In this document: in pieces, positions 1-46,211 of the stretch | Numbering within the stretch: the first letter of the stretch is position 1 | How the letters are laid out: every line of letters begins with the position of its first letter | From: a bacterium | GTDB taxonomy: Bacteria > Patescibacteriota > Minisyncoccia > Minisyncoccales > DAOWIS01 | Assembly: GCA_030640805.1 (NCBI GenBank) | Contig: DAOWIS010000007.1 | Span: forward strand, 1 to 46,211 | Direction: 5' to 3' | DNA length: 46,211 nucleotides | Program-made: the position numbers and the translations under genes | The notes under the pieces: generated by a model | Database searches by the model: none | What the model was told of the DNA's origin: nothing | Seen by the model: only the letters and a program-made list of their open reading frames with translations

Positions 1-1
1 A

Positions 2-286
2 AAATCCAAAATCCAAAATCCAAAATTATTTAAAAGATTTCCGGAATTAAAAAAGTTCAAAAAAAAAGGGATGATACCAGCTGCTTATTTGATTGAAGAA
101 TGTGGCTTAAAAGGTAAAAGAGTAGGCGGAGTTATGGTTTCTGAAAAACATTCAAATTTTATTATTAATTGCGGAAAAGGAAGAGCCGAAGATGTAATAA
201 TTTTAATTAGTTTAATTAAACAAAAAGTAAGAAATAAATTCGGAATCCAATTAGAGGAAGAAATAGAATATTTGCCTTTTATTTGA
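2..286 (+). CDS. murB: UDP-N-acetylenolpyruvoylglucosamine reductase (MurB), C-terminal part, truncated by window edge
   Basis: Frame open from the window edge; IPAAYLIEECGLKGKRVGGVMVSEKHSNFIIN matches the MurB C-terminal domain pattern. Confidence 0.8.
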   Translation, partial: KSKIQNPKLFKRFPELKKFKKKGMIPAAYLIEECGLKGKRVGGVMVSEKHSNFIINCGKGRAEDVIILISLIKQKVRNKFGIQLEEEIEYLPFI

Positions 287-288
287 TG

Positions 289-479
289 GGACCCCGCCCT
301 CTTAATTGCTTCGTAATTACAAAGAGTGAAGCGACTGGTTAGCATTTTACGAGATAGCACAATGGCGGTGCACTCCCTGTGGTCGGGGCTATTCGCCCAC
401 TGCACCGCGAAAGATAACATTCTTTATTTAACACTTACAGACTTTATCAAAGTTCAAGAGGGTAAAATAAAAGCGGGGT
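289..479 (+). ncRNA. Candidate structured RNA (6S-like long hairpin architecture possible; family not identified)
   Basis: accccgccctctt near 290 is complementary to aagaggg(bulge)gcggggt near 453-478; internal perfect arm gcggtgca/tgcaccgc; no convincing ORF. Confidence 0.3.
301..334. repeat. Small palindromic repeat, copy 1 (CTTAATT..TAATTACARAGWG..GAAGCGA)
   Basis: Resembles sequences at 568-610 and 28902-28953 (reverse complement). Confidence 0.4.
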
Positions 480-567
480 TCTCAATTTCTTAACTAAATC
501 AAAGATTTAGAAGAAATTGGAAGTTATCCACAGTTTTTTTCTTTTTAAAAATGTTAAAATATAAAAA

Positions 568-610
568 GAACCGCTCACTTCGTTCGCTGTAATTACTTTG
601 TAATTAAGAA
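568..610. repeat. Small palindromic repeat, copy 2
   Basis: gaaccgctcacttcgttcgctgtaattactttgtaattaag; similar to reverse complement of 28902-28953. Confidence 0.45.
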
Positions 611-661
611 GAGAATTTATTATTAACAAATACACCGTATTTCTTTCGAAGGAGTTACTAA

Positions 662-738
662 ACCCCCACACCAAACGAGGACAGGGCGTCAAGAGCGCCA
701 AAATTAATGAAGTCGGTCCTCATTATGGTAGTGGGGGT
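662..738 (+). other. Nested three-tier hairpin, candidate structured RNA or leader element
   Basis: acccccac(662-669)/gtgggggt(731-738), gaggac(677-682)/gtcctc(716-721), ggcg(685-688)/cgcc(696-699). Confidence 0.45.
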
Positions 739-780
739 AAAGGTCGATTATTGATAAAACTCTAATTTCTAATAAAAAAA

Positions 781-873
781 ATGGTAAAAAGAAAAAAGAA
801 AACTACCAAGAAGAAAACTACCAAGAAGAGAACCACCAAGAAGAAAACCACCAAGAGAAAGAGAAGAAGATAA
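781..873 (+). CDS. 30-aa highly basic peptide MVKRKKKTTKKKTTKKRTTKKKTTKRKRRR
   Basis: ATG to TAA read directly; periodic KKTTK repeat; below the ORF-track length cutoff. Confidence 0.55.
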   Translation: MVKRKKKTTKKKTTKKRTTKKKTTKRKRRR

Positions 874-888
874 GTTTTCTTAAGGTAG

Positions 889-1003
889 ACAACCCCGCCC
901 TCTATACTGTATTGCGTTTACTCTTTAATTATCTAAGAGAGAGAAGATATTTGTCACTTTTTAATAAAAACAACTACTGCTTAGGGGGCGGGGTTGTTTT
1001 TTT
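889..1003 (+). terminator. Long-loop terminator-like structure or small RNA
   Basis: acaaccccgccc (889-900) complementary to gggcggggttgt (986-997), followed by a T run. Confidence 0.5.
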
Positions 1004-1037
1004 AAGAAATTATTTATAATATAAAATTGAAAAGAAA

Positions 1038-1505
1038 ATGAAAATTACTATTAAATCAACTAATTTGAAATTAACTTCTGCTCTTCATGATTACATTGAG
1101 CAAAAAATTAATGGTTTAGAAAGGTTTATAAAAAAAGTTGGGATAAAAGACAGAAGCTTTGACCCTTCGACAAAACTCAGTATAAAAAAAGGAAAACCTC
1201 CTTTTGAGATTTGGTTAGAAGTAGGAAGAACTACTTTTCATCATAAAAAAGGAAATGTTTATAGGGCAGAGAGTCAAATTAGATTTTCCGGAAAAAGTAT
1301 AAGATCAGAAGTAGTTGGGCCGGATTTAAGGATAGTAATTAACGAAATAAAAGATGAACTCCAGCGAGAATTTAAAAAGTATCAAAAGAAACAGATGGCA
1401 ATATATAAAAGAGGAGCAAGAAAATTTAAAAAATCTCTTAAATTTGCTTCAGAGGCAAAATACAAACACAAAAAGGGAGCAAGAATAAGAGAAGAGGGAG
1501 CATGA
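1038..1505 (+). CDS. hpf: Ribosome hibernation-promoting factor, HPF/YfiA(RaiA) family
   Basis: MKITIKSTNLKLTSALHDYIEQKINGLERF ... HHKKGNVYRAESQIRFSGKSIRSE. Confidence 0.85.
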   Translation: MKITIKSTNLKLTSALHDYIEQKINGLERFIKKVGIKDRSFDPSTKLSIKKGKPPFEIWLEVGRTTFHHKKGNVYRAESQIRFSGKSIRSEVVGPDLRIVINEIKDELQREFKKYQKKQMAIYKRGARKFKKSLKFASEAKYKHKKGARIREEGA

Positions 1506-2044
1506 CACCGACTAAGTTTTTTCTTACCAAAGGAGTGGGAATTCACAAAGAACGTCTTCGTTCTTTTGAGTTAGCTTTAAGAAATGCCGGGATTGCTCAA
1601 TTTAATTTAGTTTCGGTTTCCAGTATTTTGCCTCCCGGTTGTAAAAAAGTTTCCAGAGAAAAAGGTTTAACTTTTTTGAAAACCGGAGAAATAATTTTTG
1701 TAGTGATAGCTAAAAACGAGGCAAATGAACCAAATCGACTTATTGGCGCTTCAATCGGTTGCGCCCTTCCGGCTCAAAGTAATTCCTATGGTTATCTTTC
1801 CGAACATCGTTCTTTTGGAGAGACCGAAGAGAAAGCCAGCGATTACGTTGAGGATTTAGCTGCCTCAATGCTTGCCTCAACTTTGGGAATAAAATTTAAT
1901 CCTGATGATGCTTGGGATTCTCGACGCCAAGTTTTTAAAATGAGCGGGAAAATTGTTTATACTTCCAATGTTACCCAAACAGCCCGAGGACAAAAAGATG
2001 GTCTTTGGACATCGGTCTTATCTGTCGCTGTTTTTATACCATGA
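1502..2044 (+). CDS. Pyruvoyl-dependent arginine decarboxylase
   Basis: NLVSVSSILPPGCK Ser-Ser self-cleavage region and GYLSEH motif typical of PvlArgDC. Confidence 0.85.
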   Translation: MTPTKFFLTKGVGIHKERLRSFELALRNAGIAQFNLVSVSSILPPGCKKVSREKGLTFLKTGEIIFVVIAKNEANEPNRLIGASIGCALPAQSNSYGYLSEHRSFGETEEKASDYVEDLAASMLASTLGIKFNPDDAWDSRRQVFKMSGKIVYTSNVTQTARGQKDGLWTSVLSVAVFIP

Positions 2045-2081
2045 AGAAATATTTAATGAGAGAAATTTTTTAAGCGAAGAT

Positions 2082-4925
2082 ATGTTTTTTATTCCTAAAA
2101 TTTTTGGCGATGCCAATAAAAAATACTTAAAGAAAACTCAGTCCTTAGTTGATAAGATTAATAACCTCGAATCAAAATTCGAGAGCCAAGCACATAAAGA
2201 TTTATATGCTTGGCTAAAAGAAAAAACTGCCGAACTCAAAGAACGATTAAAAAAAGGCGAAACTCTGGACGATATTCTTCCAGAAGCCTTTGCTTTATTA
2301 AGAGAATCAGCCAAAAGAACTTTAGGTCAGCGACCATTTGATGTTCAGTTGATCGGAGGGATTGTTTTACATCAGGGTAAGATTGCTGAAATGAAAACCG
2401 GTGAAGGAAAAACTTTAGCGGCTACTATGCCGGTTTACCTTAATGCCTTAGAAGGAAAAGGCGTTCATGTAGTCACAGTCAATGATTATTTAGCCAAAAG
2501 AGATACGGTCTGGATGGGACAAATCTATCACTTACTTGGGTTATCAGTGGGATGTATTGTTCATGAAGCTGCCTATTTGTATGATCCGAAATATCAAGGA
2601 GAAAATTCCAAATCACAAATTCCAAATTACAAACAAATTCCAAATTTCAAATCCCAAACTAATCCAAAATCCAAAATCCAAAATCCAAAATCCAAAAATG
2701 GAGAGAGAGATGAAAAAAGGGATTTAGTTGGAGGATTTAAGGTTATTGAGAGCTATCTGAGACCAGTTTCCAGAAAGGAGGCCTATTTGGCTGATATTAC
2801 CCATGGAACCAATAACGAATTTGGTTTTGATTATTTAAGAGACAATATGGCTTATGATCTGAACCAGATGGTTCAGAGGGGATTCAATTTTGTAATTGTT
2901 GACGAAGTGGATTCAATTTTAATAGATGAAGCTAGAACTCCTTTAATAATTTCTGCCCCAGATTTTGAAAGCACCAAAATGTATGGAGAATTCGCCACAA
3001 TTATTCCCCGGCTTAAGGGAAGTATTGATTATAATATTGATGAAAAAATGAAAGCCGCGACCTTAACCGATGAAGGAATTTCCAAGGTTGAAAAAATATT
3101 GGGAATAGAGAATATTTATCAAGAAAAAGGAATAAAAGAGGTTCATCATTTAGAACAAGCCCTAAGGGCTGAAGTTCTTTTTAAAAAAGACAGAGATTAT
3201 GTGGTTAAGCCTGCCCGCAATGCTTCGCATAGCGATGCAGGCGGGGATGATCAAGTAATTATCGTGGACGAATTTACTGGTCGATTGATGCCCGGTCGTC
3301 GTTATTCGGGAGGACTTCATCAAGCTCTTGAAGCAAAAGAAGGAGTTAAGGTTCAACAAGAATCTCGAACCTTGGCGACTATAACTTTTCAAAATTATTT
3401 TCGAATGTATAAAAAGTTAGCCGGAATGACCGGAACTGCTGCCACCAGCGCAGAAGAGTTTTATAAAGTTTATAAATTGGAAGTGATAATTATTCCTACT
3501 AATCGACCGATGATAAGAGAAGATTTTCCTGATTTAATTTATAAAACCGAAAGAGGAAAAATTAAAGCTATAATTAAAGAGATTAAAGAATCTTATCAGA
3601 GAGGACAACCCGTCTTAGTAGGAACGACTTCTATTGAAAAGAACGAAAAATTGGGAGCTTTTTTAGAAAGAGAAGGAATTCCTCATCAGATTTTAAATGC
3701 AAAACATCATGAAAAAGAAGGAGAAATTATTGCTCAAGCCGGCAGACTTAAAGCAGTGACGGTGGCTACTAATATGGCTGGTCGGGGAGTAGATATAATA
3801 TTAGGCGGTAACCCACCTGATTCTAAAGAAGCCGAAAAAGTAAAAAAACTGGGCGGACATTATGTCATTGGAACCGAGAGACACGAAGCCTGGAGAATTG
3901 ACAATCAGCTTCGAGGAAGAACTGGTCGTCAAGGGGATGCGGGTTGTTCCCGATTTTTTATTTCTTTAGAGGACGATTTAGCCAGAATTTTTGGTGGAGA
4001 TAAAGTAAAATTTTTAATGGAACGACTGATTCCCGAAGATCAACCCATTGAAACCAAAATGGTTTCTAAGGTTATTGAATCAGCTCAGGCCAGAATTGAA
4101 GGTTATAATTTTGATTTAAGAAAACATCTTTTGGACTACGATGATGTTTTAAACAAACAAAGAGAAATTATTTATAAGAAAAGGAAAAACGTATTAGAGA
4201 TAAAAGATAAAAGCCAAGAGGCAAGTTTGAGAGAAATAGTTTGGGAAATGATAGAAAAAGAGATTAGAAAAATTTGTGGTTTTCATTTTGCCTCTGATTA
4301 TTCTGAGGATTGGAATTGCGAAGAGGTTAGTGAAATTTTTAAAACAATTTTTCCTGTTCCAGAAAATTTACATAGAAACCTTTTAATTATTAAAGAGGAG
4401 AAAGAAAACCTAAATCTAAAGCGAGAGAAAATAGTGAACTACATTTTTAAGTTAGCTGAGACCGCTTTTTTTAAAAAAGGAGAGGAATGGGGAGAAAAGG
4501 CAGAGCAAATTCAGAAAATAGTTTTACTTAATAGTTTAGATGTTCTTTGGCAGGAGCATATAGATTTTATGGAATATTTAAGAGATAGCGTGAGATTAAG
4601 GGCTTATGGGCAGAGGGATCCTTTGGTGGAATATAAAAATGAAGGTCATCGTGCTTTCAAGAAATTATTGGAAAATTGGCAGAACAGGGTAGTGGGGACA
4701 ATATTTAAAGTATCGTTGCAACAGCCAGTCGCGACATCGCCAATTCAAACCGAGAAACCAACTGAACCTCGTCAATATAATCAGCGGCAATCAGCTAAAA
4801 TCAGCATTGATCAACGTGCCAAGCCTAAGCTTGGCAGAAATGACCCTTGCCCTTGCGGCAAAAAAGACCCCAAAACTGGCAAGCCGATGAAGTATAAAAA
4901 ATGCTGCTATCCGAAATTTGGATAA
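2082..4925 (+). CDS. secA: Preprotein translocase subunit SecA with two repeat-derived in-frame inserts and a SEC-C tail
   Basis: RPFDVQLIGGIVLHQGKIAEMKTGEGKT, VDEVDSILIDEARTPLIIS, MAGRGVDI; C-terminal NDPCPCGKK..YKKCC. Start chosen at MFFIPKIFGD rather than the longer ORF start. Confidence 0.95.
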   Translation: MFFIPKIFGDANKKYLKKTQSLVDKINNLESKFESQAHKDLYAWLKEKTAELKERLKKGETLDDILPEAFALLRESAKRTLGQRPFDVQLIGGIVLHQGKIAEMKTGEGKTLAATMPVYLNALEGKGVHVVTVNDYLAKRDTVWMGQIYHLLGLSVGCIVHEAAYLYDPKYQGENSKSQIPNYKQIPNFKSQTNPKSKIQNPKSKNGERDEKRDLVGGFKVIESYLRPVSRKEAYLADITHGTNNEFGFDYLRDNMAYDLNQMVQRGFNFVIVDEVDSILIDEARTPLIISAPDFESTKMYGEFATIIPRLKGSIDYNIDEKMKAATLTDEGISKVEKILGIENIYQEKGIKEVHHLEQALRAEVLFKKDRDYVVKPARNASHSDAGGDDQVIIVDEFTGRLMPGRRYSGGLHQALEAKEGVKVQQESRTLATITFQNYFRMYKKLAGMTGTAATSAEEFYKVYKLEVIIIPTNRPMIREDFPDLIYKTERGKIKAIIKEIKESYQRGQPVLVGTTSIEKNEKLGAFLEREGIPHQILNAKHHEKEGEIIAQAGRLKAVTVATNMAGRGVDIILGGNPPDSKEAEKVKKLGGHYVIGTERHEAWRIDNQLRGRTGRQGDAGCSRFFISLEDDLARIFGGDKVKFLMERLIPEDQPIETKMVSKVIESAQARIEGYNFDLRKHLLDYDDVLNKQREIIYKKRKNVLEIKDKSQEASLREIVWEMIEKEIRKICGFHFASDYSEDWNCEEVSEIFKTIFPVPENLHRNLLIIKEEKENLNLKREKIVNYIFKLAETAFFKKGEEWGEKAEQIQKIVLLNSLDVLWQEHIDFMEYLRDSVRLRAYGQRDPLVEYKNEGHRAFKKLLENWQNRVVGTIFKVSLQQPVATSPIQTEKPTEPRQYNQRQSAKISIDQRAKPKLGRNDPCPCGKKDPKTGKPMKYKKCCYPKFG

Positions 4926-5009
4926 ATATCACAAAATACCGTCTATGAGTTATCCACAAAAAAGACTTGACAGAAATTAACAGATAGAATAAGATATAAT
5001 TACTAACTT

Positions 5010-5046
5010 CCCCGTCCCTAGCTTCGGCTAATGGCGGGTTTTTTAT
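5010..5046 (+). terminator. Rho-independent terminator downstream of secA
   Basis: cccgtccctagcttcggctaatggcggg hairpin followed by a T run. Confidence 0.7.
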
Positions 5047-5065
5047 TTTACTAATTTTTGTTAAA

Positions 5066-5650
5066 ATGGAACTAATGACCAAACAGGTAAAAGATAAAAA
5101 CAAAGAACGAGTGATTATCTTTTTGGATGGTAGTAATTTCTATCACCGCCTTAAAGATCCAGAATTAGACCTTAGACAATTATTAGGATTTGATTATAAA
5201 AGATTTGCTCAATGGTTGGCCCATAGACGTCCAATTGTGGATTGTATTTACTATGTAGGTTTGGTAAGAAAAGAACCAGGCAATCCTAAAAGTGAGGAGT
5301 TAGTCAGAAATCAGCAAAGATTATTTGCTTTTCTCCAAAAACAAGATTGGAAAATAAAAACTGGCTATATGATGAAACACGATAAAGATTATAAAGAGAA
5401 AGGTGTAGATGTAAAATTAGCAGTAGATATTTTAGATATGGCTTATCAAGATAAATATAATACCGCTATCATTGTTAGTTCAGATACTGACTTAATACCA
5501 GGCATTATTAGGGCGAAAGAGTTAGGAAAGAAGATAGAATATATTGGTTTTTCACATAAACCAAGTTTTGCTATGCAACGTTACGCTAATTTAAGCCGTT
5601 TATTAAGTAAAATAGAATTAGAACAATTCTTGCCCAAAACACTTCTTTAA
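5066..5650 (+). CDS. NYN domain (LabA/DUF88-like) protein
   Basis: RVIIFLDGSNFYHRL ... KGVDVKLAVDILDMAYQDKYNTAIIVSSDTDLIPGI motifs of NYN/PIN-like nucleases. Confidence 0.8.
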   Translation: MELMTKQVKDKNKERVIIFLDGSNFYHRLKDPELDLRQLLGFDYKRFAQWLAHRRPIVDCIYYVGLVRKEPGNPKSEELVRNQQRLFAFLQKQDWKIKTGYMMKHDKDYKEKGVDVKLAVDILDMAYQDKYNTAIIVSSDTDLIPGIIRAKELGKKIEYIGFSHKPSFAMQRYANLSRLLSKIELEQFLPKTLL

Positions 5651-5661
5651 TCTAAAAATTT

Positions 5662-5699
5662 ATTCGGGGATAACGCTCGATCGGACGGAATCCCCGAAT
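5662..5699. other. Hairpin attcggggat...atccccgaat
   Basis: 10-bp perfect arms. Confidence 0.6.
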
Positions 5700-5702
5700 A
5701 TA

Positions 5703-5727
5703 TCTATTGATTTCAGAAATCAATAGA
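5703..5727. other. Hairpin tctattgattt-cag-aaatcaataga
   Basis: 11-bp perfect arms, 3-nt loop. Confidence 0.6.
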
Positions 5728-5736
5728 TTGGAGAGT

Positions 5737-5793
5737 AAAAAAGATCCAGCCACTGGCAAACCAATTAAATACAAAAAGTGTTGTGGGAGATAA
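5737..5793 (+). pseudogene. SEC-C (SecA C-terminal tail) remnant KKDPATGKPIKYKKCCGR*
   Basis: Direct translation resembles SecA tail KKDPKTGKPMKYKKCC; no complete gene attached. Confidence 0.6.
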
Positions 5794-5794
5794 G

Positions 5795-6502
5795 ATGAAA
5801 TTTGAACCAAAATTTTATGAAAATTGGAAAGATGGTAATCACTGTCTTCAAGTAGCTGTAATGATGGTGCTTAATACTTTAAATGGCCCTGTTGATTGGA
5901 AAGAAGTTAATAAGATAACTCAATATGAAGATGGTTTATATTCTTGGCCCCCCGCCGCTGTTATTAATCTTGCAGAAAGAATACCTGGTACAAGATTTAT
6001 TAGCACATTTGATTATAAAGACTTTTCAGAATGTGGTGAGGACTATGCTCGTGGATATATGAAGCCAAATTGGTTTAAAGACCAAAAACAACATGCATCG
6101 GAAAACTTTAAGAAAGAACAGACCGCGGCAAGAGGGCTTATGTCCAAGGGTTTGTTTAGAAAAATGAAGATAGGGAAGGGGGAAATTGAGAAATTTCTAT
6201 CCGATCACTTGCTTATTGCCTTAGTCGACGCTGGAAAAATGGCTGATAAAGATTGGATAGCAGGTCATTTTGTTCTTGTATATGGAGAAACTGATGATAA
6301 ATTTTTATTACATGATCCTGGATTACCCTGTCATTCAGCATGGGCAGTGGGCAAAGATCAATTTATGAAGGCATTTCAAGATGAATTAATTATAATTCCC
6401 AATAAGGGTATACGATTTGGGGTCGAGATTAGCAGAAACGATCCCTGTCCATGTGGCTCCAATAAGAAATACAAAAAATGCTGCTATCCGAAATTTGGAT
6501 AG
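5795..6502 (+). CDS. C39-like (papain-fold) peptidase domain protein with C-terminal SEC-C motif
   Basis: NHCLQVAVMMVLN (putative Cys region), GHFVLVYG (His region); tail SRNDPCPCGSNKKYKKCCYPKFG. Confidence 0.6.
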   Translation: MKFEPKFYENWKDGNHCLQVAVMMVLNTLNGPVDWKEVNKITQYEDGLYSWPPAAVINLAERIPGTRFISTFDYKDFSECGEDYARGYMKPNWFKDQKQHASENFKKEQTAARGLMSKGLFRKMKIGKGEIEKFLSDHLLIALVDAGKMADKDWIAGHFVLVYGETDDKFLLHDPGLPCHSAWAVGKDQFMKAFQDELIIIPNKGIRFGVEISRNDPCPCGSNKKYKKCCYPKFG

Positions 6503-6640
6503 TAGAATTAATAAAAAGTTTTTTTGTTGTAAATTTTTTTAAATTTTTTTTTAAAAAACCTTACCGTTACTATTTAAACCAATTAATTTACTGAACATTT
6601 TCAAGAGACGGTCGTCCCTTAAAAATGTTCGATGATATTT

Positions 6641-6662
6641 GGAAGTTCAACTTCCTTTTTTT
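6641..6662 (+). terminator. Rho-independent terminator
   Basis: ggaagttcaacttcc followed by T7. Confidence 0.6.
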
Positions 6663-6761
6663 GTTTCGTGTCAATTGTCAACCGTCAAATGTCAATTGTT
6701 TTATGTTCCGTTTCATGATTTATTGTTAAATGTTCAACAATTTGCTAAAATTTAATTAATT

Positions 6762-8114
6762 ATGTCTTCAAGGAATAAAATTAATACTTTTCTTTTTATT
6801 ATTATTGTTTTAGCCATTTTGGGTTTTGGCTTGAGTTATCCTCAAGGATGGAATAGAGGCGCAGATTGGATTAGTCAAAAAACTCATTTTAATCTTTTTC
6901 ATTTTCCCGAAAAACCCTTTAAGTTGGGTCTAGATCTTCAGGGAGGAGTTCATTTGGAATACCAGGCCGCCCTTTCTAATATTGAGCAGGGTGAGCGCTC
7001 TCGGGCAATGCAGGGATTAAGAGATGTCATTGAGAGAAGAGTTAATTTATTTGGCGTAAAAGAGCCGGTGGTTCAAGTGGAGGAAGGTCGTCATCGCTTA
7101 ATTGTGGAACTGGCTGGGATAGAAGATGTCAAACAAGCCATAGAGATGATTGGAAAAACTCCTTATTTGGAATTTAGAGAACAAAAAGAGAATTTTGAAA
7201 AGATTATAGAGTCCAACCAAGAGGCCTTTGAAAAAGGAGAAGCAATAGAGGATCCATTCCAGCCCACCAAATTAACCGGAAGGTATCTTGAAAAATCCCA
7301 ACTCCAATTTGATTCAACTACCCAGCAAGCTTTAGTAGGATTAGAGTTCAATAATGAGGGAGCAAAAATCTTTAAAGAAATTACTGAGAGAAATATCGGA
7401 AAAATTATCGCCATTTATATTGATGGCATTCCTATAAGTTCTCCAGTGGTCAGAGAAGTTATTCCTAATGGCAAAGCAGTGATTGAGGGCGATTTTAGTA
7501 TAGAAGAAGCCAAAGTTTTGTCTCGAAACCTTAATGCCGGAGCTTTACCTGTTCCTATTAATCTAATTTCTCAACAAATGATAGGAGCTTCTTTAGGAAA
7601 GCAATCTTTAGAGAAAAGTTTAAAAGCTGGAACAATTGGTTTGATAGCCGTAGCTCTTTTTATGTTTCTAATTTATAGATTTTCTGGACTTTTAGCAGTA
7701 ATAGCTTTGGGAATTTATATTCTCTTGGTTTTAACGATTTATAAATTAATACCAGTAACTCTTACCTTATCAGGAATAGCAGGTTTTGTTTTATCAATTG
7801 GAATGGCCGTCGATGCTAACATTTTGATTTTTGAGAGAATGAAAGAAGAGAAAAAAGAAGGAAAAGATTTTACCTGTATTATAGAAGAAGGATTTAGAAG
7901 AGCCTGGCCTTCTATTCGAGATGGAAATATTTCTACCTTAATTACTTGCTTTATTTTGTTTTTTATTGGTACGGGTTTTATTCAAGGATTTGCTCTTACT
8001 TTGGGAATTGGGGTTTTGGTTAGTATGTTTTCGGCTATGGTTATCACTAAGAATTTTTTGAAGTGGTTTGAAGGGAAGAAAATGACTAAGTGGAGATGGA
8101 TCTGGACAAGATAA
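6762..8114 (+). CDS. secD: Protein translocase subunit SecD
   Basis: FKLGLDLQGGVHLEYQ; VLSIGMAVDANILIFERMKEE. Confidence 0.95.
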   Translation: MSSRNKINTFLFIIIVLAILGFGLSYPQGWNRGADWISQKTHFNLFHFPEKPFKLGLDLQGGVHLEYQAALSNIEQGERSRAMQGLRDVIERRVNLFGVKEPVVQVEEGRHRLIVELAGIEDVKQAIEMIGKTPYLEFREQKENFEKIIESNQEAFEKGEAIEDPFQPTKLTGRYLEKSQLQFDSTTQQALVGLEFNNEGAKIFKEITERNIGKIIAIYIDGIPISSPVVREVIPNGKAVIEGDFSIEEAKVLSRNLNAGALPVPINLISQQMIGASLGKQSLEKSLKAGTIGLIAVALFMFLIYRFSGLLAVIALGIYILLVLTIYKLIPVTLTLSGIAGFVLSIGMAVDANILIFERMKEEKKEGKDFTCIIEEGFRRAWPSIRDGNISTLITCFILFFIGTGFIQGFALTLGIGVLVSMFSAMVITKNFLKWFEGKKMTKWRWIWTR

Positions 8115-8124
8115 CAAATATTTT

Positions 8125-9006
8125 ATGAATTTCATTAGATATTCCAAAGTTTATTACATCTTTTCAGGGCTGTTGATGATAGCCAGCATCCTGGCTCTTT
8201 CTCTTTGGGGACTTAATTTGGGAATTGATTTTTTGGGAGGAAGCTTGTTGGAAGTAGAATACAAAGAAGAAAGACCAGCCAATCAACTAATTCAAGAAAA
8301 ATTAGAATTTTTAGATTTAGGAGAAATCACTATCCAACCGGTCGGAGAAAAGGGGATAATTTTAAGATTAAAGGATATAGAGGAAAAAACCCATCAAGAA
8401 GTTTTAGCCGAGCTGGAAAACATAGGTCCCTTAGAAGAAAAAAGATTTGAATCTATTGGTCCTGTTATTGGCAGAGAGCTTCAGACCAAAACTATCAGAG
8501 CTATTATTTTGGTTTTTTTGGCTATAATTCTTTATATTGCCTGGGCCTTTAGAAAAATTTCTAGTCCTTTATCATCCTGGAAATATGGAATAGCGGCCTT
8601 AGTGGCTCTATTTCACGATGTCCTTATTACTTGCGGTATATTTGCAGTTCTGGGAAGATTTTTTGGGATAGAAATGGGAATTCCCTTCGTTGCTGCCCTT
8701 TTGACTATTTTAGGATATTCAGTAAATGATAGTATTGTAGTTTTTGATAGAGTTAGAGAAAATCTTATTAAATCTTTGGGAAAAAGTTTTGAAGAAGTAG
8801 TTAATAAAAGTCTAAATCAAACCCTAATTCGTTCTTTAAGTACTTCTTTTACTACTTTTTTAATCCTTATAATTGTCTATTTTTTAGGGGGAGAGACAAT
8901 AAGATATTTCGTTTTAACCCTTATTATAGGAATTATTTCCGGAACCTATTCCTCAATTTTTATTGCTTCGCCAATTCTGGTAACCTGGCTGAAACGAAAG
9001 GGTTGA
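8125..9006 (+). CDS. secF: Protein translocase subunit SecF
   Basis: LGIDFLGGSLLEVEY; LTILGYSVNDSIVVFDRVREN. Confidence 0.95.
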   Translation: MNFIRYSKVYYIFSGLLMIASILALSLWGLNLGIDFLGGSLLEVEYKEERPANQLIQEKLEFLDLGEITIQPVGEKGIILRLKDIEEKTHQEVLAELENIGPLEEKRFESIGPVIGRELQTKTIRAIILVFLAIILYIAWAFRKISSPLSSWKYGIAALVALFHDVLITCGIFAVLGRFFGIEMGIPFVAALLTILGYSVNDSIVVFDRVRENLIKSLGKSFEEVVNKSLNQTLIRSLSTSFTTFLILIIVYFLGGETIRYFVLTLIIGIISGTYSSIFIASPILVTWLKRKG

Positions 9007-9118
9007 CATCGTTATTTAAGTGTTATATTATAGGTTAAGGTCGACTAAAATCTTATTGGAATTTATGTTTTCTTTTTATCTTTATTGATAAAATAGATAT
9101 AACTTAATTCCTCAAAAA

Positions 9119-10147
9119 ATGAAAAAAAATATTCCCAAATTTGATTACCGAAAGATTAATGAAAAGATTTTGGAAGATTTATCTCCTAAACAAAGAGAGG
9201 TCTTAAAGAGAAGATCTGGGATTTTAACTGGCCAAAAAGAAACATTAGAGGCAATTGGTCAAAAATTTGGCTTAACTCGGGAAAGAGTTCGCCAAATCGA
9301 AGAATATTCTTTTAATTCCTTAAGGAAGAGTAAAAAGATTTCTCTTTTAGATAAGTTAGGAGAGAAGATTTTTAGTTATTTTAATTTTTATGGAAAAGCC
9401 AGAAGAGAGGAGGATTTTCTCTCTGATTTTGGTCAGGAGAATAAACCTTATTTAACTTTGATTCTAAACCTTCACCCCAAATTTACTTATTTTCCCTACC
9501 ATCCTAAGTTATACCCTTTTTGGGTTTCCGAGAGAAAAGTTTTTCCAAAAGTAGAGAAATTTAACGATTTTTTAGTAAGAAGAATGAATAAGGTTTCCCA
9601 ACCTTTATCAGGGAAGGATCTAAAAGATGTCCATCAGAAGGAGGCCCCGAAAGTGTTAAAAGAGAAAATTTCTGAGAACACCTTTTTTTCTTATATTTCT
9701 ATTTCCCGAGAAATTTTAAAAGGGCCCTTGGGAAAATTTGGTCTAACCCATTGGCCGGAGATAAATCCTCGAGGAGTAAAAGACGAGGCCTATTTAGTCT
9801 TAAAAAAAGAAGGAACTTCGCTTCATTTTAGAGATATTACCAAAAAGATTTCCGAGATTCGAGAAAAAGAAACCAATCCCCAAACCGTTCATAATGAATT
9901 GATAAAAGATCCAAAATTTGTTTTAATAGGCAGAGGAATTTACGGAATTTCCGAATGGGGATTCAGGCCGGGAACAGTGAGAGATGTTATAAGAGATACC
10001 TTAAAAGAAAAACAACCCCTTAGCGAGAAAGAGATTATCCAGGAGGTTCTAAAGCAAAGATTAGTTAAAGAGAATACTATTTCATTGAATTTAAAAGATA
10101 AAAACTTTTTTTCCAGAAACAACAAAGGGAAATACATCTTGGCTTAA
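9119..10147 (+). CDS. Sigma-70 region 4-like HTH fused to a HARE-HTH-like domain
   Basis: ETLEAIGQKFGLTRERVRQIEEYSFNSLRK (sigma region 4); EAYLVLKKEGTSLHFRDITKKI resembles HARE-HTH. Confidence 0.7.
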   Translation: MKKNIPKFDYRKINEKILEDLSPKQREVLKRRSGILTGQKETLEAIGQKFGLTRERVRQIEEYSFNSLRKSKKISLLDKLGEKIFSYFNFYGKARREEDFLSDFGQENKPYLTLILNLHPKFTYFPYHPKLYPFWVSERKVFPKVEKFNDFLVRRMNKVSQPLSGKDLKDVHQKEAPKVLKEKISENTFFSYISISREILKGPLGKFGLTHWPEINPRGVKDEAYLVLKKEGTSLHFRDITKKISEIREKETNPQTVHNELIKDPKFVLIGRGIYGISEWGFRPGTVRDVIRDTLKEKQPLSEKEIIQEVLKQRLVKENTISLNLKDKNFFSRNNKGKYILA

Positions 10148-10150
10148 CTT

Positions 10151-11449
10151 ATGATTGATATATTGGAGATTTTTAATAATGAAGCCTTCTCCATTTTTTT
10201 TCTAAATTTTAAGAATTTCTTTATTAATTGGTGGTGGACTTTTACACCGGTCATCCTTTTTTTTATTTTGAATGAACTCTATCTTTATTGGAAACAAGAA
10301 AAATGGTGGCAGGGAATAAAATGGGTTACTCTAGAGGCTAAAATTCCCGAAGAGGTAGAAAAAACTCCCAAAGCCATGGAACAAGTTATCCATGGCTTTC
10401 ATGGTATTCATGACCCGCCTAATTTAAAAGAGAGATACATAGATGGGAAAGCTTTGTTTCATCTAAGTCTGGAAATAGTAGGGATAGGAGGCGATATTCA
10501 TTTTATTATTCGGGCGCCTGAACGTCACCGGAATTTAGTAGAGTCAAATATTTATGCTCAATACCCTGATGCTGAAATTAGAGAGGTGGATGACTATACT
10601 TTAAATGTTCCTCCTGATATTCCTAATAAAGATTATGAGCTTTGGGGAGCAGATTTTACTCTCACTAAGCCAGACCCTTATCCTATCCGCACTTATCCAT
10701 CTTTTGAAAGCGAAGCAACAAAGGAGGAAAAAAGAATTGATCCCATTTCTTCTCTTTGCGAATTAATGAGTTCTTTAAAAGAAGGAGAGCAATTGTGGGT
10801 TCAGATTTTGATTCGACCAATCATCGAAGAGAGAAAATGGGTGGAAGAGGGCCAAAAATTAGTAAATAAAATTTTAGGCAGGAAACTACCAAAGAAAGGC
10901 GGACTTTTATCCGGACCTCATGAATATGTAAGAGAAGGAACCAGAGTAGTAGTAATGGGAGAGCCGCCAATGTGGGATATAGGAGAAGGGGCACCAGGAG
11001 AGGAGCCCTTAATGTGGAAACTTACTCCCGGCGAAACAGAAGTAATTAAAGCCATTGAGGCCAATATTTCTAAGGTAGGATGCGAGACCAATCTGCGATT
11101 TATCTATTTAGCCAAATCAGATATTTTTTATAAACCAAATGCTTCCGCTGTATTTGGGGTTTTTAGACAATTTCACACTTTAAACCTTAATGGATTCAGA
11201 CCAGACAAGAAATCAATGACAAAGATTACTTATTTTTTGGTTAATAGGAGGCTTTATCTTAGAAAAAGAAAATTATTCCGTTATTATAAAGGACGAGATT
11301 TTCCTGCTCATCGTCTGCCTTACGTATTTAATACTGAAGAACTGGCCACGGTTTATCATTTTCCAGGGAGAATCGCTGTCCCGGCTGCGCCGGTTTCTCG
11401 AGTAGAAGCCAGAAAAGGCGCCCCACCACCAACCTTGCCTACAGAATAA
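10151..11449 (+). CDS. Membrane-anchored partner protein of VirD4/TraD-like ATPase, conserved in Patescibacteria (inferred)
   Basis: N-terminal TM segment; position directly upstream of the ATPase; the N-terminal half of 18588-20942 has a comparable layout. Confidence 0.5.
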   Translation: MIDILEIFNNEAFSIFFLNFKNFFINWWWTFTPVILFFILNELYLYWKQEKWWQGIKWVTLEAKIPEEVEKTPKAMEQVIHGFHGIHDPPNLKERYIDGKALFHLSLEIVGIGGDIHFIIRAPERHRNLVESNIYAQYPDAEIREVDDYTLNVPPDIPNKDYELWGADFTLTKPDPYPIRTYPSFESEATKEEKRIDPISSLCELMSSLKEGEQLWVQILIRPIIEERKWVEEGQKLVNKILGRKLPKKGGLLSGPHEYVREGTRVVVMGEPPMWDIGEGAPGEEPLMWKLTPGETEVIKAIEANISKVGCETNLRFIYLAKSDIFYKPNASAVFGVFRQFHTLNLNGFRPDKKSMTKITYFLVNRRLYLRKRKLFRYYKGRDFPAHRLPYVFNTEELATVYHFPGRIAVPAAPVSRVEARKGAPPPTLPTE

Positions 11450-11450
11450 T

Positions 11451-13100
11451 ATGAACATCGTTTATCTCGCTGAGACGAGTTTTCGAAATAAAAGGACAAA
11501 ATTTGGAATTAAGATAGATGACCGTCGACGTCATATTTATTTAGTAGGAAAAACTGGCATGGGGAAAACCGTAATGTTAGAAAATATGGCCATTCAGGAT
11601 ATTCAAGACGGAAAAGGAGTGGCAGTAGTTGATCCCCATGGAGAGTTTGCCGAAAGGATGCTTGATTTTGTTCCAAGAGAAAGAATGAATGATGTAATCT
11701 ATTTCAACCCGGCTGATTTAGAGTTTCCTATTGCTTTTAATGTCATTGAGAAAGTTGATCCAGAATATCGATATTTAATTGCTTCGGGGATCGTCGGGGT
11801 TTTTAAAAAAATCTGGCCAGATGTTTGGTCTCCCAGAATGGAATATATTTTGCATAATTCGGTTTTGGCTCTCTTGGAATATCCTGGCTCAACCTTATTG
11901 GGAATAAATAGAATGTGAGCTGATAAGGATTACCGAGAAAAGGTAGTCAATAAAGTTATTGACCCCGGAGTTAAATCTTTTTGGTTAAATGAATTTGCTA
12001 AATATCCTGATAGATTTCGGGAAGAAGCAGTAGCCCCAATTCAAAATAAAGTAGGGCAGTTTATCTCCTCTCCTTTAATTCGTAATGTTATTGGTCAGAC
12101 CCATTCTACTATTGATATTAGAGAGGTAATGGATCAAGGAAAAATTTTGATTTTAAATTTATCTAAAGGGAGAATTGGAGAAGATGCCAGTCATCTCTTG
12201 GGCGCTTTGCTCATCTCTAAAATTCAGTTAGCGGCAATGTCTCGAGTAGACATTCCCGAAGAGGAGCGGCAGGATTTTTATCTTTATGTAGATGAGTTTC
12301 AAAATTTCGCTACCGAATCCTTTGTTAACATTCTCTCCGAGGCCAGAAAGTACCATTTAGATTTAATTTTAGCCCATCAATACATAACCCAGATGGAAGA
12401 GACAGTAAGAGATGCAGTATTCGGAAATATCGGAACTTTAATCTGTTTCCGAGTAGGAGCCGAGGACGCCGAATTTTTAGAGAAAGAATTTATTCCTTAT
12501 TTCTCGGCGCGTGATTTAGTTAATTTAACTAAATATAATATCTATATAAAATTAATGATTGATGGGGTATCTTCTCATCCCTTCTCGGCCTTAACTCTGC
12601 CGCCATTTCCTAAACTAAAAGAGAATTATCGAGAAAAAATTATAAGCCAATCTCGAGAACGTTATGGAACTTCCCGGAGAATAGTTGAGGAAAAAATTGC
12701 TGAGTGGACTCAGATAATAACCGAAGAACAAAAAATAACTAATGGAAAATCTGTCTACGAAGCCAATTGTTGGAAGTGTGGGAAAAAAACCTGGGTTCCT
12801 TTTAAGCCCGATGGTTTAAGACCGATCTATTGTAAAAAATGTTTAAAAGATAGAGAATCGGAGGACAGTCCTCCGGAAAAAACGGAGGACAGTCCTCCGG
12901 AGAAAAAATCTTCCTTAGAGATTTCTTTAGAGGAAGCCTTCAAAAAATATCCTCCAAGAGAAAAGAAAAAGAGAATAAGAAAGGAAGTTAATATTGGAGA
13001 TTTACGGGAAACGCTTAAAGAAACTTTGGGAGGAGATAAAAAGAAAAGAAAACCAGTAAAAAAGGGGACCCTGAAACCCGGCCAAAAAGTCAAATTTTAA
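11451..13100 (+). pseudogene. VirD4/TraD-like (type IV secretion DNA-binding) ATPase interrupted by in-frame TGA at 11916-11918
   Basis: VGKTGMGKTVMLENM Walker A; the frame continues past TGA (ADKDYREKVVNKVIDPGVKSFW...) into ORF 12129-13100 without frameshift; aligns to paralog 18588-20942. Confidence 0.8.
12859..12899 (+). repeat. Tandem duplicated 17-bp palindrome CGGAGGACAGTCCTCCG inside CDS
   Basis: Two identical copies, 12859-12875 and 12883-12899, 24-nt period. Confidence 0.85.
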
Positions 13101-13108
13101 ATTTTAAT

Positions 13109-13594
13109 ATGTACAACTTTAATAGTCCTACCAAAGGAAAAATGGATTTTGAGATGATGATTTCTGAGATTATTAATTTTATAAGAGAGGATCCTCTTCG
13201 GCTTTATAAATTGGTTGTCGGCACCGATAGCGAAGGAAAGAGTCGTCCTACTTTTGTAATGGCAGTGGTTGTTCACCGTAAAGGCAGGGGAGGGAGATAT
13301 TTTTGGAGCAAAGTTCAAAAAAATAAGAGTTATACTCTACGAAACCGAATTTATGAGGAAACAATGCTTTCTTTAAATTTAGCCATAAAACTTCGCCAAA
13401 AATTAGAGGAAAGATTAGAAGAAATTTATCCTTTGAATTATGAGAATTTAGAGGTTCATACCGATATCGGAGAGAACGGAGAAACCAGAGACATGATAAA
13501 AGAAATTGTCGGGATGATTAAAGGCAACGGCTTTTTAGCTAAAATTAAACCAGAATCCTACGGAGCTTCCGTTGTCGCCGACAAATACACCTAA
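13109..13594 (+). CDS. YkuK (DUF458) family RNase H-like protein
   Basis: KLVVGTDSEGKSRPTFVMAVVVHRKGRGGRYFW ... VHTDIGENGETRDMI. Confidence 0.75.
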   Translation: MYNFNSPTKGKMDFEMMISEIINFIREDPLRLYKLVVGTDSEGKSRPTFVMAVVVHRKGRGGRYFWSKVQKNKSYTLRNRIYEETMLSLNLAIKLRQKLEERLEEIYPLNYENLEVHTDIGENGETRDMIKEIVGMIKGNGFLAKIKPESYGASVVADKYT

Positions 13595-13601
13595 TAAAAT
13601 G

Positions 13602-13637
13602 TCAAGTATCAAGTATCAAGTATCAAGTATCAAGTAT
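13602..13637 (+). repeat. Tandem 7-bp repeat (tcaagta)n
   Basis: tcaagta repeated about five times. Confidence 0.85.
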
Positions 13638-13655
13638 TAATCGTTATAATTAATT

Positions 13656-14636
13656 ATGCCAGAAATATTAGAACCAGTTTCAGAACCCAAAAAACCCGAA
13701 GCAGAAACAAAAATTGGAGAAAAGCCAAATATTTTAGAAAAATACGAAAACAAGCCGGAATTTCAGGAGTTTTTAAAATTAGGAAAAGAAGCGCCTGAGC
13801 TTTTGGAAAACAGCGCCTCTGAATTTGACGATAAATTTATCAGAAACTATTTAGACCTTTATAAAAATGATCCCGAATTAGCTAAAAATGTTTTTCAAAC
13901 AACAAAAGAAATCTGGAACAATATTAATTCAGGTAAAGAGTTATTTAAAGAGGTTTCTGGATTAACAAAAAGCAAGGAAAGATTAGATAATGGATTTGCC
14001 CGATCATTTTTGTTTGCTAACGAGTTATTAATAAAAGAATTTAGTCAATTGAATGAAGTTAAAGAGAGGGGAAAGCGATTAAAACAACTTGATGGACTTA
14101 TCCGGGGGCAAAAAGATTTACTCTTGGCAAGTAGTTTGATAAATAAATTAAATAATAATGAATTATTTTTTAAAGAAAGCGATGAAGAATTTGATGAAAA
14201 AGGCGTCTGGCGTTATTTTTTTAAAGACGAAGGTCAAAATGAAATCTCTGTAATTATTAGACCCCTTGATACAACAAGAAAAGAAGAGATTCCCAGGTAT
14301 TTGAGAGGTGAGGCCTCTATTAGATTTAAAATAAACAAAGATATAAGTATCAGATTAGATCGGGAAAATTATGACAAGAAAGGAGTGGGAAGCATTGAGA
14401 ATCCAAAATTTAATATTGCCGCTGATATTTCTTCTAAACACCTAACAGGGTTCAGAGATTTATTAACTCATATGAGGGGGCATTTACCCGAGGAGTTAAT
14501 TGATAAAGATAATTTCAAAGAAGCAGCAGGCACTTTTCAGAAACAAATGGCTCTAAAAAAAGACTTGATGAAAACCCCAGCCTCAAAAGGATATATTAAA
14601 GAAGAATTAGGCAAAAAATTCTCCTTAAAAGAATAA
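13656..14636 (+). CDS. Hypothetical protein, charged/coiled
   Basis: Long ORF with no recognised motif. Confidence 0.6.
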   Translation: MPEILEPVSEPKKPEAETKIGEKPNILEKYENKPEFQEFLKLGKEAPELLENSASEFDDKFIRNYLDLYKNDPELAKNVFQTTKEIWNNINSGKELFKEVSGLTKSKERLDNGFARSFLFANELLIKEFSQLNEVKERGKRLKQLDGLIRGQKDLLLASSLINKLNNNELFFKESDEEFDEKGVWRYFFKDEGQNEISVIIRPLDTTRKEEIPRYLRGEASIRFKINKDISIRLDRENYDKKGVGSIENPKFNIAADISSKHLTGFRDLLTHMRGHLPEELIDKDNFKEAAGTFQKQMALKKDLMKTPASKGYIKEELGKKFSLKE

Positions 14637-14699
14637 ACTTTACGAAGTTGAACTTCGTAAAGTTTAGACCTGGGACTTACCAAAACTTCAGGTTTTTTT
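14636..14699 (+). terminator. Hairpin aactttacgaag/cttcgtaaagtt plus second terminator hairpin with T run
   Basis: 12-bp perfect arms; acctg...caggt then T7. Confidence 0.6.
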
Positions 14700-14709
14700 A
14701 TCAATGGGG

Positions 14710-14739
14710 TTGACAGATGTAAATTTATTATGTTATACT
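14710..14739 (+). promoter_or_regulatory. Sigma70-type promoter for TPR gene
   Basis: TTGACA-18-TATACT. Confidence 0.65.
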
Positions 14740-14826
14740 TATAGAGAAATTTAAGGATTAGTTCTTTGAAAAAAACAAATAAAACTGAAAAGTTTTAACC
14801 CTGAAAACCGAAAGGAGGATAGAAAA

Positions 14827-16443
14827 ATGAGAAAAAAATGGAAAATCTTATTATTGGCCTTGGGGATTATTATCGTTGCTTTGATAATATACCAACGATA
14901 TTATGCTCCTTCCTATCATAAAGAGATAGTTCGCACTAAATTATCTTCTACCTTGCGAGAAATGGGCTTCGATCAATCTCAAATAAAGAAAATGGAAAAT
15001 CTGTTTTCGAGCAAAGATGGTAAAAAACTCTTAGAGATAGCTACAGATATCTATGCTCTTATCCCAAGCAAACCAAAAGAGCTTAAGAAAGAAAGAGACA
15101 TTACCATAAAAGAGAGCCTTGTAATCTTAGCAGACTACACCTATCTATATTCCGCCCTGCATAGAAAGGAGTTAATCCGGATAGTATTGGGTGAAAGAGT
15201 ATCGAGATGGATTCATACCTATTTTCCAGAAGAAGAACATCAAAATAGATTAGAAAGAGTTTTAGCTCAATTCACCTGCGATCCTCTTCTGCTCTATTTA
15301 ATTCTGAGCTTACAGGAGGGTATAGAAGTCATCCCACTAGAGATATCAGAGGCAAAACCAAAGAAAGGAGCAGAGAAAGAAGATGAAATGCCTATTATGC
15401 CCCCCGGAACATCTATTTTCACCCAATTCGTTTCTTTCGTGCCTTATATAGTAGATTTATCCAATTTGGTCATTGTTGATGTTTTTAGTAAGAAAGAGAT
15501 TTATTTCGTGGACTACGGTATAAACTATTACCCTTTAGCTCCTTGTCTGGTTGGTCCTTTCTCTCATAGTAACTATCTGATTGTAGATTCTACCCATCTG
15601 GAATTAGTTGGAGATTTAGACTCATTAATGCCTTCACATTGCATATACGTGCCTATAAAAGTTCGGATCTTAAATAACTCTAGCATGAGTGGAATAATTT
15701 GGAACAACATCAGTGGTTGTTATTACTGGTTTGAGCTTGTTTTTAAAGAAGATTTTAAAGAGATTGTAACAACCGAAGATATAAACATCGCTGGAAAACT
15801 GAAACTCGAAAGCTTGGAAAAGGCAGTAAAAAAGGACTCTAATTCAGCTTTTATTCTCGGCAATCTTGGGAGTGTCTATGCTGATGCCAGGGAAAATGAA
15901 AAAGCTATTGCTGTTCTGAAGAGAGCGATCCAACTCGATTCCACTTCTTCCTCATTTTCCCCATTGGCTTATTACAACTTAGCCTTAGTTATGACAAGAC
16001 AAGCAAGCCACCACGCAGTTCAACAGGATTATTATCTCGAAATAGAAAAATACCTACAAAGAGCTATTACAATAGATTCTTTATATGCTAACGCCTATAG
16101 CTTGCTTGGGAACTCTTATCTTATAGATGTAGGAAAATTTGAACCTCTTCCTCACACCGGATTTGAAGATAAGATAAATAAAGCAGTCACTGCCTTTAAT
16201 AAAGCAATTCAACTAACAGACTCATTAGACGCCTGTCCATATTTTGGATTAGCTGAAATTTACAGGGTAAGGCGTGAATTGCAAAAAGCCGAAGAGCTTA
16301 TAAAAAAGGCATTAGAGATTAGTCCTGATGAGGAACTCTACATTGAGAAACTTAAAAAGATTAAAGAGAATAAAGAAATGCTAAAGGAGCGGCTTCAAAA
16401 ATTGGAAGGAGGTCTTGACAAACCTAAAGTAATTATGGTATAA
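14827..16443 (+). CDS. N-terminally membrane-anchored TPR repeat protein
   Basis: TM segment; NSAFILGNLGSVYADARENEKAIAVLKRAIQLD and PYFGLAEIYRVRRELQKAEELIKKALEISPDEE; aaaggagg RBS. Confidence 0.7.
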   Translation: MRKKWKILLLALGIIIVALIIYQRYYAPSYHKEIVRTKLSSTLREMGFDQSQIKKMENLFSSKDGKKLLEIATDIYALIPSKPKELKKERDITIKESLVILADYTYLYSALHRKELIRIVLGERVSRWIHTYFPEEEHQNRLERVLAQFTCDPLLLYLILSLQEGIEVIPLEISEAKPKKGAEKEDEMPIMPPGTSIFTQFVSFVPYIVDLSNLVIVDVFSKKEIYFVDYGINYYPLAPCLVGPFSHSNYLIVDSTHLELVGDLDSLMPSHCIYVPIKVRILNNSSMSGIIWNNISGCYYWFELVFKEDFKEIVTTEDINIAGKLKLESLEKAVKKDSNSAFILGNLGSVYADARENEKAIAVLKRAIQLDSTSSSFSPLAYYNLALVMTRQASHHAVQQDYYLEIEKYLQRAITIDSLYANAYSLLGNSYLIDVGKFEPLPHTGFEDKINKAVTAFNKAIQLTDSLDACPYFGLAEIYRVRRELQKAEELIKKALEISPDEELYIEKLKKIKENKEMLKERLQKLEGGLDKPKVIMV

Positions 16444-16444
16444 T
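16415..16444 (+). promoter_or_regulatory. Promoter; -10 overlaps stop codon of the TPR gene
   Basis: TTGACA-18-TATAAT. Confidence 0.75.
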
Positions 16445-16544
16445 AGAGGTAGAAAGTGATGAGTTCTTTGGAGGTCAAATAAGGAATGAAAAGAAGTTAA
16501 AGAATAAACCCTTAAATCTTTTAATCTAAGAAAGGAGGAAAGCC

Positions 16545-16952
16545 ATGAAAAAGTGGTTTTCCATAGTCGGATTAGTGGGGGTAGTTATCCTGGCTTTATC
16601 TCTTTTTGTTAACCCAATTCTGGATTACAAAAAGGGAACTGAAGCGAGTGAAGTGCTGGTATATAACCAGCCATCTCCTCTGGATGAAGAGGTTTCTCCT
16701 GCTCTATTTGAGGAACTAAGAAAGCAAATAGGAATCTTTTTAGCTGAGCAAGAAGAAGCCCGGAAAAAAGGATTGCAAAAAGAAGAAGTGATCAGGGAAG
16801 AGGTTTCTCCCGGCCAATTTACAGCTGAGCAGATTAAATCGATGGAAGAGCAGATTGAGAAATTACAAAGGGAACAAAAAGAGTTCTGGGAGAGATTGAT
16901 AAGAGAGAATGAAGCCAGAAGGATAGAGATTGCAAAGTCATGGGAGCAATAA
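16545..16952 (+). CDS. Hypothetical exported/anchored coiled-coil protein; paralog of 17154-17819
   Basis: N-terminal TM; shared ELRKQI.IFL.EQEEARKKGL...EQIK.MEEQIEKL segment. Confidence 0.65.
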   Translation: MKKWFSIVGLVGVVILALSLFVNPILDYKKGTEASEVLVYNQPSPLDEEVSPALFEELRKQIGIFLAEQEEARKKGLQKEEVIREEVSPGQFTAEQIKSMEEQIEKLQREQKEFWERLIRENEARRIEIAKSWEQ

Positions 16953-17073
16953 CCCAATAAAGAGTCTTGAACACTTAAAAGGTTTAAGATTCTGAGGGGT
17001 AGAAATAATATTTCTACCCTTTTTTAATTTAAGTAAGTTTATTTTTTCATTGTGGGTTATGTCGAATATGAAC

Positions 17074-17103
17074 TTGACTTATTTTATACGGATGTGATAC
17101 AAT
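17074..17103 (+). promoter_or_regulatory. Promoter upstream of 17154 CDS
   Basis: TTGACT-18-TACAAT. Confidence 0.5.
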
Positions 17104-17153
17104 GGAAAAACCTAAAGGTCGATAAGAAAGTAAATTTAAGAGAAAATAAAAAT

Positions 17154-17819
17154 ATGGAAGAGATGCCCTTTGAAAAACAACCAACAAAAGAGCGGAAGGA
17201 TATAAAAAATTTTTTTAGAAAGAATAAAGAAATTATTACTTTTCTTACTGTTTTAGGTATAACTATTGGAGGCTATCATTTAATGAAAAAATCAGGAGTA
17301 GAGATTGGTAGTCCATCTGAGGCAGTCTTTGGAAAAGATAAACCTCAAATGGAAGCTAAAGCTGTACCTGGGCCGGTAAAAGAAAAGATGCCACCAAAGG
17401 AAGCAAAAAAAGAAGTTTCCGAAGAAGAGATTTCTCCTGCTCCATTTGGAGAGCTAAGAAAGCAAATAGACATCTTTCTATCTGAGCAAGAAGAAGCCCG
17501 GAAAAAAGGATTATCAAGAGAAGAAGTAATCGTAGAAGAAGGCGGACAATTTACACCTGAGCAGATTAAACAGATGGAGGAACAGATAGAAAAATTACGA
17601 CAGGAAAATGAAGAAGCATGGTTAAGTATAGTGAGAGAAAATAGAGCCAGAGAAATAGAGATTGTAGAATCTAGAGAGCCAGTAGAGATAGATTTTTCGA
17701 CAATAAGTGATGAAAAGTTTGGAGATTTAATTAAGGAGAAACTTAGTCAAGAAGAGAAACAGTTACCATCTTTACCAGAAGAGCATGAGGAAAAGCTAAC
17801 TGGTGGAATTCCATTATGA
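17154..17819 (+). CDS. Hypothetical TM coiled-coil protein; paralog of 16545-16952
   Basis: Start at MEEMPFEKQ, because the putative promoter lies within the longer ORF; shared segment with 16545-16952. Confidence 0.6.
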   Translation: MEEMPFEKQPTKERKDIKNFFRKNKEIITFLTVLGITIGGYHLMKKSGVEIGSPSEAVFGKDKPQMEAKAVPGPVKEKMPPKEAKKEVSEEEISPAPFGELRKQIDIFLSEQEEARKKGLSREEVIVEEGGQFTPEQIKQMEEQIEKLRQENEEAWLSIVRENRAREIEIVESREPVEIDFSTISDEKFGDLIKEKLSQEEKQLPSLPEEHEEKLTGGIPL

Positions 17820-18094
17820 CTAATCTTGAAAAAATCAAAAATATCATCCAGGATTCTAAATTAAAGAAAGAGAAAAAAAAAGAATTTATTGAGGCCTTAA
17901 TTTTAGTTGATGATAAATATTTAAAAGAATTTGTTGATTTTCTTGGAAAAGAACCAAAATGGCTGCCTGTTTTCTATTATAATTTCAAGGCTAAGAAATC
18001 GGCTGCTATAATTAACGACCCTAAACTCTGGGATAAGATTTTTCAATTAGAAAAAGAGATGCTTGCTAAATTAGGAGAGACACTTAAGGCCTAA
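17816..18094 (+). CDS. Hypothetical protein
   Basis: ATGA overlap with upstream CDS. Confidence 0.55.
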   Translation: MTNLEKIKNIIQDSKLKKEKKKEFIEALILVDDKYLKEFVDFLGKEPKWLPVFYYNFKAKKSAAIINDPKLWDKIFQLEKEMLAKLGETLKA

Positions 18095-18175
18095 TTTCAG
18101 AAGGGATTTTTAAAATTAAATTTCTATTTTTGTAAGCAAAATCATTTGCTGGATTTTGTTTATTTATAAAGATTT

Positions 18176-18598
18176 ATGGAGAAGGATAAATTTAATAATT
18201 TGGAGCAGGAAGTCCAGGTTTTAGAGAAGACCTTAGAAGAGAAGAAAGAAAAACTAAAAGAGATGGCTCCCGAGGAGAAAGAAGAGATGGTCAGAGAATA
18301 TACCAGGAAACGTCTGGAGAAATTAACCCCAAAACCAAAAAAAACAGAAATTCCGCCATCTCGGCCTACGACTATTCCTTCCCCGCCAGCCAAAAAAGTT
18401 TTGCCTTCTTATTTGGATACCCAGGACGAAGACACTAAAAAAATAGTTAAGGATTTGGTTAAACTTAGCGAAGAAAAGGGTCTGAAAACTGCTTTGAATA
18501 AAATTCAGAAAACCAACCAGCCCTTTCTTTTGGATGCCTTTCACGACGCTTTAACCTTTAAATTTCTTCAGGAATTAAGAAAAAAAGATGTTATCTGA
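18176..18598 (+). CDS. Hypothetical protein, translationally coupled to downstream ATPase
   Basis: Overlaps 18588 start by 11 bp. Confidence 0.55.
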   Translation: MEKDKFNNLEQEVQVLEKTLEEKKEKLKEMAPEEKEEMVREYTRKRLEKLTPKPKKTEIPPSRPTTIPSPPAKKVLPSYLDTQDEDTKKIVKDLVKLSEEKGLKTALNKIQKTNQPFLLDAFHDALTFKFLQELRKKDVI

Positions 18599-20942
18599 TT
18601 TTTTATTTTTTTTATTAATAGTAGGAGGAATTGTCTTTTTTGTATTTTTGATTAGAAAGTTGGTTAAACCTTCTGGTTTGAATCTTGATTATCTTTTGCT
18701 TTTGGTTAAATTGCCAAAACCCACAAAAGAAAAGCCTCAAGAAGCAGATTTTAAAAATGAAATTGCTTTTTTTGAGCAGTTTTTATCTAATGTTGCTCAA
18801 GAGAAAAAACCAATCATTTTTGAATCAGCTGTTCATCATATCGGAGAAGAAATTCATTTTTATTTGGCTGTTCCTAAAGAGTTATTCGATTTTATTAAAA
18901 AACAAATTCAGGGATTTTGGTCTGGAGCCCAGGTTGAGCCGATAGAAGATTATAATATTTTTAATCCTCAGGGAAAAGCCCAGGGGGCTTATTTAAAACT
19001 TTTCGAAAATTATTGCCTTCCTATTAAAACTTACGATAATTTTAGCAAAGATACTTTTGAGCCAATTCTTGGTAATTTAGCCAAACTGGAAAAGGAAGGA
19101 GAAGGAGCAGTAATTCAGGTAGTTGTAAAAAAAGCTCCCAAAAGCAATAAAGATAGAATTCTTAAAGCCTTAGAATCTCTTCGCAAAGGAAATTCCCTGA
19201 AAGAAGCGCTGGGAGGTTTAAGTTTTAGCACTAAAGAGATTTTGAAGGCCTTAAATCCCCCCAAGAAAGAAGAAGAAAAGGAGCCGCTTTTTATTGATGA
19301 ATTCAATGTTAAATTACTGGAAAGCAAAATTGAGAAGCCCTTATTTTTAGTCAATGTCCGGTTGTTGGCTTCGGCATCAACTATAGAGCGGGCTGAATCT
19401 ATTGTAAGAAGTTTAACTGGTTCCTTTGAACAGTTCGCTGCTCCTCAAAGGAATAATTTAAGGATTGTTTCTCCAAAAAATCAGCAAAAATTATTTTTTA
19501 ATTTTTCTTTTCGGAAATTTAATCCCTCTCAGACAATAGTCTTAAATAGTCAGGAAATTGCCTCTTTTTGGCATTTTCCTCTTTCCATTACCGAGGTTCC
19601 CCGGCTGAAATGGTTAAAATTTCGAGAACTTGTTCCGCCTTCTAATCTTCCTGAAGAGGGTTTAGTTTTAGGGATGAATATTTATCGAGGCGAAGAAAGA
19701 ATGATTCGGCTCAAAGAAGATGACCGTCGTCGTCATCTTTATATTGTTGGCCAAACCGGTACCGGAAAATCAACTTTTATTACTGAAATGGCACGACAGG
19801 ACATAAAAAACAACAAAGGTTTAGCCGTAATTGATCCTCATGGAGATTTAATTGAGACCCTTCTTGGTTTTATTCCTGAGGAGCGTTTTGGAGATGTTAT
19901 TTTATTTGATCCTTCTGATGTAGAGCGACCCGTAGGTCTAAATATGATTGAATACAATCCTGAACGACCGGAGGAGAAAACATTTATTGTTAATGAAATT
20001 CAAGGGATTTTTAACAAATTATTTATAGCTGAACATATGGGCCCAATGTTTGAGCAGTATATGAGAAATTCTTTGTTGCTTTTAATGGAGGACTTCGGAC
20101 ATCCTTCTACCCTGATGGAAGTGCCCAGAGTTTTTACTGATGAAAATTGGCGAAAACAGAAGCTCTCAAGAATTACCAATCCAACAATAATTGACTTTTG
20201 GGAGAAAGAGGCGGTAAAAGCGGGCGGAGAGGCATCATTGGCTAATATGACACCTTATATTACCTCCAAATTCGCTAATTTCTTAACCAATGATTATGTT
20301 CGGCCAATTATTGCTCAAGTTAGATCCTCTTTTAATTTTCGAGAAGTAATGGATGAAGGGAAGATTTTACTGGTTAATCTTTCTAAAGGAAAGATAGGAG
20401 AAATTAATGCCGGACTTTTAGGAATGATTGTAGTTGGTAAAATTTTAATGGCTGCTCTTTCTCGGGTAGATATTCCTCAAGAACAACGTCGGGATTTTAA
20501 TTTATACATTGATGAGTTTCAAAACTTCACTACTCCCTCTATTGTGACCATTTTGTCCGAGGCAAGAAAATACTGCCTTAATTTAATAATTGCCCATCAA
20601 TTTATCGCTCAATTAAAAGAAGAAATAAAAGATGCGGTTTTTGGCAATGTTGGTTCTAAAGTAGTTTTTCGAGTTGGCGCTCCTGATTCCCAGGAGTTGA
20701 TTAGAGAATTCGAGCCGGAATTGACCGATAATGACCTTATTAACATTGATAATTTCCACGCCTATCTTAAACTTTTAATCAATGGCGAACCCAGTCCGTC
20801 TTTTAATTTAAGAACCATAAAACCGAAAGAATCTGATCCCGAAATTAAAGAGAAAATCAAAAAACAATCTCGCTTGACTTATGGTCGTCCTAGAGAAGAA
20901 ATAGAAAAAGAAATTCTCCAACGCCTCCGCAGCGAGGAATAG
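18588..20942 (+). CDS. VirD4/TraD-like DNA-binding ATPase with fused N-terminal membrane domain
   Basis: VGQTGTGKSTFITEMARQDIKNNKGLAVIDPHGDLIETLL; YIDEFQNFTTPSIVTILSEARKY; LIIAHQFIAQL. Confidence 0.85.
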   Translation: MLSDFLFFLLIVGGIVFFVFLIRKLVKPSGLNLDYLLLLVKLPKPTKEKPQEADFKNEIAFFEQFLSNVAQEKKPIIFESAVHHIGEEIHFYLAVPKELFDFIKKQIQGFWSGAQVEPIEDYNIFNPQGKAQGAYLKLFENYCLPIKTYDNFSKDTFEPILGNLAKLEKEGEGAVIQVVVKKAPKSNKDRILKALESLRKGNSLKEALGGLSFSTKEILKALNPPKKEEEKEPLFIDEFNVKLLESKIEKPLFLVNVRLLASASTIERAESIVRSLTGSFEQFAAPQRNNLRIVSPKNQQKLFFNFSFRKFNPSQTIVLNSQEIASFWHFPLSITEVPRLKWLKFRELVPPSNLPEEGLVLGMNIYRGEERMIRLKEDDRRRHLYIVGQTGTGKSTFITEMARQDIKNNKGLAVIDPHGDLIETLLGFIPEERFGDVILFDPSDVERPVGLNMIEYNPERPEEKTFIVNEIQGIFNKLFIAEHMGPMFEQYMRNSLLLLMEDFGHPSTLMEVPRVFTDENWRKQKLSRITNPTIIDFWEKEAVKAGGEASLANMTPYITSKFANFLTNDYVRPIIAQVRSSFNFREVMDEGKILLVNLSKGKIGEINAGLLGMIVVGKILMAALSRVDIPQEQRRDFNLYIDEFQNFTTPSIVTILSEARKYCLNLIIAHQFIAQLKEEIKDAVFGNVGSKVVFRVGAPDSQELIREFEPELTDNDLINIDNFHAYLKLLINGEPSPSFNLRTIKPKESDPEIKEKIKKQSRLTYGRPREEIEKEILQRLRSEE

Positions 20943-21057
20943 TTTTTTAATATATTATAAACTAATACAAATTGACGAATAAATTTTATTCTGCTAAACT
21001 AAAATAAGAAAGGTCAAATAATCTGATAATTATTTAATAATTAATCTAAAGAAAAAT

Positions 21058-21552
21058 ATGGTAAAAGGAATAGAAAAGGAGCCAACTTCTAAAAGTCCTG
21101 AAGAAATTAGATTAGAAGAATTAAGTGAACTTTCTGGAGTTTCTCCTGAAGAAATAAAAAAGTTTGAGGAAACAGGAGATAAATATGGATTTTGGAGAGA
21201 GGGAAAGCGTCGTTTCTTCTATGAGCCGGGATCCGAAGAAGCAGAAAAAGCAAAAGTAGAAAAAGTAGAAAAAGAAGCTTTTAAGAAATTATCAGAAGAA
21301 GAAAAAAACAGGGTACTTCAAGAATACGTAAAGACTCGAAACCAAATTACAGACAAAATGAAAAAGATGCAAAAAGAATTAACCGGCTACGAGAGTTTAA
21401 TGGAGCAAACATTCGGTAGTTTATCAAAAGAAGAGATGGAAAAAGCAGAAGAGAAACAAAAGGAATGGAATGATTTCTCACAAGAAGAAAAGCAAGAAAA
21501 GTTAGAACCACTGCAAAAATTAGAAAAGTTATTAAAACCTGAAGAAGAATAG
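21058..21552 (+). CDS. Hypothetical coiled-coil protein
   Basis: K/E-rich ORF. Confidence 0.5.
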   Translation: MVKGIEKEPTSKSPEEIRLEELSELSGVSPEEIKKFEETGDKYGFWREGKRRFFYEPGSEEAEKAKVEKVEKEAFKKLSEEEKNRVLQEYVKTRNQITDKMKKMQKELTGYESLMEQTFGSLSKEEMEKAEEKQKEWNDFSQEEKQEKLEPLQKLEKLLKPEEE

Positions 21553-21568
21553 AAATTTACTTTAGATA

Positions 21569-21597
21569 AAATCAACGAGACCCGGTCTCGTTGATTT
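21569..21597. terminator. Palindromic hairpin with 14-bp arms
   Basis: aaatcaacgagacc-c-ggtctcgttgattt. Confidence 0.6.
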
Positions 21598-21640
21598 ATT
21601 ATATTTGTAAGTTTTGTTAGATAGATGTATAATAAAGTAT

Positions 21641-21940
21641 ATGAATGATCAATTAGAAAAAAGTTTAACTGAAGCCAGTCGGCACTTTTCTGAACTTACC
21701 AGAAAAGTTGAAGAGGGAAAAAAGAAAAAGCAAAGAACTGAAAAAGAAATTCGAGAAACCGAAGAAGTGATTAAAAAAATGGAGAAAGAAATTGCTCAGA
21801 AAAAGCAAGAGATCTTCACCAAAAAAAAGCAGTTAACCACGCTTTCTTTTGAATTGAGGCGCTTAGATAACGAACGAAATACAGCCCAGAAGCAAATTGG
21901 TGAATTTAAAAGAGAAATAGAAAGATTAGAAAGAAGATAA
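21641..21940 (+). CDS. Small coiled-coil protein
   Basis: Heptad-like K/E-rich sequence; TATAAT-like element just upstream. Confidence 0.5.
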   Translation: MNDQLEKSLTEASRHFSELTRKVEEGKKKKQRTEKEIRETEEVIKKMEKEIAQKKQEIFTKKKQLTTLSFELRRLDNERNTAQKQIGEFKREIERLERR

Positions 21941-22029
21941 AGGGCTTTGTCTAAATTGAAAAAATCAAGGAGAGCGGGTCTCCTTAAATTTATTTGACCT
22001 TATTTTTCTTTTTGTTAAAATAAAAATAT

Positions 22030-22215
22030 ATGGCTAATCAAACTATTACTAAAAAAAGAATAGAAATTCCATTAGTGGAGTACAACCTTTTACGGGAAGT
22101 TTATAGACAATTTAAAAAACAGGCCTTACTTTTAAGAATAGTTGAAGCCGAAGAAAATCTCAAAAGAAAGCGAGTTAAAGAGATAGATATTGATAAGTTT
22201 ATAAAAAATATTTAA
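22030..22215 (+). CDS. Putative antitoxin
   Basis: Small ORF immediately upstream of RelE/ParE-like toxin. Confidence 0.6.
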   Translation: MANQTITKKRIEIPLVEYNLLREVYRQFKKQALLLRIVEAEENLKRKRVKEIDIDKFIKNI

Positions 22216-22218
22216 TTT

Positions 22219-22503
22219 ATGTCTTTTAAGATTAAGAAGATTGTTTTTGATGCATCTTTTGAGAGGAAATTTAAAAATTATAAGAAAAAATTGTCCAAAA
22301 AAGAATTAAATAGACTTAAAGAAAGATTAATAATTTTTAAAAATAATCCTTTTAATCCAAAACTAAAAACTCATAAACTAAAAGGTAGCCTGAAAGAATA
22401 TTGGGTTTTCTCAATTAGTTATTCTGATCGAATAATACTCCGTTTTTTAAATAAAGAAAAAGTATTTTTTATTGATGTTGGCGATCATAGTATTTATAAA
22501 TAG
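22219..22503 (+). CDS. RelE/ParE-superfamily toxin (YafQ/RelE-like)
   Basis: FNPKLKTHKLKGSLKEYWVFSISYSDRIILRFLNKEKVFFIDVGDHSIYK. Confidence 0.75.
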   Translation: MSFKIKKIVFDASFERKFKNYKKKLSKKELNRLKERLIIFKNNPFNPKLKTHKLKGSLKEYWVFSISYSDRIILRFLNKEKVFFIDVGDHSIYK

Positions 22504-22543
22504 AACCTAATAATAGTTTTAGGTTTTTATTTTGATTGATAAG

Positions 22544-24415
22544 ATGACAGATTTATCTTCTCAACAAATTCGAGGGCAATTTTTAGATTTTTTTGAAAAG
22601 AAGGGGCATAAAATTGTACCTTCTTTTTCTCTTATTCCTCTTGACCCCTCGGTTCTTTTAACTTCGGCTGGAATGCAACAGTTTGTTTTGTATTTAGAAG
22701 GGAAAAAAGATCCTCTCAAAGATTTTGGAACTTGGTATTTGACTTCTTGCCAGAAGTGTTTTAGAACTGCTGATATTAATGAAGTGGGCGACGATATTCA
22801 CCATACTTTTTTTGAGATGCTTGGCAATTGGTCAATAGGTGAAGATTCCAATAAAGGTTATTTTAAAGAGGAAGCAATTGATTTGGCTTTAGAATTTTTG
22901 GTTGATACTTTAGAACTGGACAAAGACAAATTTTGGATAACTGTATTCAAAGGAGGAAATAATATTCCCAAAGATGAGGAATCAATAAAAATTTGGCAGG
23001 AGAAAGGAATTCCCAAAGAAAGAATAAAAGAATTTGGAATGGAAGATAATTTTTGGGGTCCGATTGGCGAAGTGGGAGTTTGTGGACCCTGTTCAGAAAT
23101 TCATTATGATAGAGGAAAAGAATTTGGCTGCCAGAAGCCGGATTGCAGACCAAATTGTAAAAAATGTAATAGATTTATAGAAATCTGGAATTTGGTTTTT
23201 ATGGAATACAATAAAAATGCCAAATGCCAAATGCCAAATGCCAAATGTTATAATTATACTCTTTTGCCGCAGAGGAATGTGGATACGGGGATGGGGATAG
23301 AGAGATTAACTGCAGTTCTCCAGAATAAACCCTCCGGCTATGAGACCGATCTTTTTTGGCCAATAATTAAGAATATCCAAAAGATTTCTTCGAAAAAATA
23401 CAAGGAAGAAAAAAGAATTTTTAGGATTTTGGCTGACCATCTACGAGGATCAGTTTTTTTAATTGGCGATGGAATTTTACCTTCTAATTTAGATAGGGGA
23501 TATATTTTAAGGAGAATTCTTAGAAGAACTATCCGTTATGCCAAAGTTTTAAATTTACCAGAAAATTGGTATGTTAGTTCTATAAAGAAACTTTCAGAGA
23601 TTTATGGCTCTACTTATTTTGAATTAAGAACAAAAGAAACAGAAATTATTACCGTTTTTCAAAATGAAGAAGAGAAATTTGGAAGGGCCTTAGATAAAGG
23701 ACTGTCGCAATTTGATAAGTTGCTTAAGCGGAAAAGGAAAAGCGGAAAACGAAAGATTATAAGCGGATTAGAAGGATTTAGTCTCTATTCAAGTTTTTCA
23801 GTTCCGATTGATTTAATTCAGGAATTAGCCAAGGAAAGAGGTTTCGAAATTGATATAAAAGGATTTGAAAAAGCCCTTAAGGAACATCAAAAGATTTCTC
23901 GGGCTGGAGCCGAGAAAAAATTTGGGGGATTGGGATTAGAAAAGGTAAAAGATAAAAGGCAAAAGGTAAAAGTTATTAAATTGCACACTGCTACTCATTT
24001 GCTTCAACAAGCCCTAAGAGATGTTTTAGGAGACCAAGTAAAACAGATGGGAAGCGATATTAATGAAGAGAGATTAAGATTTGATTTTTCTTATGATAAA
24101 AAATTAACCCCCGAGCAAATTAAAAAAGTGGAAGAAATTGTTAATCAAAAAATTAAAGAAAATCTACCAGTTAAAAAAAATGAAATGGATTATCAACAAG
24201 CCCTAAAATCCGGCGCCCTGGCTTTTTTCAAAGAAAGATACCCAGAAAAAGTAACTGTTTATTTTATTGGCGATTCTTTAGAGAAATCTTATTCCAAAGA
24301 AATCTGTGCTGGTCATCATATTAATCGGACCGGAGAGCTCGGCCAATTCAAAATCGTCAAAGAAGAATCCTCTGGCGCAGGCGTAAGAAGAATAAAAGCC
24401 ACATTAGAATCTTAA
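22544..24415 (+). CDS. alaS: Alanine--tRNA ligase, lacking the C-terminal (C-Ala) domain
   Basis: LTSAGMQQFVLYLEGKKDP; TGMGIERLTAVLQ; HTATHLLQQALRDVLG; CAGHHINRTGELG. Confidence 0.95.
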   Translation: MTDLSSQQIRGQFLDFFEKKGHKIVPSFSLIPLDPSVLLTSAGMQQFVLYLEGKKDPLKDFGTWYLTSCQKCFRTADINEVGDDIHHTFFEMLGNWSIGEDSNKGYFKEEAIDLALEFLVDTLELDKDKFWITVFKGGNNIPKDEESIKIWQEKGIPKERIKEFGMEDNFWGPIGEVGVCGPCSEIHYDRGKEFGCQKPDCRPNCKKCNRFIEIWNLVFMEYNKNAKCQMPNAKCYNYTLLPQRNVDTGMGIERLTAVLQNKPSGYETDLFWPIIKNIQKISSKKYKEEKRIFRILADHLRGSVFLIGDGILPSNLDRGYILRRILRRTIRYAKVLNLPENWYVSSIKKLSEIYGSTYFELRTKETEIITVFQNEEEKFGRALDKGLSQFDKLLKRKRKSGKRKIISGLEGFSLYSSFSVPIDLIQELAKERGFEIDIKGFEKALKEHQKISRAGAEKKFGGLGLEKVKDKRQKVKVIKLHTATHLLQQALRDVLGDQVKQMGSDINEERLRFDFSYDKKLTPEQIKKVEEIVNQKIKENLPVKKNEMDYQQALKSGALAFFKERYPEKVTVYFIGDSLEKSYSKEICAGHHINRTGELGQFKIVKEESSGAGVRRIKATLES

Positions 24416-24456
24416 TTATCTTTTAATCTTAAAATTTATTGTGCTATAATAAACCA

Positions 24457-25662
24457 ATGTCTTCTTTTTCTAAAAAAGATGAAATGAACTTAGCAATAGA
24501 TATTGGGACAAGAACAGTTAAAGCAGTTTTATTTAAAAAAGAAAATAAAGGAATAAAAATTTTAAATTATGGAAAAGTAGATTATCCTTTTGAGAAAAAC
24601 TCAAAAAAAAATGATTTAAAACAAACAATAAAAGAAACAATTTCAGAGGTTCGAGGGTTTAAACGGGGGAGAAAAATAATAGTTGGATTAGGGGAGATAT
24701 CTGGTCCTAATAAAATGATAATGACTAAGGGAATAACCAAGAAATATATTTTTCAAAGAAAATCTCCTCTTAAAAAAATCAGCCAGAAAGAATTCAAAAA
24801 GATTATTACTGTTGCCCAAGAGAGATCGAAAAGGAGTGTAGCTAAAAACTTTTCTTTAAAAAAAGCAAAAAATCTAAAAATACTTAAAGCCAGTATCGAA
24901 GAAATTAAAATTAATGGACATCAAGTATCGAATCCTCTTGGTTTTTCCGGAAAAGAACTAAAATTTAGTATTTTTAACAGTTATATTTTAAAAGAAGATT
25001 TAGAGTTTCTGAAAAGAATTTTCAAAAGTTTAAATTTGAATTTAGTGAATGTTTTATACGAACCCTATACTCTTTTCTCTTTATTAGAATCCTTTCATTC
25101 CTTTCAAAATCACAATGCCGCATTTTTAGATATAGGCGGGGATTTCACCCAAGTTTCTTTTATAAAAAAAGGAATGCTTATGGAAACCAAACCTTTTAGT
25201 ATTGGTGGTCAAGAATTTAGCGCTCATTTAGCGAAATGGGCTAAAATAAAAGAAGAAAAAGCAGAAAAGATTAAGATTGCTTATAGCAGAGGTTTAATTC
25301 AGTCTTCATTAGCATTTAAGATTCATAATCTCTTGGAGAAAGATTTCAAAAATTGGTTGGAGAAGGTAGAGATAATTCTTAATAGATTTTTTCCCAGTGA
25401 TTCTTTTCCTTCCTTTGTTTATATTTTAGGAGGTGGGAGTCAGCTTTTAGAGGTAAAATCTCTTTTATACGAGAGTAAAGAAATGGATAAGATTTGGAAG
25501 AAAAAAAATTTTCTTCCTCCAAAGATTGAATTTTTAAAACCAAAACATTTTATAAATATTGAAGATAACTCTAAGCTTCAAGATACCCAAGGGATAATTC
25601 CTTTAAGTCTTTGTAAAGAGTTTTCTCTAAATTTTCAAGCAGGAAATGCGCAGAAAATTTAG
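24457..25662 (+). CDS. FtsA/PilM-like actin-fold ATPase
   Basis: MNLAIDIGTRTVKAVLFKK; AAFLDIGGDFTQVSFIKKG; YILGGGSQL. Confidence 0.7.
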   Translation: MSSFSKKDEMNLAIDIGTRTVKAVLFKKENKGIKILNYGKVDYPFEKNSKKNDLKQTIKETISEVRGFKRGRKIIVGLGEISGPNKMIMTKGITKKYIFQRKSPLKKISQKEFKKIITVAQERSKRSVAKNFSLKKAKNLKILKASIEEIKINGHQVSNPLGFSGKELKFSIFNSYILKEDLEFLKRIFKSLNLNLVNVLYEPYTLFSLLESFHSFQNHNAAFLDIGGDFTQVSFIKKGMLMETKPFSIGGQEFSAHLAKWAKIKEEKAEKIKIAYSRGLIQSSLAFKIHNLLEKDFKNWLEKVEIILNRFFPSDSFPSFVYILGGGSQLLEVKSLLYESKEMDKIWKKKNFLPPKIEFLKPKHFINIEDNSKLQDTQGIIPLSLCKEFSLNFQAGNAQKI

Positions 25663-25675
25663 TTAGAAAACCTTT

Positions 25676-25705
25676 ACCGAGCACATAAAGTATTATGTGC
25701 TCGGT
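25676..25705. other. Strong hairpin accgagcacataa/ttatgtgctcggt
   Basis: 13-bp perfect arms. Confidence 0.6.
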
Positions 25706-25765
25706 GCGCAATTATTCTAACAGCTCAGCTGCACCCTTCGGGCTTGCTTCGCTGAGAAAATTGGC

Positions 25766-27364
25766 ATGAAAAAAATAATTCAGATTCAGCCCAATGAGGA
25801 ATTAATTTCCATTATAGATAAGATAATAAAATCTCAGGCTCAAGAAATATTTTTGGTGGTTCCATCGGAAAATAAAATTTTAATTAGTTCTGGCAATTTA
25901 AAACTTTTAAAAAGAGAATCGGAAGCGATTCGAAAAAAAATTATTATTGTTAGTTCTGACCCTAAATATAAAAAATTAGCCAAAAAATTAAAAATAGAAG
26001 CAAAAACCAAAGTCCCTATTTTAAAAGAAGAAGAATTAATTCAAGAAGTAGAGACATTACCACGTCAAATTAAAAAAGTATTAGATATTATTCCCCGAAC
26101 TAAAAAAGAAAGAGCAATCCTTAAAGAACCCAAATTAAGTATTTTTTCCAAAAAGAAGAAAAAAGTAGAAGTTTCCTTATCTAAATCCAAAGATAAAAGT
26201 TGGCTTTCGATTTCTTCTTCAAATTGGCTTTATATACTTTTAGGAGTATTTATAATAATAGTAGGAATATTAAGTTTTTTATTTCTTCCAAAAGTAGAAA
26301 TTAAAATTATTCCTAAAATAGAAAAATTAGAATTTTCTTTAGATCTAAAAGTCAAAGAGGAAGCTTCTCAAGTTGATTTTACAAATAGCGAAGTTCCCGG
26401 TCAGTATTTTTTGGTAGAAAGAGAGAAATCTAAAGAATTTCTTACTACTGGAGAAGAAGAAAGAGAATCTAAGGCAAAAGGGTTAGTTTCTCTTTATAAT
26501 GCTTACAGTTCTCAATCTCAAACACTAGTAGCCAATACTCGTTTTATTTCTAGCTCGGGAAAATTATTTAGAATTCCTAAAAGCGTGGTAATTCCAGGAG
26601 CAACAGTCAAAGAAAGTAAGATTATTCCCAACAGCACTGAAGTAGAAGTGGTAGCTGACCAGCCGGGGGAGGAATATAATATTGGCCCAACTACTTTTTC
26701 TATCCCTGGGTTTAAGGGCACTCCAAAATATACTGGTTTTTATGCTAAATCTTTTCAAGCAATGGAAGGAGGATATTTGGGCGAAGTTAAGATAGTTATA
26801 GAAGAAGATCTCGAGGCAGCTAAAGATTCCTTGAGTTCAGAATTATTTCAAGATTTAGAGACCGAATTAAAAAGTAAAATTCCTTCCGATTTGAAATTAA
26901 TAGAAGGTGTCCTCTCGGGGAAAGTTTCCCAAGTTTTTTTTAATAAGAAAGAAGGAGATGTAGGAGAGAGTTTTACTCTAAAAATAAAAGGACTTATTCG
27001 GGTTTTAGTTTTTAAAGAAGAGGATGTTAAAAAAATAGTTGAAAGCTCCGTTAATTTAAAAATAACAGATAACAAAATTTCTCTTCCTTCCACTTTACAC
27101 CTTAATTATTCTTTAGATAAAATTGATTTTGATGAAAAAACAATGGATTTGAGATTAATTGTAGAAGAAAAAATTGCTTGGCAGATTAATTCCGAAGAAA
27201 TTAAAAAAAATATTATTACTAAAAACGAAGAGGGAATTCGGATTTATTTTTCTAGCTATCCTGGGATAGAAAAAGCTGAAGTTAAACTTTGGCCATTTTG
27301 GGTGAAAAAAGCCCCGAATAATAAAAATAAAATAAAAGTAAAAGTTGTCTATCCTGGGGGTTGA
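25766..27364 (+). CDS. Membrane protein with baseplate J-like region
   Basis: TM segment; [41 protein letters not shown] ... [20 protein letters not shown]. Confidence 0.6.
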
Positions 27365-27399
27365 CTCCCAAAAATTATTTTGTTAGATTAATAGCGTCA

Positions 27400-27618
27400 A
27401 TGAAGAAAAATAACATTGAAAGAAAAGAGGGGATAGTAATTGAAACCTTACCTAATACTAATTTTAAAGTTCGATTAGAAAACGGAAGGGAGATATTGGC
27501 TCATCTTTCAGGTAAAATGCGTCTTCATTTTATAAGGATTTTAGTGGGAGATAAAGTAATAATAGAGTTGGGACAGGATAGTCCAGAAAGAGGAAGAATA
27601 GTTTATCGGAATAAATAA
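27400..27618 (+). CDS. infA: Translation initiation factor IF-1
   Basis: [33 protein letters not shown]. Confidence 0.95.
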
Positions 27619-27620
27619 GC

Positions 27621-27734
27621 ATGAAGGTACGTTCATCGGTAAAAAAAATTTGTAAAAAATGTAAGATAGTTCGGCGGAAAGGCCGTATTTTTGTCATTTG
27701 TTCGAATCCAAAACATAAACAGAGACAGGGCTAA
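27621..27734 (+). CDS. rpmJ: 50S ribosomal protein L36
   Basis: [37 protein letters not shown], read directly; below ORF-track cutoff. Confidence 0.95.
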
Positions 27735-27754
27735 GCGATTGCCTTCGGCAATCT

Positions 27755-27885
27755 AAATTAAAAATTCAAAGTGAAAAGTTAAAAATTACAATTTACAATT
27801 CAAAATTAATTAAATTTAAATATTTTTAAATTTCGTTTCGTCATTTTGCACTTTACATTTTGCATTTTGCATTTGACTGAGCGAA
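27755..27885. repeat. Foldback array of short degenerate words (aaattcaaa.../...catttgcattttg)
   Basis: Left half rich in caaa/ttaaaaatt words, right half in attttgcattt words. Confidence 0.6.
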
Positions 27886-27895
27886 GCGAGGGAAC

Positions 27896-28285
27896 GTGCC
27901 ACGAATTGCCGGGGTAAATATCCCAGAAAATAAACAAATAGAGATTGCTTTAACCTATGTTTATGGAATAGGACGGTTTTTAAGTAATAAAATTTTGTCT
28001 CAAGCTAAAATTGAACCCGGTAGGCCTGCTTCTAAATTAACTTCAGAGGATTTAAGTAAACTTCGAGAAATTATTGAAAGAAATTATAGAATTGAAGGTG
28101 AACTCCGAAGGGAAAAAATGATGAATATTAAACGGTTAAAGGAAATAGGGTGTTATCGAGGAGGTCGTCACATAAGGGGTTTGCCGGTAAGGGGACAGCG
28201 AACGCAAACTAACACCAGAACTATTAGAGGTAATGTCAGACGAACAGTAGGTAGCGGAAGAAGAAAAGCCGCCGAAAAAACCTAA
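27896..28285 (+). CDS. rpsM: 30S ribosomal protein S13 (GTG start)
   Basis: RIAGVNIPENKQIEIALTYVYGIG; RGLPVRGQRTQTNTRT. Confidence 0.95.
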   Translation: MPRIAGVNIPENKQIEIALTYVYGIGRFLSNKILSQAKIEPGRPASKLTSEDLSKLREIIERNYRIEGELRREKMMNIKRLKEIGCYRGGRHIRGLPVRGQRTQTNTRTIRGNVRRTVGSGRRKAAEKT

Positions 28286-28289
28286 GCGC

Positions 28290-28420
28290 TTCGCCAAATG
28301 CCAAATGACAAATGGCAAATTCAAAATTACAATTCAAAATTTGAAATTTTTAATTTTACATTGTAATTTTGCATTTTTCACTTTGAATTTTTAATTTGAC
28401 CGAGACCGAAGGTCGAGGAA
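28290..28420. repeat. Foldback array of short degenerate words upstream of rpsK
   Basis: gccaaatgccaaatgacaaatggcaaattcaaaatt ... aattttgcatttttcactttgaatttt. Confidence 0.6.
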
Positions 28421-28422
28421 AC

Positions 28423-28878
28423 ATGGGGAAAAAGAGAATCATTAAAAAAACCGAAGAAGAGATTTTAAAAGAGAAAGAAAAATTAGAATCTGCTTTTAAG
28501 AAAGGAGGAGAGTTAAAAAAAATCTCTAGATCTATCTATAAAGGGAGAATTTATATTAAAGCAAGCTATAATAATATTATCATAACTCTTACTGATCAAA
28601 AGGGTGATGTTTTGTCTTGGAGTAGCGCAGGAAGTATTGGTTTTAAAGGGACCAAAAAATCTACTCCTTTTGCTGCTGGTCGGGTGGCAGCAATCTTAGC
28701 CGAGAAAGCAAAAAAGATAGGCGTTCGAGAAGTCCAGATTTTTATAAAGGGGATAGGAAGCGGGAGAGATTCGGCTGTTCGATCTTTAGCTAATTCAGGA
28801 ATTAATATAATTTCTATTAAAGACATAACCCCTATTCCACATGGGGGGTGTAGACCTCCAAAAGTCCGACGAGTGTAA
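28423..28878 (+). CDS. rpsK: 30S ribosomal protein S11
   Basis: IYIKASYNNIIITLTDQKGDVLSWSSAGSIGFKGTKKSTPFAA. Confidence 0.95.
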   Translation: MGKKRIIKKTEEEILKEKEKLESAFKKGGELKKISRSIYKGRIYIKASYNNIIITLTDQKGDVLSWSSAGSIGFKGTKKSTPFAAGRVAAILAEKAKKIGVREVQIFIKGIGSGRDSAVRSLANSGINIISIKDITPIPHGGCRPPKVRRV

Positions 28879-28901
28879 TAAGAACCTCTCGCTTCGCTCA
28901 A

Positions 28902-28953
28902 GAACCTCCTTAATTTGCGAAGCAAATTACAGTGAGCAGAGCGAACGGTTCCG
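28902..28953. repeat. Small palindromic repeat, copy 3 (inverted relative to 568-610)
   Basis: gaacctccttaatttgcgaagcaaattacagtgagcagagcgaacggttcc. Confidence 0.5.
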
Positions 28954-28986
28954 ATTCGCTAAGGAATAATTATTTAATCTTGAATT

Positions 28987-29622
28987 ATGAAAGAAGATAA
29001 ATGTAAAATTTGCAGAAGGGTTGGTCAAAAACTTTTTTTAAAAGGAGAAAAATGTTTTTCTCCTAAGTGTATTATGATAAGGAAAAATTATCCCCCTGGT
29101 GCTAAAGGTAAACGTCGAAAAAGAGAAATTTCTGAATATGGGAAGGGGCTTAAAGAGAAACAAAAACTTAAAAAGTCATTCGGAATCTCAGAGAAACAAC
29201 TTAGACGTTATGTAAGAGAAATGCTATTAGAAAAAAAGAGAAAAAAAATTGATTCTATTAATCTTTTAATTCAGAAATTAGAAACTAGATTAGACAATAC
29301 CGTTTTCCGATTAGGCTTTGCTTTTTCTCGAAGCATAGCTAGGCAATTAGTATCTCACGGTCATTTTATGGTAAATAACCGAAAAGTAAATATTCCTTCT
29401 TTCCAAGTTAAAAAGGGTGATATTATTTCTATAAAAGAAAGTAGCAAAAAGAAAGGTTTTTTTTCTGACTTAGATTTATTCTTAAAAAAACATCAACCAC
29501 CTAGTTGGTTATCTTTGGATAAGGCAAAACAAGAAGGAAAAGTAGTAGGATTACTCGATACTGAAGAGGTAACCTCCCAAGGAATAAATATCCCTTTAAT
29601 TTTAGAATCTTATAATAGGTAA
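28987..29622 (+). CDS. rpsD: 30S ribosomal protein S4
   Basis: N-terminal CKIC..CFSPKC; NTVFRLGFAFSRSIARQLVSHGHFMVNNRKVNIPS. Confidence 0.95.
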   Translation: MKEDKCKICRRVGQKLFLKGEKCFSPKCIMIRKNYPPGAKGKRRKREISEYGKGLKEKQKLKKSFGISEKQLRRYVREMLLEKKRKKIDSINLLIQKLETRLDNTVFRLGFAFSRSIARQLVSHGHFMVNNRKVNIPSFQVKKGDIISIKESSKKKGFFSDLDLFLKKHQPPSWLSLDKAKQEGKVVGLLDTEEVTSQGINIPLILESYNR

Positions 29623-29627
29623 ACTAA

Positions 29628-29714
29628 AAAAATTTTCAATTTTCAATTCCCAATTTTAAAATTAAATCATTAAAAATTCATTAGAAATTAGAAATTGGAA
29701 ATTAGAAATTTAAG
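29628..29714. repeat. Foldback array of short degenerate words upstream of rpoA
   Basis: aattttcaattttcaattcccaatttt ... attagaaattagaaattggaaatt. Confidence 0.6.
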
Positions 29715-29719
29715 CAAGT

Positions 29720-30520
29720 ATGATTTCTCTTCCCACTAAACCAAAATTAGTTCAGAAAGGAAATAATCGAGCAAAATTTAAAATAGAAGGTCTCTATCCG
29801 GGTTATGGGATTACTGTTGGAAACTCTCTTCGTCGGGTTCTTTTGTCTTCTTTACCCGGGGCAGCAATTACCAAAGTGAAAATAAAAGGAGTGGCTCATG
29901 AATTTTCTACTATTCCCGGAGTTTTAGAAGATGTACTTCAAATTCTTTTAAATTTAAAGCAGGCGAGGCTTAGAATGGAAGGGGGCCAGCCCTTACCAAT
30001 TACTCTTAAAATAAAAGGATTAGAAAAAGGTAAAAAGGAAAGAAATATTAAGGGCTCGGATATAAAATGTCCCTCTCAATTAGAAGTAGTTAATAAAGAT
30101 CTTCACTTAGCCACTATCACTTCTTCAAAAGGAGAATTAAATATGGAAATGGAGGTAGAGAAAGGATTGGGATACTTATCAGTTGGACAGAGAAAAAAAG
30201 AAAAAGTAGAAATAGGAACCATTATTTTAGATGCTTTTTTTACTCCTGTTCGGCGAGTAAATTTTGAAGTTGAAAATATGATAGTAGGAAAAAGAACCGA
30301 TTATAATCGTCTTTTTTTAGACATTAAAACTGATGGAACTATAAAACCAGAAGATGCTTTATACCAAGCCCTAAAGATTTTAGTGGATCATTTTAAAATT
30401 TGGTTAGAGGAATTAGAGAAATCTCCCAAAAAATCCGTTAAGAAAACTACCAAAAAAACTACCAAGAAAGCCATAAAGAAAACCGTTAAGGAATCTTTAA
30501 CTAAGAAAAAGAAGAAATAA
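29720..30520 (+). CDS. rpoA: DNA-directed RNA polymerase subunit alpha, lysine/threonine-rich tail in place of alpha-CTD
   Basis: YGITVGNSLRRVLLSSLPGAAITKVKIKGVAHEFSTIPGVLEDV; C-terminus SPKKSVKKTTKKTTKKAIKKTVKESLTKKKKK. Confidence 0.95.
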   Translation: MISLPTKPKLVQKGNNRAKFKIEGLYPGYGITVGNSLRRVLLSSLPGAAITKVKIKGVAHEFSTIPGVLEDVLQILLNLKQARLRMEGGQPLPITLKIKGLEKGKKERNIKGSDIKCPSQLEVVNKDLHLATITSSKGELNMEMEVEKGLGYLSVGQRKKEKVEIGTIILDAFFTPVRRVNFEVENMIVGKRTDYNRLFLDIKTDGTIKPEDALYQALKILVDHFKIWLEELEKSPKKSVKKTTKKTTKKAIKKTVKESLTKKKKK

Positions 30521-30870
30521 TGAAGCATTTAAAAAAAGGAAGAAAATTACATAGAAAGAAAGATCAAAGAAGGGCTCTTTTGAAAAATTTAGCCCGAACT
30601 TTATTTTTACAAGAAAAAGTTACTATTACTAAAGCCAAAGCTAAAGAACTATCCTCTTTTTCTGAAAAATGCATAACCCGAGCAAAAAAAGGAGATCTTT
30701 CTTCAAGAAGAATTCTGCTGAAATATTATTCCCCGGATTTAGTTAAAAAATTAATTGAAGAAATTACTCCTCGTTATAAAGAAAGAGCAGGAGGATATAC
30801 AAGGATTATAAGATTAGGACCAAGATCGGGAGATGGAGCAGAAATGGCAGTAATTGAATTAGTGAAATAA
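30520..30870 (+). CDS. rplQ: 50S ribosomal protein L17
   Basis: KHLKKGRKLHRKKDQRRALLKNLARTL. Confidence 0.95.
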   Translation: MKHLKKGRKLHRKKDQRRALLKNLARTLFLQEKVTITKAKAKELSSFSEKCITRAKKGDLSSRRILLKYYSPDLVKKLIEEITPRYKERAGGYTRIIRLGPRSGDGAEMAVIELVK

Positions 30871-30975
30871 TAAAATTTTCAATTCTCAATTTTCAATCAA
30901 TTTTTAATTTTTAAATTTTAAAATTAAGTCATTGAAAATTCATTAGAAATTAGAAATTAGAAATTAGAAATTATT
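30870..30975. repeat. Foldback array of short degenerate words upstream of rplM
   Basis: attttcaattctcaattttcaatc ... gaaattagaaattagaaattagaaatt. Confidence 0.6.
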
Positions 30976-30981
30976 AGTTCT

Positions 30982-31341
30982 ATGGAGCATAAAACTCACA
31001 CAATTGATGCTTCCGGAAAGATTTTAGGAAAATTAGCAGTAGAAGTGGCTATATTATTAAGGGGGAAACATAAACCTGATTTTTCTCCTAATAAAGACAT
31101 AGGAGACTTTGTTGAAATAATTAACATAGAGAAGATTAAATTTAGTGGAAAAAAGTTTGAGCAAAAAGTTTATTGGCATCATACTGGATATCCGGGCGGA
31201 ATAAAATCCCAGACTCTTAAAGAATTATTTGAAAAGAATCCCCAAAAAGTTTTTATAAAAGCAGTAAAAGGAATGTTGCCAAAAAATAAATTAGCAGCAA
31301 AACAAATTAAGAGATTAAGAATCATGAATCATGAATCATGA
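30982..31341 (+). CDS. rplM: 50S ribosomal protein L13
   Basis: IDASGKILGKLAVEVAILLRGKHKPDFSPNKDIGDFVEIIN. Confidence 0.95.
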   Translation: MEHKTHTIDASGKILGKLAVEVAILLRGKHKPDFSPNKDIGDFVEIINIEKIKFSGKKFEQKVYWHHTGYPGGIKSQTLKELFEKNPQKVFIKAVKGMLPKNKLAAKQIKRLRIMNHES

Positions 31342-31894
31342 AATATGGAACATGAAACAGAAAACTAAGAAAACTATTACAAAGAAAAAAATTACTAAGA
31401 AAAAAGTGGTAAAAGTAGTAAAGAAGAAGAAAGTTGTTGCCAAGAAGCCCAAAAAGAAAGCTCCTTTAAAGAAGCCCAAAGTTAAAGTTTTAAAGAAAAA
31501 GCCGGACCGGTATTTTGAGGCGGTTGGCAGAAGAAAAACTAGCATAGCCAGAGTTCGGCTTTTTACCCGGGGAGAAAAAATATTTTTGGTTAACGATAAA
31601 AATTTAAAAGAATATTTTCCTGTCTTTGAACTTCAGCAAATTGTCGTTGCTTCTTTAAGAAAAATGAAAAGTTTGGAGAAGTTTAGAGTTTCGATTAAGG
31701 TAAAAGGAGGAGGAATAAGAGCTCAAGCTGAAGCCATCCGTCATGCTACAGCCAGGGCTTTAGTAAAATTTAACCCTAATTTTAAAAAGAGATTAAAAAA
31801 AGCCGGCTATCTAACTCGGGATTCCCGAATGAAAGAAAGAAAAAAATTCGGTCTCAAAAAAGCCCGCCGTGCCCCCCAGTGGCAGAAAAGATAA
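31331..31894 (+). CDS. rpsI: 30S ribosomal protein S9 with Lys-rich N-terminal extension (start may instead be 31352)
   Basis: AVGRRKTSIARVRLF ... KKARRAPQWQKR. Confidence 0.92.
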   Translation: MNHEIWNMKQKTKKTITKKKITKKKVVKVVKKKKVVAKKPKKKAPLKKPKVKVLKKKPDRYFEAVGRRKTSIARVRLFTRGEKIFLVNDKNLKEYFPVFELQQIVVASLRKMKSLEKFRVSIKVKGGGIRAQAEAIRHATARALVKFNPNFKKRLKKAGYLTRDSRMKERKKFGLKKARRAPQWQKR

Positions 31895-31908
31895 ATCTTT
31901 AAATTAAC

Positions 31909-32598
31909 ATGTTAAAAGAACTAATTGATAAATTTTATTTGGATCAACAAAGAGATGGACAGCAATTCCATTTCTATATCACTGATGCCGGGAAATGTCC
32001 CCGAACAGTCTTTTTTAAATTCAAAAACGCTCCCAGAGCAAAAATGGATGCTCGGATTTTGAGGATATTTGAACGTGGAGAATATCTTCACAGAAATATT
32101 TTCAACATTCTATACCGTCTTAGAATCGGAGTAACAACAGAAGTTTCTATTCCTGCCCAGGAAATAATTAGCGGAAGAGCTGACGCCATAATTTCTATAA
32201 ATAATGAGAATTATATTTTAGATATAAAGAGTATGAATAGTATGATTTTCAGGAATTTAACAGCTCCAAAACAGGAAAACATTTACCAAATTCAACTTTA
32301 TCTTCATTATTTCAACATTAAAAAAGGAATACTGTTTTATATAGATAAAGACAAGCAGGATATTAAAGAATTTATTATTAATTATAATTCCCAGCTTGTT
32401 CAATCTCTTTTGAAAGATTTCGAAGAGCTAAAAAAGAAAATTGATGCTGATGTTGTCCCTCCTGTTCTTCCCGACTATCCTGATAACTGGCAATGTAGTT
32501 ATTGCCAGTTTAGAGAAATTTGTGATCTTTGCGGAGGAAAAGAGATTAGTTGGCAAGAATTCAAAAAGAAGATAGAATCCCAAGAAACAAAGATGTAG
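31909..32598 (+). CDS. PD-(D/E)XK (RecB/Cas4-like) nuclease with 4-Cys pattern
   Basis: AGKCPRTVFFKF; GRADAIISINNENYILDIKSM; CSYCQFREIC. Confidence 0.7.
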   Translation: MLKELIDKFYLDQQRDGQQFHFYITDAGKCPRTVFFKFKNAPRAKMDARILRIFERGEYLHRNIFNILYRLRIGVTTEVSIPAQEIISGRADAIISINNENYILDIKSMNSMIFRNLTAPKQENIYQIQLYLHYFNIKKGILFYIDKDKQDIKEFIINYNSQLVQSLLKDFEELKKKIDADVVPPVLPDYPDNWQCSYCQFREICDLCGGKEISWQEFKKKIESQETKM

Positions 32599-32606
32599 AA
32601 ATAGTA

Positions 32607-32639
32607 TTTACAAAAATTCTTGGGGGGGGGCATTATAAA
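32607..32639 (+). promoter_or_regulatory. Putative promoter with G9 tract in spacer
   Basis: TTTACA (32607-32612), G9 (32622-32630), cattataaa (32631-32639). Confidence 0.35.
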
Positions 32640-32675
32640 ACAAAGGTCAAAAGATATATAAAAAAATAAAATAAT

Positions 32676-33764
32676 ATGAATAATCAAAGCAATCCTTTAT
32701 TTTTTCATCGTTGGATTCCAACTGTTATTGGAGTTATCATTGTTGTCCTTATTGGTGGAGGAGTAATTGCCTACAATTACCTCTGGACCCCTCAACCAGT
32801 AGAATTACCAACCGCCGGAGAGAAAAAGGAACCAGACCAAACCGTTGGCTGGAAGACGTATAAAAATGAGGAGTATGGATATGAGATGAAATATCCTAAA
32901 AATTGGTCAGCTAAACATGAGTCAGGATATAATGAGGTTCTTGAAAGATATTACGAAAAAAATATTTTTAAAGATCCTACTGGAAAATATATTTTGTATT
33001 TTGGTATTGTACCTGAAGATAGCAACATAAGAACACCTAATCTTAAAACAGGAGTTGGGTTTACTCAGGTTGGAACAGACCAAACTATAAATATTGGCGG
33101 TAGAGCAGTGAAGATTTCTAATCTTATTTATGAGCCAAAGGGAACAGTTCAGGAAGTATGGTTTGGGCCTTTTGAAATCAATGATTTTAAGGGAAAGGCT
33201 GAGTTTGGCTATTTAACAGATGACTTCAATTATAATGAGTGGTTTGATATGGCTGGTAAGCCAGAATTAGAGATAGCAAAGAAAATCCTTTCTACTTTCA
33301 GATTTATCGAAACTGACCAAACCGCTGATTGGAAGACGTATCGGAATGAGGAATACGGATTTGAAATAGTTCTTTCAGAAGGATATGAAGGGTTTTGGAC
33401 TAAGGAGAGGACTATTAGAAAAGAAAGAGAAATGGATTCTCCATTTGTTGTATTTTATCTTGATGCTTCCGGTAGTTATTGGCCAAACCAAGAGTTTGAT
33501 GTATTTGGTGTTATAATTTATCCATTGGAAAAATGGAATAGTAATGCAGAGATAGATGAAAATAATATGGCTTGGATAATGGGGGAAGAAGATAGTCCTT
33601 CTTCTTTTCTAGGTTTTTATTTAGGAAAGAATAATAAGCATGCTTTTACTTGGTCAAAAGGTCATGATTGTCCGTATTATACTTCTGGTCAGCCTACTCC
33701 ACTTTGCAAACTTTATGAAGAAGTTTCCAGTTTAATGAAAACTTTTTCTGTTTTTGATATATAG
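32676..33764 (+). CDS. Membrane-anchored protein with two PsbP-like/WKTY-NEEYG repeats
   Basis: TM near N-terminus; TVGWKTYKNEEYGYEMKYPKNW and TADWKTYRNEEYGFEI duplicated. Confidence 0.6.
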   Translation: MNNQSNPLFFHRWIPTVIGVIIVVLIGGGVIAYNYLWTPQPVELPTAGEKKEPDQTVGWKTYKNEEYGYEMKYPKNWSAKHESGYNEVLERYYEKNIFKDPTGKYILYFGIVPEDSNIRTPNLKTGVGFTQVGTDQTINIGGRAVKISNLIYEPKGTVQEVWFGPFEINDFKGKAEFGYLTDDFNYNEWFDMAGKPELEIAKKILSTFRFIETDQTADWKTYRNEEYGFEIVLSEGYEGFWTKERTIRKEREMDSPFVVFYLDASGSYWPNQEFDVFGVIIYPLEKWNSNAEIDENNMAWIMGEEDSPSSFLGFYLGKNNKHAFTWSKGHDCPYYTSGQPTPLCKLYEEVSSLMKTFSVFDI

Positions 33765-33922
33765 AATATTTTCAAAAGTTAGCTTTTTTGGACTAATTTT
33801 TGGGAAAAAGAGGTTATTTAATTTTGATTATTTATTCTAATCTAAAATTCTCTATGGAAGGACTCTGTTATCAAATTATTTTAAGAGGTTTGATAATAAG
33901 ATCCTCCAAGGATTTATAAAAT

Positions 33923-36157
33923 ATGTCTAAAATAATGATGAAAAATAAAATTTTAATAAGTTTAATAATAACTAGTTTAGTTTTTCTGCCGACCATAAAT
34001 AGCATTAGCGCCCGAATAGTTCTTCCTCCTGATTCGGTTAATAGTACAAGTATTAGAGTTATTTCTCCTAATGGTGGAGAGAAATGGGAAATAGGAAAGA
34101 CCTACACTATTAAATGGACTGGATCAACAGATATTAAGGCCTATACCATAATGCTTCTACGGGCTGATGGATATCGAGGGTGGGGTCTTAATGCAACTTT
34201 GTTAGGCCCTGATACTAGAGAATATCAATGGAAGGCTGGGTCTATGGAAGAGTGCACCGGTTCTTGTACATTACCTCCTTCTGGAGATTACTATATTGTA
34301 GTTTATGGTCAACGATTTGATGATCCAGAAGGGAAATTTTCTGTTTCTGATCGAAGCGATGAAGTGTTTATTCTTAATAATAGTAATATGCCGAGTATTA
34401 ATGTTCTTTCTCCTAATGGAGGCGAACAGATACCAACGGGTCCTAATAACTTTCAGATAACCTATCGGATAGCTAATTTTAAGCAATTAACCTCGCCCAC
34501 AATCCGGATAGATTTATTTAAAAATGATATTATTTTAGGGAATCGTTGTAAAACTCCTCCTTGCTCTGTATCACCAAATTCAGAATATTGGAATTTTAGC
34601 TGGGAGGTAGGGTCGTATGTGGATAGTGCAGGAAATTATCGCAAAGCAGGACCTGGTACGGATTATAAAATTAGAATTATTTTATTTGATAGCGGAAAAG
34701 AGATTGCAGCTGATGGAGGCGATAATTATTTTAGTATTATCTCACCCACCCCTGAATTTATTCCTTGTCTTGATAAACCAAGTGGTTGGATGCCAAGCAG
34801 ATATTCTTATCCCGAGTATTATAATAGGACAAATCCTATCCATCAGGCAGTAATTCTTTATAGGACCAGTAAATACTGTGGCACTAATGAAGTAATAAAA
34901 AAAGAAGTAATTCAACTCCATACACCTGAACGAGATTACTGTAATTATATTTGTAGAAATAGACAATATGAGCAGTGTATTTTAGATGGCAGTTTCGATA
35001 CCTATTACGACGAATGGTGCGAGGATGCTAATGGTAATAGGATAATCCCCAAGGCAGCAACCGAGACAAAAAAGATTCTGCCAATTGAGCCAACTCCGAT
35101 ACCTCAACCTTCTGCAACACCTTCAAAAATTATTTTGCATCGAGTTCATCGTAATTGTCCCGATGACTCGCCATACGAACCAGCCATGAAGGGAAAAGCC
35201 GAGCAGGTTTTTGAAGTTGGAGCAAGCACCGGCTACTGGAATTTTAGATGTGCCAATCGGAAACAAGAGCAATGCTATGATGATGGCAGTTTCGATACTT
35301 ATTATGATGAATGGTGTGAAGATGAAAACGGCAAGAGAATAACTCCTTCCTATAATATAAGCAGTAACTTAATGAAAAAATATGATGAGATAGTAAAAGA
35401 GAAAGAAATAGATTTAAAAAGTAAGATGGAATTAAAGGAACTGAACAGAGAAACCGAGATTTTCAAAAGAGAGATTAAACCAGCAATTTCGCCCGCTGAA
35501 ATAGAAGTCAGAATACCTATTGAACCTAAGAAACCTTCTGTCGCTGAATCCGGAGATGAAATAACCCATTACTATAAAAAGGAAATTGAAAGGATAAGTT
35601 CTTCTGAAAACATAGAAGAACAGATAACTAAGCTTAAATCTTTAAGAACAGAGATAAATGGAATGATTAGCCAACTTATAAGAAAGAAAAAGGAAATATC
35701 TTCAGTTGAGTTAAAGGATTTAGTCTCTGAGATAAAAATAACACCGGGTGCAATTAAAGCTGATCAAGTAGTAATACAAACAACTAATAAGAAAGTGATA
35801 ACCAATATCAGCGATGAACAAGTTTCTATAGAACCAAAAGAAAACGAGGTTGTTATTAAAGATAAAAATATTGAAGTAAAAACACTAGGAGTTTCAATAG
35901 TAAATCAGGTTCTAAAAGTAGGAACTCAAGAAGTGAAGATAACGCCCAGCGAAGTTGTCCAGAAAGCTAAGGTTAAAGTAAAATCTATTGAACTCAAAGA
36001 AGAGGCAAATAAGCCAGTATACTTTGTCCAAGGTACAAAGAAAGCCAGAATCCTTTTTGCTATACCTATAACAATGAGTATAAAGACAAAAGTTGACGCT
36101 GGCACTGGAGAAGTAATTTCCGTAAAGAAACCCTGGTGGAGTTTCTTAGCTTTTTAG
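33923..36157 (+). CDS. Large secreted/surface protein with SPNGGE repeats and duplicated Cys module
   Basis: Signal-like N-terminus; SPNGGEKWEIGKTYTIKW and SPNGGEQIPTG; DGSFDTYYDEWCED occurs twice. Confidence 0.7.
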   Translation: MSKIMMKNKILISLIITSLVFLPTINSISARIVLPPDSVNSTSIRVISPNGGEKWEIGKTYTIKWTGSTDIKAYTIMLLRADGYRGWGLNATLLGPDTREYQWKAGSMEECTGSCTLPPSGDYYIVVYGQRFDDPEGKFSVSDRSDEVFILNNSNMPSINVLSPNGGEQIPTGPNNFQITYRIANFKQLTSPTIRIDLFKNDIILGNRCKTPPCSVSPNSEYWNFSWEVGSYVDSAGNYRKAGPGTDYKIRIILFDSGKEIAADGGDNYFSIISPTPEFIPCLDKPSGWMPSRYSYPEYYNRTNPIHQAVILYRTSKYCGTNEVIKKEVIQLHTPERDYCNYICRNRQYEQCILDGSFDTYYDEWCEDANGNRIIPKAATETKKILPIEPTPIPQPSATPSKIILHRVHRNCPDDSPYEPAMKGKAEQVFEVGASTGYWNFRCANRKQEQCYDDGSFDTYYDEWCEDENGKRITPSYNISSNLMKKYDEIVKEKEIDLKSKMELKELNRETEIFKREIKPAISPAEIEVRIPIEPKKPSVAESGDEITHYYKKEIERISSSENIEEQITKLKSLRTEINGMISQLIRKKKEISSVELKDLVSEIKITPGAIKADQVVIQTTNKKVITNISDEQVSIEPKENEVVIKDKNIEVKTLGVSIVNQVLKVGTQEVKITPSEVVQKAKVKVKSIELKEEANKPVYFVQGTKKARILFAIPITMSIKTKVDAGTGEVISVKKPWWSFLAF

Positions 36158-36238
36158 GTTTTTAAATTTTGTAAAAGAAAGGTAAAAAAAGGAGAGAATT
36201 TTTGGACTAATTTAGGATAGGAAAATTATAGAACATCT

Positions 36239-36266
36239 AAAACGGCTTGCTTTCACAAGCCGTTTT
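36239..36266. terminator. Bidirectional terminator hairpin
   Basis: aaaacggcttg...caagccgtttt. Confidence 0.7.
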
Positions 36267-36330
36267 GATTTATCTATTATTGAAGTTATGAGCAATCTGG
36301 TTTTATTTTAATGAGTTTAATGAACGGTGA

Positions 36331-36358
36331 CCTTGTACACGCATATGCGTGCACAAGG
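36331..36358. repeat. 28-bp palindrome, copy A (one mismatch)
   Basis: ccttgtacacgcatatgcgtgcacaagg. Confidence 0.85.
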
Positions 36359-36403
36359 AACAGAGAGATGCGAGGGAAGGATGAAGGAGTTTTAGAAAAT
36401 TTT

Positions 36404-37816
36404 TTACTCTTTGGGGAATTTTATTTGGATGAGAGAATTTTTAGCTAGAATATAAAGATTTTTATATTTTGAGTTATAATAGAAATCGAAATTACCAATA
36501 GAATTATATTCTAAAAAATCAACAATATTTCTGGGATCACGGGAATCTAATTCCGTGATTTTTATTTTAATAGAATTATCATCTTCAATAGTAAAAAGAA
36601 TGTGTTCGCCGTCCGGGTACCAAATTGCCTGACCGATATTTTTAGAGAAACGAGTGATAAATTCTTTATCGTCCTTATAATGATATGGCTGGATTAAAAT
36701 GTCATCTAACCAATAGACCCAGATTTCTTTTTCTGAAAAAAGAAGAATTTTTTTCTCATCTCCAGAGATTTTGGCATCTTTCACCGGCTGATGGATTTCT
36801 TTTAAAAGATTGTTTTCGGAATCAAAAAGATAAAAATTATTCTCTTGAAAGATTTCTGTTTTATTTAAAATTCCAAAACCATCATTAAAAAAAATAAATT
36901 TAATATTTTTTTCTCTTAAACTTAGCGGAGAATAGGTAAGCTGTTTTTTAGTACCCTGACCGTTGATTTTAAAAATTAAATCAGTATTTTCTTCCAACCA
37001 ATATATTTCACTACCCTCAATATCATAAAAATCTAAGTTAGAAATTAAAGTTGAAGTAATAGTGCTATTTTCTAAATTAAATTCTACCAATTTTTTACTG
37101 CCTTTAGTTTTTTCAGAGAGAAAAATTATTTTTTCTTTTTCTTGAGGGTGCCAATTAAGATTAGTTGCTAAAGATGGAATGTTTTTTAAAGCGGTTATTT
37201 TAAGAGATCCCTCTTTCAAATTCACCAGTTGCCATTTTTTATCAGCCCAAAAAAGTAATTTTTGAGAATCTGGAGACCATTTTATTTCGGAAATTTCTGA
37301 AAAATTGTCAGCAATTTGTTTTTCTTTATTAGAATTTATATCTAAAACAGATATTTTTTTACCGTCTTCAGTATTGATTACTAAAGCTATTTTTGCTTCA
37401 TTTGGAGAAAATTTAAATTTTTCTATATTTTTAAATAATATATTTTTTTGAGGATTTTTGGGAACCAGTAAAATATTTTTAGCTTCACTGACCATTTCTT
37501 CTTCTACTCTTAAATTCTTAATCCAAGAATGATAATTTTCTTTTTTGAGCTCCACATCATAGGTTTTAGGAATTAGGTTTTGGATAAGAACTCGATGAAA
37601 AAGGGGAGTGATTTTTTTCTTTATTTTTTTGCCATTTAAAAAAACCTCTGCTTCTAAAGATTGAGAGGTTTTTAGAAAAATTCCTCCGGTTTTTACCATT
37701 TCTTTCTTTTGGAAATCAAAACGATACCCTTGAGAATAAAAAATCAAAGGAATAATTATCAAGAAAAATAAAACCACAAAAAAAGAAAAGAGAATGAGTC
37801 GGGTTTTGTAAGTCAT
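36404..37816 (-). CDS. Membrane-anchored PEGA/WD40-like beta-propeller protein
   Basis: TM then GGIFLKTSQSLEAEVFLNGKKIKKKITPLFHRVLIQNLIPKTYDVELKKENYHSW (PEGA-like); SPDSQKLLFW repeats. Start set at MTYKTRL. Confidence 0.65.
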   Translation of the reverse strand: MTYKTRLILFSFFVVLFFLIIIPLIFYSQGYRFDFQKKEMVKTGGIFLKTSQSLEAEVFLNGKKIKKKITPLFHRVLIQNLIPKTYDVELKKENYHSWIKNLRVEEEMVSEAKNILLVPKNPQKNILFKNIEKFKFSPNEAKIALVINTEDGKKISVLDINSNKEKQIADNFSEISEIKWSPDSQKLLFWADKKWQLVNLKEGSLKITALKNIPSLATNLNWHPQEKEKIIFLSEKTKGSKKLVEFNLENSTITSTLISNLDFYDIEGSEIYWLEENTDLIFKINGQGTKKQLTYSPLSLREKNIKFIFFNDGFGILNKTEIFQENNFYLFDSENNLLKEIHQPVKDAKISGDEKKILLFSEKEIWVYWLDDILIQPYHYKDDKEFITRFSKNIGQAIWYPDGEHILFTIEDDNSIKIKITELDSRDPRNIVDFLEYNSIGNFDFYYNSKYKNLYILAKNSLIQIKFPKE

Positions 37817-37817
37817 A

Positions 37818-37979
37818 AGACCTTTTGCAAAATAATTTTTCGTCAGGAAATTTGAAGATTTTGAGCGAAAATCGTGAAGAACGAGGAAGGTGTATACAGA
37901 GTATACATCGACGAGTTCTGAACGATTTGCAGCCAAAATATTCAAATTGCAGTAGGAAGGATTGTTTTGCAAAGGGTCT
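37818..37979. mobile_element. 162-bp long imperfect inverted repeat (MITE-like element)
   Basis: agaccttttgcaaaataat ... attgttttgcaaagggtct termini; central tgtatacagagtatacat; both strands translate to similar peptides. Confidence 0.7.
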
Positions 37980-38029
37980 AAATATATTTTACCTTATTCT
38001 CAATCCTTAGAAAAGAATTTTTGAAAAAT

Positions 38030-38071
38030 AAAAAGGACGGCGGAGAAACTATGTTTCTTACCGTCGTCCCT
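38030..38071 (-). terminator. Terminator of minus-strand small gene
   Basis: aggacggcgg.../...taccgtcgtccct with A run on the plus strand. Confidence 0.6.
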
Positions 38072-38104
38072 TAGCTAATCTCTGGCTTATAAATCGAGAG
38101 AAGA

Positions 38105-38383
38105 TTAATTCTCTATGAAGACGATTTCTCTTATGATCTTTTCTTTGTCCTTATCGAAGATTTTAGACTTAAGCAAATTCGTAGCTTTTTCTTCGAGAGC
38201 AGGATCATATACCCAATTGATAATACAACGAAGATCTGGTTCAGTTGGGCTTTGCTTCAGGAGTTCCTCTGCAGCCATTTTTTTGACCTTGAGAGATCTA
38301 CTCCATGCAAGGATACGTGTGAAATCGTCGTTATCTGGGTTCTTCTTTAAGAATCTTCTCCATAATTTTTCTAATCTATCCAT
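38105..38383 (-). CDS. Small alpha-helical repeat protein (hypothetical)
   Basis: Start MDRLEKLW with RBS aaaggag; two similar about 34-aa halves. Confidence 0.6.
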   Translation of the reverse strand: MDRLEKLWRRFLKKNPDNDDFTRILAWSRSLKVKKMAAEELLKQSPTEPDLRCIINWVYDPALEEKATNLLKSKIFDKDKEKIIREIVFIEN

Positions 38384-38454
38384 TCTTAATTCTCCTTTCA
38401 AGGTTAAATAAATTCTTATTTCTTTCCTTATTCAATTCTCAAGTTTCTGCTTCT

Positions 38455-38482
38455 ATTATAGCATACTGTAATAATTTGTCAA
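38455..38482 (-). promoter_or_regulatory. Promoter for 38105-38383
   Basis: TTGACA-16-TATAAT on minus strand. Confidence 0.7.
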
Positions 38483-38544
38483 GGGTAGAAAGGTGAGGGT
38501 TGGGAAAATTTGCCAAGATGGAAAATTTTATTTATACTAAAAAG

Positions 38545-39810
38545 ATGAACGAGAGATTTGTAATTGAAGGGGGGAGACCATTAGAAGGCACAGTTGAGAT
38601 AAGCGGCTATAAGAACGCGGCTGGGCCGATTCTGGCTGCCACCTTACTTACTAACCAAAAGTGTATTATTGATAATTTGCCTCAAGTTGAAGATGTTTTT
38701 AACTGTCTGAAGGTCTTAAAGGGTATAGGAGTAAAGATAAATCAATTAGAAAAGAGAAAATTTGAAATTGAAGCCGGCGCTGAAGTCGATCCATCTAAAA
38801 TGAATCCTGATTTAATCGGCAGGACCAGAATGTCGGTTTTATTAATGGGTGCTTTACTTCCCCGGTTTAAAGATTTTAAAATTTCCCGACCCGGGGGAGA
38901 TAAAATCGGTCTGCGACCTATTACTACTCATCTTAACGCCTTAGAAAAATTAGGAGCCAAAATTAAAGAAGAAGGAGATTTTTATCATTTTAACTGCGCA
39001 AATTTAAAAGGAAGAGAGATTGTTTTAAAAGAATTTAGCGTAACAGCTACTGAGAATTTAATGTTGGCCTCAGTCTTAGCCCAGGGAAAAACTATTATTA
39101 AAGGAGCAGCGGCCGAGCCTCAAGTTCAAGATTTAGGTGGTATTTTAAAAGAAATGGGAGCAATAATAGAAGGAGTAGGCACTCATACTGTTGTTATAGA
39201 AGGAATTGAAGAACTGCAGGGAGTAGAGCATAAAGTTATTTCTGATCCTTTAGAGGCCGGTACATTTATAGTGGCTAGCGCGATTACTCCTGGCCAGGTA
39301 GAAATAAAAAATATTATTTTTGAACACTTAGATTTATTTTTAGATAAATTAGAAGAAATGGGAGTTGATTTCAAAAAAAAATCTGATTCTCTACTAGTTA
39401 GATTTTCTCCTAAACTAAAAGCCGTTCATGTTCAAGCTCTTCCTTACCCTGGTTTTCCTACTGATTTAGTGCCAATAATTGTTCCAGCCTTAACCCAGGC
39501 CGAGGGTCGAAGCTTAATCCACGATCCTTTATACGAAAATAGATTTAATTATGTTCAAGAATTAAGAAAGATGGGAGGAGACATAGAGATAGTGGATCCT
39601 CACCGAGTTTTTGTCTTTGGCAAAACTCCTCTTTTTGGAAGAGCTATCGAGAGTTGGGATATTAGAGCCGGGGCTTCCTTAATTATCGCTGGGCTCATAG
39701 CCAGAGGCAAAACAGTAATTAATAATGTCTATCAGATTGATAGGGGATATGAAAGAATTGAAGAAAAATTACAGAACCTTGGCGCAAGCATAGAGAGAAT
39801 AAAATCCTAA
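38545..39810 (+). CDS. murA: UDP-N-acetylglucosamine 1-carboxyvinyltransferase, Asp in place of catalytic Cys
   Basis: GGRPLEGTVEISGYKNAAGPILAATLL; SRPGGDKIGLRPITTHL. Confidence 0.95.
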   Translation: MNERFVIEGGRPLEGTVEISGYKNAAGPILAATLLTNQKCIIDNLPQVEDVFNCLKVLKGIGVKINQLEKRKFEIEAGAEVDPSKMNPDLIGRTRMSVLLMGALLPRFKDFKISRPGGDKIGLRPITTHLNALEKLGAKIKEEGDFYHFNCANLKGREIVLKEFSVTATENLMLASVLAQGKTIIKGAAAEPQVQDLGGILKEMGAIIEGVGTHTVVIEGIEELQGVEHKVISDPLEAGTFIVASAITPGQVEIKNIIFEHLDLFLDKLEEMGVDFKKKSDSLLVRFSPKLKAVHVQALPYPGFPTDLVPIIVPALTQAEGRSLIHDPLYENRFNYVQELRKMGGDIEIVDPHRVFVFGKTPLFGRAIESWDIRAGASLIIAGLIARGKTVINNVYQIDRGYERIEEKLQNLGASIERIKS

Positions 39811-39973
39811 ATCCTAATTTCTAATAAAATTCCCAATGACAAAATCCCAATGTCAAATGAATGATTAAATATCAAATGACAAAATAATAATTTAATCATT
39901 TAGTCATTGGTCATTGATTTGACATTTGTCATTAGACATTTGTCATTTTGCTAGGCATTAGACATTAGGATTT
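39809..39973. repeat. 165-bp foldback array between murA and mreB
   Basis: Outer arms aaatcctaat/attaggattt; internal caaatgacaaaa.../...tttgtcatttg words. Confidence 0.75.
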
Positions 39974-39985
39974 AGAAGATATTTT

Positions 39986-40984
39986 ATGAAAATTGGTATT
40001 GATCTTGGTACTTGTAATTCCTTAGTTTTTATCCCTAAAAAGGGGGTGGTTTTAAATGAACCCTCGGTAGTAGCTGTTTCTGTTCCGGAAAATAAAATAT
40101 TGGCAGTGGGAGATGAAGCAAAAGAAATGATTGGGAGGACTCCAGAGACCATTATTGCCTACCGTCCCTTAAAAGATGGAGTAATTGCTGATTTTCGAGT
40201 AACCGAAGCAATGATTCGTTATTTTCTAAACAAAGTTCAAGGAAGGTTGAGATTTTTTCGACCAGAAGTATTAATTGGCATTCCGGCCGGAGTTACTTCC
40301 ACTGAGCGCCGGGCGGTAATTGAGGCGGCAATGCAAGCTGGCGCTAAATCGGCTTATGTAGCCAAAGAGCCGGTTTTAGCGGCGATTGGAGCAGGAATTC
40401 CCATTAATTCCTCTTCAGGTAATATGATTATAGATATTGGAGGAGGAACATCAGAAGTAGCAGTTATCTCGCTTGGTGGAATAGTTGCTTGTGCTTCTTC
40501 TCGAGTGGGGGGGGATAAAATGGATGAAGCAATCTCCATCTTTATAAAAGAGAAATACAATTTAGCTATAGGCGAACAAACTGCCGAAGAAATAAAGATA
40601 AAAATTGGCTTTGCTCTGCCTCAAAAAAAAGAGGAGGTAATGGAAATTAAAGGAAGAGATCTTTTAGAGGGTCTACCAAAAAGTATTTTGATTTCTTCAA
40701 ATGAGATAACTGAAGCGATGTCTAACCAACTTCAAGAAATTATTACTGTCATAAAAACTGTTCTTAGAGATACTCCCCCTGAACTCTCAGCTGATATTAT
40801 AAACAAAGGGATGGTTCTTTCAGGTGGGGGAGCTCTGTTGCGAAAAATTGATGAACTTTTTACCAAAGTTACCGGGGTTCCCTGTTATATTGCTGATGAG
40901 CCAATGCTTTGTGTGGCTAAAGGAACAGGTGCAGTTCTTGAACATTTAGAAGTTTATAAAAGAAGTCTAATGACCCAAAAGTAA
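39986..40984 (+). CDS. mreB: Rod shape-determining protein MreB
   Basis: IGIDLGTCNSLVFIPKKGVVLNEPSVVA; MIIDIGGGTSEVAVISLGGIV. Confidence 0.95.
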   Translation: MKIGIDLGTCNSLVFIPKKGVVLNEPSVVAVSVPENKILAVGDEAKEMIGRTPETIIAYRPLKDGVIADFRVTEAMIRYFLNKVQGRLRFFRPEVLIGIPAGVTSTERRAVIEAAMQAGAKSAYVAKEPVLAAIGAGIPINSSSGNMIIDIGGGTSEVAVISLGGIVACASSRVGGDKMDEAISIFIKEKYNLAIGEQTAEEIKIKIGFALPQKKEEVMEIKGRDLLEGLPKSILISSNEITEAMSNQLQEIITVIKTVLRDTPPELSADIINKGMVLSGGGALLRKIDELFTKVTGVPCYIADEPMLCVAKGTGAVLEHLEVYKRSLMTQK

Positions 40985-40987
40985 ACC

Positions 40988-42217
40988 ATGATTATAGGCA
41001 TAAATGCTTCACCAGCTTTTAAATTTCCCAGAACCGGCGTAGAAGAATATACTTATCAGTTAATAAATCATTTAACTAAATTAAAAGAAGCCGAATCTCA
41101 TCGGTTTTTTTTGTATATTGATGTTCGCGAGGCAACCAAACTTCAAAGTACCGGCTGTCCAAATCCCAGCGAGATTTGGCAGCCTACGTTCTCGGCCTGT
41201 CGCCCCCGACTAAAGTCGGGAGACCATGCCGACAGGCCTGCGAAAGTTACTTTGAAAGTTTGTTGCCTCGCTTTAGATCTCCCGTCGAATTTCATTCTTA
41301 AACCCCTATCAGCTCCCTTTTTTTGGACTCAAGGCAGATTGGCTTGGCAGTTGAGAAAAGATAAACCTGATGTTTTTTTTAGTCCTGGCCATGTTCTTCC
41401 CAGATTTCATCCAGAAAATTCAGTAGTTACTATTCACGGTTTAGAGTTTGAGAGATGTCCTCAGTTTTATCCATCTTTTCATAGATTTTATCTTAAAAAA
41501 GTAACAAAATATGCAGTTTCTCGGGCCAAAAAAATTATTGCTGTCTCAAATAACACCAAAAAAGATTTAGTAGAATTATATAAAGTCCCGCCTAATAAAA
41601 TTATGGTAATTTACCACGGTTTAAATAAAGAAAGAAATGTTTCAGGTTTCAGGTTTCATGTTTCATGTTTCAAGAAGTATATTCTCTTTTTGGGGACTAA
41701 AGAAAAAAAGAAAAATATCTCAAATTTAATTAAGGCCTTTGAAATTTTAAAAGATAGATACAAAATCCCTCATAGATTAATTTTAGCAGGGAGAGAACCC
41801 AATAAAAGATTTTACAAGCCCGAGAAAATAGAAGATATTTTAAAGAAATCAAGATATAAAAAAGATATTATTAATTTAGATTTTGTTTCCGAAGATAAAA
41901 AGAAAGAACTCTTTCAAAAAGCCGCTCTTTTTATTTATCCTTCTTTTTATGAGGGCTTTGGAATGCCGATTTTAGAAGCTCAAATAGCTGGTACACCAGT
42001 AATTACCTCCAATATTTCTGCTTTGCCGGAAATAGCCGGCGACGGAGCAATGAAAATAACCCCTCATAATATTGAAGAAATAGCCCAAGCAATGTATAAA
42101 ATTATAAGCGACAAAAACACTGCCCAAAATTTAATAAACAAGGGCTACCAAAACATAAAAAAATTCTCCTGGCAAACCTGCGCCCAAGAAACCCTTAGCG
42201 TTTTACTGACACCTTGA
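40988..42217 (+). CDS. Glycosyltransferase family 1/4 with two repeat-derived inserts
   Basis: FPRTGVEEYTYQLI; FIYPSFYEGFGMPILEAQIAGTPVITSNISALPEIAGDGA. Confidence 0.85.
   Translation: MIIGINASPAFKFPRTGVEEYTYQLINHLTKLKEAESHRFFLYIDVREATKLQSTGCPNPSEIWQPTFSACRPRLKSGDHADRPAKVTLKVCCLALDLPSNFILKPLSAPFFWTQGRLAWQLRKDKPDVFFSPGHVLPRFHPENSVVTIHGLEFERCPQFYPSFHRFYLKKVTKYAVSRAKKIIAVSNNTKKDLVELYKVPPNKIMVIYHGLNKERNVSGFRFHVSCFKKYILFLGTKEKKKNISNLIKAFEILKDRYKIPHRLILAGREPNKRFYKPEKIEDILKKSRYKKDIINLDFVSEDKKKELFQKAALFIYPSFYEGFGMPILEAQIAGTPVITSNISALPEIAGDGAMKITPHNIEEIAQAMYKIISDKNTAQNLINKGYQNIKKFSWQTCAQETLSVLLTP
41127..41271. mobile_element. 145-bp foldback element inside glycosyltransferase CDS
   Basis: 24-bp near-perfect arms gcgaggcaaccaaacttcaaagta/tactttgaaagtttgttgcctcgc; internal hairpins. 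Confidence 0.75.
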
Positions 42218-42243
42218 CAAACATAGACCCGATATGGTATAAT
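42214..42243 (+). promoter_or_regulatory. Promoter; -35 overlaps stop of upstream glycosyltransferase
   Basis: TTGACA-18-TATAAT. Confidence 0.75.
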
Positions 42244-42303
42244 AGAGGTAGAAAATGATGAGTTCTTTTAAAACCTATTAACCAAAAGAAAGGAGAAATT
42301 AAG

Positions 42304-43092
42304 ATGGAAATTCTTCTTGTTTACCGCGAGAATGACTTATTTCAGGAGTATATCCCTGAAGTTATAGAAACTCTAACTTCTTTAGGCCATCAAGTAAAAA
42401 CTCATAGTTTCCCATTAGGAACCGATAAAGTTGAGATAAGAAAATGGGCCCAAGAGCATAAGAATGAATTTAAAAATCGAGCTGTAATGGTAGATGGAAC
42501 GTTTCGCCGGGCAATTTCCTATGAATTACAAGAAGAACTAGATGTGAACTCTCTAGATGAGTTTTTCGACAAGGCTACTGAGATGGTAGTATTAGGGACG
42601 GACTATAAGGAACTATTGGCTGAGATGGGTTCTTCTGACATGGAAACAACGGGGAAAGCTTATTATGCTTTAATTCAGCGCATCCTTGAAAGTAAGGAAA
42701 ATCTTCCGGAAAAGGTGTATGTTCGCGGATATCACATCCTTGATCACAATCCATTCTACTCATTAATACAGTCGTTAAAAGACGATATAAAAAAGGCAGA
42801 AGCAGTAGCAGTGGAAACATTAAAGAAGTGGTTAGTTGAGGGAGGAATTCCGGCTGGTAGTATTTTATTCTATGAAGGAGAGAAAGGAGAGGTAGAAATA
42901 GGTGCAGGAGACTGGATTATTGCAGATAGGCATATAATAGAATGGGTTTATAAGGGGCACCCCACCATAATTTTGGAGATGCCGTTCTCAAACTTCTACC
43001 GTAGTGCCCAAAAGCAAGGCTTGATTAAATTAAGACCGAGGGAGATCGAAAAAAACCTAAGGAAGTTATTGAGAGAAAAATTTAGCACATAA
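42304..43092 (+). CDS. Hypothetical protein
   Basis: ORF with aaaggag RBS and promoter; no family recognised. Confidence 0.65.
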   Translation: MEILLVYRENDLFQEYIPEVIETLTSLGHQVKTHSFPLGTDKVEIRKWAQEHKNEFKNRAVMVDGTFRRAISYELQEELDVNSLDEFFDKATEMVVLGTDYKELLAEMGSSDMETTGKAYYALIQRILESKENLPEKVYVRGYHILDHNPFYSLIQSLKDDIKKAEAVAVETLKKWLVEGGIPAGSILFYEGEKGEVEIGAGDWIIADRHIIEWVYKGHPTIILEMPFSNFYRSAQKQGLIKLRPREIEKNLRKLLREKFST

Positions 43093-43132
43093 GAGAATAA
43101 AGAGAGCAAGCTAAATCATTCTCCAAAAATTC

Positions 43133-43169
43133 AAAAAACCTGTCTTTTAAAAAAAAGACAGGTTTTTTT
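43133..43169 (+). terminator. Rho-independent terminator
   Basis: aaaaaacctgtctttt/aaaagacaggttttttt. Confidence 0.85.
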
Positions 43170-43302
43170 ATCCCAACTAATCTTACGAAGTTAAACTTCG
43201 TAAGATTTGGAAGAAAATTATGGAGGTTTGTAGAAAATTATGGAGGTTCAACCTCCATAATTAATTTGAACCTCCATAATTACTTTAAAATAGAAGAATG
43301 CG

Positions 43303-43347
43303 AAAAAGGTTCAAATCCCAGCGATCGCCGCAATTTGAACCTTTTTT
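43303..43347. terminator. Bidirectional terminator-like palindrome
   Basis: aaaaaggttcaaat ... atttgaaccttttt. Confidence 0.6.
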
Positions 43348-43516
43348 ATTTTGCTGTTTATTTTGCTGTCCTATTAAAATTAAAATTGCAATTATTTTTT
43401 TAATCCGATAAGATAACTATAAGATGATTACTGGAAAATTTTGAATTTTAACTCATTAAACGTATCTTTTTTATCTTTTTCGTATATTCGTAAAAGATTC
43501 GTAATTTCGTAGGAGT

Positions 43517-44638
43517 ATGAAAATTGCTTTGGTTCATGATTTTTTAGTGAGATTTGGAGGAGCAGAAAGAGTTCTGCTTTCTTTGCATAAACTTTTTCCC
43601 GAAGCTCCTATCTATACCTTACTCTACGAGCCATCAAAAATGGAGCCCTATTTTTCTGATGCCGAAGTTAGAACTTCTTTTTTAGATAAATACCCAGGAT
43701 TTTTAAAAAGAAAATATAGATATCTTTTACCTTTATTTCCGACAGCCATAGAATCTTTTAATCTTCGGGATTTTGATTTAGTAATTTCTTCTTCAGATGC
43801 TTTTTCTAAAGGGATTATAGTCAGACCTAAAACCCTTCATATTGCTTATCTTCATAGTCCAATGAGATTTGCCTGGGATTGGAATCAAGAATATTTAGGA
43901 GAGCAAAGAAAAGGAAAGATTTTAACCGGCATTATGAAAATTTTAGTTCATTATTTAAGAATTTGGGATAGAAATGCCGCCCAGAGACCCGATTTTCTGA
44001 TTGCCAATTCTCAATATACGGCCCAGCGAATCAAAAAATACTATCAAAGAGAAGCGAAGATAATCTACCCTCCGGTAAAAACCTCAGGCGCATCGCTAAG
44101 AAAAGCGTTTCACAGCGATATGCCTGAAGTAAAAGACAATTATTTCCTTATTATTTCTCATCTTTCTCCTTATAAAAAAATCGATATCGCCATAGAGGCC
44201 TTTAATAAATTAGAATTCCCTTTGATAATTATTGGCGAAGGCCCAGAAAGAAAACGACTTCAAAAAATCGCTAAATCCAATATTAAATTTTTGGGCTGGC
44301 AATCAGAAGAGATAAAAAATCAGTATTTAAAAAATTGCTTGGCTTTAATTTTTCCCGGAGAGGATGATTTTGGAATAACTATGGTAGAGGCAGCCAGTTT
44401 TGGTAAGCCAGTTTTGGCTTTAAGACAGGGAGGGGCTAATGAAATAATAATAGAAGGAGAAACTGGAGAGTTTTTTGATGAACCGGATGTAGTAGTTTTG
44501 GCTGATGGTGTAAGGAGATTAAAAGAAAATCTCAAAAAATACAATCCCAAAAAAATAAAACTCCAAGCCCAAAAATTCAGCCAAGAGAGATTTGAAAAAG
44601 AAATAAAACAATTTATAGATTCTAAATTTTCGTTTTAA
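43517..44638 (+). CDS. Glycosyltransferase family 4
   Basis: MKIALVHDFLVRFGGAERVLLSLHKLFPEAPIYTL; ALIFPGEDDFGITMVEAASFGKPVLA. Confidence 0.88.
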   Translation: MKIALVHDFLVRFGGAERVLLSLHKLFPEAPIYTLLYEPSKMEPYFSDAEVRTSFLDKYPGFLKRKYRYLLPLFPTAIESFNLRDFDLVISSSDAFSKGIIVRPKTLHIAYLHSPMRFAWDWNQEYLGEQRKGKILTGIMKILVHYLRIWDRNAAQRPDFLIANSQYTAQRIKKYYQREAKIIYPPVKTSGASLRKAFHSDMPEVKDNYFLIISHLSPYKKIDIAIEAFNKLEFPLIIIGEGPERKRLQKIAKSNIKFLGWQSEEIKNQYLKNCLALIFPGEDDFGITMVEAASFGKPVLALRQGGANEIIIEGETGEFFDEPDVVVLADGVRRLKENLKKYNPKKIKLQAQKFSQERFEKEIKQFIDSKFSF

Positions 44639-44674
44639 TTTTCCTTTAGTTTCCCGAGAAGTTCCTTATACACT

Positions 44675-44702
44675 CCTTGTACACGCATATGCGTGTACAA
44701 GG
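44675..44702. repeat. 28-bp perfect palindrome, copy B
   Basis: ccttgtacacgcatatgcgtgtacaagg. Confidence 0.9.
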
Positions 44703-44771
44703 GATATCTTCTTGGATATAGGAGCCGTTTTGGATTGCGACAAAACTCCAGATTTGTTATTATTTAATAAT

Positions 44772-45734
44772 ATGATTATTGGGCATCAGTCAATTTTGAG
44801 GATTTTGGAAAGAAGCATTAAGAAAGATAGTTTTTCTCATGCTTATTTATTTGCTGGTCCAGAAAAAGTAGGCAAGAGAACTATAGCCAAAGAATTTGCT
44901 AAATTGCTTTTAGCCAGTCATTCCTCAACCAAAATCGGCAAGGAATGCCATTGTCGTTCCTGCCAGGATATTGAAAAGGGGATTCATCCAGATTTTTTAG
45001 AAATAAAGGCCAAAGAAAAAGAAATTGGCATTAAGCAAATAAGAGATCTTAGGCGCTATCTTTCTTTATCTTGTCATCATGGTCGGGCTAAAGTATCTGT
45101 AATTGATAAGGCAGAAAAAATGACCAAAGAGGCTTCCAATGCTTTATTAAAAACCTTAGAAGAGCCAAAAGGAAGAACAGTTTTAATTTTGGTAACCTCT
45201 TTGCCTAATTTTCTTTTAGCGACCATTGTTTCTCGTTGCCAAATTATAAAATTTTTGGGAGTTTCTTCTTTTTTAATAGAGGAATCTCTTTTAAAATTAG
45301 GAGCCGAGAAAAAATTAGCCAGAGAAATTTCTAAAATTTCTCAAGGCAAGCCGGGAAAAGCCCTTGAATTTTTTAGCAATCCAGAAAAATTAAAAGAAGA
45401 AAAAAAACAAATGGAAGAAATAATATCTCTTTCCCAAAGAGATTTAGTGAAGCGGTTTGAAGTGGTAGAAAAAATTAGTCAAAATCCCAGCCAGATTAAA
45501 AATTTCCTTTCTTTGTGGAAAATTTGGTTTCGAGATTTATTTTTAGTAAAGCTGGGAATAGAAGAATTAACTTATTCTAATCTTGAAATAAACAAAGATA
45601 AAATTTTAAGACAATTTTCCTTATTTGATTTGATGCGGATAATCAAATTAACTGAAGATATAGATTATTTTATTTCTTTTACTAATGTTAATCCCAGGTT
45701 GGCATTAGAAGTACTTATGCTAAATGCCAAATGA
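44772..45734 (+). CDS. holB: DNA polymerase III delta' subunit
   Basis: GHQSILRILERSIKKDSFSHAYLFAGPEKVGKRTIAKEFAKLLL; CHCRSC..; EASNALLKTLEEP. Confidence 0.85.
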   Translation: MIIGHQSILRILERSIKKDSFSHAYLFAGPEKVGKRTIAKEFAKLLLASHSSTKIGKECHCRSCQDIEKGIHPDFLEIKAKEKEIGIKQIRDLRRYLSLSCHHGRAKVSVIDKAEKMTKEASNALLKTLEEPKGRTVLILVTSLPNFLLATIVSRCQIIKFLGVSSFLIEESLLKLGAEKKLAREISKISQGKPGKALEFFSNPEKLKEEKKQMEEIISLSQRDLVKRFEVVEKISQNPSQIKNFLSLWKIWFRDLFLVKLGIEELTYSNLEINKDKILRQFSLFDLMRIIKLTEDIDYFISFTNVNPRLALEVLMLNAK

Positions 45735-45824
45735 AAAATGACAAATGCCAAATTACAGTTCAAAATTTAAAATTTTTAATTTAACTGAGCCCGAGCGAAG
45801 CGAAGCGAGCGAGGGCGAAGGAAT

Positions 45825-46211
45825 ATGGCAGACATTAAAACCGCTTTTAGTCTTTTTTTGATTATTGTCTTGGTAGTGGCTGGCTACGTTCTTTTTCGTT
45901 ATGTATTTTTACCTTTAGCCGGAGAGGATCTTGGGTTTTTTGGGAAAAAAGGAGGAGGGGGAATTTTTAAATCTCAAGATGGAGGAGAAAATTGGAGACC
46001 AATGATAGAAGTAGAAGGAGAAGAAAAAGCAAATATTGGAAAGGTATTTGTCTCTGATTTAGTTTTTGGTCCCCAAAATTCCAATATTTTATATTTAGCT
46101 GCTGGCAAAGACGGATTATTTAGAAGTGAAAATAGAGCTGAAACATGGCAAAAGATTGGAGAAGGGCTAAAGAAAGGAACTCTAATTTCTAAAAGAGCCA
46201 TTGATCCGCAG
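45825..46211 (+). CDS. Membrane-anchored BNR/Asp-box (sortilin-like) repeat protein, truncated by window end
   Basis: Direct translation MADIKTAFSLFLIIVLVVAGYVLF...GGGIFKSQDGGENWRPM...DGLFRSENRAETWQKIGEGL; open to window edge so absent from ORF track. Confidence 0.75.
   Translation, partial: MADIKTAFSLFLIIVLVVAGYVLFRYVFLPLAGEDLGFFGKKGGGGIFKSQDGGENWRPMIEVEGEEKANIGKVFVSDLVFGPQNSNILYLAAGKDGLFRSENRAETWQKIGEGLKKGTLISKRAIDPQ

Follow-up and report, generated by a model that had tools for sequence, protein, structure and literature searches.

The window (the whole stretch of 46,211 nt that was analyzed) carries a gene for a GT4 family glycosyltransferase on the + strand (40988..42217; Pfam PF13439/PF00534), and a foldback element lies within this gene. 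The initial annotation had described a 145-bp foldback with 24-bp arms, enclosing two inner palindromes and read through by the ORF to add about 48 amino acids, and all of these points were borne out. The arms (41127-41150 and 41248-41271) are 24 nt long and 88% complementary, both inner palindromes are present, and the 409-aa frame stays open across the element, which would add approximately amino acids 47-95 relative to insert-free homologues. Folded as single-stranded DNA, the element reached -47.7 kcal/mol, compared to -19.7 +/- 2.6 kcal/mol for shuffled sequences (z -10.6, 0 of 200). The 92% identity to a second full copy in the same genome (G000:C3) runs on to CCTCGCTT, and therefore the unit spans approximately 41127-41273, its end probably being 41273 and not 41271. 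This whole unit (GCGAGG ... CCTCGCTT, 41127..41273, +) was delimited by the limits of homology between unrelated loci and scored 101 bits against family model R2.

Several parts were distinguished within the unit, all on the + strand. The outer stem, P1, is formed by a 5' arm (41127..41150) of variable sequence that is always complementary to the 3' arm (41248..41271). Hairpin P2 (41153..41184, GGCTGTCCAAAT ... ATTTGGCAGCC) carries a nearly invariant loop, CCCAGCGAG (41165..41173), whose GCG (41169-41171) takes part in a covarying loop contact. A conserved junction, GTTCTCGG (41188..41195), is followed by hairpin P3 (41194..41238) with its hypervariable apical stem, CCCGAC/GTCGGG at 41205-41220, which in the C3 copy is CTCGCC/GGCGAG, different and still complementary. 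Within P3 the conserved ACCATGCC (41223..41230) contains the TGC (41227-41229) that pairs with the GCG of the P2 loop. Other palindromes were also observed in the window. A single hairpin at 43303-43346 (AAAAAGGTTCAAAT-CCCAGCGA-TCGCCGCA-ATTTGAACCTTTTT) has a loop almost as in P2 and is a possible remnant or relative. Two more foldbacks, at 889-997 of the window and 871-1048 of L014, have ACCCCGCCCT/AGGGCGGGGT arms approximately 60-130 nt apart and perhaps form a second family, and an 84-nt A+T-rich inverted repeat lies between two genes at 39802-39975.

The initial annotation had proposed looking for an orthologue without the element. None of seven GT4 homologues and paralogues compared by blast and alignment, from this genome and its relatives, carried the insert; one of the seven, L245, is a fragment that stops short of the site. 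Sense frames were open across the element in 39-45% of cases over 134 copies of the family, compared to approximately 19% in mononucleotide shuffles. The open frame is thus by itself unremarkable, and read-through is possible without special adaptation because 39-45% of the sense frames of the family are open anyway. A function in stop-codon read-through was considered and rejected, as only 20 of 59 post-stop copies were open in the frame of the upstream gene, which does not exceed the general openness of the sequence. In the ileS gene of the same genome (L004 2937-5900, - strand) the peptide FAKASADK resembles another short palindromic coding insert, of a kind that we take to be common in such genomes.

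The source genome comprises 721 kb in 49 contigs. The loop pattern CCCAGCGAG-N-GTTCTC was observed at seven places in this genome and at none in a reversed control, and a first covariance model was built from five of the seven. Covariance model searches found a total of 11 copies, including the full C3 copy, located between the recO and ileS genes. One copy lies in frame and sense within an O-antigen ligase, one in frame and antisense within a PMT-like membrane protein, and one at the 3' end of a second O-antigen ligase as a C-terminal insertion, and copies were also observed in the leaders of another GT4 gene, pth and recO. The GT4, ligase and PMT assignments are from Pfam, with the PMT match just under the cut-off. 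In-frame inserts of approximately 47-49 aa each were observed in the window glycosyltransferase, the C46 Wzy_C and the C16 PMT-like ORFs. The copies of this genome occur in both orientations with no sense bias, and the genes that they interrupt or adjoin include those for surface polysaccharides. A search for intergenic copies had been suggested by the initial annotation, which had also held that absence of the element elsewhere together with conservation of the insert in glycosyltransferase homologues would argue against it; the opposite was found, with 11 copies in the genome and insert-free homologues.

Using a 48-sequence model (E<=1e-4), we detected the element in 100 of 247 genomes of the order, 149 of 384 genomes sampled from the class and 28 of 287 genomes sampled across the phylum, all of which are lower bounds because only approximately 8-13 candidates per genome were scored. 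Detected copies numbered approximately 1-13 per carrier genome, and the carriers include Ca. Nealsonbacteria Unc1 and Patescibacteria CR_Bin_053. By these model matches the predicted family is found throughout the phylum Patescibacteria. A pattern scan of GTDB genomes gave 57 hits, mostly by chance; of the loci re-tested with the model, none matched except Nealsonbacteria Unc1, CR_Bin_053 and L067, and no match was obtained among approximately 50 non-Patescibacteria loci that carry the loop pattern by chance. Rfam 15, searched with 16 loci and the window at gathering and relaxed thresholds, gave nothing relevant and nothing to E=1. The family was also without a match in the phage, plasmid and viral contigs searched, and no description of it was found in the open literature searched (subscription papers were outside the scope). 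In Ca. Nealsonbacteria Unc1 the foldback was observed as cargo within a 235-bp MITE with GGGTAAAGT/ACTTTACCC ends (L081 at approximately 1270-1505, L088 and L092-L094), the copies of which are 96-99% alike and flanked by 7-bp duplications (TATTATT, TATATTA, AATAATA, TTTAAAA).

Conservation of the fold was examined across 96 sequences. A total of 89.7% of cells were paired, compared to 58.7% in shuffled and 33-48% in slid controls, with a covariation of 0.757 compared to 0.200 and 0.08-0.15, respectively. Double changes were counted in 1330 cells and were seen at every pair of the main helices. The arms and stems vary almost freely with complementarity kept, while the loops CCCAGCGAG, TTCTCGG and ACCATGCC (core TCTC, ACCATG) are nearly invariant. 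In 13 sequences the central G of the P2 loop has become C and, jointly with it, a C of ACCATGC has become G; two further sequences have G-U, and none break the pair. As the partners of this contact lie in different hairpins, template switching and duplex DNA both fail to account for it and a folded single strand fits, the only explanation of the loop-loop covariation. The comparison establishes as the predicted core of the family a three-way junction in which P1 has variable arms, P2 carries loop CCCAGCGAG and P3 carries TTCTCGG/ACCATGCC, joined by the loop-loop contact. P1 was not recovered by RNAalifold from a MAFFT alignment, since its arms fail to align.

Copies within a genome were 91-97% alike at unrelated loci, and homology stopped 3-10 nt beyond the unit. 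Such pairs or sets include the window and C3; C7, C11 and C47; L149, L162 and L164 as well as L165 and L170 (G168); L187 and L203 (G061); and L139 and L194 (G033). The rpsG|fusA and rplC|rplD copies of one genome (L123 and L172) were 92% alike. For some orthologous sites, alignment between genomes covers the flanks without the element, while at others (L188/L207, L189/L197, L157/L175) the element was kept together with its flanks; such retention suits a useful element better than a selfish one. Judged from these alignments, the element is demonstrably mobile as a unit. The initial annotation had read it as a mobile element tolerated in a protein. This reading is partly supported, the mobility standing on the near-identical copies at unrelated loci and the tolerated peptide being a prediction. 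An in-gene reading leaves uncovered the phylum-wide family, the conserved single-strand fold and the usual home behind stop codons.

This usual home was evident outside the source genome, where copies between co-directional genes were oriented 83 sense to 9 antisense (p=4e-16). In the 75 copies with both distances, the upstream stop was a median 3 nt away and the next gene a median 45 nt away, and 52 of the 75 were within 7 nt of the upstream stop codon. Among 86 upstream proteins, the ribosomal proteins S7 (6), S9 (6), L3 (5) and S8 (3) recurred, as did RRF (4), a PheS-type class II tRNA synthetase (3) and Hsp70 (3), and EF-P was also observed. These counts include related genomes and are hence non-independent, and individual placements may be wrong because ORF calling relied on a simple script. 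On these predicted ORFs, the preferred site is established as a few bases behind a stop codon, usually that of a housekeeping gene. The strong sense bias suggests a transcript function, as it would be needless for a purely DNA-level element.

One explanation is accordingly a structured mRNA element that is part of the transcript of the upstream gene, folds behind its stop and modulates termination, the release of ribosomes or decay by 3' exonucleases, with the in-gene copies as strays. The orientation, the position close to the stop and far from the next gene, the recurrence of translation genes and Hsp70 upstream, the loop-loop covariation and the precedent of REPs near stop codons (PMC12306157) all speak for this. 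The composition of the stems, however, points to another polymer. G-U made up approximately 1-3% of standard pairs in the P1, P2, P3 and apical helices, compared to 9.7% in 13 tRNAs taken from these loci. A-C was about as frequent as G-U (49 G-U and 81 A-C in reliable helices), whereas the tRNAs had a G-U to A-C ratio of 27:0. A functional mRNA structure would be expected to permit G-U but not A-C in the strand that is transcribed, a pattern that the element does not show. Moreover, the strand opposite to the model, usually opposite to the gene, folded better in 127 of 134 copies with RNA parameters and in 124 of 134 with DNA parameters. Conserved TC/TC internal loops become GA/GA on that strand, and such tandem G-A mismatches are stable in both DNA and RNA. 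The source-genome copies, without sense bias and several of them in ORFs, also argue against an mRNA element, which we regard as the main rival reading but as rather unlikely. Because G-U is rare in the stems and A-C just as common, folded DNA is likelier than mRNA, and we favor folded single-stranded DNA as the object of selection.

The remaining explanations concern how such an element arose or moves. A MITE of the classical type, having terminal inverted repeats and a DDE transposase, is suggested by the GGGTAAAGT ends and 7-bp target duplications around the foldback cargo in Ca. Nealsonbacteria, but the surrounding MITE occurs only there; elsewhere the unit ends in GCTCGG/CCTCGCTT with no such repeats. 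No duplication was seen on inspection around the best three source-genome copies, and the P1 arms lack conservation from copy to copy, unlike transposase-bound repeats, making this explanation improbable. A SINE-like RNA, reverse-transcribed and mobilized in trans, would be in keeping with a conserved folded core and the lack of a clear target duplication; it is disfavored and still more improbable, as no reverse transcriptase (PF00078) was found in the source genome, where the element is active (2-3% of this genome is missing). Chance, or a local palindrome made within the gene by template switching during replication, could yield complementary arms, but is effectively refuted by the eleven genome copies and the phylum-wide family, together with the absence of model hits among the approximately 50 non-Patescibacteria loci, the z of -10.6 and covariation that links two different hairpins.

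We consider it fairly probable that the window element belongs, as a recent copy, to a family of non-autonomous, REP/RPE-like foldback transposons of approximately 145 bp. The element would move as folded single-stranded DNA, probably as the strand opposite to that of the covariance model and the gene, and a putative trans-acting enzyme would recognize the folded strand. Selection for the DNA fold, template switching during replication or both would keep the arms complementary. Copies may survive chiefly where harmless, in the narrow space that follows a stop codon, while recent activity in the source genome would have also put copies inside surface-polysaccharide genes, where the GC-rich, stop-poor sequence would let the ribosome read through.

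Y1 transposase genes were found in 67 of 100 carrier genomes compared to 56 of 147 other genomes (p=1e-5), and their association with the element is only statistical. No Y1 gene was found in 33 of the 100 carriers, some of these with 8-12 copies. The source genome has 3 Y1 genes, and the palindromes at their loci are others, none of the foldback family; neither target duplication, empty site nor autonomous partner was found for the foldback. At L013 (1148-1228, 2017-2051) and L015 (1134-1223), RAYT-like Y1 genes have the flanking palindromes TCTATTGATTTCCGAAATCAATAGA and CTATCGAAGTCGGACTTCAATAGT, and AAGTCGGA is common to CTATCGAAGTCGGACTTCAATAGT and the apical stems of some foldback copies.

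A foldback element and an intercistronic RNA function can hold together. We propose, tentatively and with some doubt, a phylum-wide class of mobile folded single-stranded DNA (alternatively, of a new functional RNA) for which targeting or selection favors the site immediately behind the stops of translation genes. If true, operon expression would be shaped by such an element in bacteria that are not easily cultured. The family is apparently large and undescribed, in a phylum about whose gene regulation and mobile elements little is known, and offers a testable conserved core. It also joins two old questions, that of palindromic repeats gathering behind stop codons and that of proteins tolerating palindromic inserts.

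Compared to known systems, the conserved loops, covarying stems and tertiary contact of the foldback resemble those of structured RNAs in Rfam, such as riboswitches and ribozymes, whereas its stems are wobble-poor and strand-symmetric and it has no match in Rfam 15. As in bacterial MITEs, it is a short, non-autonomous, mobile repeat, and one lineage carries it inside a MITE, but on inspection the foldback itself shows no conserved terminal inverted repeat and no target duplication. REPs are non-autonomous imperfect palindromes located 3' of coding regions, with many no more than 15 nt from a stop and some in ORFs (PMC12306157, PMC3733652). Those close to stop codons have been reported to lower translation (PMC12306157), and E. 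coli REPs that lie within 15 nt of one reportedly affect termination, ribosome release or decay. The foldback shares with the REP/BIME/REPIN and RAYT (Y1) systems its lack of autonomy and its palindromes near stops and within some ORFs. REPs, however, are high-copy single hairpins of 20-40 bp that bear GTAG or CGTC tags, while the foldback is a 145-nt three-way junction with GCTCGG/CCTCGCTT ends and no such tag on inspection, and a third of its carriers (33 of 100) had no detected Y1 gene. RPEs, of Rickettsia, are mobile palindromes of approximately 150 bp that a small genome carries in frame within protein genes unrelated to one another (PMC10969869). The foldback is likewise a 100-150-bp palindrome found in frame in protein genes (the window glycosyltransferase, C46 Wzy_C and C16 PMT-like), a likeness in length and setting. 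It differs from RPEs in that most copies lie outside genes, right behind stops, and in that its loops are conserved across the phylum and joined by a loop-loop contact.
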